Shown: positions 1-64,000, counted from the stretch's first letter. The stretch is DNA of 64,000 bases from Allostella sp. ATCC 35155 (GCA_006738865.1 AP019701.1:2724001-2788000), one strand, 5' to 3'. A program made the numbers and translations. The notes: a model not told the origin generated them from the sequence alone.

Positions 1-75
1 TCGATCAGGTCGGCCGCACTTGATCCGGCTGCCCGGCCCATGGTCCGATCGCCCGGAGAAACCGGGAGCGATCCG

Positions 76-453
76 ATGGCCGAACCGACCGAAGCGCTGA
101 TCATGGAGATCGAGGCGGCCTTCAACAGCCGCGACGTCGACCGCATCCTGTCCTTCTTTTGCGAGGACGGCGTGTTCTGCACCGCCCGCGGCCCGACCAG
201 GACGGGGATCGAGCTGCGCGGCAAGCCGGCGATCGGCGCCTTCCTGCGCGAGCGCTTCTCCCATATCCCTGACATGTATTGGCACCCGCACTTCCGCTTC
301 GTGTCGGGCGACCGCGGCGTCTCCTACTGGACCGTGACCGGAACCGACCGCCGGACGGGCAAGGCGCTCGATCTCCACGGCTGCGACATCTTCCACTTCC
401 GCGACGGCCGGATCGCGCACAAGGACACGTTCTGGAAGACGATCGAGCCCTGA
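76..453 (+). CDS. SnoaL/NTF2-like protein
   Basis: A 125-residue protein with the size and pattern of the NTF2-like (SnoaL) alpha+beta cone fold. It has an N-terminal helix ending FNSRD, then GKPAIGAFLRERF, and a strand-rich C-terminal half ending in a typical DGRIAHKDTFWK segment. Members are small enzymes or binding proteins for hydrophobic ligands; the substrate here cannot be read from sequence. An ATG at 40 is in frame, but GGGAG about 7 nt before the ATG at 76 makes 76 the better start. It converges on the hydrolase gene, with stop codons 6 bp apart. Fold assignment is fairly sure, function open. Confidence 0.75.
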   Translation: MAEPTEALIMEIEAAFNSRDVDRILSFFCEDGVFCTARGPTRTGIELRGKPAIGAFLRERFSHIPDMYWHPHFRFVSGDRGVSYWTVTGTDRRTGKALDLHGCDIFHFRDGRIAHKDTFWKTIEP

Positions 454-459
454 CGCCCT

Positions 460-1617
460 TCAGTTCCCAGCGCGGGCGAGGAAGTCGAGCAGGAGACGGG
501 TCACGGCCGGGGCCTGCTCCTGCTGCACCCAGTGGCCGGCGCCCTCGATCAGGTGGCAGCCCAGCATGCGGGGGCAGACCGTCTCCTGCATCGCCTCGAT
601 CGCACCGGGCTTCTGGTAGATGCCCCAGTCGCTGCGGCCGGCGATGAAGGCCGACGGGATGTCGATGGTCCGGCCCGAGAAGACCTCCATCTCGGTGTCG
701 AAGCGGCCGGTGGTGCGGCAGCGGTACCATTGCAGGCCGCCCTGGAAACCGGTGCGCCCGAACTCGCCCGCATAGACGGCGAGTTCGTCCTCGGTCAGCC
801 AGCCGCAGGCGGCCACCTGCGCCGGGCTCGGCATCTCCCGGTCGACGGTCGCGGCCATGCCCTCGTCGCGGTCCATGATGTAGTAGGTCGGCATCCGGGC
901 CAGTTCGTCGGCCGTCCAGCCGGCGAGGCGGACCGGCCGGTTGCCCGCCCAGTCGGCGCTCTTGAAATGGTAGTAGGCGCGCAGGAAGGCATGGATGCCC
1001 TGCGGCGCGCGCCACATGTCGGCGTCCGCCGTACGCTCCGAATAGTACCATTGGTAGTGCTTGCGCGGCCGCGGCAGCGCGGCGAGGGCGGCGTGGATAT
1101 CGACCCCTGCCGGCTTCGTCGGCGGCCCGTCCGCCGTGCCGAACGGGATCGCCGGCGCACCGGCGAACGGCGCGCTCATCAGCACCATCGAGCGGAAATA
1201 GTCCGGCCGGGCCAGCGCCGCCATGGCCGCGACGGAAGCGCCGAAATCATGCCCGATCACGGCCGCCACCGAGCGGTGGCCGAGGGCCAGCGTCAGGCCC
1301 AGCGCGTCGCGCAGGAGATTGAGGAAGCGGAACGGCGCGAGGTCGCCGTCATAGTCCGGGTCCCAGCCCGTCGTGCGGCCATAGCCCCGCTGGTCGGGCG
1401 CGATCACGTGGTAGCCGGCCTCGGCCAGCGGCACCATCACCTTGCGCCAGCTGTAGGCGAGTTCGGGAAACCCGTGCAGCAGCAGGATCGCGGGGCGGCC
1501 GGCCGTCTCATGGCCGGCCTCCAGCACATGCATCCGCAGCCCGTTGATCCCCGCGACGAAGCGCGAACGGATGCCGGCCGGCAGGATGCCGGGGTCGAGG
1601 GGGGCGAGTTCGGTCAT
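460..1617 (-). CDS. alpha/beta hydrolase, epoxide hydrolase-like
   Basis: A 385-residue alpha/beta-hydrolase. The oxyanion motif HGFPE is at residues 48-52, the nucleophile elbow GHDFG at 122-126 (Asp124), a candidate acid Asp at 330 (AGRSD) and the catalytic His at 362 (GHW). An Asp nucleophile with HGxP is the epoxide hydrolase/haloalkane dehalogenase pattern. The long lid region rich in Tyr and Trp (about 185-260) fits epoxide hydrolases. The start at 1617 has GGAG 8 nt upstream; an in-frame start further upstream lacks this. No signal peptide is seen, so it is probably cytoplasmic. The exact epoxide or ester substrate is unknown. Confidence 0.85.
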   Translation of the reverse strand: MTELAPLDPGILPAGIRSRFVAGINGLRMHVLEAGHETAGRPAILLLHGFPELAYSWRKVMVPLAEAGYHVIAPDQRGYGRTTGWDPDYDGDLAPFRFLNLLRDALGLTLALGHRSVAAVIGHDFGASVAAMAALARPDYFRSMVLMSAPFAGAPAIPFGTADGPPTKPAGVDIHAALAALPRPRKHYQWYYSERTADADMWRAPQGIHAFLRAYYHFKSADWAGNRPVRLAGWTADELARMPTYYIMDRDEGMAATVDREMPSPAQVAACGWLTEDELAVYAGEFGRTGFQGGLQWYRCRTTGRFDTEMEVFSGRTIDIPSAFIAGRSDWGIYQKPGAIEAMQETVCPRMLGCHLIEGAGHWVQQEQAPAVTRLLLDFLARAGN

Positions 1618-1690
1618 GGCAGGCGCTCCATCGCTGGTCGGAGCGACCTTCCCGCCGGTACGTCCCCCCGTCAACCGGGGTCGCGGGCGG

Positions 1691-2227
1691 CTACTGGGCC
1701 GCCTTGACCACGCCGCAGCCGATGCGCGGGCCGGCGCCGCCGATCGGCTGGGTCATGTGGTCGTCGGGGTTGGCGTGAATGACGAGCGCGGCCCCGTCCC
1801 CGTCGAGCACCGCCGCACGCCCACCCTTGCCCGTCAGCGACGCCAGCGTCGTGAAGAACTCGGCCAGGACCGTGCCGTCCGAATGCACGCGAAGGTTCGG
1901 CAGGTCGCCGGCATCGGGCCCGTCCGGATTCTTGAGCCCGTGCTTGCGGCCCTGGGGGTTGAGATGCGACTTCGACGCCACGAAGCCATGGTCATGGTCC
2001 GCGCAGGTGCCGACGGCGTGGATGTGGATCGCCTTGTCCCCCGGCGGCAGGCCGCGCAGGTCGACCCGAACCAGAACGCCGGTCGGCGCCTCGACCAACG
2101 TGGCCGTGCCCAGCGGCTTGCCGCCGGCGCCGACGATGTCTGCGCTCGCCTTCTCGGCGGCGGATGCGGCCAGCGGCGCCAGGATCAGCGCCATCGCGGC
2201 GGCGAGCGACTTCGGACGAAGCATCAT
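1691..2227 (-). CDS. sodC: periplasmic Cu/Zn superoxide dismutase
   Basis: A 178-residue Cu/Zn superoxide dismutase that disproportionates superoxide in the periplasm. An N-terminal signal peptide ends near ASAAEK (residues 21-26). Copper ligands His68 and His70 (AIHIH), His88 and the late His151 are present. His96 with the Asp-rich loop after it supplies the zinc site. Cys75 and Cys171 can form the conserved disulfide, and GGAGPRIGCGV is the family's C-terminal signature. A strong GGGAGGT lies 5-6 nt before the ATG at 2227; a second ATG follows immediately. It stands alone between the hydrolase and the EamA gene. Confidence 0.95.
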   Translation of the reverse strand: MMLRPKSLAAAMALILAPLAASAAEKASADIVGAGGKPLGTATLVEAPTGVLVRVDLRGLPPGDKAIHIHAVGTCADHDHGFVASKSHLNPQGRKHGLKNPDGPDAGDLPNLRVHSDGTVLAEFFTTLASLTGKGGRAAVLDGDGAALVIHANPDDHMTQPIGGAGPRIGCGVVKAAQ

Positions 2228-2250
2228 CGGTGACCTCCCTTGGCTATCGC

Positions 2251-3165
2251 TCATTCGGCGGCGCCGTGACGCTCCCGGCGCCGGATCGATTCGCGATAGA
2301 TGATGTATAGGCCGCTCCCGGCGATGATTCCCATGCCGAGGAACGTGCCGAGGTCGGGCAGGTGCGCGAAGAGCGCCCAACCGGCCAGCGTGCCCCAGGC
2401 CAGCCCGAGATAGCTCATCGGCGCCAGGAAGGACGGGGCGGCGTAGGTGAAGGCATGGATGTAGGCGAGGTGCCCGACAAAGCCGAGCAGGCCGATCGCC
2501 ACCAGGCCGACCCAGCCCCAGAAGTCGGGCGTGATCCAGACGAACGGCACCGTGGCGACCGTGACGATCGTGCCCACCAGGCCCGTGTAGAAGATGGTCG
2601 TCATCGGATGGTCGGTCGCCGCCAGCATCCGCGTCGCGACGTTGTAGAATGCCATCGCCGTCGCCGTGACGAGCGGCAGGGCGACTGCCCAGTGCAGTTC
2701 CTGGAAGCCCGGCCGCACGACCACCAGAACGCCGATGAACCCCACGATGACGGCGGCCCAGCGCCGCCAGCCGACCTTCTCGGCCAAGAGCGGCACCGAC
2801 AGCGCCGTCACCAGCAACGGGCTGGAATGGTTGAGCGTGATGACGTCGGCGAGCGGCAGGTAGCGCAGCGCCAGCACGAAGAGCGCGCTCGCCAGGAACA
2901 GCAGGGCCGAGCGCAGGAGCTGCAGGCCGGGCCGCCGGGTGCGCAGATAGCGGAACTGCCCGCGCGCCGCATAGAGCGCCAGGATCGGCAACATGCTGAA
3001 GACGTAGCGGCCCCAGGTCACCTGCACGAACGAGTAGTGGGCGACGAGGAACTTCGAGATCGTGTCGAGCGTGATGAAGAGCAGGCCCGCCAGCACCATG
3101 AAGGCCGCCCCGACCAGGCGTCCGCGGCGCTCGCGATCGGCGGCCGCGTCCTCCGCGACGCTCAT
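2251..3165 (-). CDS. EamA/DMT family transporter
   Basis: A 304-residue integral membrane protein with about ten hydrophobic segments arranged as two EamA (DMT) repeats. The first repeat contains TWGRYVFSMLPILAL and the second ends with YLGLAWGTLAGWALF. Family members export amino acids, metabolites or drugs across the inner membrane; the substrate is not readable. The ATG at 3165 overlaps the stop of the upstream TauE-like gene by 4 bp (ATGA), so the two are translationally coupled. An open frame extends upstream of this start, but that part is the wrong frame of the TauE gene. Confidence 0.88.
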   Translation of the reverse strand: MSVAEDAAADRERRGRLVGAAFMVLAGLLFITLDTISKFLVAHYSFVQVTWGRYVFSMLPILALYAARGQFRYLRTRRPGLQLLRSALLFLASALFVLALRYLPLADVITLNHSSPLLVTALSVPLLAEKVGWRRWAAVIVGFIGVLVVVRPGFQELHWAVALPLVTATAMAFYNVATRMLAATDHPMTTIFYTGLVGTIVTVATVPFVWITPDFWGWVGLVAIGLLGFVGHLAYIHAFTYAAPSFLAPMSYLGLAWGTLAGWALFAHLPDLGTFLGMGIIAGSGLYIIYRESIRRRERHGAAE

Positions 3166-3962
3166 CCGGCCAAGCCCGACAGGCCGTCCGAGACCAGCTT
3201 GACGCCCGTCAGCAGCAGCAGCCCGTGGCAGATGCGGAAGAAGAGCACCGGGTCGATCCGCCGGTGCAGCCAGAAGCCGAGCCCCATCCCGAGCGGCGCC
3301 AGCGGCAGCAGAACGAGGCTGGTCATCAGGTTGCCCGGCTGCAGCTGCCCGAGCCACGCATAGGGGCCGAGCTTGACGAAGTTGACGGCGGCGAAGAAGA
3401 CGACGGTGGTCGCGACGAAGGCCGTCTTGTTCAGCTTCTGCGGCAGCAGGTAGACCGAGAGCGGCGGCCCCCCGGCATGGGCGACGAAGCTGGTGTAGCC
3501 GGACACGGCCGACCAGAACATGCCGGCGAGCCGGCCCGGCGGCGGGCGGTCGCGGTGCGGGTCGCGCCGCAGCAATCCGATCCAATGGCGCAGCACGAAG
3601 GCCACCGCAATGCCGCCGATGACGAGGCGGATGCCGGCTTCGGACAGCCAGCCGAAGGTCAGGGTACCGAACCCGATTCCGACGACGGCCGCCGGCAGCA
3701 GGAAGACTAGCTTCGCGCCGTCATGCGCGCTGCGGTAGCCCCACAGCCCGATCATGTCCATGACGCAGAGGACCGGCAACATGATGCCGGCGGCCTGGGT
3801 CGGCGAGATCGCGAGCGACATCAGCGGCACCGACAGGATGCCCGCGCCCGCCCCGAGCCCGCCCTTGGAGATGCCGGTGAAGAGCAGCGCCGGAATGGCG
3901 AGGCAGTAGAACCAGGGATCGGCGATCACGCCTGCGGCAGCTCTTCGGAAGGTGGCCGCCAC
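3162..3962 (-). CDS. TauE/SafE family sulfite exporter-like permease
   Basis: A 266-residue membrane protein of the TauE/SafE (DUF81) family, with eight or so hydrophobic segments. The characteristic TGISKGGLGAGAG lies near residues 29-41 and a second repeat carries HAGGPPLSVYLLP. The family moves sulfite, sulfoacetate or other organic anions. The first usable start is a GTG at 3962 with no clear ribosome site; a second in-frame GTG at 3929 is possible. It is the first gene of a two-gene unit with the EamA transporter. Confidence 0.85.
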   Translation of the reverse strand: MAATFRRAAAGVIADPWFYCLAIPALLFTGISKGGLGAGAGILSVPLMSLAISPTQAAGIMLPVLCVMDMIGLWGYRSAHDGAKLVFLLPAAVVGIGFGTLTFGWLSEAGIRLVIGGIAVAFVLRHWIGLLRRDPHRDRPPPGRLAGMFWSAVSGYTSFVAHAGGPPLSVYLLPQKLNKTAFVATTVVFFAAVNFVKLGPYAWLGQLQPGNLMTSLVLLPLAPLGMGLGFWLHRRIDPVLFFRICHGLLLLTGVKLVSDGLSGLAG

Positions 3963-4092
3963 CCTACTGCCGGGCCGTCGGCTTGACCATGGCCAAGCCG
4001 ATCCTGCGACAAGGATTCCCCGCCTGCACCAGCGAGCGCACCCGGCGCCTGCTCGGATATCGGCCGCTCAGGCAAGGACGGTCGCCGCCGCC

Positions 4093-4341
4093 CTACCCAC
4101 CCTCGATCGCGGGCATGAAGCAGACCTCGCTGTCGAGGCCGACTTCCTCGAGGAAGGCGTTCTGGTGGATGACGCCGTCGATGGCGACGGCGACCCCGTC
4201 CGACAGGCGGGGGCCGATGCCGGGGAAACGTTCCTCCAGCCCTTGGACGAGGTGCCGGACCCGAAGGCCCGGCACGTCGTGTTCCACCTGTCCCCTGGCA
4301 TAGAGGTCGGCGAAGGAACGGGTCAGGATGACGCGCGCCAT
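4093..4341 (-). CDS. MoaD/ThiS-like ubiquitin-fold protein
   Basis: An 82-residue protein with a beta-grasp pattern that ends in Gly-Gly (IEGG), the hallmark of MoaD/ThiS sulfur carriers. In such proteins the terminal glycine is adenylated and thiocarboxylated to deliver sulfur for molybdopterin or thiazole synthesis. The internal GVAVAIDGVIHQN resembles the MoaD strand-turn. It lies 31 bp after the Mo-hydroxylase large subunit gene on the same strand, so a link to cofactor supply for that enzyme is a reasonable inference. Whether it serves general molybdopterin synthase or a dedicated role is unknown. Confidence 0.8.
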   Translation of the reverse strand: MARVILTRSFADLYARGQVEHDVPGLRVRHLVQGLEERFPGIGPRLSDGVAVAIDGVIHQNAFLEEVGLDSEVCFMPAIEGG

Positions 4342-4372
4342 GCGCCGGACCTCTTGCCGTGCGCCCTTGCCC

Positions 4373-6652
4373 CTACTCCGCCGCCATCGCCGGGCGCGCC
4401 GCGTCGAGCGCGGCCGAGATGCGCGGCGGCGACATCGGCAGCGCGGCGAAGCGCACGCCGGTGGCGCGGGCGACGGCGTTGCCGATGGCGGCCATGGGCG
4501 GCACGATCGGCACCTCGCCGACGCCGCGCACGCCGTAGGGATGGGCCGGGTTCGGCACCTCGACAATGGCGGTCTCGATCATCGGCAGGTCCGAGCAGAC
4601 CGGGATGCGATAGTCGAGGAAGCCCGCATTATCGAGGCGGCCCTTGGCGTTGTAGATGTACTCCTCGTTGAGCGCCCAGCCGATGCCCTGCACGGCGCCG
4701 CCCTGGAGCTGACCCTCGACATAGCTCGGATGGATCGCGGTGCCGACATCCTGGGCCGCCGTATAGCGGTCGATCGTCACGATCCCCGTCTCGCCGTCGA
4801 TCGCGAGGTCCACGACATGGACGCCGAAGCCGGGGCCGGCGCCCTGGGCGTTGAGCTGGGCATGCCCGTTGATGGGACCGCCCGTCTTGCTCGCCATGGC
4901 GGCCAGCTGCGCCAGGGAGAGCGGCTCGAACTCGCCGACGTTGGTGCTGGCCGGCTTGGCCATGCCGTCTTCCCAGATCACCGCCTCGGGCTCGACTTCC
5001 CAGATCTTGGCGGCGCGCACCTTGAGCTCGCGGATCGCGTCCTTGGTCGCGTTGACGACCGCGAGGCCGGTGGCGAAGGTGACGCGGCTGCCGCCGGTCA
5101 CGAAGTTGAAGCCGATCGAGGCCGTATCGGCGATGATCGGCCGCACCTTGTCGTAGTCGATCCCCAGCTCCTCGGCCGCCATCAGGGCGAGCGAGGCGCG
5201 CGAGCCGCCGATGTCCGGGTTGCCGGAGATGACGGTGACCGAGCCGTCCTCGCCGACATGGATGGCCGCGCTCGAATCGGCGCCGACATTGAACCAGAAA
5301 CCCGCCGCCACGCCGCGGGCGAAGCCGCGCTTCACCGGCGTCTTGTAGTGGTCGGAGTTCTTCGCCGCTTCCAGCGTCTCGACGAAGCCGATGCGGTTGA
5401 AGGTCGGGCCGTAATGGGTCTTGGTGCCCTCCTTGGCCGCGTTCTTCAGGCGCAACTCGATCGGGTCCATGCCCAGTTCCTGGGCCAGCATGTCCATCGC
5501 CGATTCGACGCCCCAGCACGAGATCGGCGCACCCGGCGCGCGATAGGCCGCGACCTTCGGTCGGTTGCTGACGACGTCGTAGCCGACGACCTTGATGTTC
5601 GGGATGTCGTAGCAGGCGAAGCTGCACATGCAGGCGGGGCCGACGGGCGAACCCGGGAAGGCGCCGGCCTGCAGGGCCACCATGGCCTCGGCCGCGACGA
5701 TGGTGCCGTCCTTCTTGGCGCCGATCTTGACCTCGACGACGCCGCCCGAGGTCGGGCCGGAGGCGCGGAATACCTCCTCGCGGGTCATCACCATCTTCAC
5801 CGGCCGGCCCGACTTCTGCGACAGGCGGATCGCCACCGGCTCGAGGTAGACGACCGTCTTGCCGCCGAAGCCGCCGCCGATCTCGCTCGGCGTGACGCGG
5901 ATCTGCGAGGTCTCGATGTTGAGCAGGCGCGAGCAGAAGCCGCGGACCTGGAAATGGCCCTGGGTCGTCGACCACACCTGCACCTGGCCGTCGGCCGTGG
6001 CGCTGGCGAGCGCGGCGTGCGGCTCGATATAGGCCTGGTGGACGGGCTGGGTCGTGAACTTGTGCTCGACGACGATGTCGGCATCGGCGAAGCCGCCCTT
6101 GGCGTCGCCCTTGGCGAAATCGATGCGCTTGGCGATGTTGGTCGCGTTCTCGGGCTTGGGTTCGATGCCCTCGGTGCGCAGATGGTCGTGGAGAATGGGC
6201 GCATCGGGCGCCATCGCCGCCTCGACGTCGATGACGTGCGGCAGCAGCTCGTACTCGACCTTGATGAGGGCCAGCGCCTCGATGGCGACCGCCTCGGTGG
6301 TCGCTGCGACGGCGGCCACGGCATGGCCGTCATAGAGCGCCTTCTCGCGCGCCATGACGTTGCGGGTGACGTCGCGCAGGTTCACCTGCATCTCGCCGGC
6401 CGGCACCGTGACGTTCGGCTGGTCGGGGAAGTCGGCCGCGGTGACGACGGCCTTCACGCCCGGCAGGGCAAGGGCGGCCGAGGTGTCGATCGACTTGATC
6501 AGCGCATGCGCATGCGGGCTGCGCAGCACCTTGCCGATCAGCTGGCCGGGCATCGAGAAATCCGCGCCGAAGCGGGCGCGGCCGGTGACCTTGTCGGCGC
6601 CGTCCGGACGGTTCGGGCGGGTGCCGATCCACTTGTACTCGCGAGCGCTCAT
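4373..6652 (-). CDS. molybdenum hydroxylase large (Mo-binding) subunit
   Basis: A 759-residue xanthine-oxidase-family large subunit that binds the molybdopterin cofactor and hydroxylates its substrate. Visible family motifs are EIGGGFGGK, AYRAPGAP and the C-terminal RGVGE, whose glutamate (Glu713) is the family's catalytic base. The form I CO dehydrogenase signature with selanyl-cysteine (AYxCSFR) is absent, so this is not a true CODH. An aromatic, N-heterocyclic or acyl-CoA substrate is possible. The ATG at 6652 overlaps the stop of the 2Fe-2S subunit gene (ATGA) and has AGGGAGA upstream. The gene order FAD, FeS, Mo is the coxMSL order. Confidence 0.92.
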   Translation of the reverse strand: MSAREYKWIGTRPNRPDGADKVTGRARFGADFSMPGQLIGKVLRSPHAHALIKSIDTSAALALPGVKAVVTAADFPDQPNVTVPAGEMQVNLRDVTRNVMAREKALYDGHAVAAVAATTEAVAIEALALIKVEYELLPHVIDVEAAMAPDAPILHDHLRTEGIEPKPENATNIAKRIDFAKGDAKGGFADADIVVEHKFTTQPVHQAYIEPHAALASATADGQVQVWSTTQGHFQVRGFCSRLLNIETSQIRVTPSEIGGGFGGKTVVYLEPVAIRLSQKSGRPVKMVMTREEVFRASGPTSGGVVEVKIGAKKDGTIVAAEAMVALQAGAFPGSPVGPACMCSFACYDIPNIKVVGYDVVSNRPKVAAYRAPGAPISCWGVESAMDMLAQELGMDPIELRLKNAAKEGTKTHYGPTFNRIGFVETLEAAKNSDHYKTPVKRGFARGVAAGFWFNVGADSSAAIHVGEDGSVTVISGNPDIGGSRASLALMAAEELGIDYDKVRPIIADTASIGFNFVTGGSRVTFATGLAVVNATKDAIRELKVRAAKIWEVEPEAVIWEDGMAKPASTNVGEFEPLSLAQLAAMASKTGGPINGHAQLNAQGAGPGFGVHVVDLAIDGETGIVTIDRYTAAQDVGTAIHPSYVEGQLQGGAVQGIGWALNEEYIYNAKGRLDNAGFLDYRIPVCSDLPMIETAIVEVPNPAHPYGVRGVGEVPIVPPMAAIGNAVARATGVRFAALPMSPPRISAALDAARPAMAAE

Positions 6653-7131
6653 CGTGCGGTCTCCCTCATCTCGGCGGCGACGTCCATGACCGCGCGAACG
6701 ATCTTGTCGTAGCCGGTGCAGCGGCAGAGGTTGCCGGCGAGCCAGTACCGGACCTCGGTTTCGGTGGGGTTCGGATTGCGGTCGAGCAGCGACTTCGAGG
6801 CGATGAGGAAGCCCGGCGTGCAGATGCCGCACTGCAGGGCCGCCATCTCGACGAACTTCTTCTGCAGCGGGTGCAACTCGTCGCCGACGGCCAGGCCCTC
6901 GATCGTGAGGATCTGCTTGCCCTCGGCTTCCGCGCCCAGCATCAGGCACGAGCAGACCAGCCGGTCGTCGACCAGGATCGAGCAGGCGCCGCAGTCGCCC
7001 GAGCCGCAGCCTTCCTTGCTGCCGGTCAGTTGCAGCTGGTCGCGCAGGATGTCGAGCACGGTCTGCTGCGGCGCGCAGAGAAACTCGACGGGTTCGCCAT
7101 TGACGGTGGCGCTGACATGGATCTTCGACAT
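6649..7131 (-). CDS. molybdenum hydroxylase 2Fe-2S subunit
   Basis: A 160-residue small subunit carrying two [2Fe-2S] clusters that pass electrons from the Mo site to FAD. The N-terminal plant-ferredoxin-type cluster uses Cys42, Cys47, Cys50 and Cys60 (GCGSGDCGAC then LVC). The C-terminal helical domain uses Cys101 and Cys104 (CGIC) and Cys136 and Cys138 (CRC). Length and spacing are normal for CoxS/NdhS/QorB-type subunits. It is coupled to the large subunit by a 4-bp overlap and starts 4 bp after the FAD subunit gene ends. Confidence 0.95.
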   Translation of the reverse strand: MSKIHVSATVNGEPVEFLCAPQQTVLDILRDQLQLTGSKEGCGSGDCGACSILVDDRLVCSCLMLGAEAEGKQILTIEGLAVGDELHPLQKKFVEMAALQCGICTPGFLIASKSLLDRNPNPTETEVRYWLAGNLCRCTGYDKIVRAVMDVAAEMRETAR

Positions 7132-7135
7132 GGGA

Positions 7136-8005
7136 TCAGTGGCTCCGCGCGCGTTCGGCTGCGATGGCGACGGCGCGCTTCAGGAGCACGCCCGCGATCT
7201 TGGTGCGGTAGACGATGGTGCCGCGCTTGTCGTCGATCGGCTTGCAAACCGCGCGGCAGGCCGCCGCGGCGGCTTCCAGGGCCGCATCGTCGAGCTTCGA
7301 GCCGACGAGCGCCTTGCCCGCCTCCTCGACCAGCAACACCGTCGGCGCGACCGCGCCAAGGGCGACGCGAGCGGCCGTGCAGGTGTCGCCGTCCATGGTC
7401 AGGCTGACGCCGCAGCCGACGACGGCGATGTCCATCTCCGTCCGCGGGATGAGCCGCAGATAGGCATCGCCGGAATGCTTCGGCCGCGCCGGCAGGGTGA
7501 ACGAGACGACGATCTCGCCCGGGGCGAGGCTGGTGCGTCCGGGCCCCGCGGGGATCTTCTCGACCGGCAGCTCGCGTCGGCCGTTCGGACCCTGGATGGT
7601 GGCGACGGCGCCCGCGGCGACCAGGGCCGGCACGCTGTCGGCGGCCGGTGAGGCGTTGCACAGGTTGCCGCCGGCCGAAGCGCGGCCCTGGACCTGGGTC
7701 GAGCCGATGAGGTTGACCGCCTCGACGACGCCGGGCCAGGCGGCGACCAGCGCCGCATTCTCGCCGAGCGCCGCGCCGGAGACGGCGGCGCCGACGCGGA
7801 ACGCCCCCCCCTCCTGCGAGACGGTCGTCATCTCGGCGATCTTCTTGATGTCGACGATGATGCCGGGCTTGGCGACGCCCGCACGCATCTGCACGAGGAG
7901 GTCGGTTCCCCCGGCGAGCACCCGTCCACTGCCGGCGGCCGCAGCGAGGATCGCCACCGCCTTCTCGATCGTGTCGGGCGCTTCGTATCGTATCTCTGGT
8001 GTCAT
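7136..8005 (-). CDS. molybdenum hydroxylase FAD-binding subunit
   Basis: A 289-residue CoxM-type medium subunit that binds FAD and hands electrons to the external acceptor. The FAD pyrophosphate motif AGGTDLLVQMR begins at about residue 31 and the second glycine motif is SAGGNLCNASPAAD. The C-terminal CO_deh_flav_C domain follows, with AALEAAAAACR near its end. It is the first gene of the operon FAD-FeS-Mo-MoaD. The ATG at 8005 has AGGAA about 6 nt upstream; an upstream in-frame extension is Arg-rich and looks non-coding. Confidence 0.93.
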   Translation of the reverse strand: MTPEIRYEAPDTIEKAVAILAAAAGSGRVLAGGTDLLVQMRAGVAKPGIIVDIKKIAEMTTVSQEGGAFRVGAAVSGAALGENAALVAAWPGVVEAVNLIGSTQVQGRASAGGNLCNASPAADSVPALVAAGAVATIQGPNGRRELPVEKIPAGPGRTSLAPGEIVVSFTLPARPKHSGDAYLRLIPRTEMDIAVVGCGVSLTMDGDTCTAARVALGAVAPTVLLVEEAGKALVGSKLDDAALEAAAAACRAVCKPIDDKRGTIVYRTKIAGVLLKRAVAIAAERARSH

Positions 8006-8288
8006 CGCTCGTTCCTGCAGGGGATGGAAGCCATGGCGAAAGACGCTATCGCGGACCCTTCGGCAGGTCGCCCGGCGGCAAGGCAAGCGCTCGCGGCCGA
8101 CGGTGCCGAGGTCCGGCAGGTTCGGTTCCTATTGTGAGTCCATCGGGGGCGATTGCACAACTGCCGTCGTGCCCGCGACGCTCCATCGCGCCCAGGTCTT
8201 CGGGCCGGCCGACCTTGCCGCGCCCGCAAATGGCCAATAAGACAGTAAGTGCGCCGCTAATCTGCGCACGGGCCGGAGGTGCCCCGCC
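8006..8288. other. divergent intergenic region
   Basis: This 283-bp space separates the start of the Mo-hydroxylase operon (minus) from the HD-GYP gene (plus) and must hold both promoters. I see no convincing -35/-10 pair and no clear operator palindrome. The only AT-richer stretch is around 8228-8262, just upstream of the HD-GYP ribosome site. Confidence 0.5.
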
Positions 8289-10883
8289 ATGATCGTGCAG
8301 GGTCTGCTGCAGAACATCGCCTTGTTGACGCTGTTGTGCCTGGCGCAGCGATTTCTCGTACTGAAGTGGTATGGCACCGACGTGACGGGACAGGTGCTCT
8401 CGGGCTTCCTGTTCGGTGCCGCTGCCGCGATCGGCATGCTGTTCGCGGTCCAGTTGGCGCCCGGGATCTTCTTCGACGCCCGGTCGGTGGTGCTGGCCGT
8501 CGCGGCCATGCTGGGCGGCCCCGTCGTCGGGGTGGTGGCAGGGGGGATCGCAGCCGCGATGCGGCTGGGTCTGGGCGGACTCGGCAGCGTCGTGGCGCTC
8601 GGCTCCATCGCAATCTCCGTTCTGGTCGGCCTCGCATTCCGCATCTGGCAGGAGGATCGGGGCGGCCGCCCTGGTGCCGGTACGTTTCTGGCGCTGGGGG
8701 TCGCCGTCCATCTGCCCTCGCTCGCGCTGTTCGCGCTGCTGCCCGTTGGGGATGTCGGCCAGATCCTGCGGCCGCTGGCCCTGCCCTACCTCGGTCTCCT
8801 GATCCCGGCGACGGTGGCGCTCGGTCTCGGGCTCCTGCAGATAGAAGCCTTTGGCCGCGCCGATCGTGACCTCGCGGCCAGCGAGGACCGCTTCCGCACG
8901 CTCGTCGACAGCGCCTCGGTCGCGATCTGGGAAGAGGATATCTCGGGCGTCGTCCGTCGGCTCGACGAACTGCGGACAGCCGGCGTCGGCGACCTCCGTC
9001 TCCACCTTGCAGCCCATCCGGAACTGGTTGAGGAACTCGCATCGGCGGTGCGCGTGCTGCGCGTCAACCCGGCCGCGCGGCAACTGTTTGGCGCCACTGC
9101 CGACCACGAGCTTCTCGGACCCATCGCCCGCTTCTTCCTGCCCGAATCGCGGATGGTCTTCGTCGACCTCCTCGTTGCGCTATGGGATCGACGCAGCGAT
9201 ATCGCGGTCGAGGTGCGGCTGCAGACCCTCGACGGGCGCCCCTTCACGGCGCTGCTCTCGTTGCCCATTCCGGCCGATGTCCAAGCCGCCGAACGCGTGC
9301 CCGTCTCCTTCGTCGACCTGTCCGAGCGCAAGGCGATGGAGATCCGCCTGGCGGAGGAACGTCGCCGCCTGGAGGAGATCATCTGGGGCACCAATGTCGG
9401 AACCTGGGAGTGGAACGTCCAGAGCGGCGCCGTGACCTTCAACGAGCGCTGGGCCGAGATTGCCGGCTACACGCTCGCGGAGTTGTCGCCGATCTCGATC
9501 GCGACCTGGGAACGTCTGGCCGAGCCGGAGGATCTGGCGCGCTCCGGGGCGCTGCTGCAGGAGGTCTTTGCCGGCACCCTCGAATTCTACGAATGCGAAA
9601 TCCGCATGCGGCACAAGTCGGGCGCGACGGTGTGGGTGCTCGATCGCGGCAAGATCGTCGAGCGCGATGCCGAGGGCCGGCCGCTGCGCATGTCCGGCAC
9701 GCATGCCGACATTTCCGCCCGCAAGGCGGCCGAGGTCGAGGCGGCCCGGCTCGCCGACATTCGCCGTCTGATCGTGCTCTGCCATGGCGTCGTCCTGCGC
9801 GAGACGGACGAGACGGCGATGCTGGAGAAGCTCGTCACGCTGCTGGTCGAGAGCCGCGGCTACGCCGTCGCCTGGGTCGGCGTGCCGCTCGACGATCCCG
9901 AGCGAACCGTGCGTCCCATCGCCTGGGCCGGCGCAGCCGCCGGTTATCTCGATCGCCTCAGCGTCCACTGGTCCGACGATGCCCTCGGCAGCGGTCCGAC
10001 CGGACGGGCGATCCGGACGGGCAAAAGCCAGGTCAGTTCCGATATCGCCCGCGATCCGACGATGGCCGCATGGGCCGAACTGGCCCGAGAAGTCGGTCTG
10101 CGCTCCTGCATGGCGATTCCGGTACCGGGACGCGACAAGGTGGCTGCGGTGCTGATCGTCTATGCCGACGTGGAAGATCGGTTCGGCGCGGAGGAAGCCA
10201 CGCTGTTGACCGAGTTCGCTGCCAATCTCGGGCTTGCGATCCAGACGCGGCAGGCCGAGGCGGAGCGCGAGCGCTTCCGCGGGCAACTGGCCCAGGCCGC
10301 GATCGGCGCCATCGACGCCGTGGCCGCGACCGTGGAAAAGCGCGACCCCTATACCAGCGGGCATCAGGCGCGGGTCGCCCGGCTGGCCGTCGCGATCGCG
10401 AAGGAACTCGGCTGGGAGGCGTTTCGCATCGAGGGGCTCCGGCTCGGCGCGATGGTCCACGACATCGGCAAGATCTATGTGCCGGCGGAAATCCTGAACC
10501 GCCCGGGCCGGCTGACGGAGGCCGAGTTCGCCATCATCAAGGCCCACCCGGAGGTCGGATACGAGATCCTGGAGAAGTCGGAATTCCCTTGGCCGATCCA
10601 GGAGATGGTCCGCCAGCACCATGAGCGGCCGGACGGCACCGGCTATCCCCGCGGCCTGAAGGGCGAGGAGATCCTGCCGGAGGCGCAGATCATCGCCGTC
10701 GCCGATGTCATGGAGGCGATGACCTCGCATCGCCCCTACCGGCCCGGGCTCGGCCTCGATCGCGCTATCGAGGAGATCGAGGCGGGTATCGGCACACGGT
10801 ACGATCCCCAGATCGCGGATGCCTGCCTGCGCCTCGTGCGGGAGGGCCGCTTCCGCTGGGACGCGGAGGCGGCCGCAGCGTGA
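8289..10883 (+). CDS. membrane sensor HD-GYP phosphodiesterase
   Basis: An 864-residue signalling protein. Residues 1-190 form a five- to six-helix membrane region of the LytS-type 5TM receptor kind (GGPVVGVVAGG followed by R and GLGG). Two PAS domains follow (about 200-350 and 355-480), then a GAF domain (about 495-650). A C-terminal HD-GYP domain has His724-Asp725 (HDIGK), HHE at 777-779 and GYP at 785-787. HD-GYP domains hydrolyse cyclic di-GMP, and all visible metal and GYP residues are intact, so activity is expected. GGAGG lies about 9 nt before the ATG. It is monocistronic and convergent with the phosphohexomutase gene. The ligand is unknown. Confidence 0.92.
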   Translation: MIVQGLLQNIALLTLLCLAQRFLVLKWYGTDVTGQVLSGFLFGAAAAIGMLFAVQLAPGIFFDARSVVLAVAAMLGGPVVGVVAGGIAAAMRLGLGGLGSVVALGSIAISVLVGLAFRIWQEDRGGRPGAGTFLALGVAVHLPSLALFALLPVGDVGQILRPLALPYLGLLIPATVALGLGLLQIEAFGRADRDLAASEDRFRTLVDSASVAIWEEDISGVVRRLDELRTAGVGDLRLHLAAHPELVEELASAVRVLRVNPAARQLFGATADHELLGPIARFFLPESRMVFVDLLVALWDRRSDIAVEVRLQTLDGRPFTALLSLPIPADVQAAERVPVSFVDLSERKAMEIRLAEERRRLEEIIWGTNVGTWEWNVQSGAVTFNERWAEIAGYTLAELSPISIATWERLAEPEDLARSGALLQEVFAGTLEFYECEIRMRHKSGATVWVLDRGKIVERDAEGRPLRMSGTHADISARKAAEVEAARLADIRRLIVLCHGVVLRETDETAMLEKLVTLLVESRGYAVAWVGVPLDDPERTVRPIAWAGAAAGYLDRLSVHWSDDALGSGPTGRAIRTGKSQVSSDIARDPTMAAWAELAREVGLRSCMAIPVPGRDKVAAVLIVYADVEDRFGAEEATLLTEFAANLGLAIQTRQAEAERERFRGQLAQAAIGAIDAVAATVEKRDPYTSGHQARVARLAVAIAKELGWEAFRIEGLRLGAMVHDIGKIYVPAEILNRPGRLTEAEFAIIKAHPEVGYEILEKSEFPWPIQEMVRQHHERPDGTGYPRGLKGEEILPEAQIIAVADVMEAMTSHRPYRPGLGLDRAIEEIEAGIGTRYDPQIADACLRLVREGRFRWDAEAAAA

Positions 10884-10895
10884 CCCCCGGCGACC

Positions 10896-12272
10896 TCAGC
10901 CGAGATCGGGTGGCGCGATGCCGGCGGCCTTCAGCGCGTCGGCCAGTTCGACCTTGAGACGTGACAACCCGGCCTCGCCGGTCGATTCCGCTCGCGCGAC
11001 CAGCACGTCCTGGGTGTTCGATGCGCGGAGCAGCCACCAGCCGTCGGCGGTGTTCACCCGCACCCCGTCGACGTCGGAATAGGTCGCGCCGGCCGCCTTC
11101 AGCCGCTCCACGACGGCGGCCATGACGGGTCGCTTATCCTCCTCCGCACAGGGGAAGCGCAGCTCCGGCGTGTTGACGGTGGCCGCCATGCGGTCGCGCA
11201 TCGCCGCCACGGGCTCGTCCGTCCCCGCCACGACGTTGAGCAGCCGGATCGCGGCATAGAGCGCATCGTCATAGCCGTAGTAGCGATCCGCGAAGAAGAC
11301 ATGCCCGCTCATCTCACCGGCCAGCGGCGCCTTGGTCTCGGCCATCTTGTTCTTGATGTGCGAGTGGCCGGTCTTCCACATCAGCGGCTGCCCGCCCAGC
11401 GCGCCGATGCGGTCGAAGAGGGTCTGGCTCGCCTTGACGTCGCTGATGACGACGGCGCCCGGCCGCTCCTTCAGCACCGCCTCGGCCCAGATCTGCATCA
11501 GCTGGTCGCCCCACAGGATGCGCCCTTGGCCATCGACGACACCGATCCGATCGCCGTCCCCGTCGAACGCGATGCCGAGATCGCAGCCGCCGTCGGCGAC
11601 CGCCTTCTGCAGGTCGACCAGGTTCTTCGGCACGGTCGGATCAGGATGGTGGTTGGGGAATGTCCCGTCGATGTCGGCGAAGAGCAGCCGGTGCTCGCCC
11701 GGCAGGCGCGCCGTCAGGCGCTTCATCGCCTCGCCCGCGGCGCCGTTGCCGGCGTCCCAGGCGACTTTCAGCGAGCGGCCGCCGGTGAAGTCCTGCATCA
11801 GGCGCTCGACATAGCGGTCGAGCATGTCGACCGAGGTCGCATTGCCCTTGCCCGAGGCAAAACCACCCTCGGCCGCCAGCCGGCCCAGCGCCTGGATGTC
11901 GCCGGCGAAGAACGGCTTCCGACGCAGCATCATCTTGAAGCCGTTGTAGTCGGGCGGGTTGTGCGAGCCCGTGATCATGATGCCGCCGACCACGTCGAGC
12001 GCGTAGCAGGCGTAGTAGAGCATCGGCGTCGGACCCAGCTCGACCGAGACGACGTCGCAGCCCGCGGCCGTCAGCCCCTCGGTCAACGCCGCCTCCAGCC
12101 CCGGCGACGACAGCCGTCCGTCCCGCCCGACCGCGATGGCGCCGCCGCCGGCCATGGTCCCGAACGCGCGGCCGATCGCGCGCGCGTCGGCCTCGGACAG
12201 CGTCTTTCCGATCACGCCGCGGATGTCGTACTCGCGCAGGATGGTCGGATCGAAACGATAGGCGTCGGTCAT
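10896..12272 (-). CDS. phosphomannomutase/phosphoglucomutase
   Basis: A 458-residue alpha-D-phosphohexomutase of the AlgC/ManB type, interconverting hexose 6- and 1-phosphates for nucleotide-sugar synthesis. The phosphoserine loop TGSHNP is at 101-106 (Ser103). The Mg-binding loop DGDGDR is at 237-242, and a GEMSGH sugar-binding loop is further on. Length is typical. The ATG overlaps the stop of the upstream ugd gene by 4 bp. With galU and ugd it forms a three-gene operon supplying Man-1-P or Glc-1-P, UDP-glucose and UDP-glucuronate. Whether it is mainly a PMM or a PGM cannot be decided from the motif set. Confidence 0.92.
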   Translation of the reverse strand: MTDAYRFDPTILREYDIRGVIGKTLSEADARAIGRAFGTMAGGGAIAVGRDGRLSSPGLEAALTEGLTAAGCDVVSVELGPTPMLYYACYALDVVGGIMITGSHNPPDYNGFKMMLRRKPFFAGDIQALGRLAAEGGFASGKGNATSVDMLDRYVERLMQDFTGGRSLKVAWDAGNGAAGEAMKRLTARLPGEHRLLFADIDGTFPNHHPDPTVPKNLVDLQKAVADGGCDLGIAFDGDGDRIGVVDGQGRILWGDQLMQIWAEAVLKERPGAVVISDVKASQTLFDRIGALGGQPLMWKTGHSHIKNKMAETKAPLAGEMSGHVFFADRYYGYDDALYAAIRLLNVVAGTDEPVAAMRDRMAATVNTPELRFPCAEEDKRPVMAAVVERLKAAGATYSDVDGVRVNTADGWWLLRASNTQDVLVARAESTGEAGLSRLKVELADALKAAGIAPPDLG

Positions 12273-13600
12273 CGGGTGGACTCCTGGATCGCCGGGCTCG
12301 GCCGGCCGATCGAGCTGTAGCGGATGCCCGCGGCCGCCATCTGCCGGGGATCGTAGATGTTGCGCAGATCGACGACGACCGGCGCCCGGAGCGCGCGCCG
12401 CATCCGCTCGGGGTCGAGCGCCCGGAACTCGTTCCACTCCGTGATGACGACGACGGCGTCGGCGCCCTCCATCGCGGCATAGGCACTCTCGGCGAAGCCG
12501 ATCCCCGGCAGCATCCGGCGCGCCTCCGCCATGCCCTCCGGGTCGTAGGCACGGATCGTCGCACCGGCCTGCTGGAGGGCCGGCAGGATGTCGAGCGCCG
12601 GACTGTCGCGCATGTCGTCGGTGTTGGCCTTGAAGGTGAGGCCGAGGACAGCGATGGTCTTGCCGGCGACCGCGCCGCCGCAGGCCGCGACGACGCGCTC
12701 GGCCATTGCCTGCTTACGCTGCTGGTTCACGTCCACGACCGTCTCGACGATGCGCAGCGGCGCGCCGTAGTCGCGGGCGGTCTTCACCACCGCCAGCGTG
12801 TCCTTGGGAAAGCACGAGCCGCCATAGCCGGGGCCGGGGTGCAGGAACTTGCGCCCGATCCGGCCGTCGAGGCCGATGCCGCGGGCGACGTCATGGACGT
12901 CCGCCCCGACCTTCTCGCAGAGGTCGGCCATTTCGTTGATGAAGGTGATCTTCACCGCGAGGAAGCTGTTGCCGGCATACTTGATGAGTTCGGCCGTTTC
13001 GCGCCGGGTCATCACGATCGGCGTCTCGATGAGGTAGAGCGGCCGGTAGAGCTGCCGCATCACCTCTTCCGCCCGCTCCGATTCGCAACCGATGACGACG
13101 CGGTCGGGACGCATGAAATCGTTGATCGCCGCCCCTTCGCGCAGGAACTCTGGGTTCGACACGACGTCGAACTCCGCATCCGGCCGCGCCTTGCGGATGA
13201 TCGCCTCGACCTCGCGGCCGGTCCCGACCGGTACCGTCGACTTGGTGACGACGACCGTGTAGCCGGCGATCGCGCCCGCGATCTCCTCGGCCGCGGCATA
13301 GACGAAGCTGAGGTCGGCATGGCCGTCGCCGCGCCGGCTGGGCGTGCCGACGCAGATGAACACCGCATCGGCGCCGGCGACCGCCGCCTTCAGGTCGGTG
13401 GTGAAGGACAGCCGCCCGGACCGGACGTTGTTGGCGACCAGCTCGTCGAGCCCCGGCTCGAAGATCGGCATCTCGCCCGCCTGGACGCGTGCGATCTTGC
13501 CGGCGTCCTTGTCGACGCAGACGACGTCGGTGCCGAATTCGGAGAAGCACGCGCCGGAGACGAGGCCGACATAGCCCGTCCCGATCATGGCGATGCGCAT
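12269..13600 (-). CDS. ugd: UDP-glucose 6-dehydrogenase
   Basis: A 443-residue UDP-glucose/GDP-mannose dehydrogenase family protein. It oxidises UDP-glucose to UDP-glucuronate with two NAD+. The N-terminal Rossmann motif GTGYVG is at 8-13. The catalytic cysteine is Cys263 in GPGYGGSCFPKD. The C-terminal UDP-binding domain begins with VAGKTIAVLGLTFKANTDD. Adjacency to galU, which makes its substrate, favours UDP-glucose over GDP-mannose. The start at 13600 has GAGGT about 9 nt upstream, and the gene overlaps the mutase gene by 4 bp. Confidence 0.94.
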   Translation of the reverse strand: MRIAMIGTGYVGLVSGACFSEFGTDVVCVDKDAGKIARVQAGEMPIFEPGLDELVANNVRSGRLSFTTDLKAAVAGADAVFICVGTPSRRGDGHADLSFVYAAAEEIAGAIAGYTVVVTKSTVPVGTGREVEAIIRKARPDAEFDVVSNPEFLREGAAINDFMRPDRVVIGCESERAEEVMRQLYRPLYLIETPIVMTRRETAELIKYAGNSFLAVKITFINEMADLCEKVGADVHDVARGIGLDGRIGRKFLHPGPGYGGSCFPKDTLAVVKTARDYGAPLRIVETVVDVNQQRKQAMAERVVAACGGAVAGKTIAVLGLTFKANTDDMRDSPALDILPALQQAGATIRAYDPEGMAEARRMLPGIGFAESAYAAMEGADAVVVITEWNEFRALDPERMRRALRAPVVVDLRNIYDPRQMAAAGIRYSSIGRPSPAIQESTR

Positions 13601-13631
13601 CGGGTCTGTACCTCGTCCTCGGGAGCCCCGA

Positions 13632-14501
13632 TCAGCGGTAGCGGGGCAGGAATTCGCGCACGGCGCCGGCCATGTCCTCGCGGGCCAGCGCGAAGGCGAT
13701 GTTGGCCTCGAGGAAGCCCGCCTTGTCGCCGCAGTCGAAGCGGCGCCCATCGAAGCGCAGGCCGTGGAACGGCACCTCGCCGATCATGTGCGCCATGGCG
13801 TCGGTGAGCTGGATCTCGTTGCCCGCCCCCCGCTCCTTGCGGCCGAGATGGTCGAAGATCTCCGGCTCGAGGATGTAGCGGCCGATCACCGCGAGCCGCG
13901 AGGGCGCGGCCTCCGGCTTCGGCTTCTCGACCAGCCCCTCGACCTCGACAAGCGTACCGTCGTCGGCGCCGGGGGACACGATGCCGTAGCGGCTGGTGTG
14001 CTCGAGCGCCACCTCCATGACCGCCAGCATGTTGCCGCCCACCTTCTCATGCGCATCGACCATCTGGGCGAGACAGCCCTTGCCGGCGAGGATGAGGTCG
14101 TCGGCGAGCAGCACCGCGAAGGGCTCGTCGCCCACCACCTCGCGGGCGCACCAGACGGCGTGTCCCAGGCCGAGCGGCCGCTGCTGGCGGGTGTAGAGGA
14201 TTTCCCCCGCCTCCGGCACCATCGTCGCCAGTTCCTGCAGCGCGGCGTCCTTGCCGCGGTCCCGGAGGGTCTGGTTGAGTTCGAAGCTCTCGTCGAAATG
14301 ATCCTCCAGCGCCGACTTGCCGCGGCCCGTCACCATCACCAGCCGCTCGATGCCCGCTTCGCGCGCCTCTTCGACGGCGTACTGGATCAGCGGCTTGTCG
14401 ACCACCGTCAGCATCTCCTTGGGCATGGACTTGGTGGCCGGCAGGAAGCGGGTGCCGAGGCCGGCGACGGGAAAGACGGCAGTGCGGACGCGTCGGGACA
14501 T
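13632..14501 (-). CDS. galU: UTP-glucose-1-phosphate uridylyltransferase
   Basis: A 289-residue GalU that makes UDP-glucose from Glc-1-P and UTP. The nucleotidyltransferase signature GLGTRFLPATKSMPKEML (residues 14-31) with KPLIQYAVEEA is nearly invariant in the family. The central VLLADDLI Mg-binding Asp pair and the late GLRFDGRRFDCGDK segment are both present. It is the first gene of the galU-ugd-phosphohexomutase operon. A GAGAG lies about 6 nt before the ATG. The 218-bp upstream region to the DUF1003 gene end should carry the operon promoter. Confidence 0.95.
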   Translation of the reverse strand: MSRRVRTAVFPVAGLGTRFLPATKSMPKEMLTVVDKPLIQYAVEEAREAGIERLVMVTGRGKSALEDHFDESFELNQTLRDRGKDAALQELATMVPEAGEILYTRQQRPLGLGHAVWCAREVVGDEPFAVLLADDLILAGKGCLAQMVDAHEKVGGNMLAVMEVALEHTSRYGIVSPGADDGTLVEVEGLVEKPKPEAAPSRLAVIGRYILEPEIFDHLGRKERGAGNEIQLTDAMAHMIGEVPFHGLRFDGRRFDCGDKAGFLEANIAFALAREDMAGAVREFLPRYR

Positions 14502-14719
14502 GGATTGCTCTCGGAACGTTGTCGAGGTCGGGTGGAGTCGGCCGAAGGGGTGCGCTGCGGCGGGAAGCTATAGTCGCCGCCTATGGGTCGCGACCAGAAC
14601 GATTCCGCGCCATCTCCTGTTCCATTCCCGGGCAGATTGACACCGATCGGCCGGCATGGCGAGCCTGTGGGCCATGCTCATGCCGCATTGCAGCAGAACG
14701 CCGACCACTGTTCACGACG

Positions 14720-15295
14720 CTACCGGGAGCGCTCCGATGGATCCTGCTGCCGCTCCGCGAGCAGCCGGGTGAGCAGCCGGATCTGCTCCTCCTGCCGGAC
14801 CAGCATCTGCGTCAGCTGGTCCTGGCGCAGATGGTCCAGCTTCTCGTGCAGGCCCATGATCTCGAGTTCCGCCTTGAGGTTCACCTCGTAGTCGTGGGCC
14901 GCCGCCTCGCGATCCTTCTGCGCCTGGCGGTTCTGCGACATCATGATGACGGGCGCCTGCAGGGCCGCCAGCATCGACAGCATCAGATTGAGGAAGATGT
15001 AGGGGTAGGCGTCGAAACCGCCGGCCGCCACCAGCGGCAGCAGGAGCGAGTTGAGTGCCATCCACAGCAGCAGCAGCGCGAGAAAGCCGAGGATGAAGGT
15101 CCAGGAGCCGCCGAAGGCCGCCACCCGGTCCGCCAGCCGCTCTCCCAGCGTCGCCCGTTCCGACGGCAGGCTGAGGTCGCGGCTGACGACGGTGCGGCGG
15201 GCGATCCGGCGGATCACCCGCTGCTCGCGCTCGGGCAGTTCCTCGAACCCCGTCTTCAGCAGCCGTTCCGCCAGCCTGCGAACCGCATCGTCCAT
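14720..15295 (-). CDS. DUF1003 family membrane protein
   Basis: A 191-residue protein of the DUF1003 family. Two transmembrane helices (about 60-85 and 100-125) are separated by a short loop with FDAYPYIFLNL. The MSQNRQAQKDR motif after the second helix is the family signature. The C-terminal third is a charged coiled coil (about residues 145-185). Function is unknown; some relatives are annotated as cyclic-nucleotide-binding or CorA-like, without proof. GGGAG sits 6 nt before the ATG at 15295. It lies 38 bp downstream of the J-domain gene and is probably co-transcribed with it. Confidence 0.88.
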   Translation of the reverse strand: MDDAVRRLAERLLKTGFEELPEREQRVIRRIARRTVVSRDLSLPSERATLGERLADRVAAFGGSWTFILGFLALLLLWMALNSLLLPLVAAGGFDAYPYIFLNLMLSMLAALQAPVIMMSQNRQAQKDREAAAHDYEVNLKAELEIMGLHEKLDHLRQDQLTQMLVRQEEQIRLLTRLLAERQQDPSERSR

Positions 15296-15333
15296 CGCGC
15301 GCTCCCGCACATGCCTTGCCCCCGTGCGACCGC

Positions 15334-16041
15334 TCAGCCGCCCCGGGCCAGCAGCAGATCCTTGGCCTCGTTGATCTTGGCCGCGACCCAGGTCGAGCCG
15401 CCGCGATCGGGGTGGTTCGCCATCATCAGCCGGCGATGGGCGGCACGGATCTCCGCCTCGTCCGCGCCGGGCTCCAGTCCCAGGATGTCGAGCGCTTCGG
15501 CCTCGGTCATCGGACCCGTCGCCGGAGCGGCGTCGCCTGCACCGGCACCGGCCCGCTCGCGCCAGTCCTCGCCGTGGCTGCGCTCCAGCCAGCCCTCGAT
15601 CACCCGCGCGGAATCGGCGTCCGCAGCCGCCTCGTGCCAGAGGGCGATCGCCTCGGCGAAGGAAAGCGATGCCAGGGTCCGGCCGGAAAAGGCACCCGAG
15701 CGCACCAGGCCGGAGACCTCTCCGGTATCGTGATCGAGCGTCATCTCGACGAACCGCGTCTCGACAGTGCTCGACTGGCCGCGCGCGGGCCCGGCCGCCG
15801 CCCGCACCCGGCGATGGAGCTGGCGCCAGCGCACGAAGAACGGCAGGAGCAGCGAGCCCAGCATCATGGCCGTGCCGATCCGGCCAGAGAAGATCAGCAG
15901 GCCGGCTGCGGCCGCCAGGACGACGGCGCCACAGATCCGCAACCACCGCGCAAGCAACGCCGGATCGGCCGAGGCCAGCGAACGCAGCAGCAGCAGCAGG
16001 CCGACCAGCGCCAGCGCGCCCAGGGCGAACCAGGCGATCAT
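15334..16041 (-). CDS. membrane-anchored J-domain protein
   Basis: A 235-residue protein with two N-terminal hydrophobic helices (about 3-22 and 35-55) and a low-complexity linker. A C-terminal J domain (about 175-235) contains the HPD tripeptide at 210-212. J domains stimulate DnaK ATPase; this topology (TM first, J domain last) is typical of an alphaproteobacterial DnaJ-like family and recalls mitochondrial Tim14/Pam18. The middle part [19 protein letters not shown] is also conserved in that family. It lies 40 bp after the VWA gene on the same strand. The ribosome site is weak. Confidence 0.9.
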
Positions 16042-16081
16042 GGTTACCGGCCGGCGGCCGGCGGCCGCGCCCGTCGGCGGC

Positions 16082-16801
16082 TCATCGGCCGGCGAAGCGG
16101 TGCGTCAGCATCAGCGCCGCTCCGCCGCGACGCCGGCCGAATTCCTCCAGCGCCCGCCGGCCGCCGGTGGCAAAGGCGGCGACCGCCGCCAGCAGGTCGC
16201 GCAGCTGGTCCGCCGATCCGGCATCGAAGGCGCAGCAGGCCCCGCGGGTCAGCCTCGCCACCTCCTCGAAGGCGCGCCGGGCCACCGGGTCGTGCCCTTC
16301 GTGGAAGAGGAACGCGGGCACGCCGAGCACGCCGAGTTCGCCCGCAGCATGGCAGAGGCGGTCGATCTCCTCCTCCATGCAGTCGCCGACGAATACGAGG
16401 GCGGCCACCCGCTCGCGCCGCGACTCCGCTGCGGCATGGCGCAGCACCCGCAGGATCTGGGTCTGGCCGCCGCGGCAGGTGACGCTGCTCATCCGCGCCA
16501 GCAGGTCACGCGCCTCGGTCACCCAGGGCTCGGCACGGAACTCGTCGAACCCGCGATACCAGCAGAGCTGGACTGCGAGCCGGCCGACCGCACCGGCCGC
16601 CAGGAACATCTCACCCTGGATGCGGCAGGCCCGATCCCAGCTCGGCTCGCGGCTCGCCGTGGCATCCATCGCGAAGATCAGCCGGCCCCCCGCGGCCGCG
16701 GCAGGGGCCGTCTTCATCCGGCCGAGGAAGGCGTCGACCTCGGCCCGGCTCGACCGCTGGGACAGCTGGCCTGCCCCTGGTTTCCTCTGATCGCTTGCCA
16801 T
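16082..16801 (-). CDS. VWA-like domain protein
   Basis: A 239-residue soluble protein with a von Willebrand A-type fold. The first strand [10 protein letters not shown] ends in a partial MIDAS motif Asp46-x-Thr48-x-Ser50, and a later strand [13 protein letters not shown] supplies another acidic residue. Such proteins bind a divalent metal and partner proteins. No signal peptide is seen, so it is cytoplasmic. It is the first gene of the VWA, J-domain, DUF1003 run, which suggests a chaperone-linked role (inference). It is divergent from the tyrosine-phosphatase gene, sharing a 72-bp promoter region. Confidence 0.85.
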
Positions 16802-16873
16802 GACCTACTATATGGGATGATCGGGCTCGCGGTTGAGCCCGGATTGCGCAATCCACCCGACCGGAAGCCCGAG

Positions 16874-17383
16874 ATGGCCCTCGCCCCCTATACCATTACC
16901 GCCCTTTCCCTGCCGGAGCGGCCGGGCATCATCGGCCTGGCGCCCGTCCCCGGCCGTGTCGACCTCGAGGCCGACCTCGCGACGGTCCGCGCCTGGGGGG
17001 CGGCCGCAGTGGTCACGCTGCAGCCACAGGACGAACTCGACTGGCTGGGCATCGGCCATCTCGGCCGCGCGGTGGGAGCCCTTGGAATGGACTGGCACCA
17101 TCTGCCGATCCTCGACCTGCGCGCGCCGGATGCGGCATTCGAGCAGGCCTGGGCGGCGACGGCCGGAATCCTGCTGAGCCGCCTGCAACGGGGCGAGCGG
17201 GTGATGGTGCATTGCCGCGGCGGCTTCGGCCGCACCGGCACGGTCGCCGCGCGCCTGCTGGTGGAGCAGGGCCTCGCCCCCGCGGCCGCCATGGCGCTGG
17301 TGCGCCACACGCGGCCCGGTTCGATCGAGACCAGCGAGCAGGAACTCTATGTCCTCGCGCTCGCCGGCGATCCGCGTCGTTGA
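16874..17383 (+). CDS. dual-specificity/tyrosine-phosphatase-like protein
   Basis: A 169-residue cysteine phosphatase of the CDKN3/DSP kind. The signature loop HCRGGFGRTG has Cys114 as nucleophile and Arg120 as phosphate binder. DLRAPD (81-86) supplies the likely general acid Asp. Bacterial homologues dephosphorylate proteins or small phosphomolecules. The ATG at 16874 has GGAAG about 6 nt upstream; another in-frame ATG at 16817 lacks one. A decayed copy of its last 80 or so bases is found at 18969-19050. Confidence 0.85.
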   Translation: MALAPYTITALSLPERPGIIGLAPVPGRVDLEADLATVRAWGAAAVVTLQPQDELDWLGIGHLGRAVGALGMDWHHLPILDLRAPDAAFEQAWAATAGILLSRLQRGERVMVHCRGGFGRTGTVAARLLVEQGLAPAAAMALVRHTRPGSIETSEQELYVLALAGDPRR

Positions 17384-17510
17384 CGATGACATTCCATCTC
17401 GCGCCACGGGGAACGCGATCTTCCTTCATCATGCGCGGTCCGGCCCCGGGACTTCGATCGATGCACTGCCGGCCCGACCACCGGTCATCCCAAGGGGGTT
17501 TGCAGGCCCG

Positions 17511-18248
17511 ATGAGCGTGTTGTTCGAGGAACTGGACTATCGACCCACGCCGATCGGTGCGCTCAGCCTCCGGCGGAGGCGCGACATCGCGCTCGGGATC
17601 GATGTCTTCGAGATCAAGCTCGGCGACGAGTACCTGATGTCGAGCCTGTTCACCGCCTCGGAGATCGCGCTGGCCCGGCTCGGGCTCGAGGCGCTCCCCG
17701 GCGGCAGCCTCGATATCGTCGTCGGCGGGCTCGGGCTCGGATATACGGCTCGCGCCGTCCTGGAGCATCAGACCGTCGGCTCGCTGATCGTCGTCGAACT
17801 GCTGGAGGCGGTGATCGACTGGCACCGGGGCGGGCTGCTGCCGCTCGGCCCGGGGCTGGTCGGTGACGCGCGCTGTCGGCTGTTGGAGGGCGACTTCTTC
17901 GCCGCGGCCGGCAGCGCCGCCGGCTTCGATCCGGGCGCGCCGGGCCGCCGCTTCGATGCCATCCTGGTCGACATCGACCATTCGCCCGATGCCCTGCTCG
18001 ACGATCGCAGCGCCGGGTTCTATCGGCCCGATGGTCTCCGCGCGCTCGCCACCCATCTCAAGCCCGGCGGCCTGTTCGGGCTGTGGTCCAACGACAAGCC
18101 GGACCAGCGCTTCACGGACCGGCTCTCCGACATGTTCGCGGAGGCATGGGCGGAACCGGTGACCTTCCACAACCCGCTGCAGGAGCGCCCCTTCACGCAG
18201 ACGGTCTATCTCGCGCGGACCGCCAGCGGATCAAGTCCGAGGGCATGA
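17511..18248 (+). CDS. spermidine-synthase-like methyltransferase-fold protein
   Basis: A 245-residue Rossmann-fold protein resembling the spermidine synthase family. The nucleotide loop GGLGLGYTARAVLE is followed by the acidic strand end VVELLEAVIDWH. A DAILVDIDHSPD segment sits where the catalytic Asp of aminopropyltransferases lies. Bacterial proteins of this group often sit beside other methyltransferases, and true polyamine synthesis is not implied. The ATG at 17511 is preceded by AAGGGGG at a long spacing, so the start is not certain. It overlaps the next methyltransferase gene by 4 bp. Confidence 0.8.
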   Translation: MSVLFEELDYRPTPIGALSLRRRRDIALGIDVFEIKLGDEYLMSSLFTASEIALARLGLEALPGGSLDIVVGGLGLGYTARAVLEHQTVGSLIVVELLEAVIDWHRGGLLPLGPGLVGDARCRLLEGDFFAAAGSAAGFDPGAPGRRFDAILVDIDHSPDALLDDRSAGFYRPDGLRALATHLKPGGLFGLWSNDKPDQRFTDRLSDMFAEAWAEPVTFHNPLQERPFTQTVYLARTASGSSPRA

Positions 18249-18952
18249 CGGCCGGATCGGCGGCGAAGGAACCGTTCGCCGCCGCGGCACCCTGCGGCGC
18301 CTGTCCCGTCTGCCGTGCCGCCCTGCCGCAGCCGTTCGCATCGATCGGAGGCCGCGACTATTGGCGCTGCACGGTCTGCGCCGCGCGCTTCCTCGATCCG
18401 CGCCAGCGCCTCGCACGCGAGGCGGAACGCGCGCTCTATCTGCGGCATGCGAACGACCCCGACGACGCCGGCTATCGGCGCTTCCTGTCGAAGCTGGCAG
18501 TGCCGCTGCTCGCGCGATTGTCGACCGACGCGCGCGGCCTCGATTATGGCTGCGGGCCGGGCCCGGCGCTGGCGGCGATGCTGCGGGAGGCCGGCCATGA
18601 GGTCGCGCTGTACGACCCCGTCTTCCAGCCGGACCGGGCGCCGCTCCGGGCGACCTACGACTTCGTGACCTGTACGGAGACGGCGGAGCACTTCCACCGC
18701 CCCGCAGCGGAGTTCGACCTCCTGATGACGCTGGTTCGCCCCGGCGGCTGGCTGGCGGTCATGACATGCTTTCAGACCGACGATGCCCGGTTCGCGCGCT
18801 GGCACTACCGCAGGGATCCCACGCACGTCGTCTTCTACCGCGAGACGACGTTGCGGTATCTGGCGGCCGCGCGCGGCTGGTCCTGCCATGTCCCCATCAA
18901 GGACGTGGCCCTGATGCAGCGACCTGTCGGCCATGCGGCTACAAGAGAATAG
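18245..18952 (+). CDS. class I SAM methyltransferase with N-terminal zinc ribbon
   Basis: A 235-residue protein. The first 50 residues hold two CxxC knuckles (Cys20/Cys23 in CPVC and Cys42/Cys45 in CTVC), a likely zinc ribbon. The rest is a class I methyltransferase: motif I is LDYGCGPGPALAAML near residue 100, and TCTETAEHFHRPAAEF is the catalytic-side loop seen in type 11/12 methyltransferases. The substrate is unknown. The start overlaps the stop of the spermidine-synthase-like gene (ATGA), so the pair is translationally coupled. Confidence 0.87.
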   Translation: MTAGSAAKEPFAAAAPCGACPVCRAALPQPFASIGGRDYWRCTVCAARFLDPRQRLAREAERALYLRHANDPDDAGYRRFLSKLAVPLLARLSTDARGLDYGCGPGPALAAMLREAGHEVALYDPVFQPDRAPLRATYDFVTCTETAEHFHRPAAEFDLLMTLVRPGGWLAVMTCFQTDDARFARWHYRRDPTHVVFYRETTLRYLAAARGWSCHVPIKDVALMQRPVGHAATRE

Positions 18953-18968
18953 GCTCGAAAAGCTCCAA

Positions 18969-19050
18969 CGGCCGCGATGGCGCTGGTGCGCCACACGCGG
19001 CCGGGTTCGATCGAGATCAGCGAGTAGAAACGGAATGTCCTGGCACTGGC
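18969..19050 (+). pseudogene. decayed duplicate of the phosphatase 3' end
   Basis: About 70 of 82 bases match 17283-17364, the 3' part of the phosphatase gene. The copy reads AAMALVRHTRPGSIEISE and then stops, because a CAG (Gln) codon of the original is TAG here. No upstream catalytic part is present: the copy begins 16 bp after the methyltransferase stop codon. It is a remnant with no expected product. Confidence 0.8.
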
Positions 19051-19068
19051 CGAACGGCTGGCGGCCCG

Positions 19069-19917
19069 CTAGCGGATCACCGAGCCGCCGGTCTGGGGCT
19101 GCGCCGGCGCGGTCGGGGCGGCCGTCGGCAGCTTGAGGTCCACCGGGTCGTAGAGCCGGCCCGGCTGGCCGGGCTGGCCCATGCCGGCGCGGGTATCGTC
19201 GCGCTGGGCGCCCTGCCCCGTCACCTCGACGACATTGGGCCCGCTGTAGCGGATGCGCTGGCCGAGGATGTCCTTGGCGTAGCGCACGTCGAGCGTCATC
19301 TTGACGAAGGCGTTGCCGTCCTCGGTCCAGCCATAGTCCTTGACCTCGGCGCCCCAGATCGCGGCCATGACCGAGGTGCGCACCTCGTCGCTGACGAGGA
19401 CCAGATTCTCGGTGCGGCTGCGGCTGTCGACCTGCTGGCCGACGATGATGCGCGCGAGCTGGTCGTAGGCATCGATCTCGGCCGCACGCAGGGCCTGCAG
19501 GAACGGCCGCGAGGATTCGGTATTGGTGCCGAGGCCGATGCGCCGGACCGTGACGTTGTTGTACGAGACCGGCTTGCCGATGACGTTGCGGACGTCGCCC
19601 AGGGTGATGGATGCCTCGGAGATCGCAATGTCTCGCGCCGCGTCGTATTTCGGCCGTGCGTGCTTCACGCCCTTCACGGCCGCCTGGATCTTGGTGTCGA
19701 CCGAGGTTTCGCCCGAACGGTCGGAGAAGAAGACCTCCTGGCTGCGGACCTTGAGCCCGACGATCGATTCCGTGATGCCCCGGGTCGCCATCGCCTGGGC
19801 CATGCGGATGCTCATGAGCTCCTTGTTGCCCTGGGCCTCGGCCGCGGGGGCGGCAATGGCGGCGGCCAGCGCCACCGCGCCGGCGAGCGTCCAAGCGGAA
19901 ATGCGCACTGACTGCAT
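19069..19917 (-). CDS. LPP20-like secreted protein
   Basis: A 282-residue exported protein with a signal peptide ending near AAEAQG (residues 25-30). The stretch from about residue 135 to 215, with LRAAEIDAYDQLARIIVGQ, VDSRSRTEN and later VKMTLDV, follows the pattern of LPP20/FlgP-type domains: an Ala-rich helix, IxGxxVxS, then a hydrophobic strand. No lipobox Cys is present, so it should be soluble periplasmic or surface. The C-terminus is Pro/Thr/Gln-rich and disordered. A near-perfect AGGAGGT lies 6 nt before the ATG. It is last in a run of six co-directional genes for exported proteins. Family placement is by pattern only. Confidence 0.72.
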   Translation of the reverse strand: MQSVRISAWTLAGAVALAAAIAAPAAEAQGNKELMSIRMAQAMATRGITESIVGLKVRSQEVFFSDRSGETSVDTKIQAAVKGVKHARPKYDAARDIAISEASITLGDVRNVIGKPVSYNNVTVRRIGLGTNTESSRPFLQALRAAEIDAYDQLARIIVGQQVDSRSRTENLVLVSDEVRTSVMAAIWGAEVKDYGWTEDGNAFVKMTLDVRYAKDILGQRIRYSGPNVVEVTGQGAQRDDTRAGMGQPGQPGRLYDPVDLKLPTAAPTAPAQPQTGGSVIR

Positions 19918-19952
19918 GGTTCTACCTCCTGTTGCCGGTATCGCCCGGAAAC

Positions 19953-20291
19953 TCAGCGGACGCGCGGAGCGGGAACCGCGACCGGCCCCCGATCCACCCC
20001 GTCGTCGCCGAGCCCCAGTCGGCGCAGCACCTCGCCGCGTTCCGCCCGGGCGCGTTCGTCCACCACCACCAGCTCATCGACGCGGAACTCGCGATCGGCG
20101 CCGATACCGGGGCCGACGCGCACCGAGAGGATGACCTGCGATCCTTCCGGAGCCAGCCGCAGCCGCTCCAGGATCTTCTCGTTGAGCGAGAAGGCCGCGC
20201 GGCGCCGCTCCTCCATCAGGGCCTCGTTGCTGCCGGCGAGCGCCGGCAGCGCCACGGCGGCGCCGAGAAGGACGGCGACGGCGGCCTTCAT
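19953..20291 (-). CDS. small exported protein of unknown function
   Basis: A 112-residue protein with a signal peptide (MKAAVAVLLGAAVALPALAG). A charged mature part contains EERRRAAFSLNEKI, a short strand SQVILSVRV, and EFRVDELVVVDERARAERGE. I do not recognise the family. The gene starts 5 bp after the lipoprotein TPR gene ends and lies 35 bp before the LPP20-like gene, so it is embedded in the envelope cluster. A periplasmic partner is a guess from context. Confidence 0.68.
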   Translation of the reverse strand: MKAAVAVLLGAAVALPALAGSNEALMEERRRAAFSLNEKILERLRLAPEGSQVILSVRVGPGIGADREFRVDELVVVDERARAERGEVLRRLGLGDDGVDRGPVAVPAPRVR

Positions 20292-20296
20292 CGCCG

Positions 20297-20947
20297 TCAC
20301 CACTGCCCGGGACGCAGGACGGCACCGCCGCCGGTCATGCGGTCCTGGACCCGCGGCCGCGCCCGCGGCGCCGGGGCCCGCGGGCAGATCTCGCGGCGCG
20401 CCCGCTCCATTCCGTCGCGGGCCGGCATGTAGCCGGCATCGAGCCGCAGCGACTGCTGGTAGCTGCCCATCGCCCCCTGGCACTGCCCCTGCGCGCGGTA
20501 GATCTCGGCGATCAGGAAGAAGGTCTCGGCGGTGCCGAGCCCCATCTGCGAGACCCGCTCGAGCTGCTGCTGGGCCTGCGGGAAGCGGCCCTCCTCCATG
20601 TAGAAGCGCGCCAGGGCATGGCGGCGGACGACGTCGTTCGGCATGCGGTCGAGATAGGCGAGCCACGCCGCCTCGGCGGCCGCCCGGTTGCCCATGCCGC
20701 GCTCGGCATCGCCGAGGCAGAGGAAAGCCTCCGGCGCCGCCGCGACCTCGTCTGCGGCCTGTCGGCACCACGCCGCCGCCCGGCCGTAGTCGCCCATGCG
20801 GAGCGCGGTCATGCCCTGCTCGAGGGCGGAGGGGGTCTGCACGATGACCGGCGCAGGGGCCGCAGCCTCCTGCTGGCAGGCCGAGACCAGAAGGGCGGCC
20901 GCCACGGCACCGGCGGCGCCGGCGGAGCGGAACAGGGAACGGCGCAT
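20297..20947 (-). CDS. TPR-repeat lipoprotein
   Basis: A 216-residue lipoprotein. The signal peptide ends in the lipobox LVSAC (Cys24). It is followed by an Ala/Pro linker and four to five TPR-like helix pairs (for example EQGMTALRMGDYGRAAAWC and ARFYMEEGRFPQAQQQLERV). TPR lipoproteins act as assembly scaffolds in the outer membrane or periplasm. The ATG follows 4 bp after the stop of the CsgG-like gene, and the stop lies 5 bp before the next gene, so the three are one transcription unit. Confidence 0.82.
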   Translation of the reverse strand: MRRSLFRSAGAAGAVAAALLVSACQQEAAAPAPVIVQTPSALEQGMTALRMGDYGRAAAWCRQAADEVAAAPEAFLCLGDAERGMGNRAAAEAAWLAYLDRMPNDVVRRHALARFYMEEGRFPQAQQQLERVSQMGLGTAETFFLIAEIYRAQGQCQGAMGSYQQSLRLDAGYMPARDGMERARREICPRAPAPRARPRVQDRMTGGGAVLRPGQW

Positions 20948-20951
20948 GGCT

Positions 20952-21731
20952 TCACACTCCCTTGTAACGGGCGTCGATCTCCTGGACCGACTGCTGGACG
21001 AGACGTTGGACGAGCTGATCGAGGGTCTGGCCGCCGGCCGACGCCTGGCTGACGCCGAGGAAGGAGGTGCTCTGCGCACCCTGCTGCATGGTCTGCTCGA
21101 AATAGCCGGTCGCCACCTGCTCGGTAGTGCTCGCATCGATGATCCGGTAGCGCAGGCCGACGATCCAGACCTGGGCGGACTCGCCCGTCTGCACCGATCC
21201 CGCGACGGTCCCCGCCGCGTAGCCGCCGCGGCCGCCGATCGCCGCACCGAGGAGGTTGCCCATCGCCCGGCCGTCGAAGCCCTGCGCCGCCTGGGCCACC
21301 GGCTCGGCGCGCAGCACGTCGAACTTCAAGATGTACTTGGTGGTGCGGAACTTGCCGAGCTGGAACAGGCGGCGAGCGGCGTTCGGATCGCCCAGGTTGT
21401 AGGCGAGTTCGACCTCGCGCAGGACCGGCCCCAGCTCCCGGCGCTCCAGCACCGGGAAGTTCGCCCGGCCGAGTTCGAGCTCGGCATAGTCGGCGATGTT
21501 GTTGGGGGCGAAGCGCTGTGTGAAGCTGGCATGGTTGCTGCGCACGTCGCCCGGCAGCACCAGCACCGGCACGCCCCGCACGTTCTGGTTCATGTAGCCG
21601 ACCGGCTGGTACATCTGCTGCGCCGCCGACTGCTGGGCCACCGCGGCGGAGCTGCCGCCCCCGGTCGTCTGCTGGCATCCGGCCACCGCGACGGCGGCCA
21701 GCACCATTGCCGAAACTCCAAAGCTCTTCAT
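20952..21731 (-). CDS. CsgG family lipoprotein
   Basis: A 259-residue lipoprotein with lipobox VAGC (residues 16-19). The mature part follows the CsgG/TolB-N-like pattern: strand VPVLVLPGDV, helix IADYAELELGRANFPVLER, KYILKFDVLRAEP, a Gly-rich hairpin region (about 160-200) where CsgG places its pore loop, and strand WIVGLRYRIIDASTTEQV. CsgG forms the outer-membrane curli pore, but no curlin or CsgE/F homologue is visible here. The start at 21731 has GAGAGG 6 nt upstream; an in-frame GTG five codons earlier is less likely. Confidence 0.83.
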   Translation of the reverse strand: MKSFGVSAMVLAAVAVAGCQQTTGGGSSAAVAQQSAAQQMYQPVGYMNQNVRGVPVLVLPGDVRSNHASFTQRFAPNNIADYAELELGRANFPVLERRELGPVLREVELAYNLGDPNAARRLFQLGKFRTTKYILKFDVLRAEPVAQAAQGFDGRAMGNLLGAAIGGRGGYAAGTVAGSVQTGESAQVWIVGLRYRIIDASTTEQVATGYFEQTMQQGAQSTSFLGVSQASAGGQTLDQLVQRLVQQSVQEIDARYKGV

Positions 21732-21824
21732 CGCTGCCCTCTCCACTCAGGGGATCATTGGAACCCGCCCGCCCATCCGTCGCGCAAGGCGAGCGGATGG
21801 TTCAGGCGACCTGCCCGCCCGACC

Positions 21825-23270
21825 TCAGAAATTCCGGATCGCCTTCACCGCGTCGCTCGTCGGCTTGGATTCGCCCGCCGCCGCTGCGGCACCGTCGGGA
21901 TTGATCTTCCGCACCGCCTCGAGCGTCGCCTCGGTCTGCGCGATCGCACGGATACGCTCCGGCGCGGCGGTCGCCAGGGATGCGGGCGGCAGCTTGTTCA
22001 GGCGGTCGACGAGATCGCTGCCGTCCGCCGAATTGTAGGCGACGCGCACGAGGTCGCCGCGCGTCGAAACGAGCCGGAAGGAGCGATCGCCCAGCTTGGC
22101 ATTGAGGGGGCGCACCATCGTGTCGTTGACGATCCGTGCGAAGGCATTGCGGCCACCCGTGAAGTCCACCTCGAAGAGGGACATGCCCGACGCGTCGAAA
22201 TTGCGGAAATCGACATTGAGCACGGGCCGCAGGCCCATCAGCTCCTTGCGCATGAGTTCGCCCGCGTCATAGTCGGGCAGCCCCAGCACCTGCAGCTGGA
22301 AAATGCGCGAGGGCGCCGAGAGGTGCTGCTCGAAGAGATCGCGGCTGAACTCCTGGCCGATGATCTGGCCGACATCGCGGGTCGCCACGTCCTCATCGTT
22401 CCAGCTCCGGCCGGTCGGCACCTTGTTGTTGAAGTAGATTTCCTGGCCCGTGGCATTGTCGACGCAGGCCACCGTCCAGGAGGTCAGCACATACTTGCTG
22501 ACGGTGATTCCGGATGTCGGCAGCCGGGCGGAGAGCGTCTTGAACTTGGCCTCGCCGAAGATCGTGAAGTCCGCCGCCCGCTGCTGCGACACCGAGAGGG
22601 TGACGTCCGTCTGTCCTTCGAGCTGGCTGCGCGCCATCAGTTCGAGGCGCAGCTTCTCGGCATGCTCCTCCGACCAGACCCGGTATCCGAAGGACTGGAT
22701 CCGCTCCTTCAGGATGTTCTCGGCGATCTGCGAGCGCCGCGGCGCGATGTTCGAGGCGCGGTCGGCATCGGCGGCGAAGATGGCGACCGAGATGCGGGGA
22801 TCGCCGCGCTCGCGGATCAGCGCCACCCGCTGGTCGCGCGACATCTGCTTCAGCGCCTCCTCGACCCCGGCGACATAGACCTCGGCCTTGAGGAGCATGT
22901 GCATGAACCCGTCCTCGCCGAGCCAGGGATCGGTTTCCTTGATCACCTGCTTGATGAGGCCGTCGGAACGGGTCAGCACCCGGTCGCTGATCATCGTGTA
23001 GTTCTGGACCAGCGTCTGGCTGTCGACGAAGACCCCGACCGCCTTCTCCACCGCCTGCCTGCGCGCGTCGCGGCGCAGGTCGTCGATGAGGATGCCCTTG
23101 TCGCGGGCATATTGCGGGGCCTTGGGGTCGGCCAGCCCCTCGGCCGAAACGATGATGGTCTGTCCGGCCGGCTGCGGCTGCATCGCCGCCCGTTGCGCAT
23201 GCGCCGGCAGGATCGGCTGGACGGCCGCGAGGGCAAGCAGCGACAGGACGGCTAGGACGGTGCGGTGCAT
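21825..23270 (-). CDS. FlgT-like exported protein
   Basis: A 481-residue exported protein with a signal peptide ending at HAQRA (about residues 24-28). The N-terminal domain (about 40-140) has DDLRRDARRQAVEKAVGVFV, then SQTLVQNYTMISDRVLTRSDG, the pattern of FlgT N-terminal/LPP20 domains. A middle domain (about 150-300) reads like the TolB-N/FlgT-M fold. The C-terminal 150 residues contain a further alpha/beta repeat (MSLFEVDFTGGRNAF). FlgT belongs to the Vibrio flagellar H-ring, but no flagellar gene is near. GGAGGGGAG precedes the ATG by 8 nt. It is second in the cluster. Confidence 0.75.
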   Translation of the reverse strand: MHRTVLAVLSLLALAAVQPILPAHAQRAAMQPQPAGQTIIVSAEGLADPKAPQYARDKGILIDDLRRDARRQAVEKAVGVFVDSQTLVQNYTMISDRVLTRSDGLIKQVIKETDPWLGEDGFMHMLLKAEVYVAGVEEALKQMSRDQRVALIRERGDPRISVAIFAADADRASNIAPRRSQIAENILKERIQSFGYRVWSEEHAEKLRLELMARSQLEGQTDVTLSVSQQRAADFTIFGEAKFKTLSARLPTSGITVSKYVLTSWTVACVDNATGQEIYFNNKVPTGRSWNDEDVATRDVGQIIGQEFSRDLFEQHLSAPSRIFQLQVLGLPDYDAGELMRKELMGLRPVLNVDFRNFDASGMSLFEVDFTGGRNAFARIVNDTMVRPLNAKLGDRSFRLVSTRGDLVRVAYNSADGSDLVDRLNKLPPASLATAAPERIRAIAQTEATLEAVRKINPDGAAAAAGESKPTSDAVKAIRNF

Positions 23271-23408
23271 GATCGGACTCTCCCCTCCGGCTTCGGCATC
23301 GCGCAGCCCGGCTGACCAGGGTGGCGCGTGGCTATGTCGCGGATGCTGCGTCCGGGGTTCGATCCCCGACGGATGTTCTTGGCGGCTTCGCGCGATCCGG
23401 CAACCGGA

Positions 23409-24059
23409 TCAGCGGCCGCGGGAGCAGACGCTGTCGTAGAGGTCGACGACCGTCCGATCGATCTCCTCGCGCACGATGTCGCGTACGACCGGCAGCGGAT
23501 CGGCACCGGTGAAGGACGCGGTCGACATCTCCGCCTGCCCGACGATGCCGCCCGCCGACGACGACAATGCGAAGGTGACGGTGACACCCACCTGCTTGAC
23601 CCGGATCATCGGGTTCATCGTCGCCCGGCTCTCGATCGTTGCCCGCAGGATGTAGGCCGCCCCGAGCCGCCGGAATGCCGTGAGCGCCGCGTCCGCCTCG
23701 TTGTTGAGGAAGCGGCGCATCTCCTCCTGGGCGATCTGCCGGTTGATCTCCTCCTGCGTGTAGACCGTCATCCCGGCCCGGCGCAGCGCATCGGCGACGA
23801 TGGGAAAGACGCCGGCATAGCGCTTCTGGCGGATCAGGCGACCGCCATCCTCGCGGACCTCGGTGAAGACGATGGCGATCTTGCGGCCGGCCAGCCGACG
23901 GCGGCAGGCGGGATCGATCAGCGCAGCGGCGGGCACGGGCGGCGGGGCGACCTGCGGTCGATTGCCACGCTCCGACAGGTCGAGTGCATGCACCGGCGCT
24001 GCGCCGGCAGCGGCCAAGGTCGCCAGGAATACAACGAACGGCAGCACGGCAGCGCGCAT
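23409..24059 (-). CDS. exported protein, possible FlgT/CsgG-type domain
   Basis: A 216-residue exported protein with a signal peptide (to about PVHALD, residue 26). The mature domain has strand RKIAIVFTEV, helix VADALRRAGMTVYTQEE, then GAAYILRATIESRA and VGVTVTFALSSSAGG, an order similar to CsgG/LpoB-type folds. I cannot name the family with certainty. Two Cys (in DPACRRRL and SVCSRG) could pair. It is the first gene of the six-gene cluster; the 242-bp region to the divergent argE-like gene should hold the promoter. Confidence 0.7.
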   Translation of the reverse strand: MRAAVLPFVVFLATLAAAGAAPVHALDLSERGNRPQVAPPPVPAAALIDPACRRRLAGRKIAIVFTEVREDGGRLIRQKRYAGVFPIVADALRRAGMTVYTQEEINRQIAQEEMRRFLNNEADAALTAFRRLGAAYILRATIESRATMNPMIRVKQVGVTVTFALSSSAGGIVGQAEMSTASFTGADPLPVVRDIVREEIDRTVVDLYDSVCSRGR

Positions 24060-24301
24060 GGAACGTCTTCCGGTAGATCGGCCAGCGGCATCATGCGTCG
24101 ACCAGGGCCGACAATCAATCGCCGCGGCACCCCGCACCGACAGCCCCGGCGATGCCGCATCACCCGGTCCCAGGCGCAGACTGGAACGGGATTCCGCCGG
24201 CTGCCCATCCGCACGGTTGGCACCCGGGCGCCCGCTCCGCCATAGTGGCCCTCGGTGCCGCACGCCTTCCTTCCAGTGTTCGCTCTCCGCAGGTGACCCC
24301 C

Positions 24302-25465
24302 GTGACCCAGCCTTCCGCCGACGCCATCCGCATGATCGAGCGGCTGATCGCCTTCGACACGACCAGCCGCAACTCCAACCTGGAGCTGATCCGCTGGATC
24401 GAGGGTTATCTGTCCGAGCACGGAGTTGCCTCCGAACTGTTCTTCGACGACGACGGCCGCAAGGCGAACCTGTTCGCCACCATCGGCCCGACGGACCGCG
24501 GCGGCGTCATGCTGTCGGGCCACACGGACGTGGTCCCGATCGACGGCCAGGAATGGTCCACGGACGCATTCCGCGTCGTCGAGAAGGACGGGCGCCTCTA
24601 CGGCCGCGGCACCACCGACATGAAGAGCTTCGTGGCGGTCGCGCTCGCCATGGTGCCGCGCTTCACGAAGGCGCGGCTGCACACGCCGATCCATCTCGCC
24701 TTCTCCTATGACGAGGAAGTCGGCTGCCTCGGCGTGCGGAAGATGATCGCGGGCCTCGCCGACCGGCCGATCCGGCCTGAGGCCTGCATCGTCGGCGAGC
24801 CGACCGAGATGCAGGTCATCGTCGGCCACAAGGGCAAGCTCAGCTATCGCTGCCATGTCCGCGGCTTCGAGTGCCACTCGTCCATCTGCCACACCGGCGT
24901 GAACGCGGTCGAGGCGGCCGCGGAGGTCGTCGCCTACCTCAAGGGGATGGTCCGCCGCTTCCGCGACGAGGGCCCCCACGATCCGGCCTTCGATCCGCCC
25001 TACACCAGCGTCCATACCGGGCTGATCCAGGGCGGGACCGCGCTCAACATCGTCCCCAAGGACTGCTGGTTCGACTTCGAGTTCCGCTACCTGCCGGGCA
25101 CCGATCCGCGCGCCCTGCTGGCCGAGGTGCAGAACTACGCCGAGACGCAGCTGCTGCCCGAGATGCGGGCAGTCCGCACCGACACCGGCTTCACCTGGAC
25201 GGAGCTGTCGGAGTTCCCGGGCCTGGGCACGGCGGACGACGCCCCGGTCGCCGACCTCGCCCGCACCCTTTCGGGCGCGAACCGCTCGGGCAAGGTCGCC
25301 TTCGGGACCGAGGCCGGGCTGTTCGAGGCGGCCGGCATCCCGACCGTCGTCTGCGGCCCCGGCAGCATCGACCAGGCGCACAAGCCGGACGAGTTCATCG
25401 CAATCTCCCAGGTCGCCGCCTGCGAGACCTTTCTCGAGCGCCTGACCGAGCGCCTTTCCGCCTGA
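24302..25465 (+). CDS. argE: acetylornithine deacetylase-type M20 hydrolase
   Basis: A 387-residue M20 metallopeptidase-family deacetylase, normal length for ArgE, which releases ornithine from N-acetylornithine. Metal and catalytic motifs are SGHTDVVP (His74), GRGTTDMKSF (Asp106) and SYDEEVGC (Glu138/Glu139), with GEPTEMQ further on. The VGHKGKLSYRCHVRGFECHSS segment is typical of ArgE. The start is a GTG at 24302 with AGGTGA 5 nt upstream; an earlier GTG at 24293 is in frame. An aspartoacylase-like gene follows 36 bp later, hinting at a shared N-acyl amino acid degradation role. Confidence 0.85.
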   Translation: MTQPSADAIRMIERLIAFDTTSRNSNLELIRWIEGYLSEHGVASELFFDDDGRKANLFATIGPTDRGGVMLSGHTDVVPIDGQEWSTDAFRVVEKDGRLYGRGTTDMKSFVAVALAMVPRFTKARLHTPIHLAFSYDEEVGCLGVRKMIAGLADRPIRPEACIVGEPTEMQVIVGHKGKLSYRCHVRGFECHSSICHTGVNAVEAAAEVVAYLKGMVRRFRDEGPHDPAFDPPYTSVHTGLIQGGTALNIVPKDCWFDFEFRYLPGTDPRALLAEVQNYAETQLLPEMRAVRTDTGFTWTELSEFPGLGTADDAPVADLARTLSGANRSGKVAFGTEAGLFEAAGIPTVVCGPGSIDQAHKPDEFIAISQVAACETFLERLTERLSA

Positions 25466-25501
25466 CCCACAGGCACCGACCGCACAGCCCACGGAACTGC
25501 C

Positions 25502-26458
25502 ATGGCCATCGCCGAAGACTACCCGATCGAAATCGAGCCGGTGGACATCGCGCCCTACCGGCAGGGCAATACGGGCATCGACTATGCCTGGACCTTCGAC
25601 AGCGGACGTCCCGGTCCGCATGTCATGGTCAACGCCGTGATCCACGGCAACGAGCTCTGCGGGGCCGTCGCCGTCGACTTCCTCTTCCGCGAGAAGGTGC
25701 GACCCAAGACCGGCAAGCTCACGCTCGTCTTCTGCAACGTCGCCGCCTACCTCTCCTTCGATCCGGCGCGTCCGTCGGCATCGCGCTATGTCGACGAGGA
25801 CATGAACCGCGTCTGGACCGCCGACGTGCTGGACGGGCCGCGGCAATCGACCGAGCTTGCCCGCGCCCGCGAGTTGCGGCCGCTGATCGACACGGTCGAC
25901 CAGTTGCTCGACCTGCATTCGATGCAGCACGCGACCGCCCCGCTGTCGCTCGCCGGGCTGACGCGCCAGGGGCTGGCACTGGCCCGCGCGGTCGGCGTGC
26001 CCGAACTGGTCGTCTGCGACGAAGGCCACAAGGCCGGCCGGCGGCTGCGCGACTATGGCGACTTCGGCATCGACGGCCACGGCCGCGCCGCGCTGCTGGT
26101 CGAGTGCGGCCAGCATTGGGAGCGTTCCTCGGTCGACGTCGCCATGGCCTCGACGCTGCGCTTCCTCCGCCTGTTCGATATCGTCGACGACGCCTTCCTG
26201 GCACGGCACCTGCCGGCGGCACCGCCGCAGCCGCAGGAGATCGTCCGGGTGACCGAGGCGGTCACGATCGTGAGCGACCGCTTCGAGTTCGCGCAACCCT
26301 TCATCGGGCTGGAAGTGCTGGAGAAGGCCGGCACGCCGATTGCGAAGGACGGGGACCGCGCCATCGTCAGTCCCTATGACCGCTGCATCCTGATCATGCC
26401 ATCCCGCCGCCTCAGCAAGGGCAACACTGCCGTTCGCCTCGGCCGGTTCGTCGGCTGA
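25502..26458 (+). CDS. succinylglutamate desuccinylase/aspartoacylase family protein
   Basis: A 318-residue zinc hydrolase of the AstE/AspA family, which deacylates N-acyl amino acids. The zinc motif HGNE is at 48-51, the substrate-binding MNR at 101-103, and the third zinc ligand His139 is in DLHS. VECGQHW, the catalytic-Glu region, comes later. A C-terminal beta domain (about 245-318) is present. It follows the ArgE-type gene and precedes the AbrB-type membrane protein by 5 bp, so all three are likely one operon. The acyl group and amino acid are unknown. Confidence 0.87.
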   Translation: MAIAEDYPIEIEPVDIAPYRQGNTGIDYAWTFDSGRPGPHVMVNAVIHGNELCGAVAVDFLFREKVRPKTGKLTLVFCNVAAYLSFDPARPSASRYVDEDMNRVWTADVLDGPRQSTELARARELRPLIDTVDQLLDLHSMQHATAPLSLAGLTRQGLALARAVGVPELVVCDEGHKAGRRLRDYGDFGIDGHGRAALLVECGQHWERSSVDVAMASTLRFLRLFDIVDDAFLARHLPAAPPQPQEIVRVTEAVTIVSDRFEFAQPFIGLEVLEKAGTPIAKDGDRAIVSPYDRCILIMPSRRLSKGNTAVRLGRFVG

Positions 26459-26463
26459 CGCCG

Positions 26464-27570
26464 GTGGCGCCGCGATCGCCCCGGCATCGCCCCCCTTCCC
26501 CACCGGCCGGGCACGTCTTCCGGGCGCTGGCGATCGGCTGCGGCGGCGGCGCCGTCTTCTGGCTGCTCGCCATGCCGCTGCCCTGGATGCTGGGCGCAAT
26601 GACGGCCTGCATCGCCGCCTCCGTCGGCGGCGTGCGCATCGGGATGCCCCGCTGGCTGCGGTCGAGCATGGTGGTCGTGCTGGGCGTCATGCTCGGCAGT
26701 TCCTTTACGCCGGAACTCTTCCAAAGCATCGGCCGCTGGGGGCTGACGCTGTGCGGCCTCGTCGCCTATGTGGCGATCGCCGGCGGCGTCACCTTCCTCT
26801 ATTTCCGCCACGTCGCGGGGTATGGACCGATCACCTCGTTCTTCACCCCGATGCCCGGCGGCCTCAACGAGATGGTCCTGGTCGGCGGCGCGATGGGCGG
26901 CGACGCCCGCCTGATCGGCCTGACCCATGGCGCCCGCGTGATGCTGGTCGTCTTCGTCCTGGTGTTCGGCTTCCGCTTCTTCGGCGACTACCACCCAAGC
27001 GGCGGCGCCGGCGCCGGGCAGTCGATCCTGCACTTCCCCCTCGCCGACCTCGCCATCCTCGCCGGCTGCGGTGTCGTCGGCGCGGCCGTCGCGGTATGGC
27101 TGCGGCTGCCGGCAGCGCCGCTGATGGGGGCGATGATCGTCAGCGGCATCGTCCACATGGCCGGCATCACGGCGAGCCGCCCACCGGCGGAACTCGTGGC
27201 GGCGGCCCAGGTCGGGATCGGGAGCGCGGTCGGATCACGGTTCGCCGGCGTCAAGCTGGCGACCATCGGGCGCACGGTCATGCATGCCGCCGCCGGCACC
27301 GTCATCACGCTGGGCGCCGCCTTCGCCAGCGCTTCGGCCCTGCACGGACTGACGGGCATCTCGACCGCGGCGCTGCTGCTGGCCTATGCGCCGGGCGGCC
27401 TGCCCGAGATGAGCCTCGTCGCACTGGCGCTCGGCATCGACGCGGCGTTCGTCGCCGCCCACCACCTCGCCCGCGTTCTCATCATCATCGGCCTCGCACC
27501 GCCCTTCTTCCGCACGGTCGGTGGCGGCCGACGCCTGCCGTCGGAACGCCCACCCGACGCCGCGGACTGA
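26464..27570 (+). CDS. AbrB family membrane protein
   Basis: A 368-residue integral membrane protein of the AbrB/ammonia monooxygenase-like family (PF05145 type), with about ten helices in two repeats. Each repeat carries a proline-glycine core: TPMPGGLNEMVLVG in the first and YAPGGLPEMSLVALALG in the second. Function is not proven; members are putative transporters and are unrelated to the AbrB transcription factor. The start is a GTG at 26464, 5 bp after the previous stop, with no good ribosome site, so translation may depend on coupling. Confidence 0.85.
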   Translation: MAPRSPRHRPPSPPAGHVFRALAIGCGGGAVFWLLAMPLPWMLGAMTACIAASVGGVRIGMPRWLRSSMVVVLGVMLGSSFTPELFQSIGRWGLTLCGLVAYVAIAGGVTFLYFRHVAGYGPITSFFTPMPGGLNEMVLVGGAMGGDARLIGLTHGARVMLVVFVLVFGFRFFGDYHPSGGAGAGQSILHFPLADLAILAGCGVVGAAVAVWLRLPAAPLMGAMIVSGIVHMAGITASRPPAELVAAAQVGIGSAVGSRFAGVKLATIGRTVMHAAAGTVITLGAAFASASALHGLTGISTAALLLAYAPGGLPEMSLVALALGIDAAFVAAHHLARVLIIIGLAPPFFRTVGGGRRLPSERPPDAAD

Positions 27571-27574
27571 AGGC

Positions 27575-28966
27575 TCAGGCGGCCTGCCGGCCGTCCTCGC
27601 TGCCGGCAAGACGGGTGACGAAGGATTCGCACCAGCTCTGGATGGTGTGCTCGCGCAGTTCGGCCATCATCTTGTTCCAGCGCGCCTGCCGTTCGGCGAG
27701 CGGCATGGTCAGCGCCATGTGGACGGCGTCCGCCATCTCCTCGACATCGAACGGGTTGACGATGAGGGCCTGACGCAACGCGTGCGAGGCCCCGGCGAAG
27801 CGCGAGAGGACCAGGACGCCCGGATCGTCGGGGTTCTGCGCGGCGACATACTCCTTGGCGACCAGGTTCATGCCGTCGCGGAGCGGCGTGACCAGCCCCA
27901 CCGCCGCCTCGCGGAAGAAGCCGGCGAGCGACTGGCGGGGGAACGCCTTGTTGAGATAGCGCACGGGCGACCAGTCGAACTCGCCGAACTGGCCGTTGAT
28001 GCGCCCGACCCATCCCTCGATGTCGCGCCGCAGGGCCTGATACTCCTCGACCTCGCCGCGGGAGATCGGCGCGATCTGCATGTAGGTGACGGCGCCGCGA
28101 TGCTCGGGGCGGCTCTCCAGCAGCGTCTGGAAGGCCTCCATCCGCTGCGGAATCCCCTTGGAGTAGTCGAGCCGGTCGACGCCGATGACGAACCGGCGGC
28201 TGCCCATGCTTTCGCGCAGCCGCAGCGTCTGCGGGCTGGACACGCCGGTCTCGGCCAACTCGACGAACGCCTGGGTGTCGATGCCGATCGGAAAGGCACC
28301 GACCTCGCCGCGCCGCTCGCCCGCCGCGAAGCTGCCGTCGGGATCGACCCGGCCGACATCCTCGCGTTCGAGGTAGCTCGCGAACGCCCGCACGTCGTCC
28401 TCGGTCTGGAAGCCGACGAGATCGTAGCAGCAGAGATCCTGGATGAGGCGCCGATGCCGCGGCAAGGCGGTGAGCACCTCCGGCGCCGGCAGCGGAATAT
28501 GGAGGAAGAAGCCGATCCGGTTCTTGACCCCGAGGTCGCGCAACGCCGCCGCCAGGGGAAAGAAGTGATAGTCGTGGACCCAGATCAGGTCGTCGGGCCG
28601 CAGCAGCGGCGCCAGGCGGCTGGCGAAGAGGTGATTGACCCGCAGATAGCCCTCGTACGCACTGCGGCTGAACTCCACCAGACCGAGCCGGTAGTGGCAC
28701 AGCGGCCAGAGCGTTCCGTTGGCATAGTGCAGATAGAAGTCGTCATGGTCGGGGCGGGTCAGCGGGATGGTGGCGAAGACGATATTGCCGGCCTCCTGGA
28801 TCCGCGGGGCCGGCGGATCCTCCGCGGCGATGTCCCCGCTCCAGCCGAACCATACGCCACCGCTGCGGGCCAGCGCCTCGCGCAGCGCAACCGCCAGCCC
28901 GCCGGCGCGGGCTCCGCGATCGCGTGGCGCGGCGGTACGATTCGAGACGACTACGAGCCGCGCCAA
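27575..28966 (-). CDS. otsA: trehalose-6-phosphate synthase
   Basis: A 463-residue GT20 enzyme making trehalose 6-phosphate from UDP-glucose and Glc-6-P. Visible are the N-terminal VVVSNR, the GGL loop, WVHDYHFF, GVDRLDYSKGIPQR and the C-terminal TPLRDGMNLVAKEY sugar-nucleotide site. No ATG is available at the N-terminus: a TTG at 28966 follows GGGAGGAGG at normal spacing and gives the right length. The gene overlaps the end of the GH15 gene by 16 bp in another frame. With otsB upstream it forms the osmoprotectant operon otsB-GH15-otsA. Confidence 0.93.
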   Translation of the reverse strand: MARLVVVSNRTAAPRDRGARAGGLAVALREALARSGGVWFGWSGDIAAEDPPAPRIQEAGNIVFATIPLTRPDHDDFYLHYANGTLWPLCHYRLGLVEFSRSAYEGYLRVNHLFASRLAPLLRPDDLIWVHDYHFFPLAAALRDLGVKNRIGFFLHIPLPAPEVLTALPRHRRLIQDLCCYDLVGFQTEDDVRAFASYLEREDVGRVDPDGSFAAGERRGEVGAFPIGIDTQAFVELAETGVSSPQTLRLRESMGSRRFVIGVDRLDYSKGIPQRMEAFQTLLESRPEHRGAVTYMQIAPISRGEVEEYQALRRDIEGWVGRINGQFGEFDWSPVRYLNKAFPRQSLAGFFREAAVGLVTPLRDGMNLVAKEYVAAQNPDDPGVLVLSRFAGASHALRQALIVNPFDVEEMADAVHMALTMPLAERQARWNKMMAELREHTIQSWCESFVTRLAGSEDGRQAA

Positions 28967-30762
28967 AACGCCTCCTCCCAGCTCTTCGACAGCCGCATTG
29001 CCGATATGATCAGCCCGACCATGGAGTAGGTCTGGGGAAAGTTCCCCCACAATTCGCCGCGCGAGGGATCGAGGTCTTCCGACAGCAGCCCGTGATGGGT
29101 GCGGCACGACAGCACCTGCTCGAAGAGCGCGCGCGCCTCCTCCTTCCGTCCCACCGCGACCAGCGCGTCGATGTACCAGAAGGTGCAGACGGTGAACGAG
29201 GTCTCGGGCAGCCCGAAATCGTCCGGCGCCGCATAGCGCATCAGGTGGGCGCCCCGGCGCAGCCGCTTCTCGATCATCGCGAGCGTTCCGAGGAACCGCG
29301 GGTCGTCTGCCGAGACGAGCCCGATCTCCTGCATCAGCAGCAGGCTGGCATCGACCTCGGTGCTGCCCTGGGCGTCGACGAAGGTGCCGAGTTCCTCGTT
29401 CCAGGCCTCCTCCAGCAGGCGCTCGCGGATCCCGTCGGCGATGTCTCGCCATTCCTTTGCGGATTCGCGCTCGCCGAGGACGCCCGCGATCTTCGCGAGC
29501 CGGTCGCAGGCGGCCCAGCACATCGCCGTCGAATGCGTATGGACCCGCATCCGGCCGCGGAACTCCCACAGCCCGGCATCGGGCTCGAAGGCCACGGCGG
29601 CCGCCTTGCGGCCCAGCCGCTCGAGCCGATGGAAGAGGTCGATGTCCCCCCGGTGCGGCAGGCGCTCGTCGAAGAACATCTGCGCCGCAGCCAGGATGAT
29701 GCTGCCGTAGCTGTCGTTCTGGACCTGGACCTGGGCGAGGTTGCCGACCCGCACCGGCCCCATGCCGCGATAGCCGCGCAGCGTCGGCACCGTGCGCTCG
29801 TCCAGCGGCAGCGACGGCAGCAGGCCGTAGACCGGCTTCAGCACGCCCGACGTCTCGGTCTGCGCAACCGTCGTGATGTAGCGGAGGAAGTCCTCCATGG
29901 TCAGGGTGGCGCCCAGCCGGTTCAGCGCGTGCACGACGAAATAGGCGTCGCGCAGCCAGCAATAGCGATAGTCCCAGGTCCGCGGCGTCCCCGGAGCCTC
30001 CGGCACCGAGGTCGTCAGCGCCGCCATGATCGCGCCGGTTTCCTCGAAGGCGCAGAGCTTCAGCGTGATCGCGGCCCGGATGACCGCCTGCTGCCATTCG
30101 AAGGGCACCGACAGATAGCGCTGCCAGTCGATCCAGTATTCCCGTGTACGCTCCAGGAAATCGATCCCGAGCCGCGGCACGGAGCCGCCGAAGGTCTCGT
30201 CGGCGCCCAGGATCAGGGTCACCGCCTGGGTCAGGGCGAAGGGCTGTTCGGAGACGATATGGGCGATCGGCGCGTCCGTCGTCAGTCGCAGCACCGGCGA
30301 GGTCGCCGCCGGATCCTCCGCGAGGTAGCGGATATGGTTGCTGCCGATCGTCTGTACCGCGTGCGCCGCGCCATAGTTGAACCGCGGACGGATGCGGACC
30401 GTGACCAGCGGCACGCCCGACACCGGCTCCAGCCGGCGGATGATCATGGGCGGCCGGAACAGGCGGTCGAACTGCTTGAACCGCGGCGCGTAGTCGACGA
30501 TCCGCAAGGCCGAGCCATTGCCGTCGGTCAGGATCGTCTCCAGCACGGCCGTGTTGCCGAGATAGCGCTGCGTGGCGTCGGCGCATCCCTCCAGGTCGAT
30601 GCGGTAGCTGCCGTCGAACTTCTCGTCGCCGTCGAGCAGCGAGCAGAAGACCGGATCGCCATCGAGCCGCGGGTAGCACATCCAAACGATGCGGCCGACG
30701 CGGTCGACCAGTGCCGCCACCACCGAGTTGCCGATGACACCGAGATCGAGGCTGGAAGTCAT
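28951..30762 (-). CDS. GH15 glycoside hydrolase (glucoamylase/trehalase type)
   Basis: A 603-residue glycoside hydrolase family 15 protein. An N-terminal beta domain begins DLGVIGNSVVAALVD, typical of the bacterial GH15 group. It is followed by an (alpha/alpha)6 barrel with TWDYRYCWLRDAYF, the signature segment near the first catalytic Glu, and later GLLSEDLDP with the second Glu. Relatives hydrolyse alpha-glucans or trehalose. The ATG at 30762 overlaps the otsB stop (ATGA). Its place between otsB and otsA points to trehalose or glucan turnover; which substrate is unresolved. No signal peptide. Confidence 0.9.
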   Translation of the reverse strand: MTSSLDLGVIGNSVVAALVDRVGRIVWMCYPRLDGDPVFCSLLDGDEKFDGSYRIDLEGCADATQRYLGNTAVLETILTDGNGSALRIVDYAPRFKQFDRLFRPPMIIRRLEPVSGVPLVTVRIRPRFNYGAAHAVQTIGSNHIRYLAEDPAATSPVLRLTTDAPIAHIVSEQPFALTQAVTLILGADETFGGSVPRLGIDFLERTREYWIDWQRYLSVPFEWQQAVIRAAITLKLCAFEETGAIMAALTTSVPEAPGTPRTWDYRYCWLRDAYFVVHALNRLGATLTMEDFLRYITTVAQTETSGVLKPVYGLLPSLPLDERTVPTLRGYRGMGPVRVGNLAQVQVQNDSYGSIILAAAQMFFDERLPHRGDIDLFHRLERLGRKAAAVAFEPDAGLWEFRGRMRVHTHSTAMCWAACDRLAKIAGVLGERESAKEWRDIADGIRERLLEEAWNEELGTFVDAQGSTEVDASLLLMQEIGLVSADDPRFLGTLAMIEKRLRRGAHLMRYAAPDDFGLPETSFTVCTFWYIDALVAVGRKEEARALFEQVLSCRTHHGLLSEDLDPSRGELWGNFPQTYSMVGLIISAMRLSKSWEEAFWRGS

Positions 30763-31553
30763 GTGAGTCGCATTCCGCTGGCCGTCCCCTCCGGATTCTC
30801 TTCGGCCAGCTGCGCCAGCCACCTGCGCACCGCCGCCGCGCCGCTGAAGGCGGGTTCCCGGTCGAGCGCCGGGTTGACGCCCACCACCATCGCAAGCCCG
30901 CCCACCGTCTCCACGGCCCGGAAGCCGTCCTCGTCCGTCACATCGTCTCCCACGAAGATGGGTCGACGCCCGCTAAACGGCGGAACGGCCATGAAGGTGC
31001 CGACGGCCGATCCTTTCGTGTGACGACAGTCGCGCAGCTCGCGCACCATCTTGCCTTCCAGCAACTCGATGCTACCCCCGGTCGCTTCGACCATGGCCCG
31101 CAGCGCGCGTGTCAGCGGCACTTCGGCTTCCGGCTCCCGGCGGAAATGGACGGCGATCGCCGCCCCCTTCTCCTCGACCTCGACCCCGGGCCAGACGGCG
31201 GCGATGGCGCGGACTTCGGGAATGAGCGCCGGCAGGACGGGATCGACGCGATGGCTGCGGACCGGTTCATCCGCGGCCAAGCGCTGCTCGGCTCCGTGCT
31301 GGCCGGCCGCCGGCAGGACCAGGGGTGCGAACAGCCGGTCGAGTTCGGCGATCGGTCGGCCGCTGACCAGCGCCAGCGCGCCGCCGAGCATGCCGAACAG
31401 CTCCGACAGGGCCGGAACCAGCCCGCTCGGCACCTTCACCGCCTGCGGCTCGTCCGCGATGTCCAGAAGCGTTCCGTCGACGTCGAGAAAGAGTGCCCAC
31501 GAGGGGTCGAGCACCCTCGGCGGCTCCTGCCAACCGCCATCCTGCACGTTCAT
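30759..31553 (-). CDS. otsB: trehalose-6-phosphate phosphatase
   Basis: A 264-residue HAD-superfamily phosphatase producing trehalose from trehalose 6-phosphate. Motif I FLDVDGTLLD gives Asp24 and Asp26. Motif II is ALVSGRP. The C-terminal motif FVGDDVTDEDGF binds Mg. The length matches OtsB. Start choice is uncertain: the ATG at 31553 has GGAGG only 1 nt away, while a TTG at 31574 would add seven residues but has a poor ribosome site. It leads the otsB-GH15-otsA operon; the SDR gene ends 54 bp upstream on the same strand. Confidence 0.92.
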   Translation of the reverse strand: MNVQDGGWQEPPRVLDPSWALFLDVDGTLLDIADEPQAVKVPSGLVPALSELFGMLGGALALVSGRPIAELDRLFAPLVLPAAGQHGAEQRLAADEPVRSHRVDPVLPALIPEVRAIAAVWPGVEVEEKGAAIAVHFRREPEAEVPLTRALRAMVEATGGSIELLEGKMVRELRDCRHTKGSAVGTFMAVPPFSGRRPIFVGDDVTDEDGFRAVETVGGLAMVVGVNPALDREPAFSGAAAVRRWLAQLAEENPEGTASGMRLT

Positions 31554-31607
31554 CCCTCCACCATGTCGCGCCAACCCGTCCGAAGTTCAACCCCCGCGCT
31601 GCACCGG

Positions 31608-32408
31608 TCAGGCACAACGCGCCGTCAGGCCGCCATCCACCACAAGCTCGTGCGCAGTGACGTACCGCGACTCGTCGGACGCCAGGAACAGCGCGGCATT
31701 GGCCACGTCCCAGGCGTCGCCCATGCGTCCCGTCGGGCACTGGCGATGGCGCTTCTCGATCATGGCCTCGATATCGCCGTCGGCGTAGGCGGCCGGCAGT
31801 CCGTGGCGGATCATCGGCGTATCCATGAGGCCGGGCAGGATGGAATTGCAGCGGACTCCCTTGGCCGCATGGGCCAGTGCGATCGCCTTGGTCATCATGC
31901 CGACCGCCCCCTTGGTCGCGTAGTAGGAGATGTAGTCGATACCGGTCCAGCGGATGCCGGCGATCGAGGCCGTGTTGATGATCGAGCCCGCCCCCTGGCG
32001 CTCCATCACCGGCAGGACGTGCTTGCAGACCAGGAAGACGCTCTTCTGGTTGACGCGTTCGACCCGATCCCAGTCCTCCTCCGACAGGTCGACCGCCCCG
32101 CCGACGACGGCGATCCCCACATTGTTGTGCAGGACGTCGATGCGTCCGAAGCGTTCCACGCACGCCGCCACCATGGCGCGCACTTCGGCATGTGAGGCGA
32201 CATCCGTGCGGTGCGCGACGGCCGTGCCGCCCTCGCCGGTGATGATCGCCGCCGTCTCCGCCGCCGCCGCCGCGTTGATGTCGACCGCGAAGACCGTGGC
32301 CCCCTCGCGCGCGAACAGCACCGCCGTCGCCTTGCCGTTGCCCCATCCCGGCCCCGAGGATCCCGCTCCGGTCACGATCGCGACCTTGCCTGCCAGCCTG
32401 CCCGCCAT
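31608..32408 (-). CDS. short-chain dehydrogenase/reductase
   Basis: A 266-residue classical SDR. The cofactor motif is the extended TGAGSSGPGWG (13-23), with NNVG at 95-98. Catalytic Ser148, Tyr162 and Lys166 (YYATK) are in place. Asp43 at the end of strand 2 favours NAD(H). The substrate is unknown. A strong AAGGGGAGGAGC precedes the ATG at 32408. It is divergent from the MmgE/PrpD gene with 107 bp between starts. Confidence 0.9.
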   Translation of the reverse strand: MAGRLAGKVAIVTGAGSSGPGWGNGKATAVLFAREGATVFAVDINAAAAAETAAIITGEGGTAVAHRTDVASHAEVRAMVAACVERFGRIDVLHNNVGIAVVGGAVDLSEEDWDRVERVNQKSVFLVCKHVLPVMERQGAGSIINTASIAGIRWTGIDYISYYATKGAVGMMTKAIALAHAAKGVRCNSILPGLMDTPMIRHGLPAAYADGDIEAMIEKRHRQCPTGRMGDAWDVANAALFLASDESRYVTAHELVVDGGLTARCA

Positions 32409-32515
32409 GCTCCTCCCCTTCCGGCTTCGCCGTTGCGTACCTGCGACGATACGGGACCGGGTTCGGCTGCGGAAAGGGGCTGTGGCGTCGCCGGGCCTTC
32501 TGCTAGCCATTCGCC

Positions 32516-34072
32516 ATGAACGACCCGATCGCCCATCACGTCCGCGTCCACCCTTCGGCCGACCTGCTGCCGCGGGAGGCCCAGCTCGCCTGGAAGATCG
32601 CGGAGGTCGCCAGCCGCCGGCCGCCGGTCGATCCCGACGTGGCGGCGATGGCCGCCTGCCGCGTCGTCGACAATGCGGCGGTCGCCCTGGCCGCGGTCAA
32701 CCGCGGGCCGGTCGCGGCGGCGCGCGCGATGGCGCTGGCCCATCCGCGGGCCGGCGGCGCCAGCCTGTTCGGCCTGTCCGCGGACGTCCGCGTCGACGCC
32801 GAATGGGCCGCCTGGGCCAACGCGACGGCGGTGCGCGAACTCGATTTCCACGACACCTTCCTGGCCGCCGACTATGCCCATCCCGGCGATTCGATCGCGC
32901 CCCTGCTGGCCGTCGCCGAGCAGACCGGGCGGGACGGCGCCGCGCTGACCCGCGCCATCGCCGTCGCCTACGAGGTTCATGTCGCGCTGGTGAAGGCGAT
33001 CTGCCTGCACCGGTTCAAGAAGGACCATGTCGCCCATCTCGCCCCCGCCACGGTCGCGGGTATCGGCGCCTTGCTCGACCTGCCGACGCCGGTCGTCTTC
33101 CAGGCCGTCAACCAGGCGGTCCATCTCGCCTTTTCGACGCGGCAGTCGCGCAAGGGCGAAATCAGCTCGTGGAAGGCTTTCGTCCCGGGCTTCTCCGGCA
33201 AGCTCGCCATCGAGGCGGTCGACCGGGCGATGCGCGGCGAGGCGGCGCCGAGCCCGATCTACGAGGGCGAGGATTCCGTCATCGCCTGGATGCTGGCGGG
33301 CCCCGGCGCCGAATACACCGTGCACCTGCCGCGGCCGGGCGATGCGCCGCGCGGCATCCTCGAAACCTACACCAAGGCCCACTCGGCGGAGTACCAGGCA
33401 CAGGCGCTGATCGATGCGGCGCGCGATCTCGGCGGCCGTGTCGACCTGTCGCGCGTGGCGGAGGTGGTGGTCCATACCAGCCACCACACGCACTACGTCA
33501 TCGGCACCGGCGCCAACGACCCGCAGAAGATGGACCCCGGCGCCAGCCGGGAGACGCTCGACCATTCCATCATGTACATCCTGGCGGTCGCCCTCGAGGA
33601 TCGCGCCTGGCACCACGAGCTGAGCTACGCGCCCGAACGCGCCCGCCGCCCCTCGACGGTCGCGCTGTGGCGGAAGATCCGGACGGTCGAGGATCCGGAA
33701 TGGACGCGGGCCTATCACGCGGCCGATCCCGGCCAGCGCGCCTTCGGCGGCCGCATCGAGATCCGCCTCGACGACGGGATGGTCGTCGAGGCCAGCCGGG
33801 CGGTGGCCGATGCCCATCCGAACGGCGCGGCCCCCTGGACCTGGTCCGACTATGTCATGAAGTTCGGCGCGCTGACCGAGGACTTGATCGCGCCCGTCGA
33901 AGCGCAGCGTTTCATTACCCTGGCAGAGCGGCTGCCGCGCCTCTCGGCGGTCGAGGTGCGCAGGCTCGGGCCGGTGCTGCCGGACGGCGCGGTCCGCACT
34001 CCGCAGTGCGGCCGCGGAATCTTCGACTGGCCTCGGCTGCCGGATAATCCGCCGGACCGGACGGAACAATAG
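32516..34072 (+). CDS. MmgE/PrpD family protein
   Basis: A 518-residue member of the MmgE/PrpD (2-methylcitrate dehydratase-like) family. An all-helical first domain contains VRELDFHDTFLAADYAHPGD, the region that carries the active-site acids and His in PrpD. A later alpha/beta lid contains VVVHTSHHTHYVIGTG and DHSIMYILAVAL. No other methylcitrate cycle gene is near, so the substrate may be another tricarboxylate or methyl-branched acid. Two in-frame Met are available only far downstream, so 32516 is kept despite a weak ribosome site. Confidence 0.88.
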   Translation: MNDPIAHHVRVHPSADLLPREAQLAWKIAEVASRRPPVDPDVAAMAACRVVDNAAVALAAVNRGPVAAARAMALAHPRAGGASLFGLSADVRVDAEWAAWANATAVRELDFHDTFLAADYAHPGDSIAPLLAVAEQTGRDGAALTRAIAVAYEVHVALVKAICLHRFKKDHVAHLAPATVAGIGALLDLPTPVVFQAVNQAVHLAFSTRQSRKGEISSWKAFVPGFSGKLAIEAVDRAMRGEAAPSPIYEGEDSVIAWMLAGPGAEYTVHLPRPGDAPRGILETYTKAHSAEYQAQALIDAARDLGGRVDLSRVAEVVVHTSHHTHYVIGTGANDPQKMDPGASRETLDHSIMYILAVALEDRAWHHELSYAPERARRPSTVALWRKIRTVEDPEWTRAYHAADPGQRAFGGRIEIRLDDGMVVEASRAVADAHPNGAAPWTWSDYVMKFGALTEDLIAPVEAQRFITLAERLPRLSAVEVRRLGPVLPDGAVRTPQCGRGIFDWPRLPDNPPDRTEQ

Positions 34073-34164
34073 CGGGACGACCCGGTTGTCTTTTCGAACG
34101 CTCCAAGAGACGCCCAATGGCATCTCGGGAGCTCCGAAGAACACGACAACCGAAAGGTTCGACC

Positions 34165-34701
34165 ATGAAGACGACGTTCCTGTCGGCCTCCGCGATCGCG
34201 CTCGCCCTGGCGGCTCCCTCGGCCTTTGCGACCCCGGCAGCGGCGCCGGACGGCGCGGCGAAGGCTGGTGCGATGCAGATGGCCCAGGCGACCACCACTC
34301 CGGCCCAGCCGACGCAGAGTCGCCCCGGCACCGCCGAGCAGGGCGGGCAGCGGACCGGCGATCCCGGCACACGCACCCCGCCGACCACCACCGGCACCGC
34401 TCCGCCGGCCACCCCGATGCCGAGCACTACGCCCTCGGCTGCCGCGCCGGTCGACCGCACCAAGGCGAACGAGACGACCGGGATGCGGACCGGCGACCCC
34501 GGCGCGAAGGCGCTGCCCGGCACGCCCGGCTCTGGGCCGCAGCCCGGAACCACGTCCGGAACTGCATCCGGCACGATGACGGACAAGGGGCCGACCCAGC
34601 CGCCGAAGCCGAAGGCGAGCAACAGCGGCGGCATGCGCACCGGCGACCCCGGCGTCCGTCAGCTGCAGCCGACCGAGCCCAAGACCGCCCCGCGCAGTTG
34701 A
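34165..34701 (+). CDS. small secreted Pro/Thr-rich protein with RTGDPG repeats
   Basis: A 178-residue protein with a clean signal peptide (to about FATPAA, residue 25). The mature part is low-complexity, rich in Pro, Thr, Gly and Ala, with no predicted fold. The hexapeptide RTGDPG occurs three times (about residues 73, 108 and 159), twice preceded by GM. I do not recognise a family. AAAGG lies 7 nt before the ATG at 34165. It is monocistronic and followed by a hairpin terminator. Confidence 0.72.
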   Translation: MKTTFLSASAIALALAAPSAFATPAAAPDGAAKAGAMQMAQATTTPAQPTQSRPGTAEQGGQRTGDPGTRTPPTTTGTAPPATPMPSTTPSAAAPVDRTKANETTGMRTGDPGAKALPGTPGSGPQPGTTSGTASGTMTDKGPTQPPKPKASNSGGMRTGDPGVRQLQPTEPKTAPRS

Positions 34702-34724
34702 TCCTCCGATAGTCGTGCGAAGCG

Positions 34725-34755
34725 AAGGCCGGCCTCCTCCGGGAGTGCCGGCCTT
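34725..34755. terminator. bidirectional hairpin terminator
   Basis: A perfect 9-bp inverted repeat (aaggccggc/gccggcctt) with a 13-nt loop lies between the convergent stops at 34701 and 34765. Its A-rich and T-rich ends could serve both strands, though no long T-run follows. Confidence 0.7.
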
Positions 34756-34764
34756 CCGTCGTTC

Positions 34765-35979
34765 CTAGATCGCCCCGGTAGCACGCAGGGCTTGAATACC
34801 CTCCGCATCGACCCCGATCCGGCCCAGGATTTCCGCCGTGTGCTCGCCGAGTTCGGGCGCCGGGGTACGGATCGCGCCCGGCGAGTCCGACAGGCGCGGC
34901 ACGACGTTGTGCATCGGCACGCTGCCCATGTCGCCGTCCGGCAGCTCCACGACGATGCCGCGCGCCTGCACATGCGGATCCTCGAGGAACTGGTCGATAT
35001 CGTAGATCGGCGCCGCCGTGACCTCGTGCTTCTCGAAATGCGCCATCACCTCGGCGAAGTCGCGGGCGGCGATGTAGTCGCGGATCGGCGCTTCCGCCTC
35101 GTCCGGGATCTTGATGCGGTCGGCATTGGTCCGGAACCGCGGATCCTGCGTCATGGCGGGGCGTCCCACCGCCGCATAGACCCGCTCGGCCATCGACTGG
35201 ATCGAGGCCGAGATCGCGACCCAGCGCCCGTCGCGGGTGCGGAAGGCGTTGCGCGGCGATGCCGTGCGCGACTGGCTGCCCGTGCGCTGCGGGATCTGCC
35301 CGGTCAGCTTGAACTGGGCCGCCTCGGGCCCGAGGATCGAGAAGATCGGATCGAGCAGTGGCAGGTCGATGACCTGGCCGTGGCCGGTGCTGTCGCGGTG
35401 CCGGAGCGCCACCATCACCGCATAGGCGCCGTAGAGGCCGGCGATCATGTCGGCGAGCGCCAGCGGCGGCAGTACCGGCGGCCGGTCGGGAAAGCCGTTC
35501 TTGGCCGCGAAGCCGGAAACGCCTTCGACCAGGGTGCCGAAGCCGGGCCGTTCGCGGTAGGGTCCGTCCTGGCCCCAGCCCGACACCCGCACCAGGATCA
35601 GCTCCGGTCGGATGGCGTGCAGGACGTCGGGGCCGAGGCCCATCTCCTCCAGCGTTCCGGGCCGGAAATTCTCGATCATGATGTCGGCCAGCGGCAGCAG
35701 GCGACGGAACAGGTCCATCCCCTCTTTCGTCCGCAGGCTGAGGGTCAGGCTCTTCTTGTTGCGGCCATAGACCTTCCAATGGACGCTGAGGCCCTGGGTG
35801 CGCCAATCGCGCAGCGGATCGCCCTTCTTCGGATCCTCGATCTTGATGACCTCGGCGCCATAGTCGGCCAGCTGCAGGCTGACCATGTTGCCGGCCACCA
35901 GCCGCGAAAGGTCGAGGACGACGAGGCCCTGCAGCGGCCCCTCGGCGTCGGGGCGGAACGGAATGCTGGGAATGCTCAC
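34765..35979 (-). CDS. CaiB/BaiF family CoA-transferase
   Basis: A 404-residue class III CoA-transferase moving CoA between carboxylic acids. The catalytic Asp is Asp167 in ALADMIAG. Other family marks are VVLDLSRLVAG near residue 20, NKKSLTLSL and the DPHVQARG segment toward the C-terminus. The start is a GTG at 35979 that overlaps the stop of the ABC ATPase gene by 4 bp, so translation is coupled to the importer. That suggests the importer's cargo is an organic acid activated by this enzyme (inference). Confidence 0.9.
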   Translation of the reverse strand: MSIPSIPFRPDAEGPLQGLVVLDLSRLVAGNMVSLQLADYGAEVIKIEDPKKGDPLRDWRTQGLSVHWKVYGRNKKSLTLSLRTKEGMDLFRRLLPLADIMIENFRPGTLEEMGLGPDVLHAIRPELILVRVSGWGQDGPYRERPGFGTLVEGVSGFAAKNGFPDRPPVLPPLALADMIAGLYGAYAVMVALRHRDSTGHGQVIDLPLLDPIFSILGPEAAQFKLTGQIPQRTGSQSRTASPRNAFRTRDGRWVAISASIQSMAERVYAAVGRPAMTQDPRFRTNADRIKIPDEAEAPIRDYIAARDFAEVMAHFEKHEVTAAPIYDIDQFLEDPHVQARGIVVELPDGDMGSVPMHNVVPRLSDSPGAIRTPAPELGEHTAEILGRIGVDAEGIQALRATGAI

Positions 35980-37073
35980 TCGACCGGCGCCTCATCGCCC
36001 GCGAACACCAGGGCCGCTCCCGGCGGCACATGAAGCTGGACCGCGCCGAGCGGCAGTTCGCGCGCCGTCTCGACACGCAGCAGCGTCGGCCCGATTTCCA
36101 GGTGATACATCCAGCGCGACCCGAGATAGCTGCGCTCGACGATGGTCGCCTCCAGCACCGAACCGTCGGCCGGCGCCGTCTCGCCCTGCGACAGGACGGC
36201 AATGCGTTCCGGCCGGATCGCGACGGTGACCCGCTGCCCCGACTGGATGCCGGGGCGGAGGCCGAGTTCGACCGTGCGCCCGCCATCCAGCCGGATGCGC
36301 AGCGCGTCGCCGGTGACGCCTTCGGCCGTGCCCTTGATGAAGTTGCTCGATCCGATGAAGTCGGCGACGAAGGGATCGGCCGGCTGCTCGTAGATGACCC
36401 GCGGCTGGTCGAGCTGGGCGATCCGCCCTTCCCGCATCACCGCGATGCGATCGGACAGCGCCAGCGCCTCGATCTGGTCGTGGGTGACGTAGATGGTGGT
36501 CAGGCCGACCTTCTTGGTGATCTGCGCCAGCCAGGTCCGCGCCCGCTCGCGCAGCTTGGCATCGAGGTTGGAGAGGGGTTCGTCGAGCAGCAGGATGGTC
36601 GGCCGGTAGACCAGCGTGCGGGCCAGCGCGACGCGCTGCTGCTGCCCGCCGGAGAGCTGGTGCGGATAGCGGCCGGCATAGGGCTGCATCTCGACCAGCG
36701 CCAGCGCCTCGTCCACCCGCGCCTGGCGCTCGGCGCCGCGAATCCGCCGCAGCTTCAGCGGATAGGCGCAGTTCTCGGCCACCGTCATGTGCGGCCAGAG
36801 CGCGTAGGACTGGAAGACGAGGCCGCAGTTGCGGCGCTCCGGCGGCAGGTAGGCGCCGGTGGCACCGTCGTAGAAGACGGTGTCGCCGACCCGGATCGAG
36901 CCGCCGTCCGGCCGGTCGAGGCCGGCGACGGCGGCCAGCGTCGTCGACTTGCCGCAGCCGGACGGGCCGAGCAGCGTCAGGAACTCCCCGTCCGCCACGG
37001 TGAGGTCGATATGGTCGACCGCCACCACCGACCCGAAGCGCTTCAGCAGCCCCTGGATGCGCACCTCAGCCAT
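35976..37073 (-). CDS. ABC transporter ATP-binding protein
   Basis: A 365-residue ATPase of the FbpC/PotA/MalK type. Walker A GPSGCGKST is at 36-44, the signature is LSGGQQQR, Walker B is ILLLDEP, and the H-loop is YVTHD. A C-terminal TOBE domain (about 280-365) is present. It powers the adjacent fused permease and overlaps its 3' end by 8 bp. The whole set reads binding protein, permease, ATPase, CoA-transferase on the minus strand. Confidence 0.93.
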   Translation of the reverse strand: MAEVRIQGLLKRFGSVVAVDHIDLTVADGEFLTLLGPSGCGKSTTLAAVAGLDRPDGGSIRVGDTVFYDGATGAYLPPERRNCGLVFQSYALWPHMTVAENCAYPLKLRRIRGAERQARVDEALALVEMQPYAGRYPHQLSGGQQQRVALARTLVYRPTILLLDEPLSNLDAKLRERARTWLAQITKKVGLTTIYVTHDQIEALALSDRIAVMREGRIAQLDQPRVIYEQPADPFVADFIGSSNFIKGTAEGVTGDALRIRLDGGRTVELGLRPGIQSGQRVTVAIRPERIAVLSQGETAPADGSVLEATIVERSYLGSRWMYHLEIGPTLLRVETARELPLGAVQLHVPPGAALVFAGDEAPVE

Positions 37074-38781
37074 AGATCTTCACTCCCAGGAGATGGCGGG
37101 CGCCATAGACGAAGATGAACGTCAGCAGGATCTGGAACGCCGCCAGCGCCGCGACCGGTCCGGCATCGCCCTGGATCCAGAAGCTGAGCAGCATCGTGCC
37201 GATGACCTCCGCACCCGGTGAGATCAGGAACACGGCCGCCGAGTACTCCCGGAAGAAGGCCACGAACAGGATCGCGAAGGTCGAGAACAGCGCCGGCTTG
37301 ATGAGCGGCATCAGGATGCGGGTCGCCGTCGTCCACCAGTCCGCCCCGACCGTGCGCGAGGCACGGTCCAGTTCGCGGCCGATCTGCAGCAGCATCGGCG
37401 ACATCGCGCCGAAGCCGGTCGGCAGGTAGCGCATGACGTAGGCCAGCACGAGGATCCAGATCGTGTTGTGCAGCAGCCCCAGCGGCGGGAACAGCAGCAT
37501 CGCCCACAGGAACCCGATGCCGGCGACCAGCCCCGGCACCGCACGGGGATACGTGGCGACGAACTCGAGCGCCCGGCCATAGCGGAATTCGGAACGGTGG
37601 ACGGTGATCGCCACCATCGCCACGAACAGCGTGCAGAGCGCCCCGCCGAAGACCGCGATACCGATCGTGTTGAGGATCGAGCGGATATAGGCGGGATAGG
37701 AGAAGATGAGCACGAAATGATCGAGCGTCAGCACCTCCCAGAACGGCAGCAGCGGGGTCAGGAAGCTGGTGACCGCGCGCAGGCCAACGCCGACGAGCGG
37801 GACGATGACGCCGGCCACGAGATAGAAGGCCATCCCGAAGAAGACGGGCCAGCGCCAGACGCCGAGATTGAGCACCCGCGGCCGCGCCGCCTTGCCGCCG
37901 AGCGTGACGAAGCGACCGGAATCGCGCAGCAGGCGCGCCTGCAGCCACAGCAGGAAGCTGACGATGGCGAGCAGCAGCGCCGCCGCCGCGCCGACCAGGC
38001 CATAGTCGGGCGTCGCCGCGTCGATGCCGTGCTCGTAGAGATAGGTCGTCAGGAACTCGTAGCCGGCGGGACGGCCGAACAGCAGCGGGATCGCCAGCAG
38101 TTCCAGCGCGACCGTGAAGTTCAGGATGACGGCGTAGACGATGGCCGGCCGCAGCAGCGGAATGCTGATCGACCACAGGGCCCGGAACGGGCTGGCGCCC
38201 GAGATGCGCGCGGCATCCTCGAGCGAGGGGTCGGCCGCCTGGGTCGAGGCGACGCAGAACAGGTAGGTGATCGGCGCCTGCGCGACGCCGCAGATGATCG
38301 CCATGCCGGTGATCGTGTAGAGGTCCCACGGCTGGTCGCCGAACGCCTGGGCGAGCGACAGCGTGATGTAGCCGGACGGGCCGTACATGACGCTGAACCC
38401 GAAGCCCAGCACCAGATGCGAGATGTAGAGCGGCCAGATCAGGACCTCACCGATCAGGGCGCGTCCCGGCATGTTGGTGCGCCCGAGAACGATGGCGGCG
38501 ACGACGCCGATCAGCGTGCCGATGATGGTGGTCAGCGCGCCCAGCGCCAGCGTGTTCCAGATGACGCGCAGGAACTGCGCGCTGCCGAACAGCTTGACGT
38601 AATTGTCGAGCGAGAGGACGCCCGCACCGTCATAGAGCGGCCGGTCGCTGAAGGACTGATAGAGGATCGGGATCAGCGGGGTGGCGACCAGCGCGAGCGT
38701 CAGGCCAGCGATGCCCCACTGCGCAAAACGGTCCCGCCCCGGCACGAGCGCCGGGGCGGGAGTTGCCGTCATCGACGACAT
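37066..38781 (-). CDS. ABC transporter fused permease (FbpB-like)
   Basis: A 571-residue membrane protein formed by two binding-protein-dependent permease halves in one chain, with about 12 helices. Each half has an EAA-type loop: LEDAARISGASPFRALWSI in the first, LDRASRTVGADWWTTATRI in the second. Fused permeases of this kind occur in iron(III), thiamine and 2-aminoethylphosphonate or organic-anion importers. A second in-frame ATG lies three codons downstream (38772); neither has a strong ribosome site. It follows the binding-protein gene by 14 bp. Confidence 0.92.
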   Translation of the reverse strand: MSSMTATPAPALVPGRDRFAQWGIAGLTLALVATPLIPILYQSFSDRPLYDGAGVLSLDNYVKLFGSAQFLRVIWNTLALGALTTIIGTLIGVVAAIVLGRTNMPGRALIGEVLIWPLYISHLVLGFGFSVMYGPSGYITLSLAQAFGDQPWDLYTITGMAIICGVAQAPITYLFCVASTQAADPSLEDAARISGASPFRALWSISIPLLRPAIVYAVILNFTVALELLAIPLLFGRPAGYEFLTTYLYEHGIDAATPDYGLVGAAAALLLAIVSFLLWLQARLLRDSGRFVTLGGKAARPRVLNLGVWRWPVFFGMAFYLVAGVIVPLVGVGLRAVTSFLTPLLPFWEVLTLDHFVLIFSYPAYIRSILNTIGIAVFGGALCTLFVAMVAITVHRSEFRYGRALEFVATYPRAVPGLVAGIGFLWAMLLFPPLGLLHNTIWILVLAYVMRYLPTGFGAMSPMLLQIGRELDRASRTVGADWWTTATRILMPLIKPALFSTFAILFVAFFREYSAAVFLISPGAEVIGTMLLSFWIQGDAGPVAALAAFQILLTFIFVYGARHLLGVKIYG

Positions 38782-38795
38782 CGGAGGTCAGGGCC

Positions 38796-39902
38796 TCAGT
38801 TGGCGCTGAAGACCTTCTTCCACTTCGCCTGGAACTCCGGCCCCTTGGCGACGATGTCGGGATCGTAGTCGACGATCACGAGGTTCTGCTCGCCGCCGGC
38901 TTCCTTGGCGACCTTGCTGAAGGTGTAGCGCGGCACCTCGTCGTCCTTCACGTCGGCGCGATAGGGCGTCAGGCCGCCCTTGCCGAACGCCACCTGCCCC
39001 TCGTGCGAGAGGATGTGGTCCAGCATCAGCTTGGCCGAATTGACGTTGGTCGCGCCCTTGGCGATGCCCATGCCGCGGATGATGATCGGCGTACCGTCCG
39101 TCGGGAAGGCCCAGCCGAGGATCTTCGCCCGTGCCGGGTCGTTGAGGCGGGGATAGAGCACGATCGCGGAGACGAAGTAGCCGGCGACGTATTCGCCCGC
39201 GGTGATCTTCTCGACCATCGGGCCGGCGCTGCCTTCGGGCCGCACGACCTTGCCGAGCTGCTCGAACATGTTCCAGGCCTTGTCGCCGTTCTTCTTGACG
39301 TAGGCCCAGTTGATCGCGAGGCCGAACGCCTCGGTGCCGGCATTGTAGGTCGTGATCTTGTTCTTGTAGCGGGCTGGGGCCGACGCGGCCATCTTCGCCA
39401 GGTCGGCGACGCTCTTGGGCGCCTGCGCCGCCGGGATCAGCACCTTGTTGTAGACAATGACCATCGGGTCGGCGGAGACGCTGTAGAGGCCCTTCCGCGG
39501 CTTGCTCCAGTCGGGAACCTTGGAGGATTCCGGCGACTCGTACTCCATCAACTCGCCGCGGGCGACGAACTGCAGCCACTTGTCGACGGCGCCGTTGATC
39601 ATGAGATCGCCGGAGCGCGCGCCCGACGCCTTTTCGGCATAGTAGCGCTCGAACACCTCGCCGGAACCGAGATCCAGCGTCTGGACGTCGATCCAGGGGT
39701 ACTTCTTCTTGAAGCCCTCGATCACCGGCTTCCAGTTGTATTCGGCCATGATCGAATAAACGACGAGGCGATTCTCCTTCTTGGAGCCCTCGACGATCTG
39801 CGAATAGTCCTTCGGATAATAGTCCGGAAGGGTCTGCGCGCCGGCGGCGGGCGCCAGCGCGAGGGCGGCCGTGAGCACGGCCGGCGCCAGGAACATCTTC
39901 AT
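38796..39902 (-). CDS. ABC transporter substrate-binding protein
   Basis: A 368-residue periplasmic binding protein with a signal peptide ending at AGAQT (about residues 22-26). The mature part is of the Fe(3+)/thiamine-type class II fold (NRLVVYSIMAEYNWKPVIEG). The tyrosine pair that binds Fe3+ in FbpA is not clearly preserved, so another anion is possible. GGAGG lies about 10 nt before the ATG at 39902. It heads the four-gene operon with the permease, ATPase and CoA-transferase. Confidence 0.9.
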   Translation of the reverse strand: MKMFLAPAVLTAALALAPAAGAQTLPDYYPKDYSQIVEGSKKENRLVVYSIMAEYNWKPVIEGFKKKYPWIDVQTLDLGSGEVFERYYAEKASGARSGDLMINGAVDKWLQFVARGELMEYESPESSKVPDWSKPRKGLYSVSADPMVIVYNKVLIPAAQAPKSVADLAKMAASAPARYKNKITTYNAGTEAFGLAINWAYVKKNGDKAWNMFEQLGKVVRPEGSAGPMVEKITAGEYVAGYFVSAIVLYPRLNDPARAKILGWAFPTDGTPIIIRGMGIAKGATNVNSAKLMLDHILSHEGQVAFGKGGLTPYRADVKDDEVPRYTFSKVAKEAGGEQNLVIVDYDPDIVAKGPEFQAKWKKVFSAN

Positions 39903-40077
39903 GGGGGGCTTTCCTCCAGATTCCAGTTTCGAACTCGCTGGAACGATCGGCACCAATAGAGCCCAACCGCCGGCTCCGGGCAATTCCTCCGTTCCCGGAG
40001 GCGCCGGTCGGGGTTCCGTTTCCGGCCCCTCCATGCCATCAGGTCGATCCGACGATCAACCCCGGAGGAACCGGCGC

Positions 40078-41268
40078 ATGGCGATGATCACCCTGTCCAA
40101 GCCCCTCGACCTGCTCGGCGCGGCATGGATCCCGGACGACCCGCAGGGCGACATCGTCGCGGCCGGCCCGCAGGAGATCGTGCTGGTCGAGGACAACGGC
40201 GACACCGTCACGTTCGGCGGCACCTTCGCGTTGGTCGGCGGCGTTCCCGTCGGCGGCAGTGTCGACAGCCTCTCGGAGGCCGGTGCCGAGATCGGCTATC
40301 AGGCGACCGGGCTGGCCGCCGACTACGCCGACCTGCTGCCGCTCGTGCAGGCCGCGGCCGAATCGGGAGACGGGTTCCCCCTTCTCGCCTACCTGCTGCG
40401 CGGTGCGGACACGCTGATCGGCAGCGGCGGCGACGACCGGCTGGTCGGACTCGACGGCGACGACACGGTCGTCGGCGGCAGCGGCGACGACGACGTCAAC
40501 GGCAATACCGGCGACGACCTCGTCCATGGCAACAGCGGTGCCGACTTCGTGCGCGGCGGCCAGGGTGCCGACCTCGTCTATGGCGGCAACGGCGACGACT
40601 GGCACGTCAACGGCAACATCGGCCGGGACACCGTCTATGGCGACTGGGGGCAGACGCCCGGCAACGACACGGTCTTCGGCGGGCAGGGCGATGACCTCCT
40701 ATACGGGGACTTCGGCCAATACGGGCTCCCCGGCGGCGACGACTGGCTCGACGGCAACCTCGGCAACGACAGCATTCTCGGCGAGGCGGGCAGCGACACG
40801 GTTCTGGGTGGCGCGGGCGACGACTATCTCGCCGGCGAGGAAGGAACGGACTTGCTGTTCGGCGGCGACGGGCGGGACACGCTGGTGGGTGGAAACGGGG
40901 TGCCGGGAGCCGTCGACCCGGCGCCCGATACGCTCGATGGCGGCTCCGGCGACGATGCCTTGATCGCCGATGGCGGGGACGACCTCCTCCGGGGCGGGGA
41001 AGGTCTCGATCTCTTCGTTCTCGACGATTCTGGCGGTACCGATCGGATCGCCGACTTCTCGCCCGGCATCGACCGGTTGTTCCTAGCGCAGGGCCTGAAC
41101 GGCCTCGACTTCGACGGTGGGTCGATCTTCGCGGTCTTCTCGCAGCGCCTTGCCGGCGATGGCGACGGCGGCACGATCATCGACCTCGGCGCGGGCAACG
41201 CGGTGATCCTGGAGGGAGTGCAGCCCGGCGTGCTGACGGCGGCCGACTTCTACCTGTTCGCGACCTGA
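40078..41268 (+). CDS. RTX calcium-binding repeat protein 1
   Basis: A 396-residue protein with about ten RTX nonapeptides (GGxGxDxUx) between residues 110 and 330, for example GGSGDDDVNG and GGQGADLVYG. These form a Ca2+-loaded beta roll. The first 105 residues are a separate beta-rich domain, and the last 70 (TDRIADFSPGIDRLFL onward) are the usual C-terminal cap that carries type I secretion signals. No N-terminal signal peptide is present, as expected for such export, but no type I transporter gene is in the window. GGAGG lies 9 nt before the ATG. It is a paralogue of the gene at 41783. Confidence 0.88.
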   Translation: MAMITLSKPLDLLGAAWIPDDPQGDIVAAGPQEIVLVEDNGDTVTFGGTFALVGGVPVGGSVDSLSEAGAEIGYQATGLAADYADLLPLVQAAAESGDGFPLLAYLLRGADTLIGSGGDDRLVGLDGDDTVVGGSGDDDVNGNTGDDLVHGNSGADFVRGGQGADLVYGGNGDDWHVNGNIGRDTVYGDWGQTPGNDTVFGGQGDDLLYGDFGQYGLPGGDDWLDGNLGNDSILGEAGSDTVLGGAGDDYLAGEEGTDLLFGGDGRDTLVGGNGVPGAVDPAPDTLDGGSGDDALIADGGDDLLRGGEGLDLFVLDDSGGTDRIADFSPGIDRLFLAQGLNGLDFDGGSIFAVFSQRLAGDGDGGTIIDLGAGNAVILEGVQPGVLTAADFYLFAT

Positions 41269-41560
41269 TCCGCCCGCCGGCGGAAGAGCCCCCAGGTGAG
41301 CCGCTGCTCGGCTCCCCCCGGCGCGGTATGAGCGGCCGGCGCGGACCAGAGCAGGTCGAATGTCGCGCCCAGCCGCTCCGCCAGTCGCGCGGCGCCGGAG
41401 CGAACGACCGGCAGGCCGCTGCACCGCTCGCGACCATCCGGCGCGAAGGTGGCGAGGACGACGAAGCTGCCGGTCACGGTCGCGGCTCTGTCTCGTACCA
41501 GCTGACCATCGTCTCCGGCTTGGTCGCGCAGATCGTCTGCCAATGGGTCTGCCGTTCCAT
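41250..41560 (-). pseudogene. class I SAM methyltransferase with internal deletion
   Basis: The ATG at 41560 (GAGGGAGGAG just upstream) opens a 28-codon frame whose THWQTICATKPETMVSW matches the usual start of a small methyltransferase family. It stops at 41474. In another frame the sequence continues as FVVLATFAPDGRERCSGLP, the C-terminal signature of the same family, through to a stop at 41250. The SAM-binding middle, roughly 110 codons, is missing. The simplest reading is an internal deletion that also shifted the frame. The 3' end overlaps RTX gene 1 by 19 bp. Confidence 0.72.
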
Positions 41561-41782
41561 CTCCTCCCTCGCTCCATGCCTGCCACATCGTAGCAGCTCG
41601 CGGCGCGGCGGTTTCTCAGCCGAGCGTGATCGAGAAGTTCAAGCCGCGCGCCGCAGTCGATATGGTGGGGGGCATGGATCGGACGCCAGGGCCCGGCGGC
41701 CGCATCGATCGAGCAACACGCACAAGGGTGGGGGCGGGCGCGAGCGCCACCCCAATTCCCCACGCACCGCCGGAGGCAGCAT
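41561..41782. other. intergenic region upstream of RTX gene 2
   Basis: 222 bp between the methyltransferase pseudogene and RTX gene 2. It should contain the RTX 2 promoter. I see no clear promoter pair, only short GC-rich inverted stretches around 41728-41750 (gtgggggcg/cgccaccc). Confidence 0.45.
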
Positions 41783-42706
41783 ATGGGTACGTTCACCGCC
41801 TACAGTTCCGTCAACCTGCTGTCCGGCGACTTCTGGTACGGCTCCCCAGAGTATGTCAACGTCGGATTTGATCTGACGAAGGTCTTTTTCGAAGAGCCTG
41901 ACCTGTCAACAGCAGAATGGTTCGGAAATTTCGTTCTCGACCAAGACAATTTCGTCGGCGGGACAATAGAATCCTACTTACTTCGGGACTGGCAGGGGCT
42001 CTACCTCTTCGAAGGTACGGGATTTTCGATTGATTCACTGACCTACATCGACCGCCTGCAGGCCGACGACTCCTTCGGCATGGTCGCCGCTACCTTTGCC
42101 GGCAACGACGAGCTGCTCGGCAGCGGCGCCGACGACACGCTGGTCGGCATGGACGGGAACGACGTCGTCAACGGCAATGCCGGCAATGACGACCTCAACG
42201 GCAACCAGGGCGACGACCTCGTCACCGGCGGTGCCGGCGCCGACTATGTCCGCGGCGGCCAGGGCAACGACGTGGTGCGCGGCGGCGCGGATTCGGACTG
42301 GCACGTCAACGGCAGCTTGGGCGACGATCTCGTCTACGGCGACCTCGGCGACGATACCTGCTTCGGCGGCCAGGGCAACGACCAGGTGTTCGGCGGCGAC
42401 GGCAACGACTGGATCAGCGGCGATCTCGGCAGCGACACCCTGTCGGGCGGCTCCGGCGCCGACCGCTTCGTCTTCCGCTCCGGCGCCGGCACCGACCGCA
42501 TCGCCGACTTCTCCTCGGCCGAGGGGGACCGGCTGGAGCTCGAGGCCGGTCTCAACGGCACCGGCATCGACAGCTTCGCCGAACTCCAGGCGCGGATGAC
42601 GGCCGGCGCCGAGGGAACCCTGATCGACCTCGGCGACGGCAACAGCCTGCTGATCCAGGGCGTGCAGCCGGCGGGCCTGTCCGCCGCCGACGTGATATTC
42701 TTCTGA
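41783..42706 (+). CDS. RTX calcium-binding repeat protein 2
   Basis: A 307-residue RTX protein. Residues 1-95 form a unique N-terminal domain (aromatic and acidic, with FGNFVLDQDNF). Residues 105-235 hold seven or so GGxGxDxUx repeats, and the last 65 residues form the cap with TDRIADFSSAEGDRLELE. It shares with RTX 1 the order VRGGQG, then DWHVNG, then a cap ending in LTAADFY/LSAADVI, so the two are paralogues. GGAGG is 6 nt before the ATG. The N-terminal coding part is visibly AT-richer than the rest of the window. The ligase gene follows after 29 bp. Confidence 0.87.
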   Translation: MGTFTAYSSVNLLSGDFWYGSPEYVNVGFDLTKVFFEEPDLSTAEWFGNFVLDQDNFVGGTIESYLLRDWQGLYLFEGTGFSIDSLTYIDRLQADDSFGMVAATFAGNDELLGSGADDTLVGMDGNDVVNGNAGNDDLNGNQGDDLVTGGAGADYVRGGQGNDVVRGGADSDWHVNGSLGDDLVYGDLGDDTCFGGQGNDQVFGGDGNDWISGDLGSDTLSGGSGADRFVFRSGAGTDRIADFSSAEGDRLELEAGLNGTGIDSFAELQARMTAGAEGTLIDLGDGNSLLIQGVQPAGLSAADVIFF

Positions 42707-42735
42707 GCGGCGGGCGCGCGGACCCGGCTCGCCCG

Positions 42736-44241
42736 ATGAACCTGGTCTGCGCCCTCTCCGATCTCGCCCGCAGCGATCCCACGGCGCTCGCGCTCGTGCT
42801 CGGCGAGCGGCGCATGACGCGGGACGAACTGGACGCCGCAGTGCGGACGGCGGCAGCCGGCCTGGCCCGCCTCGGACTGGGGGCCGGATCCGTCGCTGCC
42901 GTCGTTCCGGCCGCCGACCGCATGCTGCATGCGGTCCTGGTTCTGGCGCTCGCCCGGAGCGGCATCGCCCACCTGCCGCTGCGGGCGGCGGAGACGCCCG
43001 GCCGCGCCGCCGCGCTCGCCCGGGCCGCCGGCGCGACCATGCTGATCGCCGACCGCGCTTCGGCCGAACTGCCGCTGCCGTACGTCCCGGCCGATCCGGA
43101 CTGGCTGCGGCGGGCGACGCCGGATGCCGGACCGGCGATCGCGGAGGCGGCCGACCGGCCCTGGATCATCGCGCAGTCGTCGGGGTCAACCGGCCGGCCG
43201 AAGGCGATCCCGGTCACCCACGCCATGGAAATCGCGCGCAGCCGTCGCGACCGCCAGGCGTTCCAGCATCATCCCGGCGAACGGTTCCTGACGCTGATCG
43301 AGGCGGGGTTCTACAACAGCACGTCGGCGATGGTGCGCTGCCTGACCCAGGGCGGGACGGTCGTCCTCGACCATGCGTTCCGCAGCCTCGGCGACCTGAT
43401 CGATACCGCCCGGCGGCACGCGGTGCGCTTCCTGCAGATGACGCCGAGCCACCTCTTCGCCCTGGTCGAGGTGCTGCCCGACGGGGCGCCCGCGCTGCCC
43501 GACCTCCGGGTGCTGCGCATCTCCTCGGCCGCCCTGCCACGGCGCATGCACGACCTTGCCCGACGCCGTCTCGCCGACTGCGTCCACCTCACCTACGGCA
43601 CCAACGAGGCCGGCACGCTCGCCGTCGCCGGCCCCGATCTGCTCGCCCGGGAGCCGGCGACCGTCGGCCAGCCCCTCGACGGCATCGCGTTCGAAGTCGT
43701 CGACGGCGAGGATCGGGCGGTGGCGGCCGGACAGCCCGGATTCGTGCGCGTGCGCGGCCCGGGCGTCATGCCCGCCTATCTCGACGATCCCGAGGCCACC
43801 TGGCAGCATTGCCGCAACGGCTGGTTCTATCCCGGCGACATCGCCACCCGGTCCGCGGAGGGACTGGTCCAGCTGAAAGGCCGCAGCGACCGGGTGCTGA
43901 ACATCGGCGGCGTGCTGACCGGCGCCGAGGAGATCGAGGCGCTGCTCGCCTCCCACCCCTGCGTCGCGGAGGCGGCCGTCGTGCCGCTGCCGTCGGAGCG
44001 CTTCGACGTCGTACCGGCGATCGCCGTCGTGCTGCGCGCGCCGGTTCCGCTGTCGGAACTGGCGGCACAGGTCCGCGCGAGCCTGCGCGGGTTTCCCGTC
44101 GCGATCGTCCCGGTGCCGGCGCTGCCGCGCAATCCGATGGGCAAGACCGACTATCCGGCCCTGACGCGCATGGTCGCCCGCCTCGCCACCGGCGATCAGG
44201 CCGAGGCCAGCAGCGGGAACAGCGACCGCAGCCGGTCGTAG
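42736..44241 (+). CDS. AMP-forming acyl-CoA synthetase/ligase
   Basis: A 501-residue ANL-superfamily enzyme. The P-loop SSGSTGRPK is at 148-156, the A5-type motif LTYGTNEAG follows, then GWFYPGDIA, and the C-terminal catalytic lysine is Lys470 in NPMGKTDY. It activates a carboxylic acid with ATP, then transfers it to CoA or a carrier; the acid is not readable. It starts 29 bp after RTX gene 2 and may be co-transcribed. Its 3' end overlaps the FGGY kinase gene by 46 bp on the opposite strand. Confidence 0.88.
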   Translation: MNLVCALSDLARSDPTALALVLGERRMTRDELDAAVRTAAAGLARLGLGAGSVAAVVPAADRMLHAVLVLALARSGIAHLPLRAAETPGRAAALARAAGATMLIADRASAELPLPYVPADPDWLRRATPDAGPAIAEAADRPWIIAQSSGSTGRPKAIPVTHAMEIARSRRDRQAFQHHPGERFLTLIEAGFYNSTSAMVRCLTQGGTVVLDHAFRSLGDLIDTARRHAVRFLQMTPSHLFALVEVLPDGAPALPDLRVLRISSAALPRRMHDLARRRLADCVHLTYGTNEAGTLAVAGPDLLAREPATVGQPLDGIAFEVVDGEDRAVAAGQPGFVRVRGPGVMPAYLDDPEATWQHCRNGWFYPGDIATRSAEGLVQLKGRSDRVLNIGGVLTGAEEIEALLASHPCVAEAAVVPLPSERFDVVPAIAVVLRAPVPLSELAAQVRASLRGFPVAIVPVPALPRNPMGKTDYPALTRMVARLATGDQAEASSGNSDRSRS

Positions 44242-45701
44242 CTCTCGCGATAGACCCGGTAGAGCCGGTCGTAGGTGGGCACGGTGGCTGCGTCCGGCCG
44301 GACGACGTCCCCCAACCCGACGAAGCGTTCGATCGCATCCCACCGATCGAACGCGCCGACGGCAAACCCCGCCACGAAGGCGGCTCCCAGGGCCGATCCG
44401 GGATGCCCCGTCAGAAGCTGGATCGGACGCTGGATGACGTCGGCCACGATCTGCATCCAGACCCGGCTCGACGCACCCCCGTCCGAAGCGCGGAAACGCT
44501 CCGCCGGCAGCCCGGCCTCGGCGAAGACTTCGAGATGATGGCGGAAGCCGAAGGCGATCCCTTCCAGCGCCGCCCGCCAGACATGGCCCGTGCCATGGTG
44601 CAGCCCCAGCCCGAGCAGGACGCCGCGGGCCTCGGGATCGTGCAGCGGCGTCTTCTCGCCCAGCACATAGGGCAGGAACACCAGGCCATCGGCGCCGGGC
44701 GCCGTCTCCGCCGCCAGCCGGTCGAGGGTCTGGTGGATCGTCCGCCCCGCGTCGCGCGGCATGTCCCGCGCGATCGTCGCCGCCAGCCAGTTGAGGGCCG
44801 CGCCCGAGGCCGCCATGCAGCCGTTGGGCATGAACAGGCCGGGAATGACGTGGAAGTCGTTGTAGAGCCGCGGATCGCCGATCGGCGCGCGGGTCGCCGC
44901 CATGATGTCGCCCGAGCCGCCGAACTTGAGCAGCACGTCGCCGTCCGCCACCACGCCGGCAGCGAATGTCGAGGCCGCATGGTCCGCCACCCCGGCGATC
45001 ACCCGCGTGCCCTCTGCCAGCCCGGTCGCCACGGCGGCGGCCGCGCTGATCCCGCCGACGACATCGAGCGGCGTGCGCACCGGCGGCAGCTGCTCCGGCC
45101 GCAATCCGCCGAGCGCCAGCAGGTCGTCGGCGATCTGTCGGCCCTCGATCTCCAGGAAGCCCGCCTCCAGCGCCCAGTTGTGTTCGACGCTGCGCGAACC
45201 GGTCAGCCGATGGGTGACGAAATCGTAGGAGCCGTAGCAGGTCGCGATGCGGGCGAAGGCTTCGGGCTCGTGCCGTTCCAGCCAGCGCAGCGTCGGCGCG
45301 ACCAGTTGCTGGTTGATGCCGCAGCCGGTGCGCCGGAAGAAGGCGGCCTCGTCGACGCTGCGCCGCATCGCCTCGACCTCGGCGAAGGCCCGGGCGTCCG
45401 ACTGCTGGATGCTGCGCCGGATCGGGCGGTCGTCGGCGTCGAGCAGGACGACCGCCGGCAGCATGCCCGTGACCCCGACGGCCGCGACGGCATCCCCGGT
45501 CACCTCCGCGGCCGCGGCCAGTTCGCGCAGGACCGCACAGGCGTTGCTCCACCACTGCCCGGGGTCTTCCTCCGACCAGCCGGGGCGCTCGGAATAGAGG
45601 CGGACGGGACGGCTCGCCGTCGCCAGCGTCGAGCCGTCCGGCCGGATCAGCACCCCGATGGTGGAGGTGGTCCCGATGTCGAGGCCGACCAGGACCGCCA
45701 T
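44196..45701 (-). CDS. FGGY family carbohydrate kinase
   Basis: A 501-residue FGGY sugar kinase. The N-terminal phosphate loop is GLDIGTTSTIG (about residues 6-16), and the first conserved signature region is around WSEEDPGQWW. The second-domain FGGY signature lies around DGGASSRVWMQIVAD, with GSALGAAFVAG beyond it. The length suits xylulokinase or gluconate kinase relatives; the sugar is unknown. The ATG at 45701 lies 4 bp after the stop of the BtpA-family gene, so the two form an operon. Confidence 0.9.
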   Translation of the reverse strand: MAVLVGLDIGTTSTIGVLIRPDGSTLATASRPVRLYSERPGWSEEDPGQWWSNACAVLRELAAAAEVTGDAVAAVGVTGMLPAVVLLDADDRPIRRSIQQSDARAFAEVEAMRRSVDEAAFFRRTGCGINQQLVAPTLRWLERHEPEAFARIATCYGSYDFVTHRLTGSRSVEHNWALEAGFLEIEGRQIADDLLALGGLRPEQLPPVRTPLDVVGGISAAAAVATGLAEGTRVIAGVADHAASTFAAGVVADGDVLLKFGGSGDIMAATRAPIGDPRLYNDFHVIPGLFMPNGCMAASGAALNWLAATIARDMPRDAGRTIHQTLDRLAAETAPGADGLVFLPYVLGEKTPLHDPEARGVLLGLGLHHGTGHVWRAALEGIAFGFRHHLEVFAEAGLPAERFRASDGGASSRVWMQIVADVIQRPIQLLTGHPGSALGAAFVAGFAVGAFDRWDAIERFVGLGDVVRPDAATVPTYDRLYRVYRESYDRLRSLFPLLASA

Positions 45702-45705
45702 CGTC

Positions 45706-46539
45706 TCAGCGCACCTTGCGGACCTGGTCCATGAAGCGGGCGACGCGCTCGCGGTCGACGGCGTTCCAGGTCACGCCGTCCGTCTTGAGGTGCGTGCCGA
45801 CGACGCAGCCGTCGCCATGCTGCAGGATCGCGCCGACGTTGCCGATATTGACGCCGGTGTTGGCGAAGACCGGCGTCGCGCCGACCGCCGCCTTGACCTG
45901 CGCGAAGAGCGAATCCTCCGCCGCTTCCCCCGTCATCGGGCCGGAGACGCAGACGACGTCGGCCAGCGACGAGAACACGGCGCTCTTGGCCTTGGTCGGC
46001 ACGTCGCGGTCGCCGAGGGGGGCTGCGAACTCGGCGTTGACGTTGAACAGCAGCACCAGGTCGTCACGGTCGAGCTCGACGCGCCGGCGCAGCGCGCCGG
46101 CCGCGTCGGGCTGCCACAGGCCCATGTCGCTGTCGTAGACGCCGGTGAAGACCTCGCGCGCGAAGCGGGCGCCGGTGGCGACGGCCAGCGCGACCGTGGC
46201 GACGGGATCCCACAGGAAATCGACGCCGAACGGCACCTTGATCGCCGGGCTGACACGCGCGACGACCGCCGCCATGGCCGCCAGCGCCTCCGGCGGGGCC
46301 TTCAGCACATAGGGCCGGTCGCCCTCGTTGCCGAACATGATGCCGTCGACGCCGCCCGCCTGCAGCGCCTCGACGTCGCGGGCCACCGCCTCGGCGATGC
46401 CGTCGACGCCCGCCCTGCGGTCGTAGAGCGGGCTGCCCGGCAACGGCAGCAGGTGGGCCATCCCGATGACGGGCTTGGCGGTTCCGAACAGGGCGGAGAC
46501 GGAGGGGCGGGCCTTGCCGCCGGATGCGGGATCGCTCAT
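45706..46539 (-). CDS. BtpA/SgcQ family protein
   Basis: A 277-residue protein of the BtpA family (TIM-barrel-like). The conserved VIGMAHLLPLPGSPLYD is near residues 24-40, then DGIMFGNEGDRPY, and the C-terminal GDGCVVGTHLKTDG phosphate-binding-like loop. The name comes from a cyanobacterial photosystem I biogenesis factor, but in heterotrophs the family (SgcQ) sits in sugar operons, as here with an FGGY kinase. A sugar-phosphate role is inferred. It is divergent from the ABC operon at 46661. Confidence 0.87.
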   Translation of the reverse strand: MSDPASGGKARPSVSALFGTAKPVIGMAHLLPLPGSPLYDRRAGVDGIAEAVARDVEALQAGGVDGIMFGNEGDRPYVLKAPPEALAAMAAVVARVSPAIKVPFGVDFLWDPVATVALAVATGARFAREVFTGVYDSDMGLWQPDAAGALRRRVELDRDDLVLLFNVNAEFAAPLGDRDVPTKAKSAVFSSLADVVCVSGPMTGEAAEDSLFAQVKAAVGATPVFANTGVNIGNVGAILQHGDGCVVGTHLKTDGVTWNAVDRERVARFMDQVRKVR

Positions 46540-46660
46540 GAGGGGCGAAAGGTGACAAGCCCGGCGACGGCGCGCAACGGGGAAACTCGCTTCGCGTCCT
46601 CCATCGACTAGAATGGCCGCCGAGCCGGCCGCCGGACGCGCCGGCAATCGAGGAGGACCC

Positions 46661-47713
46661 ATGGGCCGAACCGCACACCGGATGGGACGGGGATGGATTC
46701 TGGCGGCTGCCGCGACGCTCGTCGCCGGCACCGCAGCGGCGCGCGACCTGACGGTCGTATCCTGGGGCGGCGCCTACCAGGACGCGCAGCGCGAAGTCTA
46801 TTTCAAGCCGTTCATGGAGCAGAGCAAGACCAAGCTGGCCGAGGAGACCTGGGACGGCGGGATCGGCGTGTTGCGCGCCAAGCTGCAAGGCGGCGCCAAC
46901 ACCTGGGACGTGGTGCAAGTCGAATCCGAGGAGCTGGTGATCGGCTGCGAGGAGGGCCTCTTCGAGAAGGCCGACTGGTCCAAGTATGGCGGCCAGGACG
47001 CGTTCCTGAAGGACGCCGTCCACGAGTGCGGCGTCGGCGCCATCGTCTACGACTTCGTCCTCTCCTATGACGGCGACCGGATCAAGGACGGGCCGAAGAG
47101 CTGGGCCGACTTCTGGAACGTCCAGAAGTGGCCGGGCAAGCGCGGCCTGCGCAAGGGCCCCAAGACCAGCCTCGAATTCGCCCTCATGGCGGACGGGGTC
47201 ACGCCGGCCGACGTCTACAAGGTCCTGGGCACCGACGCCGGGATCGAGCGGGCCTTCAAGAAGCTCGACCAGCTGAAGCCGCACATCGTCTGGTGGGAGA
47301 AGGGGTCGCAGCCGCCGCAGCTGCTGGTGTCCGGCGAGGTCGCGATGACGATGGCGTACAACGGCCGCATCGGGGCCGCGAACAAGACGGACAAGAAGAA
47401 CCTCAAGATCGTCTGGAACAACGCCCTCTACACCATCGACACCTGGGTCATCATGAAGGGCACGCCGAACAAGGCGCAGGCGGAATCCTTCATCGCCTTC
47501 GTGAGCAAGCCGGAGAACCAGGCCAAGCTGCCCGCGATGATCCCCTACGGGGTGACCAACAAGGCGGCCACCGCGATGATCGACAAGGCCGTCCTGCCGG
47601 AGCTGCCGACCGCGCCGGACAACATCGCGACCGCGCTCTATGTCGACGAACCCTTCTGGGTCGAGAACATCGACCGGCTGAACCAGCGCTTCAACGCCTG
47701 GGTCTCCCGCTGA
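46661..47713 (+). CDS. ABC transporter substrate-binding protein (polyamine type)
   Basis: A 350-residue periplasmic binding protein. The signal peptide ends around GTAAARD (residues 24-30). The mature N-terminus LTVVSWGGAYQDAQREVY is typical of the PotD/spermidine-putrescine-like group. Further family marks are WDVVQVESEEL and DTWVIMKGTPNK. Residues of the PotD amine-binding site are not all recognisable, so the ligand is open. AGGAGG lies 4-5 nt before the ATG at 46661. It is first in an operon with two permease genes. Confidence 0.9.
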   Translation: MGRTAHRMGRGWILAAAATLVAGTAAARDLTVVSWGGAYQDAQREVYFKPFMEQSKTKLAEETWDGGIGVLRAKLQGGANTWDVVQVESEELVIGCEEGLFEKADWSKYGGQDAFLKDAVHECGVGAIVYDFVLSYDGDRIKDGPKSWADFWNVQKWPGKRGLRKGPKTSLEFALMADGVTPADVYKVLGTDAGIERAFKKLDQLKPHIVWWEKGSQPPQLLVSGEVAMTMAYNGRIGAANKTDKKNLKIVWNNALYTIDTWVIMKGTPNKAQAESFIAFVSKPENQAKLPAMIPYGVTNKAATAMIDKAVLPELPTAPDNIATALYVDEPFWVENIDRLNQRFNAWVSR

Positions 47714-47783
47714 GCGGAGGCCGCACATAGTCCGCAATCCCGGGGCGCCGACCGGCCCTGCCCGCTGGCGGGCAGCCGTCCTG

Positions 47784-48929
47784 GTGGCGCCCCTCTTCAT
47801 CTTCCTGCTCGCCACATTCCTGGTGCCGATCGGCGCCATGATGTGGCGTGCTTTTTCGGACGCAGAGGTCGCCCCCGTCTTCCCGCGCACGCTGGCGGCG
47901 CTGGCGCAATGGGACGGGCAGGCACTCCCGGACGAGTCCGCGTTCGCGGCGCTCGCCGGGGATATCCGGGCCGCGCGTACGGCCGGCACCCTGGCCGGCG
48001 CGGCCACCCGCCTCAACTATGATGCGAGCGGCTATCGCTCGCTGCTGTTCGCGACGGCGCGGCGGCTGCCGCCCGAAGGGGCCGGCGATCTCAAGACCGC
48101 GATCCTCGCGACCAGTCCCGGCTGGGGCGAGCGGGAGAACTGGGCCGCCCTGAAGCGCGCCGGCGGTCCGGTGACCGACCTCTATCTGCTCGGCGCGCTC
48201 GACCTGCGCCGGGACGCGGACGGCGCCATCGTCGGAACCCATCCCGACCAGGCGGTCTTCCGCACCGTCCTGCTGCGGACACTGTGGATCGCCGGCATCG
48301 TGACGCTGGTCTGCCTCCTCGTCGGCTACCCGGCCGCCTATCTCCTGGCGCGCCTGCCCGACCGGCTCGCCAATCCCCTACTCATCCTCATCCTGGTGCC
48401 GTTCTGGACCTCGCTCCTGGTCCGCACCGCGGCATGGGTGGTGCTGCTGCAGCGGGAGGGCGTGATCAATTCGCTGCTGGTGCGGTCCGGCCTCGTCGAT
48501 GCCCCCGTGCCGATGATCTTCAACCGCTTCGCCGTCTACGTCGCGATGACCCACATCCTGCTGCCCTTCATGATCCTGCCGCTCTACAGCGTCATGCGGT
48601 CGATCCCGGCCGCTCATCTGCGCGCCGCGGCCTCGCTCGGCGCGCCGCCGGCGACGGTGTTCCGCCGCGTCTTCCTGCCCCAGACCGCGGCCGGCGTCGC
48701 CGCCGGCTCGCTGCTCGTCTTCATCCAGGCCATCGGCTACTACGTCACGCCGGCCCTCGTCGGCGGGGCGGAGGACCAGATGATCAGCTACTTCATCGCC
48801 TTCTATGCCAGCCGGACGATCAACTGGGGCATGGCGGCGGCGCTCTCGATCCTGCTGGTGGCGGCAACCGCCGCGCTCCTGCTCGTCTATCGCCGCCTCG
48901 CCGGCGGCGGCATCCCCCGGCTCGGCTGA
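47784..48929 (+). CDS. ABC transporter permease (PotB-like)
   Basis: A permease of at least 381 residues with six helices and an EAA loop (HLRAAASLGAPPATVFRRVF). A long periplasmic insert (about residues 25-160) follows the first helix, as in PotB/YdcU relatives. The GTG at 47784 falls inside the first helix, so the real start is probably upstream. A GGAGG at 47716-47720 stands 6 nt before an in-frame ATA (47727), giving 19 extra residues that look like a normal N-terminus (RNPGAPTGPARWRAAVL). No ATG, GTG or TTG exists there. Either a rare ATA start or a base change is implied. Confidence 0.88.
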   Translation: MAPLFIFLLATFLVPIGAMMWRAFSDAEVAPVFPRTLAALAQWDGQALPDESAFAALAGDIRAARTAGTLAGAATRLNYDASGYRSLLFATARRLPPEGAGDLKTAILATSPGWGERENWAALKRAGGPVTDLYLLGALDLRRDADGAIVGTHPDQAVFRTVLLRTLWIAGIVTLVCLLVGYPAAYLLARLPDRLANPLLILILVPFWTSLLVRTAAWVVLLQREGVINSLLVRSGLVDAPVPMIFNRFAVYVAMTHILLPFMILPLYSVMRSIPAAHLRAAASLGAPPATVFRRVFLPQTAAGVAAGSLLVFIQAIGYYVTPALVGGAEDQMISYFIAFYASRTINWGMAAALSILLVAATAALLLVYRRLAGGGIPRLG

Positions 48930-48932
48930 GGC

Positions 48933-49757
48933 ATGGGCGAGCCGGCAACGACCGCCGGCCAGCGGGCGACGCGCCTCTGGCTATGGCTGCATCTCGCCCT
49001 CGTGCTGGTCTTCCTGCTGGCCCCGATCGTCGCCATCGCGCCGCTCTCGTTCAGCGCAGGCTCGTTCCTCCAGTATCCGCTGCCGGGGCTCAGCCTGCGC
49101 TGGTACGCCGACTTCTTCACCTCCGACTTCTGGCTGCCCGCGCTGGGCAACAGCATCGTCGTCGCGATCCCGGCGACGCTGCTGGCGACCACCCTCGGAA
49201 CCGCGGCCGCCGTCGGCCTGTGGCTGGCACGCTTCCCGCTGCGCGGCATCGTCACCGCACTGCTGCTGGCGCCGATGGTGATGCCGATCATCGTCGTCGC
49301 CGTCGGCGTCTATTTCGCATTCGCCGCGGTCGGGCTCGCCAACAGCTACACCGGCCTGATCCTGGCGCACGCCGCGCTCGGCGCCCCCTTCGTCGTCGTC
49401 ACGGTGCAGGCGACGCTGGCCGGCTTCGACCGCACGCTCGCCCGCGCCGGCGCCAGCCTCGGGGCCGGCGGCTGGACCGTCTTCCGCCGCATCATGCTGC
49501 CGCTGATCCTGCCCGGCGTGGCGTCCGGCGCCCTCTTCGCGTTCGCGACCTCGTTCGACGAGGTCGTGGTCGCCTTCTTCCTCGCCGGCCCCGGGCAGCG
49601 CACCCTGCCCCGCCAGATGTTCTCGGGCATCAACGAGAACATCAGCCTGACGATCGCCGCCGCGGCGACGATGCTGGTCCTGCTCTCGGTCGCATTGATG
49701 GCGGCCGTCGAATATCTGCGGCGGCGGGGCGAGCGCCTGCGCCGCGGCGCCGCCTGA
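48933..49757 (+). CDS. ABC transporter permease (PotC-like)
   Basis: A 274-residue inner-membrane permease with six helices and the EAA loop LARAGASLGAGGWTVFRRI, partner of the preceding PotB-like permease. It ends with an Arg-rich tail. It begins 3 bp after the upstream stop, with GAGG nearly adjacent to the ATG, so translation is coupled. No ATPase gene follows; the next gene is an M20 hydrolase. Confidence 0.92.
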   Translation: MGEPATTAGQRATRLWLWLHLALVLVFLLAPIVAIAPLSFSAGSFLQYPLPGLSLRWYADFFTSDFWLPALGNSIVVAIPATLLATTLGTAAAVGLWLARFPLRGIVTALLLAPMVMPIIVVAVGVYFAFAAVGLANSYTGLILAHAALGAPFVVVTVQATLAGFDRTLARAGASLGAGGWTVFRRIMLPLILPGVASGALFAFATSFDEVVVAFFLAGPGQRTLPRQMFSGINENISLTIAAAATMLVLLSVALMAAVEYLRRRGERLRRGAA

Positions 49758-49774
49758 ACCTCCTGGGGAATGCC

Positions 49775-50935
49775 ATGAACGAATCCGCCATCGGCGAACA
49801 GCTGGCCGCGATCCTGGCCGACCTGATCCGCATCCCCTCGCCCTACCCGCCGGGCGACAGCGTCGCGATCTCGGCCTATGCCGCAGACCGCCTGCGCGCC
49901 GCCGGATGCCGGACCGCAATCCTGGCCGAGGCCCCCGGCGTCGACAACGTCGTCGCCACCATCGGCACGGGCGGCCCCCATCTCGTCTTCAATGCGCATT
50001 CCGACACCGTCGCGGTCGGCGACCGGTCGCTATGGACCTCCGATCCCTACGAGCCCGTCCTGCGGAACGGGCGCATGCACGGGCTGGGCGCCGGGAACTG
50101 CAAGGGCTCGATGGCCGTCCAGCTCTGGCTCGCCGAGGAGATCGCCCGGCGCGGCGGCCCGCGGCAGGGCACCGTGACCTTCACCTTCGTCGCCGACGAG
50201 GAAAATCTCGGGCCGCACGGCATGGCCTTCCTGCGGCGTGCGGGGCATGTCCGGCCGGACATCCTGATCCTCGGCGCCCAGACCGAGAACCAGATGATCG
50301 TCGCCGAGCGCGGCGTCCTCTGGGCCCGGCTCGTCGCCGGTGGCCGCGCCGCCCACGCCGGGAATCCGGCCGCCGGCGACAGCGCCATCCTGCGCCTGCT
50401 GCGCCTGGCGGGCATGCTCCAGTCCGAGTTGGCTCCCCGCCTCGCCGCGCGCACGGACGGTGCCATGCAGTCGACCATGAACATCGGGCTGATCTCGGGC
50501 GGCAGCAACGCCAACGTCGTCCCGGCGCGCGCAGAGCTGACGATCGACCGGCGCCTGCTGCCCGCGGAGAAGGTCGACGCGGCCTTTGCCGAACTGCAAC
50601 AGATCCTGGCTATGGTCGGCGAGCCGGACGGGAGCTGGACGCTGGAACGCCTGACCGGCACCAACGGCTTCCGCGCCGGTGCGGACGGGCCCGGCGTGTC
50701 CGCGCTGGCCGAAGCCATCGCCGCGCGCACCGGACGGCCGGCGGCACTGCTCAACGCCACGGGCGTCAGCGACGGTCGCTACTTCGCCGACGACGGCATC
50801 GAGATCGTCAATTTCGGCCCGGGCTCGGGCGCCGACGGCCACGCAGCCGACGAAAGCGTGCCGCTCGCCGAAGCCGCCGAGGCGGCGGCGATCCTGGTCG
50901 ACGCGGTGCGACGAATCGTCGGCCTGCACAATTGA
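49775..50935 (+). CDS. M20 family metallohydrolase
   Basis: A 386-residue ArgE/DapE/CPG2-type hydrolase. Metal motifs are NAHSDTVAVG (His72 region), GLGAGNCKGSMA and VADEENLG. The usual GxxDxKG Asp is replaced by Asn in GAGNCKG, which is unusual, since that Asp bridges the two metals in most relatives. GGRAAHAGNPAAG is the dimer-domain His. It follows the permeases by 17 bp, so the imported compound may be its substrate, or a product may be trimmed by it (inference). It is only distantly related to the ArgE-type gene at 24302. Confidence 0.83.
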   Translation: MNESAIGEQLAAILADLIRIPSPYPPGDSVAISAYAADRLRAAGCRTAILAEAPGVDNVVATIGTGGPHLVFNAHSDTVAVGDRSLWTSDPYEPVLRNGRMHGLGAGNCKGSMAVQLWLAEEIARRGGPRQGTVTFTFVADEENLGPHGMAFLRRAGHVRPDILILGAQTENQMIVAERGVLWARLVAGGRAAHAGNPAAGDSAILRLLRLAGMLQSELAPRLAARTDGAMQSTMNIGLISGGSNANVVPARAELTIDRRLLPAEKVDAAFAELQQILAMVGEPDGSWTLERLTGTNGFRAGADGPGVSALAEAIAARTGRPAALLNATGVSDGRYFADDGIEIVNFGPGSGADGHAADESVPLAEAAEAAAILVDAVRRIVGLHN

Positions 50936-51079
50936 TGCGTGCGGGTGCCTTCGCAGAACCCGGATGCCATGTTATGCTCTGAGACAATAAGGTTATATGA
51001 TCATTTCCTGAATTAAGGCTGCCTTCCCAGCGGCAGCCCATCACGGCGGGAGTGGTCACTTCGCGACGAGGGGTGGGAG
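50936..51079. promoter_or_regulatory. AT-rich promoter region before the tetR-like gene
   Basis: This 144-bp stretch contains 50970-51015, markedly AT-rich against its surroundings, with a -10-like ttatat at 50993-50998 and the overlapping 8-bp palindrome atgatcat. No good -35 box is seen. It is a plausible promoter/operator of the TetR gene. Confidence 0.4.
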
Positions 51080-51769
51080 ATGCAGGGAAAGCGCGCTTTG
51101 CGGCCGACGGCGGTTGCGGTGACGGGAGTCGAAGGGCAGCCTTCGTCGCGGGAACAGGCGATCGTCGAGCGGGCGATCCATTTCTTCGCCGACCACGGCC
51201 TGCACGGCAACACGCGCGATCTGGCGCGGTCGATCGGCGTCAGCCAGCCGTTGCTCTACCATTATTTTCCGAGCAAGGATGCGCTCATCGCCCGCGTCGT
51301 CGAGCGCCTCTGCGAGGATCGCTGGAAGCCGGAATGGCGCGACGGCCTGCGCCGCGCCGACCGGCCGCTGCGCCAGCGGCTGGAGCAGTTCTATCTCGAC
51401 TATTCCGAGACGATCCTGACGCGCGAATGGACCCGAATCCTGTTCTTCGCGTCGCTCGCCGGCATGGACATCCACAAGCGGCACCAGACGATGCTGCGAG
51501 AACGCGCCCTGCGGCCGATCGGCCGCGAGTTGCGGCGGGAGTTCGATCCGGTGCGACCGGACGGCGTGTCGGCGGCCGACCTCGACCTGGCGCAGCGCCT
51601 GCACACGGCCGTCTTCATGCTCGCGGTCCGGCGGTGGGTGTTCGACCAGCCGCCGACGCGCAGCCAGGCGGCCGCGATCCGGGAAGAGATCGGCTTCTTC
51701 CTCCACGGCGCCCGCTCGCAGCTCGGCGAGCGCCAGGGTTCCCAGAACCTCAAGCTCGCGGTCGGCTGA
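51080..51769 (+). CDS. TetR family transcriptional regulator
   Basis: A 229-residue TetR-type repressor. The helix-turn-helix lies at about residues 24-70 (FADHGLHGNTRDLARSIGV, then QPLLYHYFPSKDALI). The ligand domain is all-helical. A GAGGGG is 6 nt before the ATG. It lies 144 bp after the M20 gene. The intervening stretch is unusually AT-rich for this window and carries the palindrome atgatcat at 50997-51004, a possible operator. Regulation of the upstream ABC/M20 genes is a guess from proximity. Confidence 0.88.
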   Translation: MQGKRALRPTAVAVTGVEGQPSSREQAIVERAIHFFADHGLHGNTRDLARSIGVSQPLLYHYFPSKDALIARVVERLCEDRWKPEWRDGLRRADRPLRQRLEQFYLDYSETILTREWTRILFFASLAGMDIHKRHQTMLRERALRPIGRELRREFDPVRPDGVSAADLDLAQRLHTAVFMLAVRRWVFDQPPTRSQAAAIREEIGFFLHGARSQLGERQGSQNLKLAVG

Positions 51770-51848
51770 CCCGCCTCGGGGGCGCCTTGCGCAGGCGCAG
51801 GCGCCTCCCCTAGCATCGGACCAGGAGCCCGATCGGGCGGAGGATCCG

Positions 51849-52637
51849 ATGATCTATGCCTGCGACCCCCTGGCCGCCGCCGCCACGCGCTTCTCGCGGC
51901 AGACGGCCGAGGGTGCCCTGATCTGGCGGACCGAGTTCTTCGGACCCCCGCCCTCGCCGGCCGCCTCGGCCTCGGTCGATCCCAAGGCCGCGGGATTCGT
52001 TCCCTACGTACCTCCGGGGCCGGGCGAGACGCGGGAGCCCCAGGCCTTCCTGGTCGAGCAGGAACCGGGCGCAATCGTCCATCCGCACTTCCACCATGTC
52101 GACCAGTTCCAGGTCGTCGTCGCCGGCTCCGGCTCCATCGGCAAGCATCCCGTCGCACCCGTTTCGGCGCATTTTGCCGCCGCCCATACCGGCTACGGGC
52201 CGATCCAGACGGGCCCGGACGGCCTGCAGTATTTTTCCTTGCGCGCGAGCGCCGACGGTACCGGCGCCCAGTACCTGCCGGCGGCACGCGCGCGCATGCG
52301 CGCCGTCCCGCGCCGCAACCTCTTCGCACCAACGATCGCCCCCACGCGCGACGACGACTGCGCCGCAGGCATCGTCCGCACCGAGACCCTGATGGACGAG
52401 CCCGACGGCCTGTCGATCCGCTACCACCGCGCCGGCCCCTCGGCCGATCTGGTGCTCGACGGGCTCGACGCCGGTGCCGGACAGTCGATCATCGTGACCC
52501 GCGGCGCCGTCCGGCATGGGGATGCCTGGCTGGGGCGCCTGTCGGTGCTCTTCGTCCGGCCGGACCGCTCGCGGGTTTCGCTTCGCAGCGGGCCCGACGG
52601 CGCCGACCTCCTGTTCCTTCGCTATCCGCGGGCCTGA
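51849..52637 (+). CDS. cupin-fold protein
   Basis: A 262-residue protein. The metal-binding cupin motif HPHFHHVDQFQVVVAG lies at about residues 78-93. A second, weaker beta-barrel half follows (about 170-262, GQSIIVTRGAVRHGDAW), so it is probably a bicupin. I cannot assign an enzymatic role; similar proteins are annotated only as hypothetical. It converges on the amidase gene with a 16-bp overlap of the 3' ends. The ribosome site is AGGA around 8 nt before the ATG. Confidence 0.75.
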   Translation: MIYACDPLAAAATRFSRQTAEGALIWRTEFFGPPPSPAASASVDPKAAGFVPYVPPGPGETREPQAFLVEQEPGAIVHPHFHHVDQFQVVVAGSGSIGKHPVAPVSAHFAAAHTGYGPIQTGPDGLQYFSLRASADGTGAQYLPAARARMRAVPRRNLFAPTIAPTRDDDCAAGIVRTETLMDEPDGLSIRYHRAGPSADLVLDGLDAGAGQSIIVTRGAVRHGDAWLGRLSVLFVRPDRSRVSLRSGPDGADLLFLRYPRA

Positions 52638-54043
52638 GCGGCCGTCTTCTCGAGATCGGGCACGGCGAAGGGCCGCTCCGCCTCGTAGGCGCGGCTCGCC
52701 CGCAGGACCAGCATGTCGCCATAGCGCGGCCCGACGATCTGCATCGCGGCCGGAAGACCGTCCGGCGTCAGGCCGCATGGCACGCTGGCCGCCGGCTGCC
52801 CGGTCCAGTTGAAGGGAAAGGCAAACGGGCTCCAGTCGAACCAGCTCGTCATGCCGCGATCGGCCGGATACTCGACGCCGGCCGCGAACGCGGCCAGCGG
52901 CAGCTGCGGCGTCACCAGCAGGTCGAAGCGCTGATGGAAAGCGTTCATGTGCCGGCCCAGCGCCTCGCGCACCGCCCAGCCCTCGATCAGGTCGGTGCCG
53001 GAGGAGCGCAGCCCCTTCTCCGCCAGCCGCAGGTAGCCGGGATCCATCTGGGCCCGGAGCGCGGGGTCCAGGCGCTTCAGTGTCGTCGCGATGCTGGTGG
53101 CGTAATACATCTCGAACGGCTCGCGCGGGTCCGCAAAGCCCGGATCGACCTCCTCGACCTCCGCCCCCTGCTCCGCCAGCACGGCGACCGCGCGATCGAC
53201 CAGCGCCGCGATCTCCGGGTCGACCTGGGCATATCCGAGCGTGCGGCTGTAGGCGATGCGGATGCCTCGGATGCCCTCGTCGAGGCCGACCCGATAGTCC
53301 CGGCCGTCCGGCGGCGGGGCCAGCCAGTCGCGGTGGTCCGGCTCGGCCATCACCGTCAGCATCAGCGCCGCATCCTCGACCGTGCGGGTCATCGGGCCGG
53401 TATGGGAGCACATCGGCAGCAGGCCATAGGGATAGGCCGGAACCCGCGCAAAGGTCGGCTTCAGGCCGAACACCCCGCAGAAGGCCGCCGGCATGCGGAT
53501 CGAGCCGGCCCCGTCCGAGCCGAGATGCAGGGCGCCCATGCCGCTCGCCGCCGCGATGGCGGCACCGCCGGACGAACCGCCGCAGGTCTTCGACGGGTCC
53601 CACGGATTGCGGCTGATTCCGAAGCGCGGGCTGTCCGTCACCCCTTTCCAGCCGAACTCGGGCAGGTTGGTCTTGCCCAGCAGGATGGCACCCTGCTCCC
53701 GCAGCCGCTGCGTCGCCGGGGAATCCTCGGCCGCGGGCGCCTCTTCCAGGACGGCGTGGCTGCCCCTCCGCGTCGGCCAGCCGCGGGCAAGCCACTGGTC
53801 CTTGATAGTGGTCGGAACCCCGTCCAGGCGGCCCATCGGCCGGCCCGCCGCCCACCGCGCTTCCGACTGCCGGGCCGCTTCGAGCGCCGGCTCGGGGTCG
53901 ACGAGGCAGAAGGCGTTGAGCACCGGGTTCCAACGATCGATGCGCGCCAGCGCCGCCTTGGTGGCCTGCACCGGGGACAGCGCGCGTGCGCGATAGAGGC
54001 CGAGCAGCCGCGTGGCTGAAAGCATGGAAACGTCGTTGGTCAC
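52622..54043 (-). CDS. amidase (amidase signature family)
   Basis: A 473-residue amidase-signature enzyme. The Ser-cisSer-Lys triad is visible: Lys in VPTTIKDQW (about residue 81), the Gly/Ser-rich GGSSGGAAIAAASG, and the nucleophile Ser in GSDGAGSIRMPA. The substrate amide is unknown. It is not the GatA subunit, as no gatB/gatC genes are adjacent. The start is a GTG at 54043 with GGGAG about 9 nt upstream; an ATG six codons later is possible. Confidence 0.9.
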   Translation of the reverse strand: MTNDVSMLSATRLLGLYRARALSPVQATKAALARIDRWNPVLNAFCLVDPEPALEAARQSEARWAAGRPMGRLDGVPTTIKDQWLARGWPTRRGSHAVLEEAPAAEDSPATQRLREQGAILLGKTNLPEFGWKGVTDSPRFGISRNPWDPSKTCGGSSGGAAIAAASGMGALHLGSDGAGSIRMPAAFCGVFGLKPTFARVPAYPYGLLPMCSHTGPMTRTVEDAALMLTVMAEPDHRDWLAPPPDGRDYRVGLDEGIRGIRIAYSRTLGYAQVDPEIAALVDRAVAVLAEQGAEVEEVDPGFADPREPFEMYYATSIATTLKRLDPALRAQMDPGYLRLAEKGLRSSGTDLIEGWAVREALGRHMNAFHQRFDLLVTPQLPLAAFAAGVEYPADRGMTSWFDWSPFAFPFNWTGQPAASVPCGLTPDGLPAAMQIVGPRYGDMLVLRASRAYEAERPFAVPDLEKTAAQARG

Positions 54044-54066
54044 GCTGGCGATCTCCCTCGTCCTTT

Positions 54067-57000
54067 CTATGCCGGCTCGCTGGGGGCCGACGCAGCCAGC
54101 GAGGTTTCCAGCAGTTCATAGCCCTGGGCCGCTTCGCGATCGACAATCGCGACCAGTTCGGCGAGCCGGTCGACGGCACCGGATTCGACGCCGCGTTCCA
54201 GTTCGAGCGCCGCCTTCGCCAGGCGCAGCAGGCCGAAGGTCTGTGCGCCGCCCTTGATGGTATGCGCAACCCGGCGAAGGTCGGCCATGTTTCCGCCTTC
54301 GAGCGCCTTGGCCATGAGCCCGCGCCGGTCGGCGAGTTCGCCGGAGAACATGCGCGTCAGCCTTGCCGTGACCTCGTCGCCGACATCGCCCCGCATCCGA
54401 TCCAGCGGTGCGGGATCGAACTCCTCCACGACCTCCTCCGCCGCGGGCGCGTCGGCGGCGGGCCCCGCGACGATAGGATCCGCGGCGCCGGCCGGCGCCG
54501 CCACATCGCCAGCGTCGCCGGGATGGCGCGCGAACCGCGCCACCATGTCGAGCAGGCGGGCCCGGTTGAAGGGCTTGCCGAGCACGCCGTCCATGCCGCT
54601 GGTCAGGATGCGCGCCCGATCCTCGCTCATCACGTTGGCGGTCAATGCTACGATCGGAACGGTACCGGCCGGCGGCGGCAGGCGGCGGATGGCGCGAGCG
54701 GCATCGATCCCGTCCATCTCGGGCATGATGACGTCCATCAGGATCAGGTCGAAGCCGCCGGCGGTCGCCTTCTCCACGGCCTCGCGGCCATTGTCCGCCA
54801 GGGTCACCGTATGCCCGGCGCTGCGCAGCTGCTCTCCGGCGATCAACTGGTTGACCGGCGAATCCTCGGCGACCAGGATGTTGAAGGCCGCAGCACCGGA
54901 GCGCTCCACCGGCGGCGGGTCGGCAACGACCTCCTCCGCGGTCGGCGCTCCCGGCAACAGTGGCAGGCGGACCCAGAAGATCGACCCCCCGCCCGGTCGC
55001 TCGGCGACGCCGACGCTGCCGCCGAAGCGATCGACCAGCCCCTTGACGATCGCCAGCCCGAGACCCGAGCCGGGCCGTGCCTCCTGGCTGTCGATCTGGA
55101 AGAACGGCCGGAACAGCTTCTCGCGATCGGCCGGCGCGACGCCCGGACCGCTGTCGGCGACGAGGAAGCGCAACTCGAACGGCCCGTCCCCGACCGAGCG
55201 GCGGGAGGAGACCGTCTCGACCGACAGCCGGACATTGCCGACGGTCGTGAACTTGATCGCGTTCGAGAGCAGGTTGATCAGGATCTGGCGCAGCCTGCCG
55301 GCGTCGCCACGGCACCATCTGGGGACGTCGCGTGCGACCGCGAGATGGATCTCGATGCCCTTGCTGTCCGCCGCCGCCGAGAACAGCCCGACCGCGCTGT
55401 TGAGCAGGGCCGGCAGGTCGAAGTCGGCCGTCACCAGCGGCATCCGGTCGGCCTCGAGGCGCGACAGGTCGAGGATGTCGTTGATGATGTTGACCAGCCC
55501 GTCGGCGGACGAGCGCGCGATCTCGACGTAGCGCCGCTGGGCACGGTCGAGGTTCGTGTCTGCCAGCAGTTCCAGGGTGCCGATGACCCCGTTCATCGGC
55601 GTGCGGATCTCGTGGCTGACGATCGCCAGGAACCGCGACTTCGCCGCCAGCGCCTGCTCCGCCAGGTCGCGGGCGCGCTGCAACTCGCCTTCGGAATGCT
55701 TGCGCAGCGTCACGTCGGTGTAGACGGTGATGATGCTGCCGTCGGGCTGCACCGTGCGCCGCAACTCGATGAAGCGCCCGTTGGGGCGCCGGCGCTCGGT
55801 GCCCTGGATGGGAACCCGGCGCACCTCGGCGACCCGGCGCTTGGCCTCGGCGGCCGGATCGACCGGGCCGAACTCGCCGCGCTCGGCCTGATGCCGCAGG
55901 ATCTCCTCCAGCGGCGTCCCGACCACGGCGATCGCGTCATCCACCCCGGCCAGCTCCAGGAAGCGCCGGTTCCACAGGCGCAGGCGCAGATCGGCATCGA
56001 AGAAGCTGATCCCGTCGCTCATGTTGAGCAGCGTCGTCTCGAACAGCAACGCCTTCTCGTCCGCTTCGGCCTTGGCGGCCTCCAGCTCGACCGTCGCCCG
56101 CGCGAGCGTCTCCCGCTCGCGCTCCAGCTCTTCCTCGCGCTGCTGCCGCCGCCCGACTTCCACGACGAGCGCGGCCAGGAACATGACGATGGCCGCGGTG
56201 ACCGCACCCAGCAGGGCCAGCCGGTTCCGCTCCCGGTCCGTGACCGGCTCCAGCACCTCCTGCTTCGATATCCCCACGGCGACCAGGAGCGGCAGGCCGT
56301 CCACCGACTGGAACGCGTAGAGCCGTTCGACCATGTCGATCGGGCCCGGCAGCTCGGCCGTTCCCCGCTGCGCCGAGCGGATGCGCGCGAAGAACGGCGT
56401 GTCGGCGATGCTCTGCCCGCTGCGCTTCTCGTCGCCCGAGCCGATCGCGCGAACGATCCCGTCCTGCCCGACCAGCAGCATCTCGCCGCCTCGTCCAAGG
56501 TCGACGTTCTCGTACATCCGGACCAGCATCTCGGGATTGAACGAGAAGACGAGCACACCCGCCAACCCGCCATCCGGGCGGTTGAGGCGGCGCGAAATAT
56601 TGATCGATGCCCGTCCGGATGCCCGTCCGATCAGGGGCGCGCTGATGAAGACCGAGCGCGAATCGCTGCCGACATGGACGCGGAAATGCTCTCGGTCGGA
56701 GAGGTCGAGGTTGCGCGGCCAGTCGTCCAGGCTCGACGCACGCATCGTCCCATCGGGCCCGATGAGCGAGAGTTGAAACGTGATGTCGCGCAGGCTGCGG
56801 ATCCGTTCGAAAGCGTCCCGCACGTCGAAGCTCTGCGGCGCCCGCTCATACTCGGCCTGGAGCAGCTCCAGCGCCTGCTCGACGGCGCCGATCGTCCGCT
56901 GCGTCTGTTCCTCGAAGGCGATTGCGAGGTTTGCCGTGTCGCGCACGGCGCCGGCGATCGCCTGCTCGCGCTCGGCCCGGCTCTGGAACAGCACATAGAC

Positions 57001-57078
57001 CCACATGAAGCACAGCAACAGCACGCCGATTGCGAGAATCGTCGCGCGGACCGCGAGAGTCCGTTGCCCTCGGAGCAT
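54067..57078 (-). CDS. hybrid sensor histidine kinase
   Basis: A 1003-residue membrane kinase. Helix 1 (about 12-31), a periplasmic double-CACHE sensor (about 35-285), and helix 2 (about 292-312) precede a coiled coil and a PAS-7 domain (about 345-465). HisKA carries His489 (SHEIRTP). The ATPase domain has LLSNAIKFT and GSGLGLAIVKGL. A receiver domain has phospho-acceptor Asp782 (LMDVIMPEMDG), and a C-terminal Hpt domain has His939 (AHTIKGG). All phosphorelay residues are intact. It lies 132 bp downstream of the response regulator gene, with a terminator between. Confidence 0.93.
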   Translation of the reverse strand: MLRGQRTLAVRATILAIGVLLLCFMWVYVLFQSRAEREQAIAGAVRDTANLAIAFEEQTQRTIGAVEQALELLQAEYERAPQSFDVRDAFERIRSLRDITFQLSLIGPDGTMRASSLDDWPRNLDLSDREHFRVHVGSDSRSVFISAPLIGRASGRASINISRRLNRPDGGLAGVLVFSFNPEMLVRMYENVDLGRGGEMLLVGQDGIVRAIGSGDEKRSGQSIADTPFFARIRSAQRGTAELPGPIDMVERLYAFQSVDGLPLLVAVGISKQEVLEPVTDRERNRLALLGAVTAAIVMFLAALVVEVGRRQQREEELERERETLARATVELEAAKAEADEKALLFETTLLNMSDGISFFDADLRLRLWNRRFLELAGVDDAIAVVGTPLEEILRHQAERGEFGPVDPAAEAKRRVAEVRRVPIQGTERRRPNGRFIELRRTVQPDGSIITVYTDVTLRKHSEGELQRARDLAEQALAAKSRFLAIVSHEIRTPMNGVIGTLELLADTNLDRAQRRYVEIARSSADGLVNIINDILDLSRLEADRMPLVTADFDLPALLNSAVGLFSAAADSKGIEIHLAVARDVPRWCRGDAGRLRQILINLLSNAIKFTTVGNVRLSVETVSSRRSVGDGPFELRFLVADSGPGVAPADREKLFRPFFQIDSQEARPGSGLGLAIVKGLVDRFGGSVGVAERPGGGSIFWVRLPLLPGAPTAEEVVADPPPVERSGAAAFNILVAEDSPVNQLIAGEQLRSAGHTVTLADNGREAVEKATAGGFDLILMDVIMPEMDGIDAARAIRRLPPPAGTVPIVALTANVMSEDRARILTSGMDGVLGKPFNRARLLDMVARFARHPGDAGDVAAPAGAADPIVAGPAADAPAAEEVVEEFDPAPLDRMRGDVGDEVTARLTRMFSGELADRRGLMAKALEGGNMADLRRVAHTIKGGAQTFGLLRLAKAALELERGVESGAVDRLAELVAIVDREAAQGYELLETSLAASAPSEPA

Positions 57079-57124
57079 CTGGGTTCAGCTGGCCGCCATG
57101 TTCGGGCAAGGTTGGGTGAAAAGC

Positions 57125-57155
57125 CGGGCGGGCGCAAGGCGTCACTTGCCGCCCG
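57125..57155 (-). terminator. hairpin terminator after the response regulator gene
   Basis: On the minus strand a GC-rich stem of about 11 bp with a small bulge (cgggcggcaag pairing with cttgcgcccgcccg) is followed by gcttttc. It lies 56 bp past the regulator stop codon and just before the kinase start. Confidence 0.6.
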
Positions 57156-57210
57156 ATAAAACCGCCGGTTGCCGAACGCCGGCTCCTGGCCGCGGCCGGA
57201 TCGTCTGCCG

Positions 57211-58203
57211 CTAGACGGTGCTGCGCATCCCGGCAAGAGACGCGATTCGCGACGCGGTCTCGATGCGATTGCCGCCCTTTGCCGCGGCCAGCGTCGCGGC
57301 CCGGCTCGACCGCTCCAGCAGGCCATCCCAGTCCGCTGTTCCGGCATCGCCGGTGGCGATTCCGACGCTGACCGTCACGAAGGCGTCGCCGCTCGCAGCA
57401 GGAATGCGCGCGCGCTCGCATGCGAGGCGGATGCGCTCCGCCTGGGCCGCCGCCTCGTCGGGCGTGCGTCCCGGTGCCAGCACCAGCAGGCGCCCGGGCA
57501 CCGGCGCCGCGACGAGCAGGTCCGACAGTCCCGCAGCGGCGCGACCGATCGTGGACGCAGCCTTGCGCATGACCGTGGCGCTCGCCCCGGCCTCGCTCGG
57601 CTCGTCGGCCCCTGCGACCGCGATCGCGATCAGCGCGACCCCCAGTCCGGCCGCCAGCGCGGCGTCGGCCACGGCCGCCGCCACCAGGGCCGTCGGCAGG
57701 CCCGTGGCCGGATCGACCGCCGCATCGGCATGCGACGCGGCCAGCCGCACCAGTTCCGCGCGCAACGCCTGCTCCTGGCTGCGCCGACGTTCGAGCTCGG
57801 CCTTGAGCCGGAGGGCGGAGCGGATCCGCGCCAGGAGTTCGACCCGCTCGATGGGCTTGCGGACATAGTCGGACGCCCCTGCCAGGAAAGCCTGCTGCAG
57901 GGCGGTGCCGTCGTCCCGGCTCGTGACCATCAGGACCGGAATCTCGGCCGTAGGGCCGTTCCGCTTGACCCGCGCGCAAGCCTCGATGCCGTCCATCCCG
58001 GGCATCATGATGTCCATGAGGATGACGTCGATGTCCCCGACCGGCCTCTGGCCGTCGCCGCCCAGCCTGCGCTCGACCCCGAGAAGGTGCAGCGCCGTCT
58101 CCGCATCCGCAGCCTTGGCGGGGTCCGGGTAACCGGCGGCGGTGAGATAGGCAGCGATGATCTCGCGGACCTCGAGCGAGTCGTCCACGATCAGGGCGCG
58201 CAT
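57211..58203 (-). CDS. response regulator with degenerate GGDEF domain
   Basis: A 330-residue protein. An N-terminal receiver (1-125) has Asp8/Asp9, phospho-acceptor Asp64 (ILMDIMMPGMDG) and the late Lys in VRKPIE. A C-terminal domain starts with DPATGLP, the usual GGDEF entry, and ends AERIRLACERA. The GGDEF signature itself is lost, with APVPGRLLVLAPG in its place, so cyclase activity is not expected. It may be a c-di-GMP- or protein-binding output. GGAG lies 7 nt before the ATG at 58203. It is a likely partner of the adjacent hybrid kinase. Confidence 0.85.
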   Translation of the reverse strand: MRALIVDDSLEVREIIAAYLTAAGYPDPAKAADAETALHLLGVERRLGGDGQRPVGDIDVILMDIMMPGMDGIEACARVKRNGPTAEIPVLMVTSRDDGTALQQAFLAGASDYVRKPIERVELLARIRSALRLKAELERRRSQEQALRAELVRLAASHADAAVDPATGLPTALVAAAVADAALAAGLGVALIAIAVAGADEPSEAGASATVMRKAASTIGRAAAGLSDLLVAAPVPGRLLVLAPGRTPDEAAAQAERIRLACERARIPAASGDAFVTVSVGIATGDAGTADWDGLLERSSRAATLAAAKGGNRIETASRIASLAGMRSTV

Positions 58204-58268
58204 CCGGCGGCTCCAGATGTTCCAGTTCCGCGATGAAACTTGTGCGAAATGCCCCGAATAAGCAACTG

Positions 58269-58295
58269 CGCCCCGCCATTCCCGTCGGCGGGGCG
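58269..58295 (-). terminator. hairpin terminator after the small cupin gene
   Basis: A perfect 9-bp stem (cgccccgcc/ggcggggcg) with a 9-nt loop lies 83 bp beyond the stop codon of the cupin gene on the minus strand. Only a weak T-rich stretch follows. It may alternatively be a leader structure of the regulator gene. Confidence 0.55.
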
Positions 58296-58377
58296 ACAAA
58301 AGTTCATCGCACCCGCCGACCGATCATGATCGGCACGACCTTGGCGAGATTATGGCCGGTCCAAAGAGCTGTCGTCG

Positions 58378-58920
58378 CTAGGACGCCGTGGCGCTCTCGA
58401 TGACCTTCGCCTCGCCGGTGGCCAGGTCGTAGCGCAGCCGCGGCACGCGATCCAGGTCGCAGCCGGTGATCCGCACATACCGGGAGCCGGCCGGATAGTC
58501 GATGGCGTGGATTTCCGGCCCGTCATAGAGCCCGGCATGCCCCGGCTCGAGCCGGTAGGATCGGTCGAGTTCGATCTGCGCGGGACCGGCCCCTTCGCCG
58601 CCGTCGAGGCGGCGGTAGAGCGTCATGTCGGTATAGGCGTCGGCCTGGGCATAGATCGCCCAGGAGCGCCCGTGATCGTGCGGCGGCGAACGGTGCGGCT
58701 TGTCCTGCCGATAGCCGAGGACGACGAAGCCCAGTTCCGCATCCTCGTAGAGCGTCCGCTTGCCAAGCGGCGCCTCGCTGCCGAGCCAAGTCTCGACGAA
58801 TTCCGGATCGGCCACGAGCGTCTCGACCATCCGGCGCACCTGCTCGCGGCCGCCGGGGCCGGGATCGGCCCGCAGGGCGGCACTGCTCGCCTCGCAGAAG
58901 CTCTTCAATGCATCGGCCAT
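58378..58920 (-). CDS. small cupin-type protein
   Basis: A 180-residue soluble protein with the cupin motif PPHDHGRSWAIYAQ (His81 and His83). A second motif region is HAIDYPAGSRYVRI, resembling the cysteine dioxygenase/PF05995-like cupins. A single mononuclear metal site is likely. Function unknown. GGGAGGG is 5-6 nt before the ATG at 58920. It is divergent from the large unknown gene, with 59 bp between starts. Confidence 0.78.
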   Translation of the reverse strand: MADALKSFCEASSAALRADPGPGGREQVRRMVETLVADPEFVETWLGSEAPLGKRTLYEDAELGFVVLGYRQDKPHRSPPHDHGRSWAIYAQADAYTDMTLYRRLDGGEGAGPAQIELDRSYRLEPGHAGLYDGPEIHAIDYPAGSRYVRITGCDLDRVPRLRYDLATGEAKVIESATAS

Positions 58921-58979
58921 TGCAACCCTCCCATTCTGTTCTGCCGATCGCAGGATACATCGCCCGGAAAGCGACGGGA

Positions 58980-60620
58980 ATGCCGGCCCGTGCCGCTCCA
59001 TCGCTTGCGCGCGGGCGGCGTCCGGACCAGTTTCTCCGGATCGGAGATGGCCCAGCCGTGGACAAGCATCGTTCGTCCATCGAAGCCGACATCGCGGCAT
59101 CGCCCGCCGAGATCGACGACCGGGTTTCGGCATTCCTCGACGGGCGGTCGGCTTGGCCGGTCCCGCACTATCTCTGCGTGCGCCGCTTCGGCCGGCGCTG
59201 GCATCACGCGTGGCTCCCGCCAGGTTCCATCGATCCAATCGCCGAGCAGCTGGCGTCCGGCGGCCCGGATGCCGTCGCCGAACTCTTCCTGCCGGTCGGC
59301 GCCGGTCGCCCGGTTCCGTCGACGCGGCCACCGGCACGATGGACGGGTCTTCACGGGCTCCACGCCATCGCCGGCGATCGCGAGATGCACTTGGCGCCGA
59401 GCCAGATGATCGCCGCGAACATGACCTGGGAGCGCGCGCTCGCCCACGGCACGCGGCTGCTTGGCCGGCCGCCGGACATCGTCCGGCGCCTGTGCGGGCA
59501 GACCGTGCTGTTGTCGCCGGGACGCCCGCTCCAAGCCCGGCCGTGGTACCGGTCGGGCCCGCCGGTGCATGCGATCGATCTCGCGAGCCTCGCCGGACAG
59601 CTCGGCGACTGGCTGGTCCGCAACACGGACGCCGACGGGCGCCTCGTCTACAAGTACTGGCCGAGCCGCGGCCGGGAATCGACGGCCGACAACACCATCC
59701 GCCAGTTCATGGGTACGCTCGCCCTCGGCCGCTTCGCCCGCCGGTCGCAACGGCCGGATGCGACGTCGGCCTGGCTGCGCAACCTCGACCACCAGATCGC
59801 GCGCTACTTCCAGACCATGCCGGACGGCAGCGGCGTCATCGCGCATGGCGGCTCGGCCAAGCTCGGTGCGGCGGCGATCGCCGGACTCTGCCTTCTGGAA
59901 GCGCCGCCGACGCCCGCCCGCTCCGAAGTCCTGGAGCGGCTGATCCAAGGCATCGAGCGCCTCTGGAGCGCCGACGGCGCGTTCCGGACCTTCCATTTTC
60001 CGGCCGCCCGGAACGACAACCAGAACTTCTATCCCGGCGAGGCATGCCTGTTCTGGGCGAAGCTGTTCACGGCCCGGCGCGATCCGGCCGTGCTCGCCCG
60101 CCTTCTGCGTTCGCTCGACCACTATCGGGACTGGCATCGGCGCCAACCCAATCCGGCTTTCGTTCCGTGGCATGCCCAGGCCCATGCGGCACTGCATGCG
60201 GCAACCGGCATGACCGAGCGTGTCCCCTTCGTCTTCGAGATGACGGACTGGCTGCTGCCCATGCAGCAATGGGAAACGGCCCCGGCCGAAGACATGCGTG
60301 GCCGCTTCTACGCCCCCGACCGGCCCGAATTCGGCCCGCCGCATGCCGCCTCGACCGGTGCCTACATGGAGGGCCTGGCCGCGGCGATCACCCTCGCGCG
60401 CAGCCTCGGGGACGGGGACCGGGAAGAGCGCTATCACACCGTATTCCTGCGGGCGGCGCGCAACATCCGGCAGCTCGCCTTCGTTGACGAAGAGGACTTC
60501 TTCAACATTTCCCGCCGCAGCCGGGTGGCGGGCGGGGTCCGGACCGAGGTCTACGACAACACGATCCGCGTCGACAACATCCAGCACCCTCTGATGGCGA
60601 TCCTCATGATGCTACCTTAA
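58980..60620 (+). CDS. large conserved-looking protein of unknown function
   Basis: A protein of up to 546 residues. The N-terminal 170 residues are a separate alpha/beta part with AELFLPVGAGRPVPSTRP. The rest is helical and reads like an (alpha/alpha) toroid: DNTIRQFMGTLALGRFA, AGLCLLEAPPTPARSEV and QNFYPGEACLFWAKLF. This is reminiscent of six-hairpin glycosidases or terpenoid-cyclase-fold proteins, but no catalytic motif is sure. The ATG at 58980 has GGAAAG 8 nt upstream; a GTG at 59058 would give 520 residues. It has no signal peptide. Confidence 0.7.
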   Translation: MPARAAPSLARGRRPDQFLRIGDGPAVDKHRSSIEADIAASPAEIDDRVSAFLDGRSAWPVPHYLCVRRFGRRWHHAWLPPGSIDPIAEQLASGGPDAVAELFLPVGAGRPVPSTRPPARWTGLHGLHAIAGDREMHLAPSQMIAANMTWERALAHGTRLLGRPPDIVRRLCGQTVLLSPGRPLQARPWYRSGPPVHAIDLASLAGQLGDWLVRNTDADGRLVYKYWPSRGRESTADNTIRQFMGTLALGRFARRSQRPDATSAWLRNLDHQIARYFQTMPDGSGVIAHGGSAKLGAAAIAGLCLLEAPPTPARSEVLERLIQGIERLWSADGAFRTFHFPAARNDNQNFYPGEACLFWAKLFTARRDPAVLARLLRSLDHYRDWHRRQPNPAFVPWHAQAHAALHAATGMTERVPFVFEMTDWLLPMQQWETAPAEDMRGRFYAPDRPEFGPPHAASTGAYMEGLAAAITLARSLGDGDREERYHTVFLRAARNIRQLAFVDEEDFFNISRRSRVAGGVRTEVYDNTIRVDNIQHPLMAILMMLP

Positions 60621-60730
60621 ATTGTGGATTGCGCAGTTGGCGCGGTCGGGGTGACATGTCGGCACGCCTCAGAGCGTGCCGCGGAAGGAGACGCGGCCGG
60701 GGCGGTCGGACGCAGCTGGAGTGACTGCCG

Positions 60731-61621
60731 ATGGAGATGCACGAGATCCGCTACTTCCTGGCCATGTGCGAGACGCTGAACTTCCGGCGCGCCGCCATAC
60801 GGTGCAACATCTCGCAGCCGGCCCTGACCAAGGGAATCCAGAAGCTCGAGGAGAAGCTGGGCGGGCAGTTGTTCCGCCGCGAGCGCAATCTCACGCACCT
60901 CACCGATTTCGGCCGGCTGATCCAGCCGTTCCTCGAGGACATCAGCACGCGCACGGCAGCGGCGCGCTCGGCCGCGCACGACTTTCTTCGGCTGGACAAG
61001 GCGCCTCTGAATGTCGGCATGATGTCGACCATCGGGCCCCTGCGGTTCACCCGCTTCCTCTCCAACTTCCTGCGGGACAATCCCGGGATTGAACTCGGCC
61101 TCCACGAGGGCACGTTGGACGAGCTGTCCGAGCAGCTGATGGGCGGGACCCTCGACCTCGCCATCCTCGGCCTGCCCAGCCATCCCGGCGGGCGCTTCGA
61201 CACCATCCCGCTCTACACGGAGCGCTACGCGGCCGTCTTCCCGCGCGGCCACCGCTACGAGGGGCTTGTCTCCGTCCCGTTCTCCGAACTCGTGCGGGAG
61301 CCGCTGATCGACCGGCTGAGCTGCGAGGCACGGGTGACGATCCTGGCGCAATGGGAGCGCCAGGAAGCGCATCTGGACTGCGCCCACCGGAGCCATCGCG
61401 ACGACTGGGTGCAGGGCCTAGTGCTCGCCGGCTTCGGCGTGGCCGTGATGCCGGAATTCTCGATCACCGCGATCGGACTGAAGAGCCGGCCGATCGCCGC
61501 CCCCGATCTCAGCCGCGAGGTATCCCTGGTATCGGTCGCCGGCCGCCGCTTCTCGCCGGCCACAATCGCGTTCGTCAAGGAAGTGAAAGCCTTCCAGTGG
61601 TCCGTCTCCCAGGCGGCGTGA
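60731..61621 (+). CDS. LysR family transcriptional regulator
   Basis: A 296-residue LTTR. The N-terminal winged helix-turn-helix spans about 5-62 (ALTKGIQKLEEKLGGQLFRR), and the periplasmic-binding-like effector domain about 90-290. The HTH variant AAIRCNISQPALTKGI is intact. It acts probably as an effector-dependent activator. No typical divergent partner is adjacent: the upstream gene is co-directional 110 bp away and the downstream gene is convergent. GGAG lies 9 nt before the ATG. Confidence 0.92.
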   Translation: MEMHEIRYFLAMCETLNFRRAAIRCNISQPALTKGIQKLEEKLGGQLFRRERNLTHLTDFGRLIQPFLEDISTRTAAARSAAHDFLRLDKAPLNVGMMSTIGPLRFTRFLSNFLRDNPGIELGLHEGTLDELSEQLMGGTLDLAILGLPSHPGGRFDTIPLYTERYAAVFPRGHRYEGLVSVPFSELVREPLIDRLSCEARVTILAQWERQEAHLDCAHRSHRDDWVQGLVLAGFGVAVMPEFSITAIGLKSRPIAAPDLSREVSLVSVAGRRFSPATIAFVKEVKAFQWSVSQAA

Positions 61622-61641
61622 CCGCCTGACCCGGAATGCGA

Positions 61642-61669
61642 ATGGCCCGGCGGAGATCCGCCGGGCCAT
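61642..61669. terminator. bidirectional hairpin terminator
   Basis: A perfect 13-bp inverted repeat (atggcccggcgga/tccgccgggccat) separated by 2 nt lies between the convergent stops at 61621 and 61692. No T-run follows, as for the hairpin at 34725. Confidence 0.72.
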
Positions 61670-61691
61670 CGCTTCGACTTCGGAGCGACAC

Positions 61692-64000
<2,309 letters not shown>

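Follow-up and report, generated by a model that had tools for sequence, protein, structure and literature searches.

Six co-directional genes for exported proteins

The window (the whole 64,000-nucleotide stretch of DNA analysed here, from Stella isolate ATCC 35155) contains six consecutive genes on its minus strand, all with products that carry an N-terminal export signal on inspection by eye. Gene 1 (23409–24059, 216 amino acids) encodes a putative TolB-N/CsgG-like domain protein; gene 2 (21825–23270, 481 amino acids) a FlgT-like protein; gene 3 (20952–21731, 259 amino acids) a lipoprotein of predicted CsgG/FlgT/PelC fold; gene 4 (20297–20947, 216 amino acids) a TPR lipoprotein; gene 5 (19953–20291, 112 amino acids) a small exported protein; and gene 6 (19069–19917, 282 amino acids) a predicted LPP20/FlgP-domain protein. 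The open reading frames reproduce the gene positions, the common strand and the gap sizes of a preliminary description of this DNA, the gaps measuring 138, 93, 4, 5 and 35 bp in order from gene 1 to gene 6. They likewise bear out its assignment of signal peptides to all six products and of lipoboxes to two, VAGC in gene 3 and VSAC in gene 4. Upstream of the cluster, the neighbouring gene (24152–25465) lies on the plus strand and is divergent. The G+C content of the cluster (69.6%) equals that of the window (69.9%) and thus offers no compositional hint of recent transfer.

Tight gaps and synteny in S. humosa and S. vacuolata agree with the proposal that the genes form a single operon. The three star-shaped Stella isolates with sequenced genomes all have it intact, the gene set of S. 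humosa and S. vacuolata being about 69–92% identical to that of ATCC 35155. Their gene order is dapA-smpB-g4′-g1-g2-g3-g4-g5-g6, in which g4′ is a seventh gene encoding a second TPR lipoprotein; in ATCC 35155, g4′, dapA and smpB do not adjoin the cluster. One more genome assigned to the genus, G290 (in 570 contigs, with a completeness rating of 100%), lacks the operon, genes 2, 3 and 6 having no match in it. Within the order, gene 2 was found in Stella alone, and it was detected in none of the 288 other genomes of the class. A short-pattern scan of 84,980 species genomes, the reach of which is close relatives only, recovered gene 2 in S. vacuolata, Thiohalocapsa marina and a Chromatiaceae MAG, and a profile search added one further full-length relative, in genome G432. 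Plasmids yielded no gene 3 homolog and a single weak match to gene 2, from Deinococcus; viral contigs yielded no gene 3 homolog.

Predicted folds of the six products

The AlphaFold2 model of gene 3, built with 30 homologs, has a mean pLDDT of 64, with a core at 70–90. Foldseek placed CsgG (E = 2.4e-6) and FlgT (E = 4.4e-6) at the top and also listed LpoB (E = 2.6e-4), and VIA-align gave Z-scores of 13.8 for the FlgT of the LPHT ring, 13.4 for CsgG (162 residues aligned, rmsd 4.5), 12.9 for PelC and 9.3 for TraT. All fold relatives with Z above 12 are either ring-forming envelope proteins (FlgT, CsgG and PelC) or one uncharacterized protein. The model thus supports a CsgG/FlgT/PelC-type fold to which CsgG has no exclusive claim, FlgT and PelC scoring equally. 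Nothing significant was returned when gene 3 was compared with the PDB, as a single sequence or with Stella sequences only.

The gene 2 model (mean pLDDT 73.6) matched the FlgT of the LPHT ring in Foldseek (E = 2.2e-6); in this entry, 8z5n, FlgT is matched by genes 2 and 3 alike. Against FlgT 3w1e, residues 39–318 of the model gave a Z-score of 9.9 (rmsd 6.9, 224 residues aligned). The model divides into an LPP20/FlgT_N-like domain, a TolB-N-like middle domain and an alpha/beta C-terminal domain, so that gene 2 is predicted to have the N-terminal and middle domain arrangement of FlgT. At the sequence level, no Pfam family was matched at E ≤ 1, and hence not FlgT_N, which related proteins match just under the cut-off; a PDB search with the gene 2 profile found no match.

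LPP20 was detected in gene 6 below the Pfam cut-off of 25.9 bits (20 bits, E = 0.00096) and above it in the Thiohalocapsa ortholog (31 bits), and the gene 6 profile matched solved FlgP structures at E-values of 1.4e-6 to 1e-5. Through the ortholog and these structure matches, an LPP20/FlgP domain can be assigned to gene 6, the orthologs of which are 42–92% identical; its N-terminus has no lipobox, and the lipoprotein anchor of FlgP is therefore missing. Gene 4 scores above the Pfam cut-offs for TPR. By sequence pattern and weak profile evidence, gene 1 looks like a further TolB-N/CsgG-like domain, and gene 5 could be assigned no fold. Profile–profile comparisons among genes 1, 2, 3 and 6 gave weak matches only, and we therefore do not claim a shared sequence origin for them. 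The CsgG-type, LPP20, FlgT and TPR folds proposed in the preliminary description are accordingly upheld, by structure prediction for genes 3 and 2, by the FlgP/LPP20 matches of gene 6 and by Pfam for gene 4.

Two gene modules in other lineages

Relatives of these genes occur elsewhere as two separate modules, both outside what the earlier reading of the locus could see as regards their kinase and caspase links. Module A, genes 4-5-6-2, is found in Chromatiaceae. In T. marina, an operon with short or overlapping gaps consists of a gene for a WD40-PDZ-caspase protein followed by genes 4, 5, 6 and 2. The protein at its head is exported, and its caspase domain retains both the His (SGHG) and the Cys (DTCHSG) motif; a divergent OmpA-domain gene adjoins the operon. 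Genes 4, 5, 6 and 2 also lie together in the Chromatiaceae MAG. The orthologs of gene 2 in this family are 56–58% identical; the gene 4 homolog of the operon was matched at E-values of 1e-19 to 1e-21, and a longer homolog of gene 5 occupies the same place (E = 5e-4). Neither gene 1 nor gene 3 adjoins the Thiohalocapsa operon, and a search of the T. marina genome found no gene 3 homolog.

Module B, genes 1-3-2, is found in a family of the same phylum as Stella, outside its class, for which we use the label f217. Gene 3 homologs (49–58% identical, many of them without a lipobox) occur in 53 of its 299 genomes, in a gene order that looks betaproteobacterial. At 28 of the 37 distinct gene 3 loci, gene 1 lies beside gene 3, the upstream gene being matched by an HMM of the three Stella copies at E-values of 1e-31 to 1e-37. 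On the other side, a Hanks-type Ser/Thr kinase has the gene 2 domain as its C-terminal 400 residues; a kinase and/or gene 2 is present at 26 of the 37 loci, several of the others ending at contig ends. Over their extracytoplasmic part, these kinases share about 40% identity with gene 2 of Stella. In all nine fusions checked, a transmembrane helix separates the kinase from the gene 2 domain, which therefore probably lies outside the cytoplasm. This kinase resembles the PASTA-type kinases PknB/Stk1 in having a cytoplasmic kinase, one membrane helix and an extracytoplasmic sensor; unlike them, its sensor is the gene 2 domain instead of PASTA, and the Stella form of the module comes without a kinase. 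All ten extended loci with a kinase also contain a convergent cyclase gene, and the one cyclase gene scanned encodes an FHA domain.

In three f217 genomes (G575, G955 and G925), the gene 1 domain instead forms the C-terminus of a caspase-like protease adjoining a gene 3 homolog, with tandem gene 3 copies beside the fusion in two of the three. The fused domain was recognized at E = 2e-24, compared with 0.05 for the best of 2,000 shuffles. A role in defence was considered and set aside: PADLOC gave no match for genes 1, 2, 3 and 6, and its matches to the f217 kinase, caspase and cyclase were mostly to generic catalytic domains.

Genes 1 and 3 of Stella have relatives with module B only, and on gene content Stella unites modules A and B in one operon. 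A search for gene 6 orthologs in f217 genomes with genes 1-3-2 found none, which implies that joint action of genes 3 and 6 is not obligatory. In a gene 2 tree, the Stella copy clusters with those of Chromatiaceae and G432, which have no kinase, and is separated from the kinase fusions with support of 100/100 (midpoint root only). Synteny among Stella species, together with the 4-5-6-2 operon in Chromatiaceae, argues that the cluster is more than a chance association. In the Stella genome, Pkinase (PF00069) had no match while several controls were detected, and Peptidase_C14 (PF00656) had no match in a search that detected one control only.

A candidate ring or scaffold and its alternatives

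The flagellar outer ring of Vibrio provides the closest point of reference. Its H-ring consists of the lipoproteins FlgO and FlgP and the periplasmic FlgT, and aids passage of the flagellum across the outer membrane (PMC7990780). The Stella operon resembles it in combining, at one locus and in exported form, a LPP20/FlgP domain, a FlgT-like fold and a TolB-N/CsgG-like lipoprotein. Unlike it, gene 6 is no lipoprotein, gene 2 has a C-terminal domain of its own, and the operon adds a TPR lipoprotein and two small proteins in an organism without FlgI. The search for FlgI found none in the Stella genome while detecting several controls, and Stella therefore probably has no flagellum. The lpp20 operon of Helicobacter pylori (HP1454, HP1456) likewise encodes, together with the LPP20 lipoprotein, a three-domain exported protein with a Lpp20-like first domain (PMC11756786), an arrangement shared by gene 2 and gene 6; in Foldseek, gene 2 matched HP1454 only weakly. 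Unlike the Stella proteins, those of H. pylori bind FlgP in a flagellated organism, and no kinase or caspase relatives are described there.

Given FlgP- and FlgT-like proteins in one operon and no FlgI in the genome, a flagellum-free scaffold of H-ring-like construction, associated with the outer membrane, is the simplest interpretation. We tentatively prefer this reading, and consider it quite possible while short of probable. Its support comes from the FlgP matches of gene 6 and the FlgT matches of genes 2 and 3, the ring-forming fold relatives of gene 3, the export of all six products (two of them lipoproteins), the missing FlgI, the retention of the operon by every star-shaped isolate and the transmembrane-kinase link of gene 2 in f217. 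Like CsgG, PelC, TraT and FlgT, the gene 3 lipoprotein would oligomerize into a ring within or beneath the outer membrane, and the FlgT-like gene 2 and FlgP-like gene 6 products would layer concentrically through their LPP20-type domains. Gene 4 may help in assembly or serve as an adaptor, gene 1 may pair with gene 3 as a soluble periplasmic protein, and gene 5 may have an accessory part. Related systems would use these components to inform the cytoplasm of the state of the envelope by way of the gene 2-attached kinase, or to act with a caspase-like protease, and such links suggest for these scaffolds an additional part in monitoring the envelope or acting on its state. In Stella, which lacks the kinase and the caspase, we infer that the function is structural, to anchor or pierce the envelope; ring formation, layering and location are likewise inferred. 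A common fold does not by itself establish ring formation, and sequence identity to FlgT or CsgG, at about 10–16%, weighs against it, as do the weakness of the gene 3 model, the missing lipobox of gene 6 and the f217 genomes in which genes 1-3-2 occur with no gene 6 ortholog found.

The same operons can be read as an envelope-sensing module, in which genes 1, 2 and 3 would sense a ligand or the state of the outer membrane or peptidoglycan and, elsewhere, signal to the Ser/Thr kinase (and then the FHA-cyclase) or to the caspase-like protease; in Stella, the module would regulate a periplasmic partner. The g1-g3-[kinase::g2] operon, its convergent cyclase, the gene 1–caspase fusions and the protease heading the Thiohalocapsa operon all speak for it. 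Sensing is read from architecture, however, and the absence of Pkinase and Peptidase_C14 matches means that no output component is known in Stella; we regard this reading as unlikely.

The remaining alternatives turn on gene 3. We take its two inserts, residues 147–185 and 218–234, to lie at the membrane-hairpin sites of CsgG; both have low model confidence and are modelled without strands. The first insert is glycine-rich and carries GxxxG motifs (139 pairs in 30 sequences, compared with 66 ± 25 in shuffled columns; P = 0.0035), a pattern that is more like a helical hairpin, and the second spans about 19 residues and is short in all 30 homologs, so that, judging from the model, a complete second membrane hairpin appears to be missing from gene 3. 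The preliminary description had raised the possibility of a CsgG-type secretion channel for exported cargo encoded elsewhere. That proposal draws on the top Foldseek match, the lipobox and the position of the glycine-rich insert. Gene 3 shares with CsgG the periplasmic-domain fold and lipoprotein character; unlike CsgG, it has no family-level sequence match (PF03783 found none at E ≤ 0.001 in the whole genome, with controls detected in four genomes) and no evident membrane hairpins, and the relatives of the operon are not curli genes. With FlgT and PelC scoring as well as CsgG, and the lipobox missing from many f217 homologs, the channel is improbable and we do not call gene 3 one. Of the pore, ring or secretion machine first suggested, it is the ring or scaffold that is best supported.

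Slightly less probable still is a sealed outer-membrane ring, in which gene 3 would be anchored by a glycine-zipper helical hairpin instead of a barrel. TraT, which has membrane helices and no pore (PMC11733297, PMC12658005), offers the precedent of a decameric ring with a TolB-N/LptE-like core and a helical insert, and the GxxxG enrichment fits it. TraT differs in its conjugation-related role, its extracellular ring domain and the lack of a sequence match, and the insert of gene 3 reaches no more than moderate hydrophobicity (best 11-residue mean 1.34), with no full hairpin in the model. An accessory of peptidoglycan synthesis or polysaccharide export, by analogy with LpoB or PelC, would account for the structural matches to these two proteins; no biosynthetic genes of this sort were recognized in the operon or the related operons examined, and this is the least probable of the readings.

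Envelope assemblies built from TolB-N, CsgG, FlgT and LPP20 domains are a known kind. The libraries and papers searched, which are incomplete, describe neither the gene families nor the links to kinase and caspase: NCBIfam names none of the core families, and the literature covered, which excluded subscription papers and preprints, held no paper combining CsgG, LPP20 and caspase, or FlgT, FlgP and CsgG. The earlier statement that the combination matches no named system thus stands for these libraries. A wider proposal, which we hold to be somewhat unlikely, is that the operons represent an undescribed class of envelope complex, a flagellum-independent modular H-ring-like assembly hard-wired, according to lineage, either to a transmembrane Ser/Thr kinase with its FHA-cyclase or to caspase-like proteases that are exported, with the two modules joined in Stella to serve the envelope of a star-shaped cell. 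If so, the building blocks of flagellar outer rings would be a general envelope module, used also where flagella are absent and linked to a kinase or caspase as its output; genes 1, 2 and 3 and the kinase and caspase fusions, families without a match in the libraries searched, would gain a role; and Stella, in which the genetics of shape is open (PMC6687932), would have its first candidate envelope assembly.

In a separate genome, G396, one stretch encodes a TPR and CsgG-domain lipoprotein (over the Pfam cut-off), a FlgT_N-like protein and a match to the gene 6 profile, which supports the view that the same types of part may associate among sequences without close kinship.

Kinase and cyclase-FHA loci in family f217

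In f217, a family of the same phylum but outside the class, a Ser/Thr kinase carrying a gene 2-type sensor domain is accompanied by a convergent gene for a class III cyclase-FHA protein (L075:8540-11909 and L066-L077). We propose the cyclase-FHA protein as a plausible candidate partner of this kinase. Genes resembling recA, rpoN and hprK are found in the vicinity of the pair.

Gene 3 and gene 6 relatives at other loci

At L035:9804-14142, two caspase-like genes, the second of which carries a gene 1-type domain, precede two tandem gene 3 homologues; genes for a DUF4384 protein and for a protein with an autotransporter domain are in the surroundings. Genome G396 has a cluster of genes for exported proteins (L029:8288-16390), among them a lipoprotein of TPR-CsgG type, a protein with an SLH domain, and two others that resemble FlgT_N and gene 6, respectively.

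The genus Stella and the operon flank

Despite a completeness rating of 100%, the G290 genome, which is assigned to Stella, yielded no gene 2, 3 or 6. Adjoining the operon in ATCC 35155 is a phosphatase-like gene, a piece of which is present again about 1.5 kb away (window 18935-19051 and 16811-17407), the two copies bracketing two methyltransferase-like genes. This repeat-flanked pair looks like a small insertion beside the operon, specific to ATCC 35155.
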